Part shown: piece after piece, positions 1 to 64,000 of the stretch
How the letters are laid out: the number at the start of each line of letters is the position of its first letter
Numbering within the stretch: the first letter of the stretch is position 1
Origin: Nannobrachium achirus
Lineage: Eukaryota > Chordata > Actinopteri > Myctophiformes > Myctophidae
Assembly (NCBI GenBank): GCA_963921795.1
Contig: OY997640.1
Span: 7,637,091-7,701,090 of the forward strand
Direction of reading: 5' to 3'
Length of the DNA: 64,000 nucleotides
Notes under the pieces: generated by a model
Seen by the model: only the letters and a program-made list of their open reading frames with translations
The model's database searches: none
What the model was told of the DNA's origin: nothing
Program-made: the position numbers and the translations under genes

Positions 1-520
1 TAACACATCTCACAAAGACTGAAATTCAGTTTCCCTAGGAAAATCTTTGACAGCTAGGATAATTCTGGGTCTCATTCACTCACTATTATACTGTACACTT
101 ACTATTGGGGGAAAAATCACTCCCAAAAAATATGCTTTAAGTGGGATGTGAGGGGTCTAACTAGGTGTTTTTAATTATTCTGAATCCATTGCAAGCATTT
201 GTTTTGCACCAAAAACATTCCTTGGGTTAGAAATGGACCCCATACCCCTGTGAAAAGTGATGACTCATCACTAAACCATCATTTTATGGTCTGTTTTTAG
301 CCCAATGAATGTTTTTTTGTGCAAAACAAATGCTTGCAATGGATTCAGAATAATTAAACACACATAGTTAGACCCCTCACATCCCACTTAAAGCATATTC
401 TTTGGGAGTGATTTTTTCCCCTATAGTAGTGTATAGTGAGTGAATGAGACCCAGAATTACCCTATAGATGTCAAAGATTTTCCTAGGGAAACTGAATTTC
501 AGTCTTTGTGAGATGTGTTA
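1..520. mobile_element. Foldback (palindromic) MITE, about 520 bp
   Basis: The first about 230 bases are repeated as the reverse complement at the end. It opens with TAACACATCTCACAAAGACT and closes with the exact complement at 501-520, and the match continues inward through the TTCCCTAGG and GGATGTGAGGGG blocks. The centre holds an imperfect hairpin around 240-300. There is no ORF. The left boundary coincides with the window edge, so the target duplication cannot be read. It is a non-autonomous inverted-repeat element; the family is not recognised. Confidence 0.85.
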
Positions 521-1600
521 CTAGACACCTTTACAAACACATTGGCGAAGAAATGTTTTGGTAAGGAATTTATTCCAGGACTTTTTAAGATATCCCCCGA
601 CTATGAGCTTTGATTGGCTTTATATAAAACCACATTTGATAGATATAACTATCAATTACAGTTACTGATTATAGATTATAGATATAATTGTAATAAGGTC
701 TTTCTATCCTGCAATGAAGAATTATGCGATGGCATGACAAAAATCGCAAATCATTTTGAATAGACTATTGTCGTATAAACAGAATTGACACAAGGAAATT
801 ACACTCTTACTTATGATTATGGGAAGAATAGAATCACTGAGATGTGTGGATAATTAGGGCAGAAGGAGACAACTGAAGGTTGTGTCAATGTGTGCCAAGG
901 TGCTCAATGTGTCAGAGACTCCAGTATCCATGTATTTTCCATTGGCAGCGCGCAATCTAACAAAGAAGTGGCAAAGCGGGGGGCAAAGCGGGTGGTATTA
1001 GGATCCTGTATTATGCTTTCCTAAATCTGTGTTGCCAAAATACCAACGCAACAACACGCCCACATCCACAACTCCATGCACAAAGAACGGAGTCGGCATA
1101 ATGGCTATAGCGGGCATAGCCTAAAATACCATTTTAGGGGAAGAGCAAGTTTCTTGTCCGCAATTCACCCTTTGTCAAGTCCCGCCCGCTGTCCCGCCCC
1201 TCTTCACACTCATTGGTTGCTGTGTCTTGGTGGGACATTCGGTGGGACACTCCATCCACTACCATTTTAATTCAGTTGCTTCGTATTGTTATTCTGTGTG
1301 TTCAATTCTAATTTCAAACTTGGTTTCAGTAAAATGGAGCTGCTCAGTGGCAGTATAGTGACTCAGCATGTTTTTAAATGTTTTTATTTCTACAAGAATT
1401 ATTTTTTAGCAAATTCAACATAAAAAAGGCGGAACCAGGGCGGGACAAGGCAGATAGAGCCTGCTGGTTGTTCAGTCAGGGACCAACCAGAAGGCTAACA
1501 AAGGGTGAATTATATATACTATAGGGTATGGGGTGGCAGAAATTAGACCCCAATATCTCTGAAATGTCAGTGATACAATGTGTCAGGGTATTATCATTTT
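521..1600. other. No gene recognised
   Basis: AT-rich non-coding sequence. A TATA-like stretch (ctttatataaaa, about 616-627) is present, but no exon with usable splice sites follows it. The short ORF at 1076-1270 has no recognisable composition. Nothing further is supported. Confidence 0.4.
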
Positions 1601-2052
1601 ATCTTAGTTTTAATGCTAAACTGTAGATCATTTTGTGCTCGCTCAGTGTTGTACCCGAACGCGTTCAAAGAATGATCGTTCATGAACACGTTCATATTTT
1701 GGCCGAACGTGAACTGAACGTAATTGTTTTCGCTTGATGAACGATATTGTCGAACGCGGTCATTCTGACGCCCGTGAACGGAGTTCGTCGGCGTTCGTCG
1801 GCCGTTCATGCGGCGGTCCGCGCCTCCGCGGTCGTCTGTCCCATAGACATATACTAGCCCTTACCCGTTCAAAGATATGAGCTCCGAAATTATGTGCAGT
1901 GTGTGGGTTATGTGATGTGCATTGTGCACACAGTATATGAGGGATGGAAAGTAACTTTAACTGGTGCTTGCATGATAATATGTAGGAGCATCAATGTAAG
2001 AAATACCCGTTTCGTTTAATGGCTACAGAGATACTGTCCCCCCGCCCGCCCG

Positions 2053-2054
<2 letters not shown>

Positions 2055-2140
<86 letters not shown>
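2055..2140. repeat. (CA)n microsatellite
   Basis: About 43 uninterrupted CA units. They create a spurious poly-Thr/His ORF at 2019-2249. Confidence 0.97.
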
Positions 2141-2143
<3 letters not shown>

Positions 2144-2358
2144 CTGGTTAAACATGTTGCCTCATGCTAGATGCAGAATAGATATGCCTCATGCTAGATG
2201 CAGAATAGATAGTAGATACACCACAAAAATGCTAATATACAGCATATGATTTGTGAAAGTGACAAACGGGCTTCACAGTTATGTCAGGTGTGTTCATATG
2301 CTAATGGTGATGCGATTTCAGATCAATTGCTCCAGCCACTGAGGAGAAACGCTGTTTC

Positions 2359-2411
<53 letters not shown>
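2359..2411. repeat. (CAGA)n microsatellite
   Basis: About 13 tandem CAGA units. The DRQT repeat ORF across them is an artefact. Confidence 0.95.
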
Positions 2412-2611
2412 CTCACTCAGACATTCGGAAAATTATATGTTTGATATCTATGGTCTGTCCTCTCGTCTCTCTTTTCATTCACATGCTCCAATAGGACACA
2501 CTGCACGCAGCTCCTCGTGAACGTTGATGCGGTGCTGTCTGCACTGTTAATCTCCTCCCGTTACGTGTCTCGCAAGCCTTACTATACTTTGTCCTATGTG
2601 TGTTGCACGGC

Positions 2612-2684
2612 GAAAATAGCTGATCTGCAAGCTCACAACGCGTCGCATCCATGACACAACGTGAGCTTGTAGATCAGCTATTTT
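2612..2684. repeat. Hairpin module (AGATCTACAAGCTC family)
   Basis: Left arm AAAATAGCTGATCTGCAAGC and right arm GCTTGTAGATCAGCTATTTT flank a CG-rich loop. It belongs to the recurrent hairpin module of this window (see findings) and lies inside the 1644-3502 insertion. Confidence 0.85.
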
Positions 2685-3287
2685 AACCAACGCGGAAACA
2701 TGCTGTGCGCGAGGTTTAGAAAAGTATGCCTTCTAGTGGGGTTCCTTGTAGGCCTACATGTATGTAATTTTTTGTTTTCATTTCAAATGTGTGTTAAAGT
2801 TTATTTTTCACTTCCAATTTGTAGATTATGGTCTATAGAACAATTTTGGTTCGAGTGTCAAGACAGTGGATTGAAGAAAAATATATTTTTTGCCCTATTT
2901 CCAAAATGACCAAAATCGGAATTGTGTTTTTTGAACAATGTCTTAGTTTTCCCACAACTGCTGTGTAATATATTTTGTTTTATTGCTATATTAAGTCAAT
3001 ACTGTGTGGGGAATCAATTGCAGTCAAATATTTGTTTTGAATATTATGATATTTCACACAATGAGACAATAACATGGTTATTACATTCAGCCCTTCACAA
3101 TAAGGGTGCAGGAAGACTGGGAACTAGGCAGTGGGCACATCAATATTGTGGGCACCTCAATGTTAAGTTGGATGAAATTATTGCTGTGTGTGGTTCTATA
3201 TGGGCTGTGTCAATAATTTTTACAAATAATAGCATGCAGCAACGTCTAAACATTTATATAATATATATAGACCTATATTGTTTTTTT

Positions 3288-3315
3288 ATCCTTTTTTTTT
3301 TTTTTTTTTTTTTTG
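3288..3315. repeat. Poly-T tract
   Basis: About 25 T with one C. It lies inside the hAT-like insertion. Confidence 0.85.
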
Positions 3316-3550
3316 AATAGCCAAAGTATAAAACAAAATATGGTTAAAAAAAGAACGAAAAAGAACTAAGTTAGTTAATTTTGGGGAACCATGAACTTAG
3401 TTCAAAATATAGAATTATGAACTATGAAATGAACTAGTTCATTTTAGAAGTTCTGAACTTGAACTTGAACTAGTTCGTTTTTAAAGTGAACTTTCCCAAC
3501 TGGCTGTGCAGTGGGGCTTTGACACAAAGCATTCAGTGAAACCTTTTTAC

Positions 3551-4090
3551 TAGGGGTGCAACGATACATTTGAACAACGATTCGATACACATCACGATAC
3601 ATGCAGCGATACGATACATGGACGATATTGGTTCATTCATGGCTATACGATATAGTAACTATTTAGCAAAGACATTAAATCTGTGTGAAACGTGTAAATA
3701 GAGCAGTTTTTTATCACTGTGATTCTTTAGCAAATACATGGACATTATATTACAACACATGGACAAACACGTACCTTGATATGAACATAGAGATTAGATT
3801 ACACACATTTATCGATAGACCAAGTACCGAGTAGCTACATGGAATGGCTAATTACACCCCTCTTTTTCATTTTCCCTCTTACAATTGCTAAATACAAGGC
3901 ACAAATACTCAGTTTCCATACAATCGATTATTTTGCATTGCAAAACGATTCGATATTGATTATTTGCATTGTAAAACGATACGATATACAGAGCCAAACG
4001 ATATGATATTTGCTTTTGCATATTGATATAGTAGATCATTGCAAATTAAAAACGATGTTTCGATTCAGTTAATATATCGTTACACCCCTA
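3551..4090. mobile_element. hAT-type MITE (TAGGGGTGCAACGATAC family)
   Basis: The terminal inverted repeats are TAGGGGTGCAACGATACA and its near complement ending CGTTACACCCCTA. A perfect 8-bp target duplication CTTTTTAC lies at 3543-3550 and 4091-4098, the hallmark of hAT transposition. The interior is rich in CGATA blocks. The paralogous intron near 8810-8825 lacks it. A second, right-truncated copy starts at 32534. Confidence 0.88.
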
Positions 4091-4122
4091 CTTTTTACTG
4101 CACATTTTTAATGTGTTCACAG

Positions 4123-4215
4123 ATCTCACGTCACAACTGACCACCTTCAACAGAGACCTGGGAAACCAGGTTTTTTTTAGCCTGATTTCAGACTCAAGAG
4201 ATGCAGTTCACTCAG
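4123..4215 (+). pseudogene. Broken copy of the C1q gene stalk exon
   Basis: A 3' splice site (TGTGTTCACAG) leads into sequence matching the last part of the 8844-8975 exon: LTxQLTTFNRDLGN. The match breaks after GGGAAACC, where a foreign segment is inserted before CTCAAGAGATG resumes. No GT donor follows in a sensible place. The upstream intron also matches the sequence upstream of 8844, so this is a duplicated exon that has decayed. It is probably not spliced. Confidence 0.6.
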
Positions 4216-4473
4216 AGAGTGGGCGGGTCTATTGGCTGGAGCCAGGCTAGGTTTTTCTATGGATTCCTCAGATCTTGACACAACTCCCAGATAGAGGCTG
4301 TGACCATCTGTGCAAGACTAGATTTACGGCCATTAAATAGCAGGAAATATGGTCTGGCACAAATGGTTTTCTTCAAAAACATTTTCCCCCCTCATATTTC
4401 ATGTCTGTAACTGCCTTCCGCCAACCGGGCCTGGTGGAGACATGCATTACAAAGAGTGCACTTTTCTACTTAA

Positions 4474-4791
4474 AGGAGTAATTCACCCCGAATGATTGTT
4501 TTTCCTATTGATTACTCATGCCATGGAGACTTGAGTTCAATTATATTTATTTGGATTTGTCGCATTCCTAAGACAATTTTTTTTTATTATAGTAAATTCC
4601 CCCCCATTGATTCTGGATGGGGATGAATGGGGACCCGAATACATTTGGGTCCCCATCCGGATGGGGCTAAATTTATTGTAATCAAATTATTGTCTTAGGA
4701 ATGCAACAAAAAACGAAAAATATTATTGAAATCATGTCTCCACTTGAATAATCAATAGGAAAAAAAGTCATTTTGGGGGTCAACTACTCCT
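4474..4791. mobile_element. TTAA-site (piggyBac-type) MITE, 318 bp
   Basis: Flanked by TTAA at 4470-4473 and 4792-4795. The termini AGGAGTAATTCACC and its approximate complement GGTCAACTACTCCT extend into inverted arms of more than 100 bp. The tandem duplicate at about 5310-5320 reads ctacttaatgtg with a single TTAA, a clean empty site. Confidence 0.9.
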
Positions 4792-5083
4792 TTAATGTGT
4801 CTCCTTGCTATGTTTGTTTGATTTAAACGACTATAAATGTTTCAATCCATGTGTTTACAGCATTACAGAATGACAAGTCAGCTCTGAAGACAGAACTCAC
4901 ATAAACCTTATAGATGTTCTGCTGAATAACGTTATGTGTATACAGTTTCTTGACATGTGACCTCGATCTATTTATATTATTTAGTATACAACATTTAAAT
5001 GAATGTAAAACTTTCAATGCATGCATGTGTTTACAGCAGATGGTTTACAGTAAATGACAATAGCTTTAATGACTGTCTTACAG

Positions 5084-15039
<9,956 letters not shown>

Positions 15040-15352
15040 ACGTTCTGTACTGCAGACCAAGGGTTCTCTACCTGTTCAGGACATGAACATCACAGCTCAT
15101 GTGTGTTTTCAGATGATAAATCATATTAATGTGAATGGTTTTAACATCACAGCTCATGTGTATTTTCAGATGATAAATCATATTAATGTGGGGGTCGTTG
15201 ACATGTAGAAGAGTGAGAACCACTGGTGTGTGCAGATGAACACAGCAGGAAGTGTAGAAAAGAATGATTTTTGTTTTCCAGGTGCAGATAAAACACCTTC
15301 TATCCAACAAGTAGCGAAGCCTTTCTCGCATTTCATTTATAATTACTCTTAA

Positions 15353-15824
15353 AGGGGTATTTCACTTTAAAACATGTCTGGGGTCATTTTAACGTCAGGC
15401 TTTTGTTTTTCACCACAGACAGCTTTTTAAGTTGTTTGATCCAGTTTTTAGATTTAATTTTAATATTGATGACACCCCTTTCCTATAACCTGGTGGTGCC
15501 AGCCTCTATCACACACTACCACCACTACCACCAGGGGGTGGTGTTGTGTGGTTTGGTTTATTAACCAGGCTAACCCCTTCCCACATAAACCCATAGTAAC
15601 TTTAAACTCCATTTTAACCATCCCGGCGACTAATAGTGTCCTAATATTTGTGTTTTTTTTTCTTTTCTTTTTCAATTACCCTACTTTCATATCTATATAT
15701 TTTTTTTTAATTAAATACATATTCTCTATTTAAATATTGAACTTTAAAACGGTGTGGGCTGAAACACAAAAGCCTGCGTAGACATTAAAATGACCCCAGG
15801 AGTGTTTTGAAGTGAAATGTCCTT
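15353..15824. mobile_element. TTAA-site MITE in the C1q gene 3' UTR
   Basis: TTAA at 15349-15352 and 15825-15828. The inverted ends AGGGGTATTTCACTTTAAAA and ACTTCAAAACACTCCTGGG extend to the GGGTCATTTTAA block. It lies between the stop codon and the likely polyadenylation signal. Confidence 0.85.
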
Positions 15825-15931
15825 TTAATTGACCTTACCTATAATATTATGGTCTTGATTTTATTAGTTCATGTATACTGGTTGTTTGGCACTTACATTA
15901 AAGTACTTTATTCTGCTGTATTTTCCTTCTA

Positions 15932-15937
15932 AATAAA
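15932..15937 (+). terminator. Likely polyadenylation signal of the C1q gene
   Basis: AATAAA about 890 nt after the stop. It is the first canonical hexamer on the + strand beyond the 3' UTR MITE whose surroundings (GT/T-rich downstream) fit. Positional inference only. Confidence 0.45.
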
Positions 15938-16010
15938 TCATCCACTGAGCATTCAAGTTGTGTGGCCTCCCTTCAATCAACTATACCATTTAGTTGTTTC
16001 GTTTTTTAGC

Positions 16011-16110
16011 CCAAGGACCCCTTAGCTGAGAGAGAGATGAAACAGGGACCCCTTAGCTGAGAGAGAGATGAAGCAGGGACCCCTTAGCTGAGAGAGAGGT
16101 GAAGCAGGGA
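16011..16110. repeat. Three units of the AGGACCCCTTAGCTGAGAG repeat
   Basis: Three direct units matching the 14067-14487 minisatellite. Confidence 0.85.
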
Positions 16111-16284
16111 TGATCAAATGTATCAAACATTATAACACCATGACTTAACCCACTTTAACTGTTTGGACACATATCTATTTTATCCAAAAAAAAAAAGAGT
16201 TTAAATAATTTGTTTTCCTGTTCTTTTACCCCCTAAACATCACGATTGGATCATATTGTTTAGTATTACAATGCCATTGGCCAT

Positions 16285-17060
16285 AATGTTTGCATATAAA
16301 TACCCCCCACAGAGGCTGACATTCACATAACTTCAAGATCTCTGGCCGAACAACATCTCACTTTCTCACTGAAGCTGTTCCTCACAAAACATAAGTAAAA
16401 TGGCTGTTTTTTTGTTTGTTTTTTTTTTGGATGATCATTAGAATGTCTAGAACATGTTCATATATTATTATTGTGAAAAATATCCCCCCAAATGTAAAAA
16501 CAGAGGATGATTTATGGCTATAACCTTATGTAACAGGGCTCTGCCTGTCTGTATTTGATGAAAGTATCTATGGTGTAGTTCTGATGACAAGGCCACACAA
16601 GACTTGCTCTCACCCAGGCTGTCTTTACTTTGGATCTGGTATAACAATATGAAACACACACTGGTGGTCATCCACAGAGCAGCAGCAGCACACAGTACAC
16701 AAACCTCCAGCATGGAATTCACTTCCTCTCTGGCTGCAATCACACATAAGTGTGAGACGTCTTCTCCGTATCGTCTGAGAATGAGGGGAGGAAGGAGGAA
16801 GGTCCAATTAATTTTCTATGTGAGTCAAGTGGTTTCATGTCGTTGCCGTGTCTCTTGCTCAACCGAAGGCTGTCTTTTGGCCAAGAGATTTGCAAGAGAC
16901 AAAAAACCATGTGACCTTCATTGAGAATGAATTGGACCCACCCTCTCCCCCTCATTCTAAAAAGACACGGACACGATAGCTCTCGCAAATGTTTGGAAGG
17001 CGCCTTAGAGGCTAAAGTAGGCCTACAAACGTGATCGTATGGTGAGTAAGTGATTAACAA
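16285..17060. other. Unassigned region with a TATA-like motif
   Basis: CATATAAATACC at about 16291-16302, followed by purine/CT-mixed sequence and an ATG at 16399, resembles a promoter and leader, but no coding exon follows. The segment 16660-16740 (GTGGTCATC, CAGCAGCAGCA, CAGCATGGAATTCACTTCCT) has a diverged repeat at 17315-17355 and 17762-17790. Confidence 0.3.
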
Positions 17061-17089
17061 TGTCCTTATATGTATATAAATATATATAA

Positions 17090-17090
<1 letters not shown>

Positions 17091-17132
<42 letters not shown>
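17091..17132. repeat. (TA)n tract
   Basis: ATATATAA units grading into pure TA. Confidence 0.9.
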
Positions 17133-17136
<4 letters not shown>

Positions 17137-17410
17137 GCCTATTCATAGCAAACATACTGTACAGAACATTGCAAAATTGCACAAAGGACTACACAAAATA
17201 AAGTAGGCTACAAATACAAAATAGCCCATGGAAGATAATGACATGTAAACAATAATATGTGAATCTCACATTCAACAAAGCCTACCTGGTATAAACATAG
17301 ATGAGACACCCAGTGGTCATCTGCAGCACAGCAGCTTACAGTACACACATCTGGAACACAGAGAGAAGATGGTGAATATAAAACCTAACATAAATGTATC
17401 TATTGTTTAC

Positions 17411-17760
17411 AACAGAGTTGTCATGCTCCTACCATAGAGTATATAAATACATATATATAATATTAGAGTTGTCATGCTCCTACCATAGAGTATATAAATA
17501 CATATATATAATATTAGAGTTGTCATGCTCCTACCATAGAGTATATAAATACATATATATAATATTAGAGTTGTCGTGCTGCTACCATAGAGTATATTAT
17601 AGTTGTCATGCTGCTACCATAGAGTATATAAATACATATATATAATATTAGAGTTGTCATGCTCCTACCATAGAGTATATAAATATATAATATTAGAGTT
17701 GTCATGCTCCTACCATAGAGTATATAAATATATATATAATATTAGAGTTGTCATGCTCCA
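17411..17760. repeat. Minisatellite of about 52-bp units
   Basis: Seven to eight tandem units of GAGTTGTCATGCTCCTACCA plus TAGAGTATATAAATACATAT plus an ATAATATTA tail. Two units are shortened, one by loss of the ATACATATAT part. Long ORFs here (ELSCSYHRVYKYIYII) are artefacts. Confidence 0.95.
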
Positions 17761-18130
17761 ACCTGCAGCATGGAACTCACTTCCTCTGCTGAGTCAAACT
17801 ACGGTGAGCACAAAGGGACACTGCATGCAGCTGCGCTGTTCTTGCACCAGGTGGCGGTAGAACTATACAGTACAATACATTGAAAGGAAAACACATCGAT
17901 TTAGTAGAAATTAATTAGGGATAATTATTTCTAACTCTGTTACACTTACAAAAACATTTTTTTTAACATTACATTTTCCTCTCCAAAGTACTCCTACAAC
18001 ACCATCTGAAAGTATAAATTAATTCGGGCCTTACAGGGTTAAAGTCTATATTTTAATATTCCATTAAAATCTTTAGTGTTTTGCGAATTATTTGGGGACA
18101 GAGAGCAGAGTTCAGAAATATAAGGTAAAT

Positions 18131-18330
18131 TAAAGCTGCAAGCAGCAATGACCGGGCCCTCGCAGCTCTACCCACGTCACAAGGGGCAGCAGCCAATCGG
18201 AAGAGGGGGCGGGGCTAGTTAAACCAGTTAAACCAACACTTCCTGTTTGGCGAAGAGAGCACCAATTATGGTTAAGGACTCTCAAATATGGACGACTGAT
18301 GTCACTGACAGTAGGCTGACGTCATAGTAC
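18131..18330. repeat. Dispersed repeat (AAAGCTGCAAGCAGC family)
   Basis: AAAGCTGCAAGCAGCAATGA, CCGGGCCCTCGCAGCTCTAC and CCAATCGGAAGAGGGG match 27209-27300, where the family lies inside a hAT element. A related opening, AGCTGCAAGCAGCGAT, is at 61360. Confidence 0.75.
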
Positions 18331-18558
18331 TGATGTCATAGTAATACTCACAAAAAACCCTGTAACAAAAGTGATAGTTTGAGTGACATATAGCTAATCT
18401 GCATAATGACGCCACATATCGCTTGGTGACATCACAGTATCATTATGGCCACATAAATGTCCTGTAAAATGACTTGTCCAATAAAACATGGACGTGTCAT
18501 TTACCCGTAAATCTATTTGCTTCCGATCCAATTAGTCTGTAAATTAGTTGTCGACTCG

Positions 18559-19627
18559 ATGTTACACTGGACCGTGCACCTGAATGCGGGATCGCCAGGC
18601 CGTACTGCTGTGGTGGTGGAGAACAAAGTGTACTGCTTTGAAATTGAAGCGGTCAACCAGCGTCATCAGATCGAGGTGCACATCTTCAACACAGTGACTT
18701 TGCGCTGGGTGAAGGCGCCACCAGTCTCAAATGGACAAGGAGAACCTCCCCTTGAGGTTCCCTCCATGCTACCTGGCCACACAGCTGTGCTTATAGAAGA
18801 CGTCGCCTATGTATGGGGACCTGGTAGGTATGACGATAAGTATCACGCTGTTCCCATGGTTCTTTATGCATTTGATGTGGACATCCACAGGTGGTCTCGA
18901 CCCAAAGTTTCAGGAACCATTCCAACGTCGAGGCAAGGCCACTCAGCCTGTGTCTTAAGGAAGGTTATGTATATCCATGGAGGAATGGATAATGGTTCCG
19001 TTTTCCACGGCGGCTATAATGACGTGTACAAGATAGACACCACCACGATGGTCTGGTCTTATATTAACACCGGAGGCACAGAACCATCTGGTTCATCAGA
19101 CCACTCTGCCACCATCATCGGGACAAAGATGTTTGTCCCGATGTTTGACGACTACCACAACTACATCAGAGTATTTGACACAGATACCAACTGCTGGCTA
19201 AGAACACCTCCTGCACAGTCTCTTCCATATGGACCCTGGGATGACGGACGGCACGCGGCCATTCCCTACAATGGAGAGCTGTACATATTTATCAGCTGTG
19301 AGTGTGATGGAAGAATCGAGACGTGGTCAAATGATCTGTGGAAGTTTAATCCAGAGACCTTTTCCTGGAAGGCAGTTGAACCCAAGGGGAAAGGCCCGGC
19401 TGGTGGGGTGGTTAGGATGAGCTGCTGCATGGTGGGAGATCGTATCGTCCTCTTTACAGGACATAACCAGATGGGTATGGAGCGGAATGGAACTGTACAT
19501 ATTAGACATGAGTCCTAGTCTGAAGACGTTATGCAAGCTGGCAGTTATTGGGTACGGTCTGGAGAAGTCAGGTCTCCCACACAACATCAAGAGGGAACTG
19601 GCAGCCATGACTACCAACAGCAACTAA
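18559..19627 (+). pseudogene. klhdc3: Kelch domain-containing protein 3-like processed pseudogene
   Basis: An intronless copy of the kelch-repeat protein KLHDC3. KLHDC3 is known as a substrate receptor of a cullin-2 E3 ligase that reads C-terminal degrons. The frame begins MLHWTVHLNAG and runs through recognisable blades: VHIFNTVTLRWVK, VLYAFDVDIHRWSRPKVSGT, GHSACVLRKVMYIHGG, IRVFDTDTNCWL, YNGELYIF and LWKFNPETFSWKAVEPKGKG. Several of the paired glycines that close kelch blades are lost (for example YCFEIEA where GG is expected). Near 19485-19500 the frame shifts. The tail LYILDMSPSLKTLCKLAVI to LAAMTTNSN continues in another frame to TAA at 19625-19627, so the continuous frame ends early at 19518. 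The parent gene has introns; absence of all of them over about 1.07 kb indicates a retrocopy. No poly-A tail remains. Confidence 0.88.
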
Positions 19628-19901
19628 AAAGAAAAATGACAAATATCTTTTGTAGAACAGTTTTCTGAAGAACCTATGTTTCTATATTTGGTTGACGTGT
19701 TTTCTGAAGAACATAATGTTGCTATACTTTGTTGCTGTCGGGCAGAAACCCCTTATCTCCATATTTTTTTTGTGTTTGTTTTTGAGCGGTGGTAAACCGC
19801 TCCATAGAATGGATGTGCGTGTGTCTGTAGCCACTTTTCCCTCAGCGTTTTGCCATAGCAAAACGTGTGGTTAGCATAGCCTGTACATCCTAGACTTAAA
19901 T

Positions 19902-19926
19902 CCTAGTCTGAAGACGTTATGCAAGC
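19902..19926 (+). repeat. Short duplicate of the klhdc3 copy's 3' part
   Basis: CCTAGTCTGAAGACGTTATG CAAGC repeats 19515-19539 of the retrocopy. A second micro-repeat, GTTTTCTGAAGAAC, occurs at about 19659 and 19698. Confidence 0.8.
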
Positions 19927-20309
19927 ACGACCACCGCTCACTTCACATTGGGTGTGATTTTTTATTTTGTAAATGAATGCCTTAACTCATTGACTACCAA
20001 TGACATATTCTTTTTCAAACGTCCACACCGCCAATGACGTGTTTTGACTTGGAGTTTTCGCCGAATGGTTCACTCTGCCAAACCCGAGTTTCCAGACATT
20101 TCTTTCCCTGTTTTCCTTTTATCTTTTTCACTTAAGCGTCCTTTTCTCTGCTTCTGCGTCTCGTTGAACATCTTGCCTATAAAGCAGTGGAATTTCAATG
20201 GCCAAACTGGTACATTATTTTTGCACTGCATTGGTCAAAGCAAAAAGCGTGAGAAGTGACATGTGCTCACAGCAAAAACAGCAGAAGAACCCGGCCCGAG
20301 GAATGTCAT

Positions 20310-20480
20310 TAGAGGTCAGAGTCTTGTCTCTCTATACTGTACACTTAAACTTTATGTTGGTTTGTTTACTGTTGAGAGAGAAAACAATGCTGCACATTAA
20401 GTTAATCATCTGGGGACGCCCCAAAATTATTTGGGGACCCCTCTGGGGGTCCCTGCCGACCCACAGGTTGAGAACCACTG
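20310..20480. mobile_element. hAT-like repeat end (CAGTGGTTCTCAACC family), minus orientation
   Basis: Ends GGTTGAGAACCACTG at 20466-20480. The body (GTTTACTGTTGAGAGAGAAA, TTAATCATCTGGGGAC) is the complement of 20790-20860. Confidence 0.75.
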
Positions 20481-20740
20481 CTGTAACACACTCCAAACAA
20501 TCTCCGCCTTCTCAGGAAGAACAGCCTGCTCTTCCCCTTGCTGTGAAGCGCCTCAGCGTTGTCCGACCACCAGTCCAACGAGTTGTTCAGGTGCACTCCT
20601 AGACATATTTATAGCTGTGCTGTCCACACAAACCCCACCACCTCCCCATTTATGGTGCTGGGCACGGGGGTTTACTCTGCACTAGCCTGGTACCACCAGC
20701 CAGACTGATAACATGGATTCACTCTCACGTTCCTCCACGG

Positions 20741-21371
20741 CAGTGGTTCTCAACATGTGGGTCAGGACCCCCAGGGGGGTTTCCAAATTATTTGGGGGGT
20801 CCCCAGATGATTAACTTAATGTGCAACATTGTTTTCTCTCTCAACAGTAAACAAACCAACATAAAATGTAAGTGTATAGAGGGTATATTCAAATTTCTAA
20901 AGAGACAATTTAAGGACTTTCTAATTCCTCTAGAGGCAGACATTTTGAAAATAGCCAATCTACGAACATGTAGATCGGCTATTTTCACAATAGAACCAAC
21001 CGTGTTATACCAAACATAATTCTTCAACTCTTAGTGCTTGTCAGGGTGGGGGATCCCCAGTTCAAATATGATTATTTTAGATAGGGCCTCTCTGTGGTGA
21101 GTTTGCATGTTCTCCCCGTGTCTCCTTGGGCATAGGCCCTCACACAAAAACATGCAGTAGTCCTGGTTTCTATACTACCTCCCCCTAGCCAGCCGGGTGC
21201 TCCCCAATGTCCCCTGGCACGGCAGGGGGAGAGCGGAAACCAGGACTACAGGTTAGGTAGTCACCGGGTGAGAAAAATGGGTTGCAAAAAACGTGGGATA
21301 AAAAACATTAAGAGAAATATATATATATGATTATTTTGGGGGTCGCGGCCAGAACAGGTTGAGAACCACTG
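20741..21371. mobile_element. hAT element (CAGTGGTTCTCAAC family), 631 bp
   Basis: Termini CAGTGGTTCTCAACATGTGG and AGGTTGAGAACCACTG. Flanks CTCCACGG (20733-20740) and ATCCACGG (21372-21379) form an 8-bp target duplication with one mismatch. It contains a short hairpin module (20947-20988) and, at about 21090-21300, a second insertion with the common fish segment GTTTGCATGTTCTCCCCGTG and a hairpin (TAGTCCTGGTTTC pairing with GAAACCAGGACTA). Confidence 0.85.
20947..20988. repeat. Hairpin module, shortened
   Basis: GAAAATAGCCAATCTAC pairs with GTAGATCGGCTATTTTC with a 7-8 nt loop. Confidence 0.85.
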
Positions 21372-21656
21372 ATCCACGGTACCAGTCTGGACTTTGGCCC
21401 ATAGGGAGTGAGTATGAGAAATCAGAATATGATCGGGCCAATCAGTGACTGTGTTACTCTGCTCAATTGAAACGCAGTCACTGATTGGCCCGGTCATTTT
21501 CTGATTTGTCATACTCGCTTCCAATGGGCTGAAGTCCAGACCGATACCATGGGGGAAGGTGTGAGTGAAGGCCAACTCTGCACCAACTCTGCACCACCAT
21601 CTCCTTGGTCCTGCTAGCATTGAGCCGGAGGAGGCTTTTGCTACTACAGTGTCGCA

Positions 21657-21731
21657 CAAAAGTAGCGGATCTGCAAGCTCGAAGTGCGGCGTGAAACGGC
21701 ATGTTTTGAGCTTGTAGATCTGCTACTTTTA
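21657..21731. repeat. Hairpin module
   Basis: AAAAGTAGCGGATCTGCAAG pairs with CTTGTAGATCTGCTACTTTT. Here the ATAGC/GCTAT end is replaced on both sides by GTAGC/GCTAC, a paired change. Confidence 0.88.
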
Positions 21732-21784
21732 GTGCAGTATTTCATGAAAAGAACATGAAAAGCTGACTGGAGATACAAGGTCCA

Positions 21785-22063
21785 CACATAGACATCAAAG
21801 GGGTCTTGAGCCCCTGCCCTTTTATGCCTCCGTAAAAAGTGCCCTCTCCAGACCATGAATGCAGTTTTTACTATGGTGAAAGAAACAAATTCAAGAGAAT
21901 TGCCTTGTCCAAACTCTCAGTATTCACTTGATTATGCTTAGTTTAGTCTGGTTTCAAGCTGCGACGCATTGTGAGCTTGGAGGTCTGCTATTTTCGATAT
22001 TTCCACCAAAAGGCCCTTTTACAAATTTCAGCCCCTGCCTCTAACATTCTCTGCACATCCCTG
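21785..22063. mobile_element. hAT-type repeat (CAGGGACGTGCA family), left end diverged
   Basis: ACATAGACATCAAAGGGG, GGCACTTTTTAC-type and TTCAAGAGAATTGCCTTG blocks and the right end CTCTGCACATCCCTG match 46114-46558. It contains half of a hairpin module (21955-22000). No clear target duplication. Confidence 0.75.
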
Positions 22064-22444
22064 GATGTGACATCATATCTAATCTGTGTGTCTTGTGGAG
22101 CTTTCATGGGAACACAGAAGCTGTCAATCACTATAGCAAACATCAACCCGGGATGTTAATTGAATGGCCTGATAAATACTTAATAATAATCCCAGCTCAT
22201 TAATGCCCATGACATTTAATCTCTATCGGGTTAATGTGATCACGTCACATTTGGCCATCATCCGTCAGACAGAAAGCATACATGCTCTTATGTGGAGATC
22301 GCATTCATTGAAAGTCGACAATAAAAGCCTCGACACTGCTGCTGACATGGCGTTGTTGTCGGACAGAAATCTTGTATCTCCATATTTCAATGTGATGTTT
22401 GGTTTTCCCGTAACTTATTGTACTACTTCACCATGCTACCCACA

Positions 22445-22515
22445 AAAGTAGCAAACATAGCCGATCGAAAGGCTCACAATTATGCATCGTGAGCTTGAAC
22501 GTGCTATTTTCACTG
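22445..22515. repeat. Hairpin module, diverged
   Basis: Parts AAAAGTAGC, GGCTCACAAT and ATCGTGAGCTTGAACGTGCT resemble the module, but several stem pairs are lost. Confidence 0.6.
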
Positions 22516-22799
22516 GTTGTCTCCACCACCCGAAGGCATGGGGAGAGTATGTTTTCGCCCCTGTCTGTCCGTGTGTCCGTCCGTGCGTGCGTCCGTGTGT
22601 CCTCCAGTTTGTTACCAGCTAATCTCCGGCGCTGTTGGCCCGATCGCTGCCAAAATGAGCACACACACACTCCCTGGATGCCAATTTTCAAATGGCCCTG
22701 TTCTAGCACCACCATGAGGCTGATCTTTGCAAAACACATTGTTGTACACTACTCTTAGAGATTTTGTCCACAAATCCTACAAATCGGTAGGCAGTATCT

Positions 22800-23060
22800 C
22801 TACAGTCATGTGATCATCATGGATATGTTCGATTTTCCATATTCCATCCTAATTGGCTACAATTGGCTTCCAAAGTTTGCAGGATTGCTCGGTTTTGAAC
22901 AAAATGCCTCAAATCATGAACACAGCGTGCAATCTTGGTGAAATTGGGCGTGCACGTTCCCACTAGGCAGAGGAAGAAATGCCACTTCACATTTCTCAAA
23001 TCAGTCTCATGGTGGCGCTATAACAAGGCAATTTGTGTGGCCTGGTGGAGACCTGTGCTC
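22800..23060 (-). repeat. Dispersed repeat shared with 61.6-61.8 kb
   Basis: On the minus strand it reads GGTGGCGCTATAAC-type start-to-middle blocks, the CTCAAATCATGAACACAGCG complement and AAGTTTGCAGGATTGCTC, matching 61620-61800 in the other orientation. Non-coding. Confidence 0.65.
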
Positions 23061-23263
23061 GGAAGAGCACTGCTTCTAGTTTAAAATCATTTTGAAATTG
23101 AGGGCACCAATGAAAAGTATTAACATAACTAAATAATAGATAAGCCTACACTGGATCCATTAGAACACGTAACAGTTTGGGACATATAAGGTTTCCACCA
23201 GACAGCGACGATATATTGTAGAAGTATGATGACGTGCATGTATGGAATTCTAAACAGTCTAAT

Positions 23264-23786
23264 CAGGGGCGTCAATTGGGTATGGCAGGGGTATGCAGCT
23301 GCCATACCCTGGGTCCAGGGGGGGGGGGGGGAAATAAAAGTTACTTTTAAATATAAATCCTTGAATGTCTCTTTCTCTATCTGTGCTGATTATTATGTTG
23401 TTAAATTACAGTAAAATAACTACAAATGCCAAATTTAACAAAATGGTCACTTTAACAAGGTATTATAATTATATTCTCCACACTTGAATTCTCCCCATCT
23501 TGACAAAATGGTATATTCCCAGGTTCTGCAGGTCAGCTGCACAAGTGCAATGCATTATTGTTAATTGTGGCATGTTTACTAACATGCCAAGTTTAGCTGC
23601 ACTTGAACAACTGTTCCAGGCTGCCATATCCAGCCCAAGAAACCGTAGAAACGGGGGGAAAAATAAAATGTACTTAAATGTATCATGCCTGTTGCTAAGG
23701 TATGGCAACATGACTGGTGTCTTCGCGCATGTGCAAGACACCAGTCATGTTGCCATACCTTAGCTTTTTCTGAACTGACGCCAATG
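23264..23786. mobile_element. hAT MITE (CAGGGGCGTCAATTGGG family) within a flanking duplication
   Basis: Left end CAGGGGCGTCAATTGGGTAT; right end AACTGACGCCAATG. It contains the same perfect hairpin as the 12379 copy (23695-23763, stem CTAAGGTATGGCAACATGAC). The flanks repeat over about 30 bp (GTGCATGTATGGAATTCTAA at about 23234, and GTGCATGTAAGG at about 23789), far longer than a hAT duplication. Confidence 0.82.
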
Positions 23787-24039
23787 CTGTGCATGTAAGG
23801 AATTCTAAACAGTCTAATCTACCTGTGTGAGGGATAGATTAATGGAGAGATAAAATAATGAGCTGTCTTTGGTTTAATGAGATAATGTTCACTTGGGTTG
23901 ATTAATTCGGGCTTCCCCGGGGCGTCATATTAGTCCAAATGTCTATAAAATGGAATGTAGCCTATTCCTGGTTCCAAATGCCCCCACGTGTTTTAGAATG
24001 TGAGATGTAGGAAAAGTATTCATTTGTGTGTGCAGTGGT

Positions 24040-24190
24040 GGAAAAGGTACTCAAATGTTTTACTCAAGTAAAAGTATCAATACTACATTGTAGAAGTACT
24101 CTGTTACAAGTAAAATTCCGGAATTCAAAATGTACTTGAGTAAAAGTATGAAAGTATTGGCATCAAAATATACTCCAAGACCCAAAAGTA
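24040..24190. repeat. Dispersed AAGTACTCAAATG-type repeat, split by the Penelope insertion
   Basis: AAAAGTATCAATACTAC, TACTTGAGTAAAAGTATGAA and the corresponding right half at 31135-31300 (AGTGGAGTAAAAGTACAATA) belong to one element that also occurs at 6395-6700, 42745-42960 and 62785-63000. Each copy carries, or is next to, a hairpin module. Confidence 0.75.
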
Positions 24191-24200
24191 ATCTGCAAGC

Positions 24201-24214
24201 TCACAATGCGACGT
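24201..24214 (+). repeat. Left 14-bp target-site duplication of the Penelope dimer
   Basis: TCACAATGCGACGT, repeated exactly at 31082-31095. Removing everything between restores a hairpin module (CTGCAAGCTCACAA, TGCGACG, TGTTGTGAGCTTGTAG), so the duplicated target spans the hairpin apex. Confidence 0.9.
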
Positions 24215-24377
24215 TCAGAAAGAGAGAGAAAACCAGGTGCTCTTCGGAGAATACGAATAGTAAAAACAAGTAAAAATGGTGCTCTTGGATCGACGGGATC
24301 AATTCATCAAAAGGAAAAAAGTGATCCAGGCACTCAGGTAAAAAAGGGAGGAACAAACTTTATTAAAGTCTAAAAGC

Positions 24378-24416
24378 CGACATGTTTCGACCAGAGGCTG
24401 GTCATCATCAGGGCAT
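24378..24416 (-). ncRNA. Hammerhead-ribozyme-like motif of the Penelope element
   Basis: On the minus strand the order is GCC, CTGATGA (24405-24411), a hairpin GACCAG-CCT-CTGGTC, GAAA (24385-24388), C-AT-G, TC, GGC. This gives all conserved hammerhead core segments, a six-pair stem II, a minimal two-pair stem III with cleavage expected after the ATGTC, and a three-pair stem I start (GCC/GGC). One extra T sits between CTGATGA and stem II. Hammerheads with very short stem III are known from Penelope-like elements, where they act in dimers. Activity is not shown by sequence. Confidence 0.7.
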
Positions 24417-24722
24417 ACTGAAGAAATACAAGCAAACACACTCAATATATCAACTGGGACTGGGCAATCAACAAGAGTCAATTAAGGTGGGGCCTGATTG
24501 TGTAATTACACAAGAATGCATAGCAATCAACACACCTGTGTGTCAGACCCAGCTATATCACTGCATCATTTGAGCAGTATAGAGTACAACCAATAAGGCA
24601 TCAAGTTACAAATATCAACCACAAAGTATAACAATAAACAATAACCAAAAATATTTATTACAAATAAAGAAAATAAAGAAAAATAAAGAAAAGGACAATA
24701 AAATCACAAAGAAAAGATCCAG

Positions 24723-27700
24723 TTACAAAAAACACATGAAATCAATGTCCTCATTGAGCCCGGGGGGAGTAAGAGCATCCAGGGAGTGAATCCAGAAAGA
24801 TTCCCTCTGGTTCAACTTCCTTTGGCGATCACCCCCTCTTGTAAGTGGTTTTATATGTTCAATGCCTGTAATACGTAGGAGAGTATCGTTACTGTTGTGG
24901 CATTGATTGAAGTGCCTGGCTATGGGATAATTAAAATTATTGGTGCGAATGGCATATTTATGTTCAGCCAGACGGTCACGGAGGCGGCGCTTAGTCCTGC
25001 CCACATAAAACACTTTTGGGCATGTACATGTAAGGCGATAAATAACATGAGTGGTGTTGCAATTAATAAAGTCGTTAATTGTATGTGTTTTCTGTGTTTT
25101 CAAATCAATAAATGTTTTTGATTGTAAGACATTGGTACAATGAGGACAATTCATGCATTTGTACATTCCCATAGGTTTATTAAGCCATGTCTCCTTTTTA
25201 ATAGGAGCTAGATGGCTGTGCATCAATTTATCACGTAGGGTGGGAGCTCTTCTAAATGAAAATATAGGAGGTTCGGGAAACACTTCTCTGAGGGTGGAAT
25301 CACTCTCGATAATAGACCAATTGGTTCTTATAATGTGTTGGACCTTAGAAGCTACAGTACTATATTGGCTAACAAAAAAAGGACGGGACTGTAAAATAGC
25401 GGGTCTCCGTTTCTTTTTACGTAGCAATGAGGCTCGGTCAATGTTATAGGCTTTGTTTCGTGCCTGAGTGACACAGCCCGATTTGTAGCCTCTCTCATTG
25501 AATCTGCTAGTCATATCAGTAGCTTTCTGGTCAAAATCAACAGGCCTATCACAAATACGGCGTAGCCGTTGGAACTGTCCAAAAGGGATATTTTTTATAA
25601 GATGGGGTGGGTGAAAAGAGTCAGCCCTCAGTACTGTGTTTCGCGAAGTTTCTTTTCTGTATAGGGTAGTGTGGAGAGTACCAGATTCGTCTTTAAAGAT
25701 TGTTAAATCAAGAAAATTAATGCTTTGTTGTGAATATTCTATTGTCAATCTAATGTTGTCATTTAACGAGTTAAGATACCTGTGAAACTGTAGGAGTTGA
25801 GTCTCGGAACCATTGAATATCAGCAACAAATCATCAATATATCTGCCAAAAAAAGTAATACAATTAAACCAAGGATTAATTGGATTTAAAACAAACATTT
25901 TTTCCCAGTGGCCCAGGTAAAGACATGCATAATTAGGGGAAAAACATGAGCCCATAGGTACACCTATCAGTTGTTTATAGATTTCGTCTGAAAACATGAA
26001 CACATTATTATTTATGATCCAGTCAGTTAGAGAAATAATAAAGTCAGTAGGGGGTGACGAGTCTGTTGGTCTGTCTGCGAGAAAATGTGTTAGCGCCTGC
26101 AGACCATCATTGTGGTCTATATTTGTATACAGAGACTCCACATCCATAGTGACCAGATAATTAGTTTGACAATTATCAAGTTCTGAAAGTTTATTTAACA
26201 CATCCGTGGTATCTTCTATGAAAGATGGAAGTTTCTTAACATAAGGCTTAATGTAGAAATCAATAAATTTAGACGCAGGCTCTGTTAGAGTGCCGTTTCC
26301 AGAAATGATAGGACGACCAGGGGGATTATTAAAAGGCTGCTTGTGTATTTTAGGAAGTAAATAAAAAGCTGCCAACATTGGAGATTCTACCAATAAAAAT
26401 TTGAATTCATTCTCTGTAATCCATCCCGATTCCTTAGCATTAGTTAGAAGCCCATGGAATTCGGTCGACATAGAACTGAGTGGATTACTAGCAAGTTTCT
26501 TATAATGTTTAGAATCCAATTGGCGTTTAGCTTCTGTAACATAGGCGTCTCTAGATAACACTACAACCGCTCCCCCCTTGTCCGCAGAGCGGACAATAAT
26601 GTCGTCATTTTTGGACAATTCGTCGAGTGCTGTGCGTTCCTTATGAGTCAAATTACATCTGTTCACCCCATCAGGGGTATCATGGAATAGCTTGTCAATG
26701 TCATAATCAACCTTTTTTGTAAAAGAAATAAGCGAAGGATTCGAAACCAAGGGAGAAAAGCTAGATTTGGGTTTAAACAAAGAGCGGACCGGAGGCAGCT
26801 CTGAGTCAAGTGTGCAGGGGCGGTTTTTATAAACTGGGGGCTCCCCACAAAGGTAGCAAAAGAGGCCCCCCCATGAGCACGCGTGAAAAATAGGTATGCG
26901 CGAAAAACAGTATGCGCGCGTGCGAAGTGCAGGAATTAAAAATGCCACCCTCCAACTCAATACCTATACCTTTACCTTTTACCTTTTGGATCTATTTGAT
27001 TAATTTAAGAAGAGTACAGTAAGGTAAGTAAGGTAATCAAAGGTATATAGAGTAGGCCTATATGTATATTTTTATACAGGACATATTTGATGCAGGACAA
27101 TAATTATTTAATTAATAGCAATAAGGGAATATCAGTGAATAATAATACTTTAAAATGATATTTGTACAATTCCTTTTTAATTATTATTTTTCAAAATGTA
27201 GATAAAATTAAAGCTGCAAGCAGCAATGACCGGGCCCTCGCAGCTCTACCCACGTCGCAAGGGGCAACAGCCAATCAGAAGAGGGGACGGGACTAAGTTA
27301 AACCAATTAAGGTGAAGGACTCTTAATGAAGTCATATGACACCAGCCACAAGTCTGTACGACAAACGGTTCATGGGATATAGAGGCACTTCCTGTTTGGC
27401 GAAGGGCACTTCCTGTTTGGCAAAGGAAGCGCCAATTAAGGTTAAGGACTCTTAATCAAGTCATATGACACCAGCCCCGAGTCTGTACGACAAACAGTTC
27501 ATGAGATATAGAGGCACTTCCTGTTTGGTGAAGGGCACTTCCTGTTTGGCGAAGGAAGTTTTATCTCTGTGTGAAACCTATTGACTCAAGTGAGCAGTTG
27601 GTCAATTCTTTAAAAAAACATAACTTTTGACAGGAATGAGCTAGAGACTTACTTTTTTTTTCTAAATGCTCAGAATAATGAGCCCAGCAGGGGGCCCCCT

Positions 27701-27970
27701 CTGCCTTGGGGCTCTACGCAGTTGCGTAGTCTGCGTAGAGCAAATAACCGCCCCTGCAAGTGTGGGCCTATCAATATTAGAATCTAGGACAGGCGTCTGC
27801 CTGGCAAAATTATGTGTATGACCAGACTGGTGATGATACCATGTTTTTAGATGTAAATTACGATAAAATCGAAATAGATCAATTTTAGTATTAAACAGAT
27901 TGGTCTTGTAGGTAGGGGCATACGACATACCTTTAGAGAGTACAGACAAATGATCCCTATTAAGGTTCAT
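24723..27970 (-). pseudogene. Penelope-like reverse transcriptase/GIY-YIG ORF, disrupted copy
   Basis: Same protein as the right-hand copy (28380-30677), starting at 27970 with MNLNRDHLSVLSKG and ending DIDFMCFL at 24723. After IDRPT it is interrupted by a hAT element (26815-27756 plus an 8-bp duplication), and coding resumes at LDSELPPVRS. The continuous frame 24723-26960 runs into the hAT sequence and has no ATG there, so it cannot give the native N-terminus. The reverse transcriptase motifs (MDVESLYTNI, GVPMGSCFSPN, YIDDLLL) and the nuclease segment remain unbroken. Confidence 0.92.
26815..27756. mobile_element. hAT element, 942 bp, inserted in the left Penelope copy
   Basis: Termini CAGGGGCGGTTTTTAT and AAATAACCGCCCCTG. 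CAAGTGTG is duplicated at 26807-26814 and 27757-27764. The undamaged right arm gives the empty site (CACACTTGACTC at about 28585). It contains about 350 bp of the AAAGCTGCAAGCAGC dispersed repeat (27209-27560) with internal tandem parts (GGCACTTCCTGTTTGGCGAA). No transposase ORF. Confidence 0.93.
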
Positions 27971-28168
27971 TGTAGACAGGTTGACTACCGAGGATAACGT
28001 TTCCGCGGCTGGTCCCTCAGAGGGATCTGTCGTGGGGTAGTCGGGGGACGTAGTGCGGTACGATCCGTGCGTCGCTGCCGAGGCTGTGCGCCGTCGCCGT
28101 CTGCCCCGCCGTGTCTTCGGTCTGTAGTGGGGTTGGATTGTAGCGGGGGCCAGTCCTGAGACTCCCGA

Positions 28169-28181
28169 TCTAAAAAAGTGT
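28169..28181. other. Centre of the Penelope palindrome
   Basis: A 13-nt spacer (TCTAAAAAAGTGT) between ...GACTCCCGA and TCGGGAGTC... Both copies end here, so both lack a 5' terminal repeat. Confidence 0.9.
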
Positions 28182-28379
28182 TCGGGAGTCTCAGGACTGG
28201 CCCCCGCTACAATCCAACCCCACTACAGACCGAAGACACGGCGGGGCAGACGGCGACGGCGCACAGCCTCGGCAGCGACGCACGGATCGTACCGCACTAC
28301 GTCCCCCGACTACCCCACGACAGATCCCTCTGAGGGACCAGCCGCGGAAACGTTATCCTCGGTAGTCAACCTGTCTACA

Positions 28380-30677
28380 ATGAACCTTAATAGGGATCAT
28401 TTGTCTGTACTCTCTAAAGGTATGTCGTATGCCCCTACCTACAAGACCAATCTGTTTAATACTAAAATTGATCTATTTCGATTTTATCGTAATTTACATC
28501 TAAAAACATGGTATCATCACCAGTCTGGTCATACACATAATTTTGCCAGGCAGACGCCTGTCCTAGATTCTAATATTGATAGGCCCACACTTGACTCAGA
28601 GCTGCCTCCGGTCCGCTCTTTGTTTAAACCCAAATCTAGCTTTTCTCCCTTGGTTTCGAATCCTTCGCTTATTTCTTTTACAAAAAAGGTTGATTATGAC
28701 ATTGACAAGCTATTCCATGATACCCCTGATGGGGTGAACAGATGTAATTTGACTCATAAGGAACGCACAGCACTCGACGAATTGTCCAAAAATGACGACA
28801 TTATTGTCCGCCCTGCGGACAAGGGGGGAGCGGTTGTAGTGTTATCTAGAGACGCCTATGTTACAGAAGCTAAACGCCAATTGGATTCTAAACATTATAA
28901 GAAACTTGCTAGTAATCCACTCAGTTCTATGTCGACCGAATTCCATGGGCTTCTAACTAATGCTAAGGAATCGGGATGGATTACAGAGAATGAATTCAAA
29001 TTTTTATTGGTAGAATCTCCAATGTTGGCAGCTTTTTATTTACTTCCTAAAATACACAAGCAGCCTTTTAATAATCCCCCTGGTCGTCCTATCATTTCTG
29101 GAAACGGCACTCTAACAGAGCCTGCGTCTAAATTTATTGATTTCTACATTAAGCCTTATGTTAAGAAACTTCCATCTTTCATAGAAGATACCACGGATGT
29201 GTTAAATAAACTTTCAGAACTTGATAATTGTCAAACTAATTATCTGGTCACTATGGATGTGGAGTCTCTGTATACAAATATAGACCACAATGATGGTCTG
29301 CAGGCGCTAACACATTTTCTCGCAGACAGACCAACAGACTCGTCACCCCCTACTGACTTTATTATTTCTCTAACTGACTGGATCATAAATAATAATGTGT
29401 TCATGTTTTCAGACGAAATCTATAAACAACTGATAGGTGTACCTATGGGCTCATGTTTTTCCCCTAATTATGCATGTCTTTACCTGGGCCACTGGGAAAA
29501 AATGTTTGTTTTAAATCCAATTAATCCTTGGTTTAATTGTATTACTTTTTTTGGCAGATATATTGATGATTTGTTGCTGATATTCAATGGTTCCGAGACT
29601 CAACTCCTACAGTTTCACAGGTATCTTAACTCGTTAAATGACAACATTAGATTGACAATAGAATATTCACAACAAAGCATTAATTTTCTTGATTTAACAA
29701 TCTTTAAAGACGAATCTGGTACTCTCCACACTACCCTATACAGAAAAGAAACTTTGCGAAACACAGTACTGAGGGCTGACTCTTTTCACCCACCCCATCT
29801 TATAAAAAATATCCCTTTTGGACAGTTCCAACGGCTACGCCGTATTTGTGATAGGCCTGTTGATTTTGACCAGAAAGCTACTGATATGACTAGCAGATTC
29901 AATGAGAGAGGCTACAAATCGGGCTGTGTCACTCAGGCACGAAACAAAGCCTATAACATTGACCGAGCCTCATTGCTACGTAAAAAGAAACGGAGACCCG
30001 CTATTTTACAGTCCCGTCCTTTTTTTGTTAGCCAATATAGTACTGTAGCTTCTAAGGTCCAACACATTATAAGAACCAATTGGTCTATTATCGAGAGTGA
30101 TTCCACCCTCAGAGAAGTGTTTCCCGAACCTCCTATATTTTCATTTAGAAGAGCTCCCACCCTACGTGATAAATTGATGCACAGCCATCTAGCTCCTATT
30201 AAAAAGGAGACATGGCTTAATAAACCTATGGGAATGTACAAATGCATGAATTGTCCTCATTGTACCAATGTCTTACAATCAAAAACATTTATTGATTTGA
30301 AAACACAGAAAACACATACAATTAACGACTTTATTAATTGCAACACCACTCATGTTATTTATCGCCTTACATGTACATGCCCAAAAGTGTTTTATGTGGG
30401 CAGGACTAAGCGCCGCCTCCGTGACCGTCTGGCTGAACATAAATATGCCATTCGCACCAATAATTTTAATTATCCCATAGCCAGGCACTTCAATCAATGC
30501 CACAACAGTAACGATACTCTCCTACGTATTACAGGCATTGAACATATAAAACCACTTACAAGAGGGGGTGATCGCCAAAGGAAGTTGAACCAGAGGGAAT
30601 CTTTCTGGATTCACTCCCTGGATGCTCTTACTCCCCCCGGGCTCAATGAGGACATTGATTTCATGTGTTTTTTGTAA
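28380..30677 (+). CDS. Penelope-like element protein: reverse transcriptase plus GIY-YIG endonuclease, intact
   Basis: 765 residues. The N-terminal part has LSVLSKGMSYAPT, the conserved pre-RT Penelope motif. The RT core has MDVESLYTNI (from about 292), GVPMGSCFSPN and the catalytic YIDD (394-397). The C-terminal module has VIYRLTC, FYVGRT (671-676), LRDRLAEHK and NQRESFWI, the GIY-YIG nuclease with its catalytic Arg and Glu. Penelope-like elements prime at the target like non-LTR elements but use this nuclease. The frame stays open upstream of the ATG to a stop at 28125-28127, across the palindrome centre, so the true start could be upstream or non-AUG. There are no stops or frameshifts, so it may be recently active. 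Length fits the family. Confidence 0.95.
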   Translation: MNLNRDHLSVLSKGMSYAPTYKTNLFNTKIDLFRFYRNLHLKTWYHHQSGHTHNFARQTPVLDSNIDRPTLDSELPPVRSLFKPKSSFSPLVSNPSLISFTKKVDYDIDKLFHDTPDGVNRCNLTHKERTALDELSKNDDIIVRPADKGGAVVVLSRDAYVTEAKRQLDSKHYKKLASNPLSSMSTEFHGLLTNAKESGWITENEFKFLLVESPMLAAFYLLPKIHKQPFNNPPGRPIISGNGTLTEPASKFIDFYIKPYVKKLPSFIEDTTDVLNKLSELDNCQTNYLVTMDVESLYTNIDHNDGLQALTHFLADRPTDSSPPTDFIISLTDWIINNNVFMFSDEIYKQLIGVPMGSCFSPNYACLYLGHWEKMFVLNPINPWFNCITFFGRYIDDLLLIFNGSETQLLQFHRYLNSLNDNIRLTIEYSQQSINFLDLTIFKDESGTLHTTLYRKETLRNTVLRADSFHPPHLIKNIPFGQFQRLRRICDRPVDFDQKATDMTSRFNERGYKSGCVTQARNKAYNIDRASLLRKKKRRPAILQSRPFFVSQYSTVASKVQHIIRTNWSIIESDSTLREVFPEPPIFSFRRAPTLRDKLMHSHLAPIKKETWLNKPMGMYKCMNCPHCTNVLQSKTFIDLKTQKTHTINDFINCNTTHVIYRLTCTCPKVFYVGRTKRRLRDRLAEHKYAIRTNNFNYPIARHFNQCHNSNDTLLRITGIEHIKPLTRGGDRQRKLNQRESFWIHSLDALTPPGLNEDIDFMCFL

Positions 30678-30979
30678 CTGGATCTTTTCTTTGTGATTTT
30701 ATTGTCCTTTTCTTTATTTTTCTTTATTTTCTTTATTTGTAATAAATATTTTTGGTTATTGTTTATTGTTATACTTTGTGGTTGATATTTGTAACTTGAT
30801 GCCTTATTGGTTGTACTCTATACTGCTCAAATGATGCAGTGATATAGCTGGGTCTGACACACAGGTGTGTTGATTGCTATGCATTCTTGTGTAATTACAC
30901 AATCAGGCCCCACCTTAATTGACTCTTGTTGATTGCCCAGTCCCAGTTGATATATTGAGTGTGTTTGCTTGTATTTCTT

Positions 30980-31012
30980 CAGTATGCCTGGTCGAAACAT
31001 GTCGGCTTTTAG
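30980..31012 (+). other. Inactivated hammerhead-like motif in the right copy
   Basis: TATGC-CTGGTCGAAACATGTCGG lacks the 18 nt present in the left copy between these parts, removing CTGATGA and the 5' strand of stem II. GAAA and the cleavage segment remain. It cannot fold as a hammerhead. Confidence 0.8.
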
Positions 31013-31081
31013 ACTTTAATAAAGTTTGTTCCTCCCTTTTTTACCTGAGTGCCTGGATCACTTTTTTCCTTTTTTTCCTTT

Positions 31082-31095
31082 TCACAATGCGACGT
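31082..31095 (+). repeat. Right 14-bp target-site duplication of the Penelope dimer
   Basis: TCACAATGCGACGT, identical to 24201-24214. It is followed by the right arm of the split hairpin module (GTTGTGAGCTTGTAGATCGG). Confidence 0.9.
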
Positions 31096-31479
31096 GTTGT
31101 GAGCTTGTAGATCGGCTAATTTCAAATAGCCACGGTATAAAATAGGAGTAACTAGTAACTAATGTTTTCAAATAATTGTAGTGGAGTAAAAGTACAATAT
31201 TTTGATCTGAGATGTAGTGGAGTAGAAGTAAAAGTATTGGAAATTGGAAGTACTCAAGTAAAGTACAAATACTTCAAAATTGTACTTAAGTACAGTACTT
31301 AAAGGCCCGCTGACACGCCCCGAAATTATAATAGTATGATACAGTTGGTCACGTCGTCTCTCTGAAATAGTCTGAAACTCATGTCACAGTGTAATCTGCC
31401 CCTCGCCCCCCAACAACAGCTGACCAGTACAGTAAGTAGTCTAAGTAGGCAGGCATATGCCTGACCTCTGTTGCTCTGC

Positions 31480-31652
31480 TGCGAATTGTTCTGTTTTTAT
31501 TGTGATTTTGTGATTTGTTCTAACTTCTGTTTTTATATTGTAATAACTGCTTTTTTGTATTATCTGCTGTTTTTATACTGTTGTACGGCGACCTTGAGTG
31601 CCTTGAAAGGCGCCTTATAAATAAAATGTATTATTATTATTATTATTATTAA
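31480..31652 (+). repeat. LINE-type 3' end with (TTA)n tail
   Basis: GGCGACCTTGAGTGCCTTGA, AAGGCGCCTTATAAATAAAA and then ATTATTATTATT form a common fish non-LTR 3' tail. No coding part. Confidence 0.55.
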
Positions 31653-32007
31653 GTACAGTCAATTAATTTGATTGGCTTATAATTGCTCACAATGACATTG
31701 TGTGATGACATATTAACTAATATTTTAAGATTACTTTTTAAAGTGAGGCACTAGCACTTCACTAGCATGACAGGTGATCTATGGTCTTTCTCTGAAAAAC
31801 AACAACATTGAACTTCACTAAACTGTTTCCTCAACGCGCCACAAATGTCAATGGTTTTCCTGGCCTGATTATTTTGTCGTGCTGTGGTTGCTCCTCAGAA
31901 GTATAGCCTCATTCATCTCCAAACCACTTTACATCGTCACTCGTTGTGCAGAAACCTGTTTGTTTGTGCCACTAAATGGTCGCAATAGAGCAGTGCAGGG
32001 GTCTTCA

Positions 32008-32405
32008 ACGTTTTCAGGCCAAGGAGCTGAGAGAGAGATGAAGCAGGGACCCCCCACAACCTTTTCATAGATTCCATATAGTTTCATCGTTTTAACAGCA
32101 CAATCATCGGTGTATTTTGGATTCATGTCAATTTGTGTTTTCAGATATTTAACCACTTGAGCCGTCATTACCAAATAAACTTGACCTTTTACTCTGTACT
32201 TCGTCTGCTCTTTTTCCCCTCTACACCAAACCTCTTTGCCGAAAATAGCGGATCTACAAGCTCGTTGTGAGCTTGTAGATCCTCTATTTTTGGCTATAGT
32301 TCTAAGAATATGGACACTAGGGTTCAAGTTGTTAATATAAAAAGGACTGGAAGATTTGGAGGACCCCCTGTAGTAACTCTTAGGACCCCCTGTTGAAGAT
32401 CCCTG
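32008..32405 (+). repeat. Dispersed GGTCTTCAACG...TTGAAGATCC repeat
   Basis: It begins GGGGTCTTCAACGTTTTCAG, passes a single AGCTGAGAGAGAGATGAAGC unit, the block TTTTGGATTCATGTCAATTT, a hairpin module (32238-32294), and ends GACCCCCTGTTGAAGATCCC. Other copies: 48070-48820 and, inverted, 52857-53300. Mutual ends GGTCTTCAAC/GTTGAAGACC are inverted repeats. Confidence 0.8.
32238..32294. repeat. Hairpin module, short loop
   Basis: GCCGAAAATAGCGGATCTAC, then AAGCTC-GTTGT-GAGCTT, then GTAGATCCTCTATTTTTGGC. The pairing extends into the flanking GCC/GGC. Confidence 0.88.
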
Positions 32406-32533
32406 GAGTAGTGGTTCCCAACCAATGCTCGTCTTAAATGTATTCTATTAGGCTACTACATGACAATAGCAAGGGACTTATCATATACTGTGGTTAACCA
32501 CACTATTGTCCGACTGTATTCATCTATTATTTC

Positions 32534-33095
32534 TAGGGGTGTAACGATACATTTTAACAGCGATACGATACACATCACGATACATGGTTAACGATACGAT
32601 ACATGGACGATATTGGCTCATTCATTGCGATACGATACGATTCAATGATTTAAAATCGATATAGTAACTATTTAGCAAAGAAATTAAATCTTTGTAAAAT
32701 GTGTAAAAAATCTATTATTATGGAAGTAAACGCTGTGATTGATTATCTAGCAAATACATGGACATTATATTTCAACACATATGGACAAACCCACCTTGAC
32801 ACGAACACAGAGATCAGATTACACACATTTATCGATAGACCAAGAGCAGCTATATGGAATGGAAAGGTAATTAGACCCCTCTTTTTCATTTGCCCTCATA
32901 AAATGGCCAAATACAAGGTACAAATACTTAGTTTCCATACAATCAATTATTTGCATTGCAAAACGATTCGATACCGATTACTACATTTTAAAACAATACG
33001 ATACAAAGCCAAAACGGTACGATATTTAGCTTTTGCAAACGATATAGTAGATCATTGCAAATTAAAATCTTTCCAGATAAACCTTTTCTTCTTTT
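32534..33095. mobile_element. hAT MITE (TAGGGGTGTAACGATAC), right end lost
   Basis: Over about 530 bp it matches 3551-4090 in the same orientation, including GATTACACACATTTATCGAT and CCCCTCTTTTTCATTT. The terminal CGTTACACCCCTA is replaced by unrelated sequence near 33070. Confidence 0.82.
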
Positions 33096-33451
33096 TCTTC
33101 TCCTCCCATGCACAGTTTTGCCACCTAACATCAAATCGACATACTGTATGGCACACGGCTTCAACGGGACACTTACAGTAGGGGATACGTTAGTTATATA
33201 GTCTAATTTATATAAATGCATTTATGACTTTATGACTCCATTGACTTTAATTAACCTTTCCCAAATATGGGATGACACAGTATGTCCATATATGGGCATT
33301 CCAAGATATGAGCTTAATATTGATGACATCAGGGATCTCCATATAGGCCTATGGGCATAAAAGGGAAAAGGGCTGACACAGAGATCTCCATATAGCCATT
33401 CATGTATTAGTGAATTAATTTTCCCCATTGACTTGCACTGTGTGAAGAAAA

Positions 33452-33852
33452 GATGAGTGTTAAAATGTTTTCATTTACTGCTTTCTATTGTTTTAGCGAT
33501 TTTAGTATTTTGATTTCAGTGGGTGGGGGCATGAGTACAAGTGGCTAAATATGTCTTTTTAAACACAATAAGCCGTCAATTTCTTTGTTACTATTTACAC
33601 CAGGCCCCATAAGTCACATCTGCCCATGAAAGATTGCAGTGCATCTTGGGAATATGCTTATTGTGTCTAAACATACATATTTAGCCACTTGCATGCATGC
33701 CCCCAACCTGGGGGCAAGCATGCCAATCAAAATAATTAAAATCACTAAAACGATAGAAAGAAGTAAATGAAAACATTTCAACGCTCATCTTTTCTTTTCA
33801 ATAATGACTATGTAAAATATGAACCCTTGTTGTAAAAAAACTAAGTTGTCCT
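33452..33852. mobile_element. Palindromic MITE
   Basis: GAAAAGATGAGTGTTAAAAT, TTTCATTTACTGCTTTCTAT and GTGGCTAAATATGT pair with their complements at 33770-33812 and 33670-33690. The centre is near 33640. The right end AGTTGTCCTTTAA resembles the 6136 MITE end. Confidence 0.75.
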
Positions 33853-34061
33853 TTAAGTGATTCATTCATAATGTATTTTTGTACATTTGTGTCACAGGGG
33901 AGACACCAATCAAGGCAACGTTTTGCTTGAGCTAATTAAACACCGAATAGGGCTGAAATTATTCTTGCTTCTGTCTTGGCCTTCATGACTTGAACCAATA
34001 CTTGTGTGCTCACTCTGTTAACAATTGGAGCGGAAATAGTTTACATTACCATTTTAGAGTA

Positions 34062-34334
34062 ACGGCCGGGCTACACCAAAAAACGTGCACGCATGCGTGC
34101 CCTGTCTGTGCACGTGCGAAAAGCCCCTGGCTACACCAAGTAGGGGGTATATGTGCGGGAGACCATGGGAGTTTGTGTGCAAAACATACGCGTATGTAAA
34201 AAATAGAACCAACCCTATTTTTAGGGAATGCATATCCGTAGTTCACGCTATCCGTGTGTCTGGTGTAGCCGGCTGAATTGATATTGGATCTTTCCAAAAC
34301 GCGCATACAAAAAGGCTTGGTGTAGCCCGGCCGT
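34062..34334. mobile_element. MITE with ACGGCCGGGCTACACC ends
   Basis: Perfect 18-bp inverted termini ACGGCCGGGCTACACCAA and TTGGTGTAGCCCGGCCGT. The GCTACACCAAG/CTGGTGTAGCC sub-ends repeat inside. CpG-rich body. No clear target duplication. Confidence 0.85.
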
Positions 34335-34379
34335 CATAGAGATCGCCTAAAGCATGCAGTTAGTCAAGCTAAAATAAAT

Positions 34380-35390
34380 AAAAAAATTTCACCTGTGCGC
34401 ACGGTATCAAACACGACACACGTATGTCCTTGTATGGGCCGTTCAGTCAATGACATCAGCTGTGGTGATTTCTATGACGCTGGACTTGTGTGACGTCAGT
34501 CTCGTGCATACATACATACACACAAAGCCAGACGTAGGAGTGGTTAGCACCGCTCAAAAATCACACCTGTGTGAAGTGAGCGGTGCTGCTGCTGCTGCTG
34601 ATGATGATAGACCCAGGGGGTTCGTCACAGGGGGGTCAACTTCTGATGACATGATACAATGGAAAAAACACTTGCAACATCGCTATTTGATTTCATGGAA
34701 AAACATATGGACAAAAAAGTCAATATTGGAGCACCACTTTTTATCTGTAAGATCACTTCCTCCTTCTCTGGGGTGCTACCTGTACATGCTCTCAGTAGGG
34801 GCTCCTCCTCACTGGCAGGAAACTGAAGCGGCAACAGTAGAGTACAGTAGTGGCAAAAAACATACATGTGTGGGGAGGGGTAATTAGCACGACGACTAAT
34901 TAGGAGAACAAAAACAATGAACAAAAAACAAATCATTATTGTGCAAAACAATAATGCGTCTGTCCGGGGATCATTTTACAAACTGCTGCACTGATCTGCA
35001 CAAAATCTCTTGTGCACACTACTGGTTGATTGTTTTTTCCCCCCTGCACATATTGTGATTATTATTAGTTTTATTTTGTACTTTTAGAAAGTATATTTTA
35101 TACTGGAAGTCAGTTAAAGTGGGCTAAAACCTTGCCTAGATATGGAGTTGACTGACGAAGACACCCAACACACCCACACGTGACACCCAAGATCCACGTG
35201 GAAGTCATGCCATCATTAGACCCCTTCTTGTTGCTTTTAAACAAGCAAATAAGCTATTCCCAAAAGCCAGTTGAGCTCAAAACCCATGCGCGCAGCCCTC
35301 CGTTCAATGTCCTGCTTCCCTATATTCTATTTCACTTGGAAATATGTCACAATTACAGAAGTTAGATACTTGCAAAATACCATTTGAGCT
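34380..35390. other. No gene recognised; small shared repeat
   Basis: 34380-34600 (ATGTCCTTGTATGGGCCGTT, TCACACCTGTGTGAAGTGAG CGGTGCT) matches 46720-46810 and shorter pieces at 19925, 39137 and 63002. The rest is AT-rich with no supportable ORF; 34450-34887 has no family resemblance. Confidence 0.5.
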
Positions 35391-35452
35391 TGATTTCGGA
35401 ACGAGTGGTTCTCACTGGTGCTCTGAGGAGAGTGGGAAGGCCGTTCCTTTTT

Positions 35453-37768
35453 TTAAAGGTCTTCAGGTTTCTGGTTACAGCTAGTGCACACCCTTACAGG
35501 GTGGTCCCAGCCCCACGAGGGAACCGCTCGGCGACCCGGGGAGCAGTCGTCACAAACGCATTGCCCGCAGGCGCGACAGTGGTGCTTGGACAGCATGGCG
35601 CTGAAGTTGCGTTGGCAGCCGTGGCAGCACAGGATGTCCTGGTCAGGCACCCAGTATGCCGGACGGGCAGCGTTCTTCACCAGGCCAAGGGGGATGTCGA
35701 TGGCAGTGACCACAGCCCCCAACGTGTTCGTCACTGCTTCTCCGACCCGCCTCGCCAGCGTTCCGCCCTCCTCTTTCTCAGGCTTAAGCTTAACCTCCAG
35801 CAGTCCTGCCTGTGAAGCTCTCTGCTCAAAGCAGATGTCACAGATCCTAACAGGGCCCACACCCCACCCTTTGTCAGGGATGGGCGTGGCTTTGGAAGAG
35901 CAGCCGTCACAAAAGCCCTCCCCGCACGCCCGGCAGTGATGCTTGGTGTCGTTGTCCTGGAAGACTGCGCCGCACTTATGGCACGCCAAGATGAGGGAGT
36001 TGGGTTTCCAGTAGGCCGGGGCGATCTGATCCGTCAGCCAGGAGGTCACAGCCTTGGCTGGCTTCACGCTGATCTCTGATACAGACTTGGCCACCGAGTT
36101 GACCTCATCCAAAAGGCGCTGCGCTGCATTGCTATTGTCCTTCAAGAAGCCATTGAACCCCGGCCATACATGCAGGATCTCGGTGCGGACGGCTGTCTCC
36201 ACGGGGTCTTGGTTTCCATACCAGAACTGACGGCTTCGGTAGATCACTCCACAGTTTGGACATTCAACCACATACCCGGACCAGGCGTACTTGGCGAGGC
36301 CCATCCATGGAGAATCACAGGAGGCTGAGGTCTTGGATACCACCACAACGTCCTTTCCTTCTTCATAGCAAGCCTTGCAGGTGTAAATGCAATTGTCATA
36401 CTGTGCCGAGTAGCGGCAGTGCTGCTTGTTGTCGTGGCATATTCCTTCCTCTAAGTGGTTTGTGCTGTTCTGGCAGCTAGAACCGCAACTGAGACAAATG
36501 CTTGAACAAGCGAAGTACTCATCGGGGAAGAAGGAATTACGGGCTACAAGGCCGTCTGCGATCTCCCCATTGAAACGCTCACTCAGGGCCTGAAGGGCTT
36601 TGAAGATGACACCAGGTGTGCGAGGGGAGCGGGTGGTGTTATTGTCCAGGAGCTGCTCTATGTGGTTCTGCAGGCCACGGAAGTCAGTGGGAGGGCTGAG
36701 GGTTTGTGTACCCTGGTACTGGACAGTAAAGGCCTTTGGGAAATGACCCAGCTCCTTAAAGCGCTCCAATAGTAGACGAACCACCGACTCGGATGGATTA
36801 TCTGAACCAAGTAGCTTGGTGTGGACCGTTTCATGAAAGATGATCACTGCAGGGCCGAGGGTGAACAGGGGGAAGTGCTTCAGGTAGGCATCAGACGCAT
36901 CACCAAGGAACTTAAAGAGGTCGTCATGGAGACGGTCTGTGTGCGTGCGGTAGATGATAAGATCAGAAATTGCGAGTACCTTGAGTAAGAGGCGGGTGCT
37001 CTGGCCTTGTTTGGAGCTGTTCCCCTGCAGACCCTCTGTATCAATGACTACCACTTTGTGGATAGGGTCAAACGCGGCCCACACCCCCACTGTGCAGGAC
37101 TCTTGTGTCGGGGAGGTCTTGAACACCTCCCTGCCCGTGAAGAACGTGTGGTTCAGGGTGTGGGACTTGCCTTGTCCTGTGTTGCCAAAGATGGACACCA
37201 CCTTCAGCAATAGGTCAGGTTCACAATTCAGTTTCTTCAGGAACGCTGTTTCATCCCTTATCTGCATTTTATCCTTCTCATCGACCAGGAGAAAACTGGA
37301 CACATGCTCCAGCAGTCTTTCTCCCTGAGCTTTGGTCTCATCGGCTCCTTGAGCGGAAGAGGCCGGGGTGGAGTCGGCCTCGACAGGTTTCTCTGGTGGA
37401 GGACACGAGGTGAGCTGGTGATTATTTTCTTTAAATCCACTGTGGGCGCCTTTCTGACAGTCTTGGCACAAGTTCACCGTACAGTTCTGGCAGCCGACCA
37501 CAGGTATATGCCGATTGACGTTGTCCAAGCTTCCATTACTTCCTTTGCAGTTGTCACAACGGGGGACATGGCCAGGCACTGCCTGAACCCTCACATGGTT
37601 CTTCAGATGCTCCTGGTTGTGGGGCCCAAACTCACAGCGAATGCACTGTGAGGTCTTACACACATTACATTCAAACGCAGCTTCCTCAGAACCATCACAC
37701 ACGTAAAGTTCTTGACATATTAGACCAGAATCTAGAATCTTTTCTGAAGATAAGCCATGTCCACTCAT
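35453..37768 (-). CDS. zfyve1: Zinc finger FYVE domain-containing protein 1 (DFCP1)-like, intronless full-length ORF
   Basis: 771 residues, ATG at 37766-37768, TAA at 35453-35455. The N-terminus has Cys/His pairs (CNVCKTSQCIRC, CDNCKG, CQNCTVNLCQDC). An NTPase domain follows with P-loop GNTGQGKS (195-202), TEGLQG and the TSPTQESCTVGVW block. Two C-terminal FYVE fingers carry TKHHCRACGEGFC and SKHHCRACGQCVC, then RVCTSCNQKPEDL. Family knowledge: DFCP1 binds PI3P, marks omegasomes in autophagosome formation and sits on lipid droplets. Vertebrate ZFYVE1 genes have many introns; this one has none, so it is probably a retrogene with an intact frame. Relative to the mammalian protein as I recall it, about 15 residues after AYLKHF (about 299) are missing. 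The second FYVE motif has an unusual extra Cys (GQCVC for GQGFC). No poly-A remnant or promoter was identified. Confidence 0.9.
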   Translation of the reverse strand: MSGHGLSSEKILDSGLICQELYVCDGSEEAAFECNVCKTSQCIRCEFGPHNQEHLKNHVRVQAVPGHVPRCDNCKGSNGSLDNVNRHIPVVGCQNCTVNLCQDCQKGAHSGFKENNHQLTSCPPPEKPVEADSTPASSAQGADETKAQGERLLEHVSSFLLVDEKDKMQIRDETAFLKKLNCEPDLLLKVVSIFGNTGQGKSHTLNHTFFTGREVFKTSPTQESCTVGVWAAFDPIHKVVVIDTEGLQGNSSKQGQSTRLLLKVLAISDLIIYRTHTDRLHDDLFKFLGDASDAYLKHFPLFTLGPAVIIFHETVHTKLLGSDNPSESVVRLLLERFKELGHFPKAFTVQYQGTQTLSPPTDFRGLQNHIEQLLDNNTTRSPRTPGVIFKALQALSERFNGEIADGLVARNSFFPDEYFACSSICLSCGSSCQNSTNHLEEGICHDNKQHCRYSAQYDNCIYTCKACYEEGKDVVVVSKTSASCDSPWMGLAKYAWSGYVVECPNCGVIYRSRQFWYGNQDPVETAVRTEILHVWPGFNGFLKDNSNAAQRLLDEVNSVAKSVSEISVKPAKAVTSWLTDQIAPAYWKPNSLILACHKCGAVFQDNDTKHHCRACGEGFCDGCSSKATPIPDKGWGVGPVRICDICFEQRASQAGLLEVKLKPEKEEGGTLARRVGEAVTNTLGAVVTAIDIPLGLVKNAARPAYWVPDQDILCCHGCQRNFSAMLSKHHCRACGQCVCDDCSPGRRAVPSWGWDHPVRVCTSCNQKPEDL

Positions 37769-37839
37769 CCTGTCTGAAGAATTTGTGCACAGCTTTGGCT
37801 ACAAGTACAACAACAATGAGAGAGAAATTAATGTAACAT

Positions 37840-38560
37840 ATGCTCACCACGTGGGAATACCGTCAACGTCTGTGCCTCTACAAAATAACAGCTTTGTAGA
37901 TTCAGCAATTTATGAGCAGTTGAAATTACAAACTTCTTTATAATGTAAATAGGCAAATGAACAATTAGGCCAAATTAACCCAAAGCCAATTAATTATTTC
38001 AGAAAGGTATTTTGTCACCTTTGTGATGCGATAAAGACTAATAAGGTCTGCAGCTGCCACAACACTAACCCAATAATTAAAATCAAAGAGATATTTTTGG
38101 AAAAACTTTAAACCCGGTCAGTTCCACACCAGACACCATCAAAACAATGAACTCTCCACGAAGATGAAGGTGCAGCAGCTCTAGCTTGCCAGCTTATTCT
38201 CAGCAGATGTACAGCTTTTGGCTACAAATTTAAATAGATTAGCAGGCAGGTAAACAATGGAAATGTGCACAAGTTGAGATTGAAGGGCATCCAAAGAATA
38301 ATGTATGCGCCAATGACTTTCCGAGCAGGACTGTTGCGTCCAGTACCTCCCTCCCTGTCTAGCTAGCTAAGTTCATGTCCAGTCTATGTCTTCAGTGACA
38401 TATGAAGGGACATGACTATGACATATCTATGAGGTATCTTTGATGTATGACACCATATTTGGGCACATTTTCAGCCTGACCATCAATGACTCCCATTGAA
38501 AGAATTTGAACATGCATAGAAGTACTTCCTTGACCTACCAGCAGTGACAGTTTGGAGATT
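37840..38560. other. No gene recognised
   Basis: The upstream side of the zfyve1-like ORF. AT-rich; TTGGCTACAA recurs at about 37796 and 38219. No TATA or CpG-rich promoter is evident. Confidence 0.4.
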
Positions 38561-38563
38561 AGC

Positions 38564-38564
38564 C

Positions 38565-38618
<54 letters not shown>

Positions 38619-38619
38619 C
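38564..38619. repeat. (ACAG)n microsatellite
   Basis: About 14 ACAG units. Confidence 0.95.
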
Positions 38620-38696
38620 ATTTGTCTGTATGTATGTATGTCCGTCCTGCCCCGTCCCACATTGGCCAAGCTTCCCTGGACGCTTAATGAAGTTAA

Positions 38697-39122
38697 AGGG
38701 ATATTCCACTTTCAATAAAACATTTGGTCATTTTATTGTCTAATCAGGCTTTTATGAACACCTTGAACAGTTTTTAATTAGCTTGATTCAATATTTAGAT
38801 ATTTGATTCTGGTGACTCATATTACCCTCCTAATACGTGAGCAGGCCATGTTTTTTCAATAACATTTTTCATTTATTTTTAATAAATGTTTTTTGTATTA
38901 TTATTTTTTTCCATTTTCCCAAATAATTATTAAAAATAAATGAACAAAGTTATGGAAAAAACACGGCCTGCTCACGTATTAGGAGGGTAATATGAGTCAC
39001 TAGAAAAAATAATGGGTGTTTTTAATGAATCTATCATGGTTAAAATGGAGTTTGAAGTTACAATGGGTGTGTATGTGGAGAGAGGCCCTTCCACTGCTCC
39101 CTGTTGAAAGTGGAATATCCCT
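38697..39122. mobile_element. TTAA-type MITE with inner palindrome
   Basis: Ends AGGGATATTCCACTTTCAA and TTGAAAGTGGAATATCCCT, flanked by TTAA (38693) and TCAA (39123). The inner arms GACTCATATTACCCTCCTAA and complement (about 38815 and 38980) enclose an AT-rich loop. Confidence 0.85.
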
Positions 39123-39159
39123 TCAACAAATAAAAGGCTCTGCTCACTTCACACTGGGT

Positions 39160-39990
39160 GTGACTTTCCCTCTTACAGCAGTGTTTCTCAAAGTGGGGTC
39201 CGGGGACCCCAAGGAGTCCTTGTGGCGTTTCCAGGTTGTCCCACCCAAATTGAACCTACATACATTGGCTATTTGAAACAGAAGTTGCACATGCTCACAA
39301 TGCAACATTGTAATAACAACACAAAGTCTTGAATAGGGGCAGTCAAATAGGCAACATATTAGGGGTCCTTTCCTTGACATGAAAAGGCATTAAAACAAGA
39401 CAGGGAATGAGTATCTGCCGGGGCTTCCATGTTGATCTCTGATGTCATAGGGCAGGGGTGGGCAACTTTGATGATGGTGAGGGCCACTATATTTCCACCT
39501 TCACTCCAGAGGGCCACAACGCATATTGCTACTTTGTCAATCTAGTATCTCATACAAAAGAAGCAAAAAATAGCCGATCTACAAGCTCAAAACGCATCGC
39601 AGCGATGCGTTTTGAGCTTGTAGATCTGCTATTTTTTGCTTCTTTTGAATCGGAATCCTGAATAATTTCGTTATTTTTTAAATTGGAATCCTGAAATGTA
39701 ACATTTTGATTTAATTTCAAACACATTTAATTATATACTCATGTTAACTTTATGAACTTGAATACAAATACATTGGACATAAAAAAAAGAAATGTTAATA
39801 CTACCATACTAGTCATTAAGCTACTAATATAGACTGACGGAATTAAAGCAGGTCATGTTTGGAATTGCAACAGCTGAAATTAATGATATATCAGTATTAT
39901 TTATATTAATATGTGGGCCGCATTAAGTGAAGGTGGGGGCCGCATGTGGCCCCCGGGCCGCCAGTTGCCCATGTATGTCATAGGGCATAC
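39160..39990. mobile_element. hAT-like remnants
   Basis: CAGTGTTTCTCAAAGTGGGG at 39179 and GGGCAGGGGTGGGCAACTTTG at about 39450, with its partner GGCCGCCAGTTGCCCATG at 39957-39974, are typical hAT ends. The second element (about 39455-39972) encloses the perfect hairpin at 39556-39647. Confidence 0.65.
39556..39647. repeat. Hairpin module, 92-nt near-perfect palindrome without loop
   Basis: AAAAGAAGCAAAAAATAGCC starts the left arm and GGCT-type ATTTTTTGCTTCTTTT ends the right. The arms pair over about 45 nt with one mismatch (CCGAT against ATCTG) and the centre GCATCGC-AGCGATGC has almost no loop. Confidence 0.95.
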
Positions 39991-40375
39991 AGTATTGATG
40001 ACATCAGTCTTTCCCAAACAAGGAGCGATGGTGGATCTGAGACATCGCACAATGTGAGATAAACTAGAAAGGCGCAATTGGACTAAAATTGGAGTTAAGT
40101 AAAGCACTTAACTAAATGTACTTAGTTACTTTACACCACTGGTTGACACCACGATATCTGAACAAATATATATTGGGATTTACTTTCTTGGCCTACTTGC
40201 AGCATGCACACACTTAAATACTCTTCTAGACGGCTCCACGCTGTAATAATGCAGTACTGTAGCAAATGTAAACTACATAATGGCTGATATCTTGGGAGAT
40301 ATTTCCTCAATCGACTAAATGTGTTTACTTGTGTATTTATTTATTAATACATGTTTGGTTATTTCCTTTGAGTTT

Positions 40376-40379
<4 letters not shown>

Positions 40380-40441
<62 letters not shown>
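40380..40441. repeat. (GA)n microsatellite
   Basis: About 31 GA units. Confidence 0.97.
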
Positions 40442-40444
<3 letters not shown>

Positions 40445-40460
40445 CATGCGTGTGTGTGTG

Positions 40461-40897
40461 CAGGGGCGTCACAAGGGGGGGGGGGAGTGGGACTGAGTTA
40501 CTAGGGCCCAAGGTGGGGGGCCCTAGTAACTTTAGCTATTGAAAAAATAGCAGATATACAAGCTCACAGCGTGGCACCGAGTGCCGCGCTGCGAGCTTGT
40601 AGATCTGCTATTTTTGAAAAGTCGTGAAAATCTTTGAATATATGTATTTTTTAAGCGAACATTTGTAACTACAATTTTGCTTCTGGGGGGTCCCTGGAAC
40701 TAAATATTTTGAGATGGGGGTCCGTGGCCAAATACATATCATCTTGGGGGTCCTTCACATGAAAAAGTTTGCGCACCACTGACATAGAAACATAGGTTTC
40801 TTGCACACATTTTCAAAAATGTTCAATAGTTAATTCATGGGGGGCCCGCAGTGAATCCTTGTACTCACAGGGCCCAGAATTTGGTGTGACGCTCCTG
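40461..40897. mobile_element. hAT-like repeat (CAGGGGCGTCACAAGG family), 437 bp
   Basis: Termini CAGGGGCGTCACAAGG and TTGGTGTGACGCTCCTG. Flanks TGTGTGTG and CGTGTGTG match 7 of 8, though in low-complexity DNA. It contains the hairpin module 40541-40620. It provides the empty site (GGGACTGAGTTACTAGGG) for the nested insertion at 51646. Confidence 0.85.
40541..40620. repeat. Hairpin module
   Basis: AAAAAATAGCAGATATACAA pairs with TTGTAGATCTGCTATTTTT. The loop GTGGCACCGAGTGCCGC is also palindromic. Confidence 0.9.
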
Positions 40898-40929
40898 CGT
40901 GTGTGTAGAGCAGATAAAGGTTTTCAGGC

Positions 40930-42150
40930 CTCAGCAGGAGCAGCAGCCAGGGTTCGAGTTATGCGGGGGCCAGTGGGAGCTTAGCTCCCATAGTTAAAGT
41001 CTGGGACCCCATAGTCAACAACCCCCTTTGGGGTCTCTTTTTTTCTAAGTGTGTTTTTTTTTTTTTTTTCTCGTTTTTTTTTTTTTTTTTATGTTCCATT
41101 GGAAGAATTTATATTATTTATGTTAACTAGATATACTAAATAAACATGTTAGACAGTAAGACTGAACAATGACATCACACCGTTTAATCCTACTATTAAT
41201 TTTATTATTATAAATCAGGCGCATTTAATGTGGGGTGTGAGTCTTCCTTTACCGTCCGGGTTATAACACACTCGCTGCAATGGTTCCTACCTTTCCCCCA
41301 GCTGGATGCAGACCTACCCAGCTGCGTGGTCTCGCCATGGCCTGGGCATAGGCTAAGCTAGGAACCACTGCATCGAGTCTTTGCACTTCTAGCCACGGCC
41401 CGGACGGCAAAGGAAGGCGGACACGCCGGAGAGCAACAAAACAACCAAACAAAACAACGCTGTCTTAGCAAGACCATACCCGAGGGAAGTAGGGGTGCTG
41501 GGGGTGCGGCCGCACCCCCTCCCCCACATCCCACCGCACCCCCTAAAGGGGGGTTGGGGGGAAAATATTGCCGATCGGCAAGTAGAGGCTCTGACATCAG
41601 TGGCGTGAAGTAGGAGCTATTGGCTACTTCTATTTCCAGTACAATTTCAAAATAAACATGTGTTGAATGATCGATTGTATAGACAAAAAAAAAAAAGAAA
41701 GGCTCTTGTTTTGAAATGTGCTTCTGGGCACTGTTCAGAGAGGAAATGGCTTTCAAAGGACTTCCCTTTTAACTTGTCTGAACGTCTGTCTCTCCGTGCG
41801 TAACTGATGCGTCATGGACTCGGTGGATTATAACAATACGGCCATAAAGGAATATACAGAACACCAAGACAACACAACCTAGGCTATGAAGACATTAAAC
41901 ATCGCCCTCTGCTAGCCCTGGCGTCCTCACTGGTGAGTCGTGGGCTCGTGGCTATAGACTTGTAATGATGAATGAATGCTATGTTATGCTGCTGTGCTGC
42001 CTGGCTAGGCTAACGTTTGGGCTAGCTAGTGGCTAATGGCTATGGTGTACCAGAACCATCGCCAATGAAGCCTGGGTTTCCGAGGCTAGCTGTTTCCTAA
42101 CACTGGGGTCTGGACCGATGTGGCAGACACGTTGTATGGGTCACAACGCA
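40930..42150. other. Repeat-derived, no gene recognised
   Basis: Poly-T runs at 41049-41090; a GGGTGCTGGGGGTGCGGCCG block at about 41491 with inverted CGCACCCCCTAAAGG, similar to 55030-55070; CpG-rich sequence at 41370-41530. Opposite-strand ORFs here have no domain features. Confidence 0.45.
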
Positions 42151-42504
42151 CTGAACACAGTGCGAAGCAACTCGTTGTGAGCTTGTACATCTGCTATTTT
42201 CACTACTTGTTTGGTACAAGGTAGTAATGTCTCTTGGTTCACGGGCTAAAAAGTTTGGGAACCATCATACTTGCTGTTGTAGACAGGTTCACGGGCTAAA
42301 ATGTTTGCTTGCTGTTGTAGACAGTGGTGTAAAGTAACTAAGTAGATTAACTGAAAAGCTCTGGGAACTGAATGATTTTATGAAACTGGCACTTGTTGTC
42401 TGACTGTTGGTACCAAGAAATCCAGACTATATACCGAAAAGTACCTGATTTAATATGATTTAATATAGGAAAATACTCGTTTTAGCCGACTTTATACCCG
42501 AAAA

Positions 42505-42558
42505 ATAGGGCCCCCATAACTATGGGGGCCACCCCCATAACTATGGGGGCCCTATTTT
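42505..42558. repeat. Palindrome of different stem (ATAGGGCCCCCATA)
   Basis: AAAAATAGGGCCCCCATA pairs with TATGGGGGCCCTATTTTT. The loop contains a second ACCCCCATAACTATGGGGG. Flanking sequence (GGAAAATACTCGTTTTAGCC) matches the tandem units inside the 56321-57366 hAT element. Confidence 0.85.
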
Positions 42559-43502
42559 TCGGCGGCACCTTCGGCGCCGCTAGAGGGACCCCATAGCTCT
42601 CGGAGTATAACTCGAACTCTGGCAGCAGCTCAGTGTTGTGGGGCAGAAGGACACAGAGATATGCTCCCACAATCACATCACATGACCACCAGGGAGGTGC
42701 TCTGAGGACAGCAGCATGATGTCCTGAGAGGACCATATAGTCAGTGGTGGAAAAAAGTACTCAAATGTTTTACTTAAAAGTGATTTCACCTAAGTTTCAG
42801 TTTTCATGTAGTTGACAGGCCGGGGCCTTCTTCCAATCATGATCAAGTGGGTGCGTAAAAGTCTGAATGCACAATTTACTTGAGTAAAAGTAGGCTACAA
42901 AAGTATTGGTATCAAAATGTTCTTAAAGTAACAAAAGTTATTCATCATGTACAAGTTTTCAAATGTATGAAAATCTTTAGAAAATATCAGATTGGCTATT
43001 TTCCGAAATGTATATAGGGCTGAAGTGGTTAATGTATGTTTTGTAATTATAGGCTAATCAACTTATGCGGTGAAGTCACAAAGTTTTGGTTTATCTCCGA
43101 AGAGTTTACAAATCTAACCCAACGGACTCCCCTGAGTTAAATTAACTATAAGCAATCTAAAGTGTTAGATGACAAATGTAAGTAGCTCTGGGTAAATAAC
43201 AGATTGTAACTTCCTATTAAAGGTAAATTCAAGCGTACCCTTTACTCTTTTTACCCACTTATGTCCCTCGTCTCATCCACTATTAAAGGCCTAATGCCTA
43301 TAGCACCTGCGATATTATCAGTTCATTCAAGATGTCATGGGAAAAGAACGTAGGCTTCCTGTGGCCATGAAACTTTCCAGAACTTATTTGTTTAGCCACT
43401 AAGGTAGTCAGTTCGAGTAAGTTTGACTCCTTATCCCTGTGTCCCCTGACAAGCCCTTGCCACACAAGAAAGCACACATTTTGGAGTTGCTGCATGAATA
43501 GT

Positions 43503-43766
43503 AAATGGTAAATGGTAAATGGTGCATTTATGCTTTATCCAAGGCGCTTTACAGAGATTGTGCATTACATTCATCCATTCACACATACATTCATACACCG
43601 ATGGCCATGCACCAACCTGCTCACTGGGAGAAACTAGGGGTTCAGAGTCTTGCGAAGGACTCTTTGACACTAACTCTGGAGTAGAACTCTGGGATCGAAC
43701 TGGGAACCCCTTGGGAACCCTCCGTGTTCTAAGATGGCAACTCTACCCCTGAGCCACTGCCGCCCT
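43503..43766 (-). mobile_element. tRNA-derived SINE
   Basis: Read on the minus strand it starts GGGCGGCAGTGGCTCAGGGG TAGAG (A box TGGCTCAGGGG), then AGTTCGATCCC (B box), a body ending AAAGCGCCTTGGATAAAGC and a tail of ACCATTT repeats (plus strand TAAATGG at 43503-43522). Full-length; no clear flanking duplication. Confidence 0.85.
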
Positions 43767-44214
43767 CGCCCCCAGCATGCCATCTCATTAGAGTTCGCAA
43801 CGTGCCTGAAAATGAAGGCCCGGACCGGGCTCTATCACAGAGTAAAAGTAATACAATATATTCTCTTCTTTGATGGACCGACTAATTAGCATACATTTTA
43901 GGCCCTACCAGGCAAGACAACGGGTCGGGTAGGGTCGGGTTCGGGCAGAATTTGAGAACTCTACATCTGGCCTCTGGCTCTGGTCAGGTCAACAACATGT
44001 TGCAGCCGGAAAATTAATGGAGGGTGCCTTCTTGGCCAATCCCCACGGCTGATGGGTCGGGTTAACCAATCGGGGAAGCTTGATTGAATGATCATTGAAA
44101 TGAACATTTTCAAGTGGAACCTGATCCAGAAAGGGTTGGGAACCACTGCAGTAGGATATGACCCTCCATTTACCCCTGTAACCCCACCATTCGCACTCTT
44201 AACATTTACCGAGG

Positions 44215-45122
44215 TAGGATTTATACCAGGCAGCAACCTTACCCTGCTTGCTTCACTGCTTTTCACTGCTTCACTGCTTTTTGCGGATGACGTGGTCCTG
44301 ATGGAACCATCGGTCCGAGACCTTCAGCTCTCGCTGGATCGGTTCGCAGCCGAGTGTACAGCGGCTGGAATGAGGATCAGCATCTCTAAATCTGAGGCTA
44401 TGGTTCTCAGCAGGAAACCGATGGATTGTGCAGTCCAAGTATAGGGAATGAGGCTTTACTCCAGGTGAAGGAGTTTAAGTATCTCGGGGTCTTGTTCACG
44501 AATGAGAGAAAGGGGAAGACGGAGATCAGCCGGAGAATCGGAGCAGCAGCAGCGGTTTTGCAGTCACTAAATCGCACTGTTGTGAAGAAAAAAGAGTTGA
44601 GCCGGAAGGCAAAGCTCTCTGTCTACCGAGCAATCTTCGTTCCTACTCTCACTTATGGTCATGAAGTGTGTGTGGGTCATGACCGAAAGTATATGGTCAC
44701 AGGTGCAAGCGGCTGAAATGAGTTTCCTCAGACGGGTGGCTGGTATCTCCCTTAGAGATAGGGTGAGAAGTTCAGTCACCCGAGAGAGTAGAACCGCTGC
44801 TCCTACACTTGGAAAGGCGTCAGCTTAGGTGGTTCGGGCATCTAGTACGGATGCCCCCCGAGCGCCTACCTAGGAAGGTCCTCGATGCACGTCCCACTGG
44901 GAGGAGACCCCATGGCAGACCAAAGACCAGATGGAAGGATTATATCTCCAAACTGGCTTGGGAACGCCTCGTATACTCCCTGCGGGAGTGGAGGAAGTTG
45001 CTCGGGATAAGGAAATGTGGAAGTCTCAGTTGGAACTGTTACCCCCGCGACCCGATTCCGGATAAGCGGTTGAAGATGAGGATGGAGCAACCTCACCCTC
45101 CTAATGCAGCCAGCCCTCCTTA
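44215..45122 (+). pseudogene. Decayed non-LTR retrotransposon reverse transcriptase, 3' part
   Basis: LLFADDVVLMEPSVRDLQLS (the RT FADD box near 44280), AAGMRISISKSEAMVLSRK, VKEFKYLGVLFTNE, RKAKLSVYRAIFVPTLTYGHE, EMSFLRRVAGIS, RQLRWFGHLVRM and GRRPHGRPKTRWKDYIS follow in order but in different frames: shifts or stops near 44440, 44700 and 44790. It ends CCGGATAAGCGGTTGAAGAT, the usual 3' end of this abundant fish LINE. The clade looks RTE/Rex-like, but I cannot fix it. 5' truncated. Confidence 0.85.
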
Positions 45123-45689
45123 ACGGACACCTCTAACTTTATTCTTCAGTATTATGGCCATGCTGTTGAATATTTTAGTCCTGTCTAATGAATTCAAGCA
45201 ATCACACAGTATACGGTGAGAAAAGACCTACTGTTAAAGCGTTCTCAGAGCATCGCTTCACATTTGTCTCCTTTCTTTTTTATATCATGTAAAATGCACC
45301 CGATGATGCCATCTTACTGCTTTAGAGGTGCGCAACAGAACAAAATAAATGAGGTATGCGGGCGTGCAATTTGCATTTATACCCACGATTACAGTCAGAG
45401 TGATGAGTCATTGTCAGGGCGAGAAGAAAGCAGTGCCATCATTCGGGGCTGACATTGCCGAGGCCCCCCATCCATTCCCTCTAATAAACTCTTTGGGTTT
45501 CAAAAGTAATTCCTCCCAAAGGGGGCATGAAATAGGGTAACCATCGCTGGGCCCTCATCCTGCCACCGGCTGCAACCTGCACAGCACCTTTTCATTCCGC
45601 TGCTGTCGTGGCAGTGGCAGAAAACTCTTATCTCCATATTGTAACTTTTTGTGTTGTATTGATCACAGGCTACTACACTAATATTGTCA

Positions 45690-46030
45690 CATTTCGAGCG
45701 AGTTGTGGATGCGTTATTTGGAAACGCACGAGTTCTGGGCAAACCCCGCCCATGGAAGCTTTTGATTGGCTGAACTGGAGCTAGGGAGCACTCCTTTTTG
45801 TTTGCTTGGACCGCGCAGAGGTGCGATCACGTAACCTAACCCTAACCCTAACTCTAACCCTAACCCTAACCTTAACCTCAGTAAAACTATGCCTAAACCT
45901 AAACCTAACCCTAACCCTAACCTCAGTGAAACTAATGCTTATGAGTAACTAACCTGCCAACGGGCGTGAAAACAAACAACTCCGCCCAGAACTCATGTGC
46001 GATTCCAAATCAGGCGTTGTGGATCTGCTA
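45690..46030. mobile_element. Telomere-like cassette 2 in an inverted repeat
   Basis: Arms GTTATTTGGAAACGCACGAG TTCTGGGC and GCCCAGAACTCATGTGCGAT TCCAAAT surround two blocks of CCTAA/CCCTAA repeats (about 45833-45882 and 45892-45922). Each block ends ACCTCAGT(A/G)AAACTA. The right flank holds a hairpin-module right arm (GTTGTGGATCTGCTACTTTT). Confidence 0.8.
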
Positions 46031-46113
46031 CTTTTGCTGTTTTTGACAAACCTAACCCTGACAAGTTTTGGATATTATGAGGTTCCCACACGTCAGGGAC
46101 GATTTTCTAGACT

Positions 46114-46558
46114 CAGGCATGTGCACACATAGACATCAAAGGGGGCTTGAGCCCCTGCCCTTTTACCTATCTGTAAAAAGTGCCCTCTTCAGTCCATGAA
46201 TGCAGTTTTTACTATGGTGAAAGAAACGCAAATGCCCTCTTTCCATGCCATACCTGAAGGCAGCATTCAAGAGAATTGCCTTGTCCAAACTCTCCTGAAC
46301 TTGAACGCAGCATCTTATGTTGAAAGAATTGCTCTCTCTGTGTAGAAATCCATGCCGTCACGCCACATATCCGGTATTCACTTGATTATGCTTAGTTTAG
46401 TGTGGTATCAAGTACCGGAAATAGCCGACCTCCAAGCCCACAACGCGGCACGCTGCAACGCGTTGTGGGCTTGGAGGTCTGCTATTATCAAAATGTTCAC
46501 CAAACGCCCTTTTAGAAATGTCAGCCCCTGCCTCTCTAACATTCTCTGCACGTCCCTG
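46114..46558. mobile_element. hAT element (CAGGCATGTGCA/TGCACGTCCCTG), 445 bp
   Basis: Flanks TCTAGACT (46106-46113) and GCTAGACT (46559-46566) form an 8-bp duplication with one mismatch. It carries the hairpin module 46417-46490. It is the best-preserved member of the family also seen at 10.5, 21.8, 50.8 and 53.4 kb. No transposase. Confidence 0.88.
46417..46490. repeat. Hairpin module with compensatory changes
   Basis: AATAGCCGACCTCCAAGCCC ACAACGCG pairs with CGCGTTGTGGGCTTGGAGGT CTGCTATT. The common GCTCAC/GTGAGC and TCTACAAG/CTTGTAGA are here GCCCAC/GTGGGC and CCTCCAAG/CTTGGAGG, changed on both sides. Confidence 0.92.
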
Positions 46559-46869
46559 GCTAGACTGATTGAGGGTATGATCATGATGATGAGAGAAAGA
46601 CTGATTATTTTAATTTGCAAGTCCAACACATTTCCAATGATCATTTCCACTTACAGTAAGTATAATCATCCAGTATCAGCTCTGACCATGTCATTTCATC
46701 AAAGAAATTGTCCTACTGGTGTGATTAATAAATCACACCAGTGCAAAGTGAGCGGCGCAAACACGGCACGTGCATATCTCCTTGTATGGGCCGTTCTGTC
46801 CGTGACGTTACTTTATGTGTATGAGTATGAATCTCCATACAATGGACTGTGTATGTGTGGGTATATTTG

Positions 46870-47500
46870 AGCAAAAAAAAACATTTAACGTACTGCTGTT
46901 TCTGTGTCAGAAACTATTAATTTGCTGATGCTTCATACAGTCTGATGCTTTCATTCGCAGTGGAAAATAGGCCTCAATTAAAAAAGGTCATTACTTTTCT
47001 TTATCGCCAGGTAATATTCACCTTCTGTGTGGATGTCCTCATGACACAAACAGCAGTTTAAATTAATGCAAAAATAATCACTCTAAATAAGCACTCAAGG
47101 TGTCTAAGGACCTTCACACATTATTTCACACATTATTTTTTTAACCATACGGTAAAGACATTTTTATATTATCCATTGCACCAAATGGTTTTAATTTAAA
47201 TTGAGTGTATAGCACACAGGCCTTGGAAATATAGTTTGTGTTATGTGTGTGATATTGGCAGCTAGAACTGGTTCTAAATGGGTCTTTGATGGGGTTCAAC
47301 ATGGGGTATTTGAAAATAACCGTTCAACACCACTCACGACGAGTCACACTGTGAACATTTTGAACATTTAGAAGTTGAGGTTGTGAACATTTTGAACATT
47401 TCTCTAATGGGTGTCCATAGCACACAATGGGCTCTATTTTTGTCCATGTCTTACCCCTTATCCCTAAACTTACCCTTTTTACTATTTTGAAAAACATTTT
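46870..47500. other. AT-rich, no feature recognised
   Basis: No ORF, inverted repeat or known repeat was recognised, apart from a small direct repeat (GTGAACATTTTGAACATTT at about 47350 and 47383). Confidence 0.4.
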
Positions 47501-47502
47501 AA

Positions 47503-47665
47503 AGGGGCCACACCATGCTTTTAAAAATATATATTTTGTATAAATATTGGTCCATAATACAATTTTATCCAGGTTTTAGCCTAAACAACCACTCGGATAT
47601 TAAAATATGATGTTCTGTCTGTCTCTAATTCCAAGCTGTTTCAGATGCAATACCAAAATGCAATT
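47503..47665. mobile_element. Fragment of the AGGGGCCACACCATG MITE
   Basis: After TTAA at 47499-47502, about 160 bp match 7358-7520, then the match is lost. Confidence 0.85.
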
Positions 47666-47744
47666 TTTCTTTTTCTTTTTTCCTGATCCAGGAGACTTAA
47701 CATAGATCAAAACACATCTGATTTGGCTGAAGAGCCTAGTAGCA

Positions 47745-47840
47745 ACTATATACAATTCTTGACATGGATTTTGAGTGTGGTTTAAACTCATGACCATTGG
47801 CATTCAAGGCAAATGCTCTAACCACTACACTAGTGCACTT
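47745..47840 (-). repeat. tRNA-like SINE head or tRNA pseudogene
   Basis: The minus strand reads GTGTAGTGGTTAGAGCATTTG CC then GGTCATGAGTTTAAACCAC: A-box- and B-box-like segments about 35 nt apart. The arms pair poorly, so a functional tRNA is unlikely. Confidence 0.5.
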
Positions 47841-48310
47841 TTCCAAGTGACCATTTATCTGCATTTTTTTCCTGTGATAAGGGCTAAGGGTAAGGCATTG
47901 ACAAATATATATCGCAATATTCTCAAATGGTGGTGTGCATGTCCGTGACATGAAGACGTTTGAGAACCACTGTTCTGACTCACTGATGCCCTGCAGGTGT
48001 TCATGCAAGCCGACGGACTGAATGCTAACATTTAAAAAACTCTAAGCAAGGGGTTAGGGTTAGGCAGCCACTTCAACGTTTTCAGGCCAAGGACCCCTTA
48101 GATGAGAGAGAGATGAAGCAGGGATCCCCACAACCTGTTTGTAGATTCCATTTAGTTTCATTGTTTGACAGCACAATCATCAATGTATTTTGGATTCATG
48201 TCAATTTGTGCTTTCAGATATTTAACCACTTGAACCGTCAATACTTAATAAACTTGACCTTTCACTCTTTACTTAGTCTGCTCTTTTTCCCCTCTACACC
48301 AAAGCCCTTT

Positions 48311-48389
48311 GCCGAAAATAGCTGATCTACAAGCTCACAATGCCTCGCAGCTCGAGGCGTTGTGAGCTTGTAGATCTGATATTTTTGGC
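48311..48389. repeat. Hairpin module
   Basis: GCCGAAAATAGCTGATCTAC through TGCCTCGCAGCTCGAGGCG to TTTTTGGC. The stem includes the flanking GCC/GGC. Confidence 0.9.
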
Positions 48390-48819
48390 TAAGGTTCTCA
48401 GAATATGGACGCTAGGGTTCAAGTGATTAACCAACCTCGGTTCGAAGTGAAGTGGTGAATTTATATTCTATGTGTTCTAGATCTATATATACTGTGATCG
48501 ATACTTTCTATGTGCTTTAGTTCTAGTTCTGAATGAATGAATGATTTTGTCTGGAGAGCCAAATTGTCATGTGAAGCTTGGCCAATCCTCAATTCTTCAT
48601 TCTGGACATGCACGGGACATGTATGGGACAGACAAAACTAACCAATCACAGCGCAGAGATGCACGGGACAGGTATGGGACACACAAAGCCACACCTTGGA
48701 ACCGGCTTTCACCGCTTCAAAAAAGGAGAAAAAAAGGTTTCTATCACTCAAAGATTTGGAGGACCCCCTGTAGTAACTCTGGGGACCCCCTAGGGGTCCC
48801 GGACCCCCTGTTGAAGACC

Positions 48820-49066
48820 GGGATGGTGTTTTCTGCTGGTGTTTCAGTCCGAGTGTATCAAAGGGTGCGTTCGGAAATGCGCACCGGGTGTGTGCTCAGT
48901 GTAGTGAGTGCCTAAACCTAACCCTATTGCCTAACCCTAACCCTAACCTCAGTAAAACTATGCCTAAACCTAACCATAACCCCTAACCCTAACCACACCC
49001 GGTGCGCATTTACGAACGCACCCTTTGATACACTCGGATTGAATCACCAGCAGAAAACACTCTCCC
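48820..49066. mobile_element. Telomere-like cassette 3 with 10-bp direct repeat
   Basis: GTTGAAGACC is duplicated at 48810-48819 and 49067-49076. The arms GTGTTTTCTGCTGGTGTTTC...GTATCAAAGGGTGCG pair with their complements up to 49060 over about 60 nt. The core has CCTAACCCTA repeats and the shared ACCTCAGTAAAACTATGCC string. Confidence 0.85.
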
Positions 49067-49107
49067 GTTGAAGACCCCTGCTCTAAGCCACCATAAATTG
49101 ACAAAGT

Positions 49108-49806
49108 TCATCCGTCTTTCTCCTTCGACTTGAGGAAGGGCTGGTGGAGCACGTCGTACAGACGGCTGGCCTTTCGCGGCCCTAATCCTGGACAGAGGCC
49201 CAGGTCTTCTTTAGAAGCGCTGATGATCCCCTCCACGGAAGAGAAGGTGGACAAGAGCGTGATGGCGTCGGTCTTGTTGATGGACCTCACGGTGGTCAGG
49301 CAGTCGGTCACCGTGGACAGATAGTCCTTCTCCACGCGCTCCTTCAGGAGATCGGCGGGCTTCTTCTCGTAGGCCTTGTACGTCTCCAGGTACCGCCCCG
49401 CCTCCTCCGGGCTCCAGGCCAGGATGAGCGTGCACTCGGCGCGGATGCAGACGGGGGCGAGCGCCTTCAGCGCGTGCTGCGGATCCTTCACGTCCACCTG
49501 CACCAGCAGCACGCGCAGGGCGAAGCCGCCGCGTCCCAGCTGCTTGAGGCGCCCGTGTATGTAGTCGGGGTTGAGGCTGTGGTACCTGAGGCTGAGGAAG
49601 AGGGCGCACGTCGTCAGTCCCAGGACGTAGTCCGGCACGACGTCGCCGAACTCCCACGGGACGCTCCGCACGAACTTCAGGACGGGGTTTCCCCTCTGCC
49701 GGGGGCTGACGACGATGCTGCTTCCGGAGCCCGCCGGCTTGCTCCCCAGGCTGAGCCCTGGCTCTGGCTTTTGACCGTCTACGCATGCCTGGCTACTGTC
49801 AGTCAT
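49108..49806 (-). CDS. ercc1: ERCC1-like DNA repair protein, intronless ORF
   Basis: 232 residues, ATG at 49804-49806, TGA at 49108-49110. It opens with a short variable stretch, then [20 protein letters not shown] and [20 protein letters not shown], the start of the ERCC1 central domain. [20 protein letters not shown], then [20 protein letters not shown], and a C-terminal tandem helix-hairpin-helix with [17 protein letters not shown], complete it. Family knowledge: ERCC1 is the non-catalytic partner of XPF in the 5' nuclease of nucleotide excision repair; the C-terminal helix-hairpin-helix pairs with XPF and the central domain binds XPA. Vertebrate ERCC1 genes have about ten exons and a longer N-terminus (human about 297 residues); this copy has no introns and a shorter start. 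It is strongly GC- and CpG-rich against AT-rich surroundings. Most likely a retrogene with an intact frame; expression is unknown. Confidence 0.9.
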
Positions 49807-50095
49807 TTTGAGTTTCCGGTCAGTGTTTAAAGCCCGATGATCCAGAGAGAGAGAAAGAGTGAGAGAGAGAGAATTGACGATGATGATTGATGATTATGAA
49901 GATGGCTGTCGGGTGGAAACGTCATACAGTATGTCCATAACGGCTACCTTTCAGCAAATCAATTGATCCAATGTAGTTATTATTTACACAATCACACAAG
50001 CTCTGGTCAATACTGCTCATTGTCTGCCCGCTGTACACGTATGTTATCTTCATTATTTATCTATCAGTCAGGTTCTCCTCGAAATGACGTAAGAC

Positions 50096-50127
50096 CCTGC
50101 CTTTGTACCGACAGTACAAAGGCAGGT
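50096..50127. repeat. Short perfect hairpin
   Basis: CCTGCCTTTGTAC and GTACAAAGGCAGG with a CGACA loop. No relation to the main hairpin module. Confidence 0.8.
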
Positions 50128-50129
50128 GC

Positions 50130-50830
50130 AGCCAAAGGGTAGATCTTTTTTGCCCATACATGGTGTTACATGCGTGCCCACACTGTTTTGTAGGAACAGT
50201 ATTTCTAGTTGGTTAAATGTATTGTATAAAACCCACAGACGGACTTAACATTAAAAAGACTTCACTCAAGGTAGACACCTTGTCCGACAGCAACTATCAA
50301 CAACCATAAATAATAAAGTGGGAATGATTGTTCCCATGCTGAGACTTTAGGTTAAGAGATGCCTTTTTTAATGTAAATGCACACATCATCGCCATCGTCA
50401 TCGTTGTCATCATCAATATCGTCATCATTCTCATGACCATCGCCATTGATGTCATCTTGACTGTATCAAACAGTGTCATTGGATTTGCAGCCAGCCATTA
50501 AACTATAACACAAAGCAGGCGTAGGAGCGGTGGTCGCTCAAAAACAAAAAATGGGCTCTCACAATCCACAAACAAGACATTAAATGAGCCAATAAAAAAG
50601 AACACATTATAATCCGTTAATAAATGACTGATATAAATGTTTACGGGTCAAAACTAAATTTGTTTTAATGACTTAGGAAATGGAGTTGCGGAAGGACGTG
50701 ACAGTTTAAAAAATGTAAATAAATCAAGTCTTAAGTTGATGCTAAAATGCGACTAAAAGCTAACCATTTCATTACACTTCAATTGACCATGTAGGCCTAC
50801 ATACATACTGTACATACATAGGCCTATATA
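50130..50830. other. No gene recognised
   Basis: Degenerate ATC/GAT-rich tract at 50385-50460 (source of a Met/Thr-rich artefact ORF). The rest is AT-rich without repeats I recognise. Confidence 0.4.
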
Positions 50831-50841
50831 TACATACGTAC

Positions 50842-51265
50842 CAGGGACGTGCAGAGAATGTTAGAGAGGCAGGGGCTGACATTTCTAAAAGGGCCTTTTG
50901 GTGAAAATATCGAAAATAGTAGACCTCAAGCTCACAGCTTGGAGGTCGGCTATTTTCGGCACTTGATACCACACTGAACTAAACATAATCAATCAAAGTC
51001 AATACTGGAGATACAGCATGGATTTTTACACGGAGAGGGCAATTCTTTCAACATAAGATGCTGCATTCAAGTTCAGGAGAGTTTGGACAAGGACATTCTC
51101 TTGAATGGTTCCTCCAGGTATGGCATGGAAAGAGGGCATTTGCATTTCTTTCACCATAGAAAAAACTGCATTCATGGTCTGGACTCTGGAGAGGGCACTT
51201 TTTACTGACGGATAAAAGGGCAGGGGCTCAAGCGGCCCTTTGATGTCTATGTGTGCACGTGCCTG
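50842..51265. mobile_element. hAT-type repeat (CAGGGACGTGCAGAGAATG), minus orientation
   Basis: Ends CAGGGACGTGCAGAG and GTGCACGTGCCTG. The body is the complement of 46114-46558 and includes hairpin module 50911-50960. No matching target duplication. Confidence 0.82.
50911..50960. repeat. Hairpin module, short loop, partial
   Basis: CGAAAATAGTAGACCTCAAGC, TCACA, GCTTGGAGGTCGGCTATTTTCG. Confidence 0.85.
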
Positions 51266-51645
51266 TACTGTACATACCGGTACATACATACATTTTACAG
51301 TGTAGATTGAAATCCTAGAGGTGAAAAGTGGTATCAAATGGGGGTCTGTGGCCTTTTATGCATAGTAAACTGGGGGTGTACAAATGGAACCAAACAAACC
51401 CAGAGAGTCCATTTGGTTCCATGTGTCACAGAAACCTAAGGGTCCATTTAGACCGCTGGAGAAACAGTATAGCTTAATACTACTGTCATCTCTACAGCCA
51501 GCTACACCTGCTGCCCAATTTATTTATTTGTTTCATTATTCATTATTATATAACCTTTATGTCTGAACCTATAGATCCAATGCCTGCTGGACAGAGCTTT
51601 TCGGCTGCAGCCAGGGGTGTCACAAGGGGGGAGTGGGACTGAGTT

Positions 51646-51956
51646 CAGGGGTGGATTAACCCCTGCGAGGGCCCCTGGCCTATAATTTTTTAGGGGCCCC
51701 CCCACCCTCCACGATAACCCTCCTCCCGCCCGACGCGCACTACCCAGCTTGGATTTTAAGCCATGATGATCATCTGTGGGCCAAAAAAACACCTGTAGAC
51801 AGCAGAGGAGGGGCCAGCACATTTGATTTTTAATTAATGTATACATTTAATTTGAGTAAATTGTCAATGACCATGCGGTCCAGTTCCCCCAAGGGCCCCT
51901 GAGAGCCAAGGGCCCCTGGCAACAGCCCCACCGGCCCAATGGTTAATACAGCCCTG
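51646..51956. mobile_element. Nested hAT MITE, 311 bp, perfect 8-bp duplication
   Basis: CAGGGGTGGATTAACCCC at the left and TTAATACAGCCCTG at the right. ACTGAGTT is duplicated at 51638-51645 and 51957-51964. The sister at 40461 reads GGGACTGAGTTACTAGGG without interruption. Confidence 0.95.
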
Positions 51957-51974
51957 ACTGAGTTACTAGGGCCC

Positions 51975-52014
51975 AAAAATAGCAGATCTACAAGCTTGTA
52001 GATCTGCTATTTTT
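51975..52014. repeat. Hairpin module, perfect 40-bp palindrome with no loop
   Basis: AAAAATAGCAGATCTACAAG is followed directly by its exact complement. The central GC-rich loop present in other copies is absent. Confidence 0.97.
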
Positions 52015-52250
52015 TCAAAGTTGTGAAAATATGTGAAAAATCTTTGAATATATGTATTAAAAAAATAATAACTGTAACTCATTTTTTTCTTCTGGGGGGT
52101 CCCTGGAACTAAATATTTTGAGATGGGGGTCCGTGGCCAAATACTTATCATTTTGGGGGTCCTTCTCATGAAAAGGTTTTAGCACCACTGACATAGAAAG
52201 GATAGAAGGATTTGAAATATTCAAAGACTTGCACAAATGTTCATGATTTT

Positions 52251-52309
52251 AAAAAAATAGCAGATCTACACTCTGTGCCGCGCTCTGAGCTTGTATGTCT
52301 ACTATTTTT
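52251..52309. repeat. Hairpin module, diverged
   Basis: AAAAATAGCAGATCTACA pairs with TGTATGTCTACTATTTTT apart from two pairs. Confidence 0.75.
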
Positions 52310-52856
52310 CAATAGTTAAAGCACGAAATAACGCGTAATAATACGTTCCCAGTCTAAATGGGTTAAACCCCCTCCCCCTATGAAGAACATTCATGGGGGG
52401 GCCCCGCAGTGAATCCTTGTACCCAGGGCCCAGAATTTGGTGCGACACCCTTGCCCATGCAGAACCACGCCGCTGTCCTGCTTTGCAGAATGGGATTTGA
52501 AGACGACGGGGGAGCTGCCTGCCATAATGTCATTCTGTATTCGCCGTCTGTTCCACCGCCATCTGCCCGTAGTTAAGCAAACACGGGGGAGCTCTCACCT
52601 GTGAAATTATACTTCCCCGGCACCTTTTGTACTCGACAACAACCCCCAAAAAGGGAGAAAAAAAAGCCCCCATAACTCATGAACAGATTGCATTATGTAA
52701 CGTTTAATTACTTGGGTAATGAGAAGCCAGTTCAGGGACCATACCTCACTCCTGTTAACGGGGGCAGACTTTGCGTGCTGGTGATTCCAAACACCGCTTA
52801 TTGCTTGATGTTCACTGATGCAGGTACGTCCACGCTAGCACCACTTATACCCATAA

Positions 52857-53300
52857 AGCAGGGGTCTTCAACAGGGGGTCTTGGACCCCTAGCGGGTCCT
52901 CAGAGTTACTACAGGGGGTCCTTCAAATGTTTGTGTGATAGAAACCTTGTTTCTCTTTTATATCAACCACTTGAACTAGTGTCCATATTCTGAGAACTTT
53001 ATCCAAAAATAGCGGATGGCTGCGATGCGTTGTGAGCTTGCAGATCGGCTATTTTCGGTTTGGTGTAGAGGGGAAAAAGAGCAGACTAAGTACAGAGTAA
53101 AAGGGCAAGTTTAATGGGTAATGACGGCTCAAGTGGTTAAATATCTGAAAACACAAATTGACATGAATCCAAAATATACTGATGATTGCGCTGTCAAACG
53201 ATGAAACTATATGGAATCTATGAAAAGGTTGTGGGGGTCCCAGCTTCATCTCTCTCTCAACTAAGGGGTCCTTGGCCTGAAAACGTTGAAGACCCTTGCC
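52857..53300 (-). repeat. Dispersed GGTCTTCAACG family copy, minus orientation
   Basis: The complement of 32008-32405 across the GGGGGTCCTT, GTACAGAGTAAAAGG and ACAAATTGACATGAATCC blocks, with a half-conserved hairpin module at 53003-53058 whose left arm is shortened. Confidence 0.8.
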
Positions 53301-53310
53301 ATAAAGTAAA

Positions 53311-53399
<89 letters not shown>
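53311..53399. repeat. (GT)n microsatellite
   Basis: About 45 GT units. The adjoining hAT repeat (53399-53693) starts directly at its end. Confidence 0.97.
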
Positions 53400-53400
<1 letters not shown>

Positions 53401-53693
53401 CCTCTCCAGACCATGTCCAAACTCTCCTGAACTAGATAGAGCATCTTATGTTGAAAGAATTGCCCTCTTTGTGTAGAAATCCATGGTGTACGCTACGTCG
53501 CTACATCTCCAGTTTTGACTGCTTAGTTCACAGTGGTATCAAGCACCGAAAATAGCCGTCCTCCAAGCTCACAACGCATCACAGCGTGACGCGTTGTGAG
53601 TTTGAAGGTCGGCTATTTTCGATATTTTCACCGAAAGGTGCTTTTAGAAATTTCAGCCCCTGCCTCTCTAACATTATCTGCACGTCCCTGCCC
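53399..53693. mobile_element. hAT-type repeat (CAGGGACGTGCA family), left part lost
   Basis: CCTCTCCAGACCATG to TTATCTGCACGTCCCTG matches the right two thirds of 46114-46558, including hairpin module 53546-53621 (CAACGCATC/GACGCGTTG loop region). Confidence 0.8.
53546..53621. repeat. Hairpin module
   Basis: CGAAAATAGCCGTCCTCCAA pairs with TTGAAGGTCGGCTATTTTCG apart from isolated mismatches. Confidence 0.88.
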
Positions 53694-53699
53694 TGGGTA

Positions 53700-54560
53700 T
53701 GTACTGTACTTGGTCGCCTAATTATTTTTCCTCTATAGACCAACCAGTGCGTTGTGAGCCTATGCCCACAATAGAGACCCCACGGCTTCTAAAGTTTGTG
53801 TATGCGACGTGACGGTCGCTTATCTCCCGATTAGGGAGTCTTACATTTCTAGACATTTTACGTGGCCTAAATAGGGATTCTATAGGTTGAAAGTGGTCTG
53901 TGAGTTTCAGTATTTAACCAATGAAAAGTATTAGCAAGAGCTTTTGATTGATTGATTGAAACATGTATTTATTCTCAAAAAGAGCATTGTGGTTCACCCT
54001 CATTTGCAATGCTGACAAGATTACACACACAGACATACAGATATAAAACACAACAATTTAAACATGAATTGAAAAGTTAAAAAAAAAAACAATTGCATAA
54101 TGAGGTACAGGAGGGAGATTTAAGAGCAGGGTATTCAATTGTCCATAGAATATTGGAGCATTAATCTGGGACTAAATAATCTACATTGGATCCATTAGAA
54201 CAGGTTATTTTATTCCAATTCCTGAAAAGTAACGTTTCCCCCTGACAGCAAAGTATAACAAATCTTGAATCTTGGGGGAGAGGAGTGTGTTACTCCTCAC
54301 ACCCAAAGACAAGGAATGATTTCTATGAATGTATATTATTCATATACTGTACCTGGGACTGTGCGGAAAACTCCCAACATTTCTTTCAGCTCTATTCAGC
54401 TTCCCACACTGTAATGACGGCCAGGCCTTCGCCTGTATGTGTAGCAGCGGACGCTGGCCAATAGAACAGCTATGTACCTGTTGAGGCCCATGGAACTAAT
54501 CAGAGCCAACATTTCATTACCGTCCATTTTGTTGTGAAGCCAACATCCTCAGCTGCATCA
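53700..54560. other. No gene recognised
   Basis: AT-rich; 53945-54300 may be an old LINE 3' remnant (TGATTGATTGAAACATG opening), but no coding part is seen. Confidence 0.35.
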
Positions 54561-54710
54561 CATTACGATGCGTTGTGAGCTTGCAGATCTCCAATTTTCA
54601 CGATTTTATCTGACGAACTATAGGCATTCATTTACCAAACAAAACATAACAAGTTGGCATATGAGGTGGAGATATGAGGTTTCTCCTCGGCGGTCTCAAA
54701 GGAGGTGGCT

Positions 54711-54775
<65 letters not shown>
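54711..54775. repeat. (CT)n microsatellite
   Basis: About 31 CT units. Confidence 0.97.
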
Positions 54776-54779
<4 letters not shown>

Positions 54780-54781
<2 letters not shown>

Positions 54782-55380
54782 GCCTAGAGCCAGGCCATAA
54801 CATGTTCCAGATCTCTCTCCATAGCCGTGGGAAGTATGGGGCTGTTATATGACATCATTTTGTAGGCAGAGGAGAATTTCTGCCCCCAGTTTCCGTGAAA
54901 GGAAAGTGTTAGAATAATACTTTAGTCGTTATTTTTGTCTCGGATCTTTTGAAATAGCGACGGACAGAAAATGCTCTGGGGGCAGAGTTCTCCTCTGCCT
55001 ACAAAATGATGTCACGGCTTAAAAGCCCCATAGGTGCTGCAGGTGCGGCAGCACCCCTAGCGGTGGTTTTATGTACAGGACCTAATATTATTTCTACTGT
55101 ATTCTTGTGTTCTGACAGGCCACCACTGCCCGCCGCTGCTTTGCCAGTGTACCACTGTTGTTGTATGTCTATAATATGTTTTAGGTCATCGCCTGGGCAT
55201 AGCTAATATGCCAGCATCTATGCTTATTTGGGGGTATTTGTCGAATCCTATGTTATGTTAGGCTATTTGATATGTAATAAAACACAGAATTAAACCGATT
55301 ATAACATTTATTAAAACACAGATTTTTTTCGCTGGCTGCACCCGCAGAAGGGGTCCCTGAACCAGCACCTGCTACTGTAC
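54780..55380. repeat. Imperfect inverted repeat and AGGTGCTGCAGGTGCGG repeat
   Basis: TTGTAGGCAGAGGAGAATTT and its complement AACTCTGCCCCCAGAGC-type arm frame 54862-55010. 55028-55355 resembles the GGTGCTGGGGGTGCGG block at 41.5 kb. No gene is supported. Confidence 0.5.
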
Positions 55381-55496
55381 TGTAAATGACTTCCCAAGGC
55401 TTTGTCTATCTCTCTCTCTCTCTCTTTCTATTATGTTGGCTCTCAGCCCAAGGGCCAGAAGCATTTGTTACCCATGATCATTCATTTATTTATCCA

Positions 55497-55498
<2 letters not shown>

Positions 55499-55535
<37 letters not shown>
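55499..55535. repeat. (GA)n microsatellite
   Basis: About 18 GA units. Confidence 0.95.
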
Positions 55536-55538
<3 letters not shown>

Positions 55539-55682
55539 GGCTGTGTCTCCCTCACCTTTTTTTGGTCTCTCACTTTTCTACCTCTCTGTCCTTCACTCTC
55601 TCACTCTCCTCTGCCAATCCCTCCCTGGGTTCATTCATGAGGAAAAGCTCTCTTGTGCAGTGTCCGTGTCTGTCTGGGGAGG

Positions 55683-55815
55683 CTCTCTCCATTCCGACAT
55701 GTCGCCACTCCGAAATTGACTTCTTATTGTCGGAGTGGCGACACTCCCATGGGCCAGGGTTAGGGTTAGAGATAGGGTTAGTGTCGGAATGGAGACATGT
55801 CGGAGTGGAGAGATG
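55683..55815. mobile_element. Telomere-like cassette 4 with complex inverted repeats
   Basis: CTCTCCATTCCGACATGTCG CCACTCCGA at the left pairs both with TCGGAGTGGCGACA (55729) and with TGTCGGAATGGAGACATGTC GGAGTGGAGAG (55782-55813). GGGTTAGGGTTAGAGATAGGG (TTAGGG type, opposite strand to the other cassettes) lies between. Confidence 0.8.
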
Positions 55816-55820
55816 CACTC

Positions 55821-55975
<155 letters not shown>

Positions 55976-56320
55976 AAACCTCGCGTAGCTTTATTAGGGG
56001 AAAGCCTGGTGATCGTTTACAACGGGCTGTTTGATCCGGTCTAGGCGGAAACCACAAGCAGAATAAGCGACATCGCTTTGTTTTGTTTCCCCAATCCCTA
56101 TTAAAATCCTCGAGTAGCCTAGTGTAGTCTTGCCAGTCGCGAGTTGGACAAAAATATGCATATACCGGTACCAAAAACATGTTTCAAAAGCAAAACTATG
56201 CTGCATCAAGGGGTTTATTAGGTAGGCCCTAAAAGTATGTCCTTGGGGGAATTATTTGGGGTTAAAACTGAATCTGGTTTGATTTTTCCGACCAAATTGT
56301 AATCCTTTGAGGACTACAAC

Positions 56321-57366
56321 TAGGGTTGCCAACTCCCAGAGTTTCAAATACGGGACACTTTCTAAGGAAACATGCGCCGCCACAGGCGGCGCCGAAAAAT
56401 CACATATTTTCGGTTATAAAGTTGGCTAAAACGGGCATTTTCCTATATTAAATCATATTTTTCCTTTCACAATATTAATTCGGGTGTCTTTGGGCCGAAA
56501 AATCGCATATTTTCGGTTATAACGTTGGCTAAAATGTGTATTTTCCTCTATTAAATCATATTTTTCCCTCTCACAATATTAATTCGGGTGTCTCTCAATT
56601 TTCCAAAACATATCGCCTAGGTCTACCTGGTCCTTATGTGCCCACTCTCTGGTTACCCAACACTAGTTTAATCATATTGGCATACAACAATAACCATTAG
56701 GTTTTAAAACCAAAATCAACGCATGCTTATGTTATTTCACATACCAGCCTGTCTGGGGTCGCTTTAGTTGGCAGACAAGATTACTGTAGTGTTCCCAGGA
56801 ATACCAATATCCATGGCTTATTTTCTGTTGCTTGCCTGCTTTTTCACCTTTTTGTTTAGCCTATCACCTATCATGGATTCATGTCTAATATGTTTGTACA
56901 CAATCTTCTGTCACACGTTTTTTTAAGACATTAAACAATGTTCTGAGCCGAGCACTGTCGTATGGTCGCTCGCACGCACTCGTTTCGTCTCTCGCAGGCA
57001 ACTTGTGTGGAGTGAACCTACAGCCCATGCTTGGGAAGGGAGTGTGTAGGGGGCGGAGACTGTGTCTTAGCAACACTCAGAGCCGTATGTTAATAAGCCA
57101 ATCAGCTGCTTACAAACAGCGCAGCGCCTCTCACAGCAATGGGATGCAGCACTTGTCTCAGAGGAGAGAGAGCAGAGTGGAAGTGGAAGCTCTCTGACAG
57201 GCAGAATCGCTGTCATTTCTCAATTAAATCATCCCGTCATTCATATTTATCCCCCAACCTTAAAATACGGGACAAAGAGCGTCCCGTTTCAGTTCAATAC
57301 GGGACACGTCTTTTAGTTTCCAAAAAAGGGACGATCCCGTATTTTACGGGACGGTTGGTAACCCTA
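56321..57366. mobile_element. hAT element (TAGGGTTGCCAAC ends), 1046 bp
   Basis: Termini TAGGGTTGCCAACTCCC and GACGGTTGGTAACCCTA, with a perfect 8-bp duplication ACTACAAC at 56313-56320 and 57367-57374. The subterminal ATACGGGAC motif occurs near both ends. Two tandem units of about 110 bp (ATATTTTCGGTTATAA, TTGGCTAAAA, CACAATATTAATTCGGGTGT) lie at 56387-56590. No transposase frame. Confidence 0.95.
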
Positions 57367-57667
57367 ACTACAACATGACGTAAAGTGGTTTCCACTCCCG
57401 ACCCGATCAAACCCCGAAAAGTGAAGTGATCCCAGACCCAGACTAGTGTGTGTGTGTGTGTGTGTACGTGTGTGTGTGTGCATCATGATGTGTGGGTCTC
57501 TGCTACGGCTGTGGCCGTCTTGTGTTTTTGTGTTTTCTGTTTCTCTCCTCAGGGTATGGCCTTCCTCCCACCCTGCCCAGTGAGCTGTGTGGAGGTGACT
57601 GAACACACCAGTGTTCAGGGTGTGGCTGTTAAAAGCCATTTCGGCAGTGTGGTGCTGCCGTCTATAC

Positions 57668-58132
57668 CAGGGTTTCTCAACCTTTTCAGGCTGTGACCCC
57701 CAAAATAATCATATTTTAATTGGGGACCCGCCCAAAATAACCATATTTTAACTGGGTACCCCCCCACCCTGACGAGCACTAAGAGTTGAGGCATTACATT
57801 TTGTATAACCTGGCTCTATTGTGAAAATAGCAGATCTACATGCTCAAAACACCTCGCAATGCGAGGAGTGGTGTGCATGCATTTTCACAATTTCTGCCTC
57901 TCATATTTGACAATTTGGCCAATGTTTAATTTGTCATTTTAGAGGTATTAAAAAGTCTTTAAATGTGTCACTTTAGAATTCTACAAACACCCTCTATACA
58001 CTTAAACTGTATGCTGGTTTGTTTACTGTTGAGTGAGAAAACATTGTTGCACATTAAGTGAATCATCTGGGGACCCCCAAAATAATTTGGGGAACCCCCT
58101 GGGGGTCCCAACCCACAGGTTGAAAACCACTG
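57668..58132. mobile_element. hAT element (CAGGGTTTCTCAACC family), 465 bp
   Basis: Ends CAGGGTTTCTCAACCTTTTC and GGTTGAAAACCACTG. Flanks GTCTATAC (57660-57667) and GTCTAGAC (58133-58140), 7 of 8. The body is shared with 20741-21371. Hairpin module at 57821-57889. Confidence 0.88.
57821..57889. repeat. Hairpin module, right arm diverged
   Basis: GTGAAAATAGCAGATCTACA; the loop CACCTCGCAATGCGAGG pairs internally; the far end ATTTTCAC still pairs, but the middle of the right arm is lost. Confidence 0.7.
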
Positions 58133-58140
58133 GTCTAGAC

Positions 58141-58957
58141 CAGTGTTTCCCAAACCCTAGGGTGCCGTGATGATGCTAGTCCGGGGGTGCCGCAGAATTC
58201 TCTGATAACACTTGGAATAAACTCCCTGTCGCACTTAGAACTACAGACTCACTCCCTAGCTTTCGCCGTCAACTGAAGACTCACCTCTTCAGACTCCACC
58301 TAAACCCATAGCACTACTGTAACACTCCCCCTTCCCTCTCTGACCATCAATGACCATACATGAAGCTCGATAGCATATATTATTTTATAGGGTTTTTAGA
58401 AGTCTTTTACTAACTAGGTGCGCGGTCTGCCTTTGTTATTGTTTTTCTAGATAGATATTCCTATGCATTGTTATATTGTTATATTGTTGTTAATGTACTG
58501 ACATATTATCTTGCTTATTATACTGATGTGTATTACCTGCTTATTGTAAGTCGCTTTGGATTAAAAGCATCTGCTAAATGCCTAAACTGTAAACTACAAC
58601 AATATCACTTCACTATGCTTAGTAAAGCAAACCTGATTTTCCACTGTACTTGAGTTATTTTTCCATCTACGGCCAACTCTCTGCTATTTTTGGTGAACCT
58701 TCTCCCCAGAATAAGAATGCTGGGGTTCAAGTTATAAAGTTATTTCCAGTCAGTTCTGATGGAAACAGATATTTCTCGGTGACATAGCCTACAATATCTC
58801 AGGTGGAAAGATGTGCCTATTTATGTTGCATAGGATGTACCGGTAAGATTCTAAAAATGAACAGTGTAATTCAGGGGTGCCACAGATACAAAAGTTATTT
58901 ACAGGAGTAAATACGTAAATTATTTACAGTTGAGTGAAAAAAGTTTGAAAAACCCTG
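58141..58957. mobile_element. Second hAT-like element at the same target
   Basis: CAGTGTTTCCCAAACCC to GTTTGAAAAACCCTG, flanked by perfect GTCTAGAC at 58133-58140 and 58958-58965. The left 8-mer is shared with the preceding element. An L2-type LINE fragment is nested inside. Confidence 0.85.
58195..58600 (+). pseudogene. L2-type LINE, 3' end only
   Basis: 58207-58311 reads NTWNKLPVALRTTDSLPSFR RQLKTHLFRLHLNP and a stop, the typical C-terminus of fish L2/CR1-type reverse transcriptase proteins. About 240 nt later comes GTAAGTCGCTTTGGATTAAA AGC, the stem-loop tail recognised by L2-type enzymes. 5' truncated inside a hAT element. Confidence 0.85.
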
Positions 58958-59224
58958 GTCTAGACACTAGTAGTAGACAACTAGTTTATGGAAGTTCACT
59001 TCTACTTGTAAGAGAATGCGTTTGGCAACTCCTGTGTGTATTTATTCGGTGGCAGGGACATGCTGGGCCCCTGATTCAACCCGGGAAAAAGAGTTGGTGA
59101 GGCCCTCATTGCGCGCCATAGAGAGAGATCTCTCTCTATAGCGCTGCTGCTACTCAAAGATTTGCCATTTCAGATCATGACAAGTGACAAGCCAGTGGGC
59201 CAATTACATGAGTTCTATTATTTT

Positions 59225-59472
59225 GTCGTTGTCGGGTGGAAACCTTGTATGTCCAAAACCGTTTGTTTTGTATTTATCGTTTTAAAAATGATTTCAACTA
59301 GTGAAAACAACCGATCTACAAGCACACAACGCCTCGCGGTGCCAAGCGCTTGTAGATCTGGTGTTTTCACTACTTTTATGCGACGGCCTTGTATGATGAA
59401 GCAGGGCTTTACTTCGGAAAAAATGTACAAATTTTGAACTTGGAGATACGAGGTTTCTGCCCGACAGTGACG
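59225..59472. mobile_element. MITE with TGTCGGGTGGAAACC ends, carrying a hairpin module
   Basis: GTTGTCGGGTGGAAACCTTG and ATACGAGGTTTCTGCCCGAC A are inverted ends. Hairpin module at 59299-59374 (AACAACCGATCTACAAGC pairs with GCTTGTAGATCTGGTGTT). The whole arrangement is repeated at 62471-62709. End fragments are seen at 19733, 22356, 23190, 45601 and 49903. Confidence 0.82.
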
Positions 59473-59474
59473 AT

Positions 59475-60200
59475 TTACTTTGTTGGCCGCCCAGCCCCCA
59501 AAATGGAACAGAGGCCGACATTTTTTTTTTTCTTTTTTTCCTAATGGCCGGCCTGGACCGACCGAGAATGAACTGGCCGTTCAGGAGTTGTCCCGCTTTT
59601 CGGAGATCCCTGTGATGCCAGGGGAACCAAATCCCTTTGGCCAGATGGCAAACCTCTAAGAAATAATACACGAAAGAAGAAGATAAGAAAGATGCAATTG
59701 GAAATTGCAAGTGTGGTTGCCGTGACTATATTCTGCAGCAAGTTAACGGTCATGTGAAGCTCAACCAATACTCAAGCTAGCACCACTCCTCATATGTTTT
59801 TCTTTCAATTTCCAATTGAATCTGATTTCCATCAACTTCCAATGGCATCTGATTCACAAAAATGTTTATCTAGTGGTGAAAATAAAGTTTCCCCAGGACT
59901 ACAGTGTGTTGCCTTGTCGGGCAACCACTAATTAGGCCATACGGGCCATACATAGATTAGCCAAACCTATTGTAATCACAGAGGGGTAAAGGGTGACGTC
60001 ATAATATCGAGCCAATCAGATCAGATGTGTGTTGTGTGACGTCAGACCAGAGCTCTGGTCAACCTGAATAAGATGTGATGCAGTTTGTAAACGTCACATT
60101 TAGTCTGGCTATAAGACCAATTGTGAAGTCTTTACAAACAGAGTGTACCGTGAGAGTCTGGGAGGCAAGGATAAATAGAGAAATAGAGGGGTAGAAAGAG
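59475..60200. other. Region upstream of the zinc-finger ORF
   Basis: No clear exon. 60000-60120 holds two TGACGTCA-like sites (TGACGTCATAAT at about 59992 and GTGACGTCAGACC at about 60037), CRE-like and possibly promoter elements. GGATAAATAGAG at about 60168-60179 is a weak TATA candidate. Confidence 0.35.
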
Positions 60201-60288
60201 ATTGACAGAGAATATATTAGTCTTTCCAGCCTGCAAGAGACAAAGGAACGGCTTCCAATTTACAGTCCAAGTAGCAGAAGTGGTGTCC

Positions 60289-61188
60289 ATGAACCAATCT
60301 TCCAAAACACAGGTGTCCTGTTCTAAGTGTCCATACGCCTTCATGTCTCGGGTCACCCTCCAAGAAAACACGATGAGCAGTCACAACAACCTCTGCTGTC
60401 AAATGATGAGAAATGGACAGCTCCCCTCCAGCTGTTTAACCAGCCAGAAACAAGGAGACACAGACAAACCAAGATCTTGTGAGGACTTCAATGCAGCCGG
60501 GAGAAGTGAAGAAACATTTGATGACTTACACAGGAAACAAAACCTCATATGTGATAAGAGTTTCATTGAGGTATCGACACAGTATGCCCACCGGAAAGAA
60601 AAACCTTTCCAGTGTAAAGAGTGTGATAAGAGTTTCAGTCAGTTAAGTAACCTGAAGACACACCAGCGTACCCACACTGGAGAAAAACCCTTTGTGTGTA
60701 AACAGTGTGACAAGAGTTTCAGTAAGTTATGGACTCTGAAGACACACCAGCGTACCCACACTGGAGAAAAATCATTTGTGTGTAAACAGTGTGACAGGGG
60801 TTTCAGTGTGTTAGGGACTTTGAAGATACACCAGCGTATCCACACTGGAGAAAAACCTTTCGTCTGTAAACAGTGTGACAAGCGTTTCAGTCAGTTAGGT
60901 GACCTGAAGAATCACCAGCGTGTCCACACTGGAGAAAAACCCTTTGTGTGTAAGCAGTGTGATAAGGGTTTTGCTACGTTACGTAACCTGAAGGTACACC
61001 AGCGTGTCCATACCGGTGAGAAACCCTTTGTGTGTAAACAGTGTGACAAGAGTTTTAGTGTGTTAGGTCACCTGAAGACACATCAGCGTGTCCACACTGG
61101 AGAAAAACCCTTCAGCTGTAAACAGTGTGACAAGAGTTTCAGTGTGTTAAGTAACCTGAAGAGGCACCAGCGTGTCCACACCACATAA
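60289..61188 (+). CDS. Krüppel-type C2H2 zinc-finger protein, seven fingers
   Basis: First in-frame ATG at 60289 gives 299 residues, ending TAA at 61186-61188. The frame is open to 60202 without an ATG, and AG acceptors (TCTTTCCAG at 60230, TTTACAG at 60264) make a spliced last exon plausible. Fingers run from about 60604 in 84-nt steps, each C-x2-C-x12-H-x3-H with TGEKP linkers; recognition helices vary (QLSNLKT, KLWTLKT, VLGTLKI, QLGDLKN, TLRNLKV, VLGHLKT, VLSNLKR). An N-terminal degenerate finger (CSKCPYAF without the His pair) and the KEKPF-linked LICDKSFIEVS remnant precede them. No KRAB, SCAN or FINTRIM domain is visible. Expected role: sequence-specific DNA binding in the nucleus. The near-identical scaffold (FVCKQCDKSF) indicates recent internal duplication. 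Confidence 0.92.
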   Translation: MNQSSKTQVSCSKCPYAFMSRVTLQENTMSSHNNLCCQMMRNGQLPSSCLTSQKQGDTDKPRSCEDFNAAGRSEETFDDLHRKQNLICDKSFIEVSTQYAHRKEKPFQCKECDKSFSQLSNLKTHQRTHTGEKPFVCKQCDKSFSKLWTLKTHQRTHTGEKSFVCKQCDRGFSVLGTLKIHQRIHTGEKPFVCKQCDKRFSQLGDLKNHQRVHTGEKPFVCKQCDKGFATLRNLKVHQRVHTGEKPFVCKQCDKSFSVLGHLKTHQRVHTGEKPFSCKQCDKSFSVLSNLKRHQRVHTT

Positions 61189-61353
61189 GAGCTTCAATCA
61201 GTTACATGACAAATGATGACAAACCATCATCTCTACCTTCACCACCGAGTTGTCCACCAGATGGCGCTGACCACTCAGGCGATGCTCATAGCGGAATGAA
61301 AGACGTTGATCAAGGCGGTTCACCCTATGCACAACTCTAGTAATAATAATAAT

Positions 61354-61870
61354 AAATATAGCTGCAAGCAGCGATAAAGTGGCCAAGCCATAAAAAGCAG
61401 GAAAGCAAAAAAGCATCAAGGGAAAGCAAAGAAGAAATCGAAGAAAAACTAGAAGCAGTGTTCTTCCGAACAGGTCTCCGGCAGGTCAGGTGTTTTTTTT
61501 TTGGCCTACTGGTGACTCTATAATAGGCCAAAGTGAAAAGGGTGCCATGCGTTCTTGGGCCTTTCAAGGCAATCGGATGCTGCATGTGGGATTTGAGGCA
61601 TTTTGTTCCAAAAAGGAGTTTTGCAAAAGTTGACCCGCTGGTGGCGCTATAACAGGCCAATGTGAGATGGGTGGCATCTGTTCCTTGACCTAGTGGGAAT
61701 TTGTGTGCAAAATCTCACACACAGCAGGCTGCGTTCATGATTTGAGACATTTTGTTCAAAAAGGAGCAATCCTGCAAACCTTGGAATTCCTGTTAGATAA
61801 TTAGATAGAATATGATGTCGGACAAATCTGTGATAATGGCTTGGCCACTAATAATAATGTGACAATGACA
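61354..61870 (+). repeat. Dispersed repeat (ATAGCTGCAAGCAGCGAT)
   Basis: It opens with the same GCTGCAAGCAGC motif as 18131 and 27209, continues with two GTGGCGCTATAACAGGCCAA-type blocks, and its 3' part matches 22800-23060 in inverse orientation. Preceded by (TAA)n. Confidence 0.7.
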
Positions 61871-61879
61871 CAGTACAAG

Positions 61880-62465
61880 CACCCATCGCTTTGCGGGATG
61901 TTTTGAGTTTGTTTGCTTGTTGGCCATGTGTATATGGGCTTAAGTGGTTAACATAATGCACATATGGGGGCTCAGCTTTTGCCAGATGTAAGAAAAAAAA
62001 AAAAGCTTGGGAACCAAGGAGCGTCTAATACACCTCATGGCGTGTCAAACCAGGACAACAGGCGATTACACAACCTCCAGCCTTCCCAAGGCCCTTCTGT
62101 CTGCTCCTCCTATGAGTCACGTCGGGGGAGATTTCCTGCTTATTATCCAAGATGGCAGACAGTTCTGTCAGTGCAACCGAGGCGGTCAGTAGTGCTGCCA
62201 AATTGTCTTGGAGAACTCCAGCAACGGAATCAATTTGACGCCCACCATATGGTGGTGAGACGGGGGCATAACTAAGGCCCGGTGAAAGCCAGGGGCCAGA
62301 AGCGTCTCCTGCCCACGGTACAAGGCGTCGTGCTCGTATATAATGCACACGTGGGTGGACATATGGCTCGCTGGAGGCTTTGGAAGTGGGAGGGACATCT
62401 TGTAATGTCCAGAGCTGTGCCTCGTGAGTCATGGGGCTTGTGGATAATAGAACGCCGCGGAGGCC
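61880..62465. other. No gene recognised
   Basis: Moderate GC. Overlapping ORFs on both strands (61964-62548) have no domain features and no splice context. 62130-62200 and 62220-62280 look like old repeat sequence. Confidence 0.4.
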
Positions 62466-62470
62466 TATAT

Positions 62471-62709
62471 CGTCATTGTCGAGTGGAAACCTTGTATGTC
62501 CAAAACTCTTCGTCTTGCATTTATCATTTTAAAAATGATTTAAACTAGTGAAAACAGCCGATCTACCGCAAGGCGTTGTGTGCTTGTAGATCTGCTGTTT
62601 TCACTACCTTTGTGCGACGGCTTTTTATGATGAAGCTAGGGCTTTACTTTGTGAAAAAACGTACAAATTTGAAACTTGGAGATACGAGGTTTCCGCCCGA
62701 CAGTGACGA
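62471..62709. mobile_element. MITE with TGTCGAGTGGAAACC ends and hairpin module
   Basis: Sister of 59225-59472: ATTGTCGAGTGGAAACCTTG to ATACGAGGTTTCCGCCCGAC A. Hairpin module at 62545-62607 (AACAGCCGATCTAC pairs with GTAGATCTGCTGTT). The loop differs from the sister copy. Confidence 0.85.
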
Positions 62710-62779
62710 TATGCCAGTGTTTCTGAAACCTTTTCGTGTCAAGAACTCCCAAATGTATTTTGGCAGCGGATTTTTGTTA

Positions 62780-63000
62780 CAAAAAACTTGAGTAAAAGTA
62801 GTGAAGTATGGCCACGAAAAATATGCTCCGGGCACCAAAAGTAATTGTAGATTTGTTTATTTTAAATGCACCAAGTACAACATAGCGCTTATACGGTATG
62901 TTTTTTTAAATGATAATCTAAATCTACAATCTTCTTAAACAATTGTAGTGAAGTAAAAAAAATACAATATTTGCCTAGCGTGGAGTAGAAAGAACTTTAA
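62780..63000. repeat. Dispersed AGTAAAAGTAGTGAAG repeat
   Basis: Same family as 24040-24190 and 31135-31300. The hairpin is reduced to GTAATTGTAGATTTGTTTATTT. Confidence 0.55.
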
Positions 63001-63139
63001 AAAATCACACCTAGTGTAAAGTGAGCGGTGCTCACTCCAAACTAGTTTTTGACCAGACATTTTAATTTTGAGCCGTTTGCGCCAGAATGTAGGCGATATC
63101 AGGCCTGATGTAGCTGCATTTTTAATTTTTATTTTTTTT

Positions 63140-63591
63140 CTTGATTTTCATTTCAGTGATTTTTTGAATGGGCGTGTCTGAACGGTACTCCTTTGAAATC
63201 GGCCCCTTGCTTATGTCACAAAGAGGCTCATTTCCTATTGGGCCCCCTCGAGAAGGGGGCAGTACTTTTTGGGAGGCTATATTCTATTGAGACTATATAT
63301 ATATATATATATGAGGTGGAACCATGAGGTAAGGTGGTACTAAAATTGGCTTGAATTGGATTGACTCTACTTGGTTCTCATCGTGGTACCATGCTAATCT
63401 TCTCTTTATCGTTCCAATTTAAGCCAAAAGACAACGCCCCGTTGCCAACAAAGGGCATTTTGGTATTGCATCTGAAATGGCTTGGAACTAGAGACAGACA
63501 GAACATGTGATTTACTAAAACTTGTATAAAACTGTATTATGGACCAATATTTGTATAAAATATATATTTTCAAAAGCATGGTGGGGCCCCT
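63140..63591. mobile_element. AGGGGCC MITE, minus orientation, partial
   Basis: The complement of 7358-8330 without its two nested insertions. The right end CATGGTGGGGCCCCT is followed by TTAA at 63592-63595. The left end is lost. (TA)9 at 63295-63312. Confidence 0.85.
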
Positions 63592-63599
63592 TTAAGCCC

Positions 63600-64000
63600 C
63601 GGACATTTTTGAACACGTTTTCCCTTCGGGTTTTGACCGGAAAAAGCCAGATGTTGGAGCTACAGTATAGCTCCTGTTCCAGGAGCACCGCTCACAAATG
63701 TAAACACCAGAGTGAAGCTAATGTGCTTAAAGAATTGCACCGGTGTGCACACCATTCCCGTAAACCGTACGTTCCACTTTCACTTTCCACCGCCGCCGAA
63801 TGTCTGACGCTATATGCTGTATTAGCATGCAGTAAAAATGGCCACCGACGCCATGGTAGCTCAATTTCAAAACCTCGAAATGTACACGGGATGACAATTC
63901 TGTACGGCTTTCAACAAACTTTTTTGATGAAACTTTTTCCACATCTCTGTTTGGCCCTGGAATCCCGCAACCCACCCACCCTCCCCACCCCCTAAAAAAA
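63600..64000. other. No gene recognised
   Basis: 63640-63950 is GC-moderate with a shadow ORF on each strand. The window ends in AAAAAAA after a C-rich stretch. No family resemblance. Confidence 0.4.

What the first reader, a model, noticed from the sequence alone, without database searches (positions are those of the whole stretch)
24201..31095. Head-to-head Penelope-like dimer forms a palindrome with about 2.9-kb arms, inserted as one unit
Two near-identical copies joined 5' to 5' with only 13 nt between them are bounded by a single 14-bp target duplication. Both copies keep almost identical coding sequence, and the frame runs open across the centre. Penelope-like elements are known in tandem or partly inverted arrangements, but a nearly complete symmetrical dimer with one target duplication constrains the mechanism (twin priming, or reverse transcription of a joined template). 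Any read-through transcript would be a 2.9-kb hairpin and a potential source of small RNAs.
Basis: partly seen in the sequence, partly recalled or inferred. Interest (0 to 1): 0.85.

Follow-up and report, generated by a model that had tools for sequence, protein, structure and literature searches.

The report
Two-headed retrotransposon made by double priming
An animal genome carries a jumping gene inserted as two mirror-image copies joined head to head, and its sister copies suggest that both strands of the cut target DNA each started a copy, one from each of two start points in the element's RNA.

Summary
The palindrome is real. Two copies of a Penelope-like element lie 5'-to-5' at 24215-31081 inside one 14-bp target duplication. 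They differ by 2 substitutions, a 17-nt deletion, a 942-nt hAT-like insert in the left arm, and unequal 3' ends. The left arm has a 94-nt 3' tail; the right arm has the alternative short end. The 13-nt centre is native left-arm sequence; both arms are 5'-truncated.

The host genome (1.66 Gb) was searchable. The 16 independent head-to-head pairs I could classify each have one short and one tailed end. In a second dimer (C2:24.98M, 1.35-kb arms, 14-bp TSD) the tail lies on one arm and the extra 5' bases on the other, so neither arm can be a copy of the other.

Best explanation: both target strands are cut about 14 bp apart and each 3' end primes reverse transcription, one at each of the two known Penelope start sites, on RNA from one source. 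Head-to-head repeats, tails and cutting of both strands are already published for Penelope. The nearly complete symmetric dimer and the one-short-one-long rule are the additions.

The parts
24201..24214 (+). left copy of the 14-bp target site duplication TCACAATGCGACGT
   Evidence: (D4)
24215..24308 (-). 94-nt 3' tail of the left arm (long RT start site), absent from the right arm
   Evidence: same long end in sister copies
24376..24414 (-). hammerhead-like motif (CTGATGA ... GAAAC ... GTC/GGC) in the left arm; 17 nt of it (24395-24411) missing from the right arm
   Evidence: letters; fold; deletion; no Rfam hammerhead match; motif recognised from memory
24726..26814 (-). left-arm ORF part: RT and GIY-YIG-like endonuclease, cut off by the hAT-like insert
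26807..27764 (.). hAT-like insert 26815-27756 (942 nt, CAGGGGCGG ends) with 8-bp duplication CAAGTGTG on both sides; in one arm only, so younger than the dimer
   Evidence: superfamily recalled
27757..28168 (-). 5' portion of the left arm
28169..28181 (-). 13-nt centre; native 5' sequence of the left arm (ACACTTTTTTAGA in sense)
   Evidence: C23:3.55M copy, 85% identical there
28182..31073 (+). right arm: uninterrupted frame to 30674 (RT, GIY-YIG-like), 3' UTR with damaged hammerhead-like motif, short 3' end
31074..31081 (+). extra TTTCCTTT at the short end, read as slippage at RT initiation
   Evidence: extra runs at four other short ends
31082..31095 (+). right copy of the 14-bp target site duplication
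   Evidence: D4
24191..24214 (.). left part of a palindromic target; with 31096-31112 it makes an 18-pair hairpin in the rejoined empty site
   Evidence: z = -4.6
31096..31112 (.). right part of the palindromic target

Best explanation
A single insertion of a GIY-YIG Penelope-like retrotransposon in which both strands of the cut target served as primers. The endonuclease, probably as a dimer, cut the two strands about 14 bp apart, leaving two 3' overhangs. The left one primed reverse transcription at the distal (tail) start site and the right one at the proximal (short) start site, on RNA from one source, probably one molecule with a broken 5' end. Both cDNAs stopped within 13 nt of each other inside the ORF and were joined without visible homology, possibly by one RT jumping end-to-end onto the other cDNA. 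Shown: outward 3' ends, two different start sites, one 14-bp TSD, near-identical arms, and the one-short-one-long rule in every pair classified. Inferred: the dimer, the single RNA molecule and the way the ends were joined.
For: 16 of 16 independent head-to-head pairs that I could classify have one short and one tailed end. For the youngest subfamily one motif with up to 2 mismatches gives 20 places = 13 loci, of which 7 are pairs, 7 of 7 mixed. Single insertions use either end (9 short, 3 long), so both are real start sites. At C2:24.98M the short-ended arm holds 8 extra native 5' nt and the other arm holds the tail; at C3:19.59M the short-ended arm reaches about 1 kb further 5' than the tailed arm: in both, neither arm can be a copy of the other. 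Arms within a pair are almost identical (window 2 real differences, C2 0 of 1353) while the two dimers differ by about 1%. TSD median 14 nt in 20 insertions. A purified Penelope-like protein (PAc) cleaves and extends both strands and starts at two adjacent sites that bound the tail (PMC11167929, main text read).
Against: The window dimer taken alone also fits fold-back, because its longer arm owns both the tail and the centre. [quoted passage not shown] C3:48.17M shows a 14-bp fold-back at its centre, so snap-back synthesis occurs in this family. No direct tandem was seen among the 13 young loci, although the template must extend past the tail. Gene conversion could also have made the arms alike.
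Confidence: 0.66

Rival explanations
1. Fold-back (self-priming): one target-primed cDNA (left arm, with tail) snapped back at its 3' end and copied itself, making the right arm; the 13-nt centre is the loop.
For: Self-priming was proposed for head-to-head Penelope palindromes, there on an antisense template (PMC3846280, discussion section read). The 13-nt centre belongs to the tailed arm, as this needs. C3:48.17M has a short fold-back at its centre. Near-equal 5' ends come for free.
Against: By eye, no complementarity is seen at the 3' end of the left cDNA to prime a snap-back (judged against an 85% identical relative). The right arm ends at the family's short start site, with an extra run like those at four other short ends. 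At C2:24.98M and C3:19.59M neither arm contains all of the other. Short ends occur alone in nine single insertions.
Confidence: 0.2
2. Assembly artefact, for example a palindromic chimeric read built into the assembly.
For: No reads could be inspected.
Against: The arms differ by an hAT-like insert with its own 8-bp duplication, a 94-nt tail, a 17-nt deletion and two substitutions; the flanks carry one 14-bp TSD; the contig is 77.6 Mb; the same architecture recurs at other loci with other flanks.
Confidence: 0.03
3. The dimer was copied as a unit from an already head-to-head source locus, or from a joined transcript.
For: Head-to-head loci exist in the genome and could be transcribed through.
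Against: The centre occurs once in the genome with up to 2 mismatches; the nine other pairs whose centres were printed have other centres; both outer ends are RT start sites.
Confidence: 0.06
4. Two successive insertions, the second landing at the 5' end of the first, or a later segmental inversion.
For: A secondary insertion into a Penelope copy is published (PMC3846280, passages).
Against: One TSD encloses both arms; no second duplication is seen at the centre; the arms share all but two of the family-variable sites (end artefacts set aside).
Confidence: 0.03

Closest known systems
Penelope families of the rotifer Adineta vaga, e.g. Pen2a_Av (Arkhipova et al. 2013, PMC3846280; passages and the discussion section read)
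   Different: There the inverted part described is mostly a pseudo-LTR; here the inverted arm is a nearly complete copy. Self-priming was their preferred explanation; two loci here contradict the simple form of it for this family.
Poseidon PAc from Anolis carolinensis (Frangieh et al. 2024, PMC11167929; main text read)
   Same: GIY-YIG plus telomerase-like RT; two adjacent RT start sites that bound the tail; hammerhead motif; cleavage and extension of both strands.
   Different: In vitro; the main text describes no head-to-head products and saw no difference in start site between strands, whereas the genomic pairs classified here combine the two sites.
LINE-1 twin priming (recalled, not looked up)
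   Same: Two priming events at one target give inverted pieces.
   Different: L1 gives a 5' inversion of a different segment of one RNA; here the same segment is copied twice with both 3' ends outward.

Membership tests
Penelope-like elements (EN+) | Reverse transcriptase domain | tested here: met
   Pfam RVT_1, E 9e-9 and 8.2e-9, above the curated cut-off
Penelope-like elements (EN+) | C-terminal GIY-YIG endonuclease | tested here: inconclusive
   Pfam GIY-YIG E 0.0047, 17.6 bits, below the 22.6-bit cut-off; C-terminal as expected
Penelope-like elements (EN+) | Alternative 3' ends with and without tail | tested here: met
   Two end classes about 94 nt apart
Penelope-like elements (EN+) | Inverted (head-to-head) arrangement enclosed by one TSD (frequent, not obligatory) | tested here: met
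   16 pairs classified; TSDs extracted for 11 of them
Penelope-like elements (EN+) | Hammerhead ribozyme motif (frequent, not obligatory) | tested here: inconclusive
   Core letters and two stems present (z -1.86); no Rfam hammerhead match at E up to 5
Penelope-like elements (EN+) | Tandem or partial-tandem arrangement (usual, not defining) | tested here: not met
   No direct tandem among the 13 young loci by motif positions
Penelope-like elements (EN+) | Place in the RT tree and clade (Neptune, Poseidon, Penelope) | not tested
   No RT tree was built
L1-type twin priming | Inverted segment differs from the direct segment (recalled) | tested here: not met
   Both arms hold the same segment

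The most novel reading that the evidence does not exclude
Penelope integration is inherently two-sided: a protein dimer on one RNA assigns one of the two start sites to each cut strand, so head-to-head dimers are the regular complete product and single copies are reactions in which one side failed. The two start sites and the tail would then exist to let two polymerases load on one RNA.
Probability: 0.35. Interest if true: 0.78.

Novelty: new variant of a known kind. Interest (0 to 1): 0.52.

Why it matters
[quoted passage not shown] A young dimer with two nearly complete arms, together with the rule of one short and one tailed end in every pair classified, makes a specific model testable: one start site per target strand. 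It argues against plain self-priming for this family, and would explain why Penelope copies so often carry inverted repeats.

Tried and rejected
Palindromic target as the cause of the dimer: the rejoined empty site of the window is a strong hairpin (z -4.6), but only 2 of 20 sites have z below -4 and 3 of 20 below -2; the C2 dimer's target is ordinary (z -0.88). Rejected as the general cause.

Two-fold symmetry of the target around the TSD: P 0.086, 0.044 and 0.0095 for three window sizes, uncorrected. Inconclusive.

Relatives in viral contigs: none confirmed. Solved-structure relatives by sequence: none at E up to 1. Rfam at E up to 5: four matches, all below gathering scores: two microRNA-precursor models on the palindrome's centre (E 0.0004 and 0.0009) and one snoRNA model once in each arm (E 0.24); taken as chance.

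Hammerhead cleavage as the source of common 5' ends: 7 mini pairs and 7 singles end at T 38-46, upstream of the motif; one single (C9:19.63M) does begin at the expected cleavage site but has no clear TSD. A transcription start at T 38-46 is inferred only.

Left out of the pair and single counts because degraded, incompletely seen or without a readable second end: C23:3.55M, C5:53.74M, C9:2.64M, C2:31.88M, C2:5.23M, C14:54.15M, C9:21.42M, and the long-ended hits without a detected partner. A T-rich run inside the tailed arm of C8:67.79M shows that such runs are not confined to short ends.

Full report
The observation. The window holds two copies of one element in head-to-head orientation between 24215 and 31081, in a single perfect 14-bp duplication at 24201-24214 and 31082-31095. 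The arms pair over 2403, 412 and 86 nt in three blocks. Apart from the ends they differ by two substitutions, each private to one arm. The arms are not interchangeable. The left arm holds a 942-nt insert with CAGGGGCGG/CCGCCCCTG ends and an 8-bp duplication, hAT-like by these features (superfamily recalled). It also has a 94-nt 3' tail. The right arm lacks 17 nt of a hammerhead-like motif and has eight extra bases, TTTCCTTT, before the duplication. These differences speak against an assembly artefact; reads could not be inspected.

What it is. The open frame through the right arm (849 codons, 28128-30674) matches RVT_1 (E 9e-9) and, weakly and below the curated cut-off, GIY-YIG (E 0.0047). With the tail, the inverted arrangement and the TSD this is an endonuclease-bearing Penelope-like element; its clade was not tested. 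No solved structure matches by sequence at E up to 1.

Sister copies. The window lies in a 1.66-Gb genome at C3:7637091-7701090, which I could search. A copy on C23, 85% identical there, carries the 13-nt centre as the normal continuation upstream of the left arm, and goes on upstream. So the centre belongs to the left arm, both arms are 5'-truncated, and they end 13 nt apart. The centre junction occurs once in the genome with up to 2 mismatches.

Two 3' ends. On the coordinate T (reverse complement of window 24215-24460), most 3' ends fall near T 152 (short; up to about T 165 in single alignments) or near T 240-246 (long, tail). A 32-nt motif with up to 2 mismatches gives 20 places in 13 loci: 7 head-to-head pairs and 6 loci with one arm. 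The 7 pairs each have one short and one long end: the window, C14:28.08M, C10:4.81M, C12:0.206M, C3:8.82M, C1:25.55M and C2:24.98M. More diverged pairs add C13:27.33M (its long end stops about 20 nt earlier), C3:19.59M, C3:48.17M, C8:67.79M (no clear TSD), C16:9.41-9.42M (arm interrupted, imperfect TSD), one insertion present in several copies (C11:36.35M, C3:19.43M, C3:61.07M, short side degraded and read by eye; C5:68.04M, C11:27.33M and C3:26.93M joined to it because of the equal 16-nt spacing; counted once), and C21:55.85M, C21:31.94M and C9:37.25M (from match coordinates only). That makes 16 of 16 mixed. If each side chose between the ends at even odds, 7 of 7 has probability 0.0078 and 16 of 16 about 1.5e-5 (0.5 to the 16th, by hand). 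One search used a tail-bearing query and so favours tailed copies; one search used a query without the tail, and no short/short pair was found among its pairs that I examined. Only 40 of 144 and 40 of 212 candidates were scored in these two searches, so older copies are a sample.

Singles. Nine single insertions have the short end (C6:70.10M, C6:19.04M, C14:11.20M, C7:30.00M, C4:27.94M, C12:23.7M and C10:8.04M with a TSD; C9:19.63M and C20:54.58M without a clear one) and three the long end (C1:5.37M, C14:50.55M, C3:48.24M). Both ends are therefore start sites in their own right. Extra T-rich runs like TTTCCTTT in the window's right arm occur at four other short ends (C12:0.206M, C4:27.94M, C1:25.55M, C3:19.59M), which I read as slippage at initiation. 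Against this, C8:67.79M has such a run inside its tailed arm, so simple-repeat growth is not excluded.

Mechanism. Fold-back needs one arm to be a copy of the other. At C2:24.98M the right, short-ended arm has eight native bases (CTCTCCAC) beyond the left arm's 5' end, while the left arm has the tail. At C3:19.59M the short-ended arm reaches about 1 kb further 5' than the tailed arm. In both, each arm has native sequence that the other lacks. In four others with unequal arms (window, C3:48.17M, C8:67.79M, C16:9.41M) the tailed arm is the longer, which fold-back would also allow, and C3:48.17M has a 14-bp fold-back at its centre. So fold-back may contribute at centres but does not explain the two arms in general. 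Arms of one pair are nearly identical (2 real differences in the window dimer, 0 of 1353 at C2) while the dimers differ by about 1% (its count of 6 for the window includes four end artefacts, and counts with C2R include four more). One source, plausibly one RNA, served both arms; gene conversion between arms is not excluded. Seven mini pairs and seven singles end at T 38-46, near a TTCAGT motif, which suggests an RNA 5' end (inferred). Two dimers whose arms end 8 and 13 nt apart inside the ORF are best explained by one broken RNA copied twice. TSDs of 20 insertions have median 14 nt, 9 of 20 exactly 14, so the two cuts are staggered with 3' overhangs that can both prime.

Known background. Head-to-head inverted pseudo-LTRs enclosed by one TSD, with an optional tail on one of them, are published for Penelope, with self-priming preferred as explanation (PMC3846280). 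A purified Poseidon protein cuts and extends both strands and starts at two adjacent sites that bound the tail (PMC11167929). I saw no statement that every pair uses both sites, nor a nearly complete symmetric dimer, in what I read: the main text of the second paper, passages and discussion of the first, and passages of PMC12910113 and PMC6431247. Of the other papers in the listings I saw titles and abstract openings only. The older papers on Penelope structure that these cite were not read, so priority is not established.

Verdict. The structure is real, young, and explained by a known class of element using both target strands. It is an unusually complete example, and the rule found in its sister copies makes the integration model testable.

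Noticed in passing
window 26815-27756: 942-nt hAT-like non-autonomous insert with an internal 127-bp direct repeat (27303-27429/27432-27558), nested in the left arm; related stretches lie at 18127-18285.
   Followed up: partly
window 23694-23764: Perfect 30-bp hairpin (11-nt loop) of a palindromic repeat; at C12:23.7M (L041) a single Penelope copy sits in the centre of the same palindrome.
   Followed up: partly
L040 about 4970-5070 (C3:19.59M): A further short palindromic insert with a long hairpin inside a Penelope arm.
   Followed up: no
L053 (C9:19.63M): Single Penelope fragment whose 5' end coincides with the expected hammerhead cleavage site (GTC/GGC); it could come from a self-cleaved RNA or be chance.
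   Followed up: no
window 49111-49893 (-): Open frame of 261 codons matching Rad10/ERCC1 (E 3.5e-46) with a helix-hairpin-helix domain in one frame: possible processed copy of ERCC1.
   Followed up: no
window 35456-37798 (-): Frame of 781 codons with a FYVE zinc finger and a weak GBP match.
   Followed up: no
window 18511-19515 (+) and 60187-61185 (+): Kelch-repeat frame (KLHDC2/KLHL20-like) and C2H2 zinc-finger frame.
   Followed up: no
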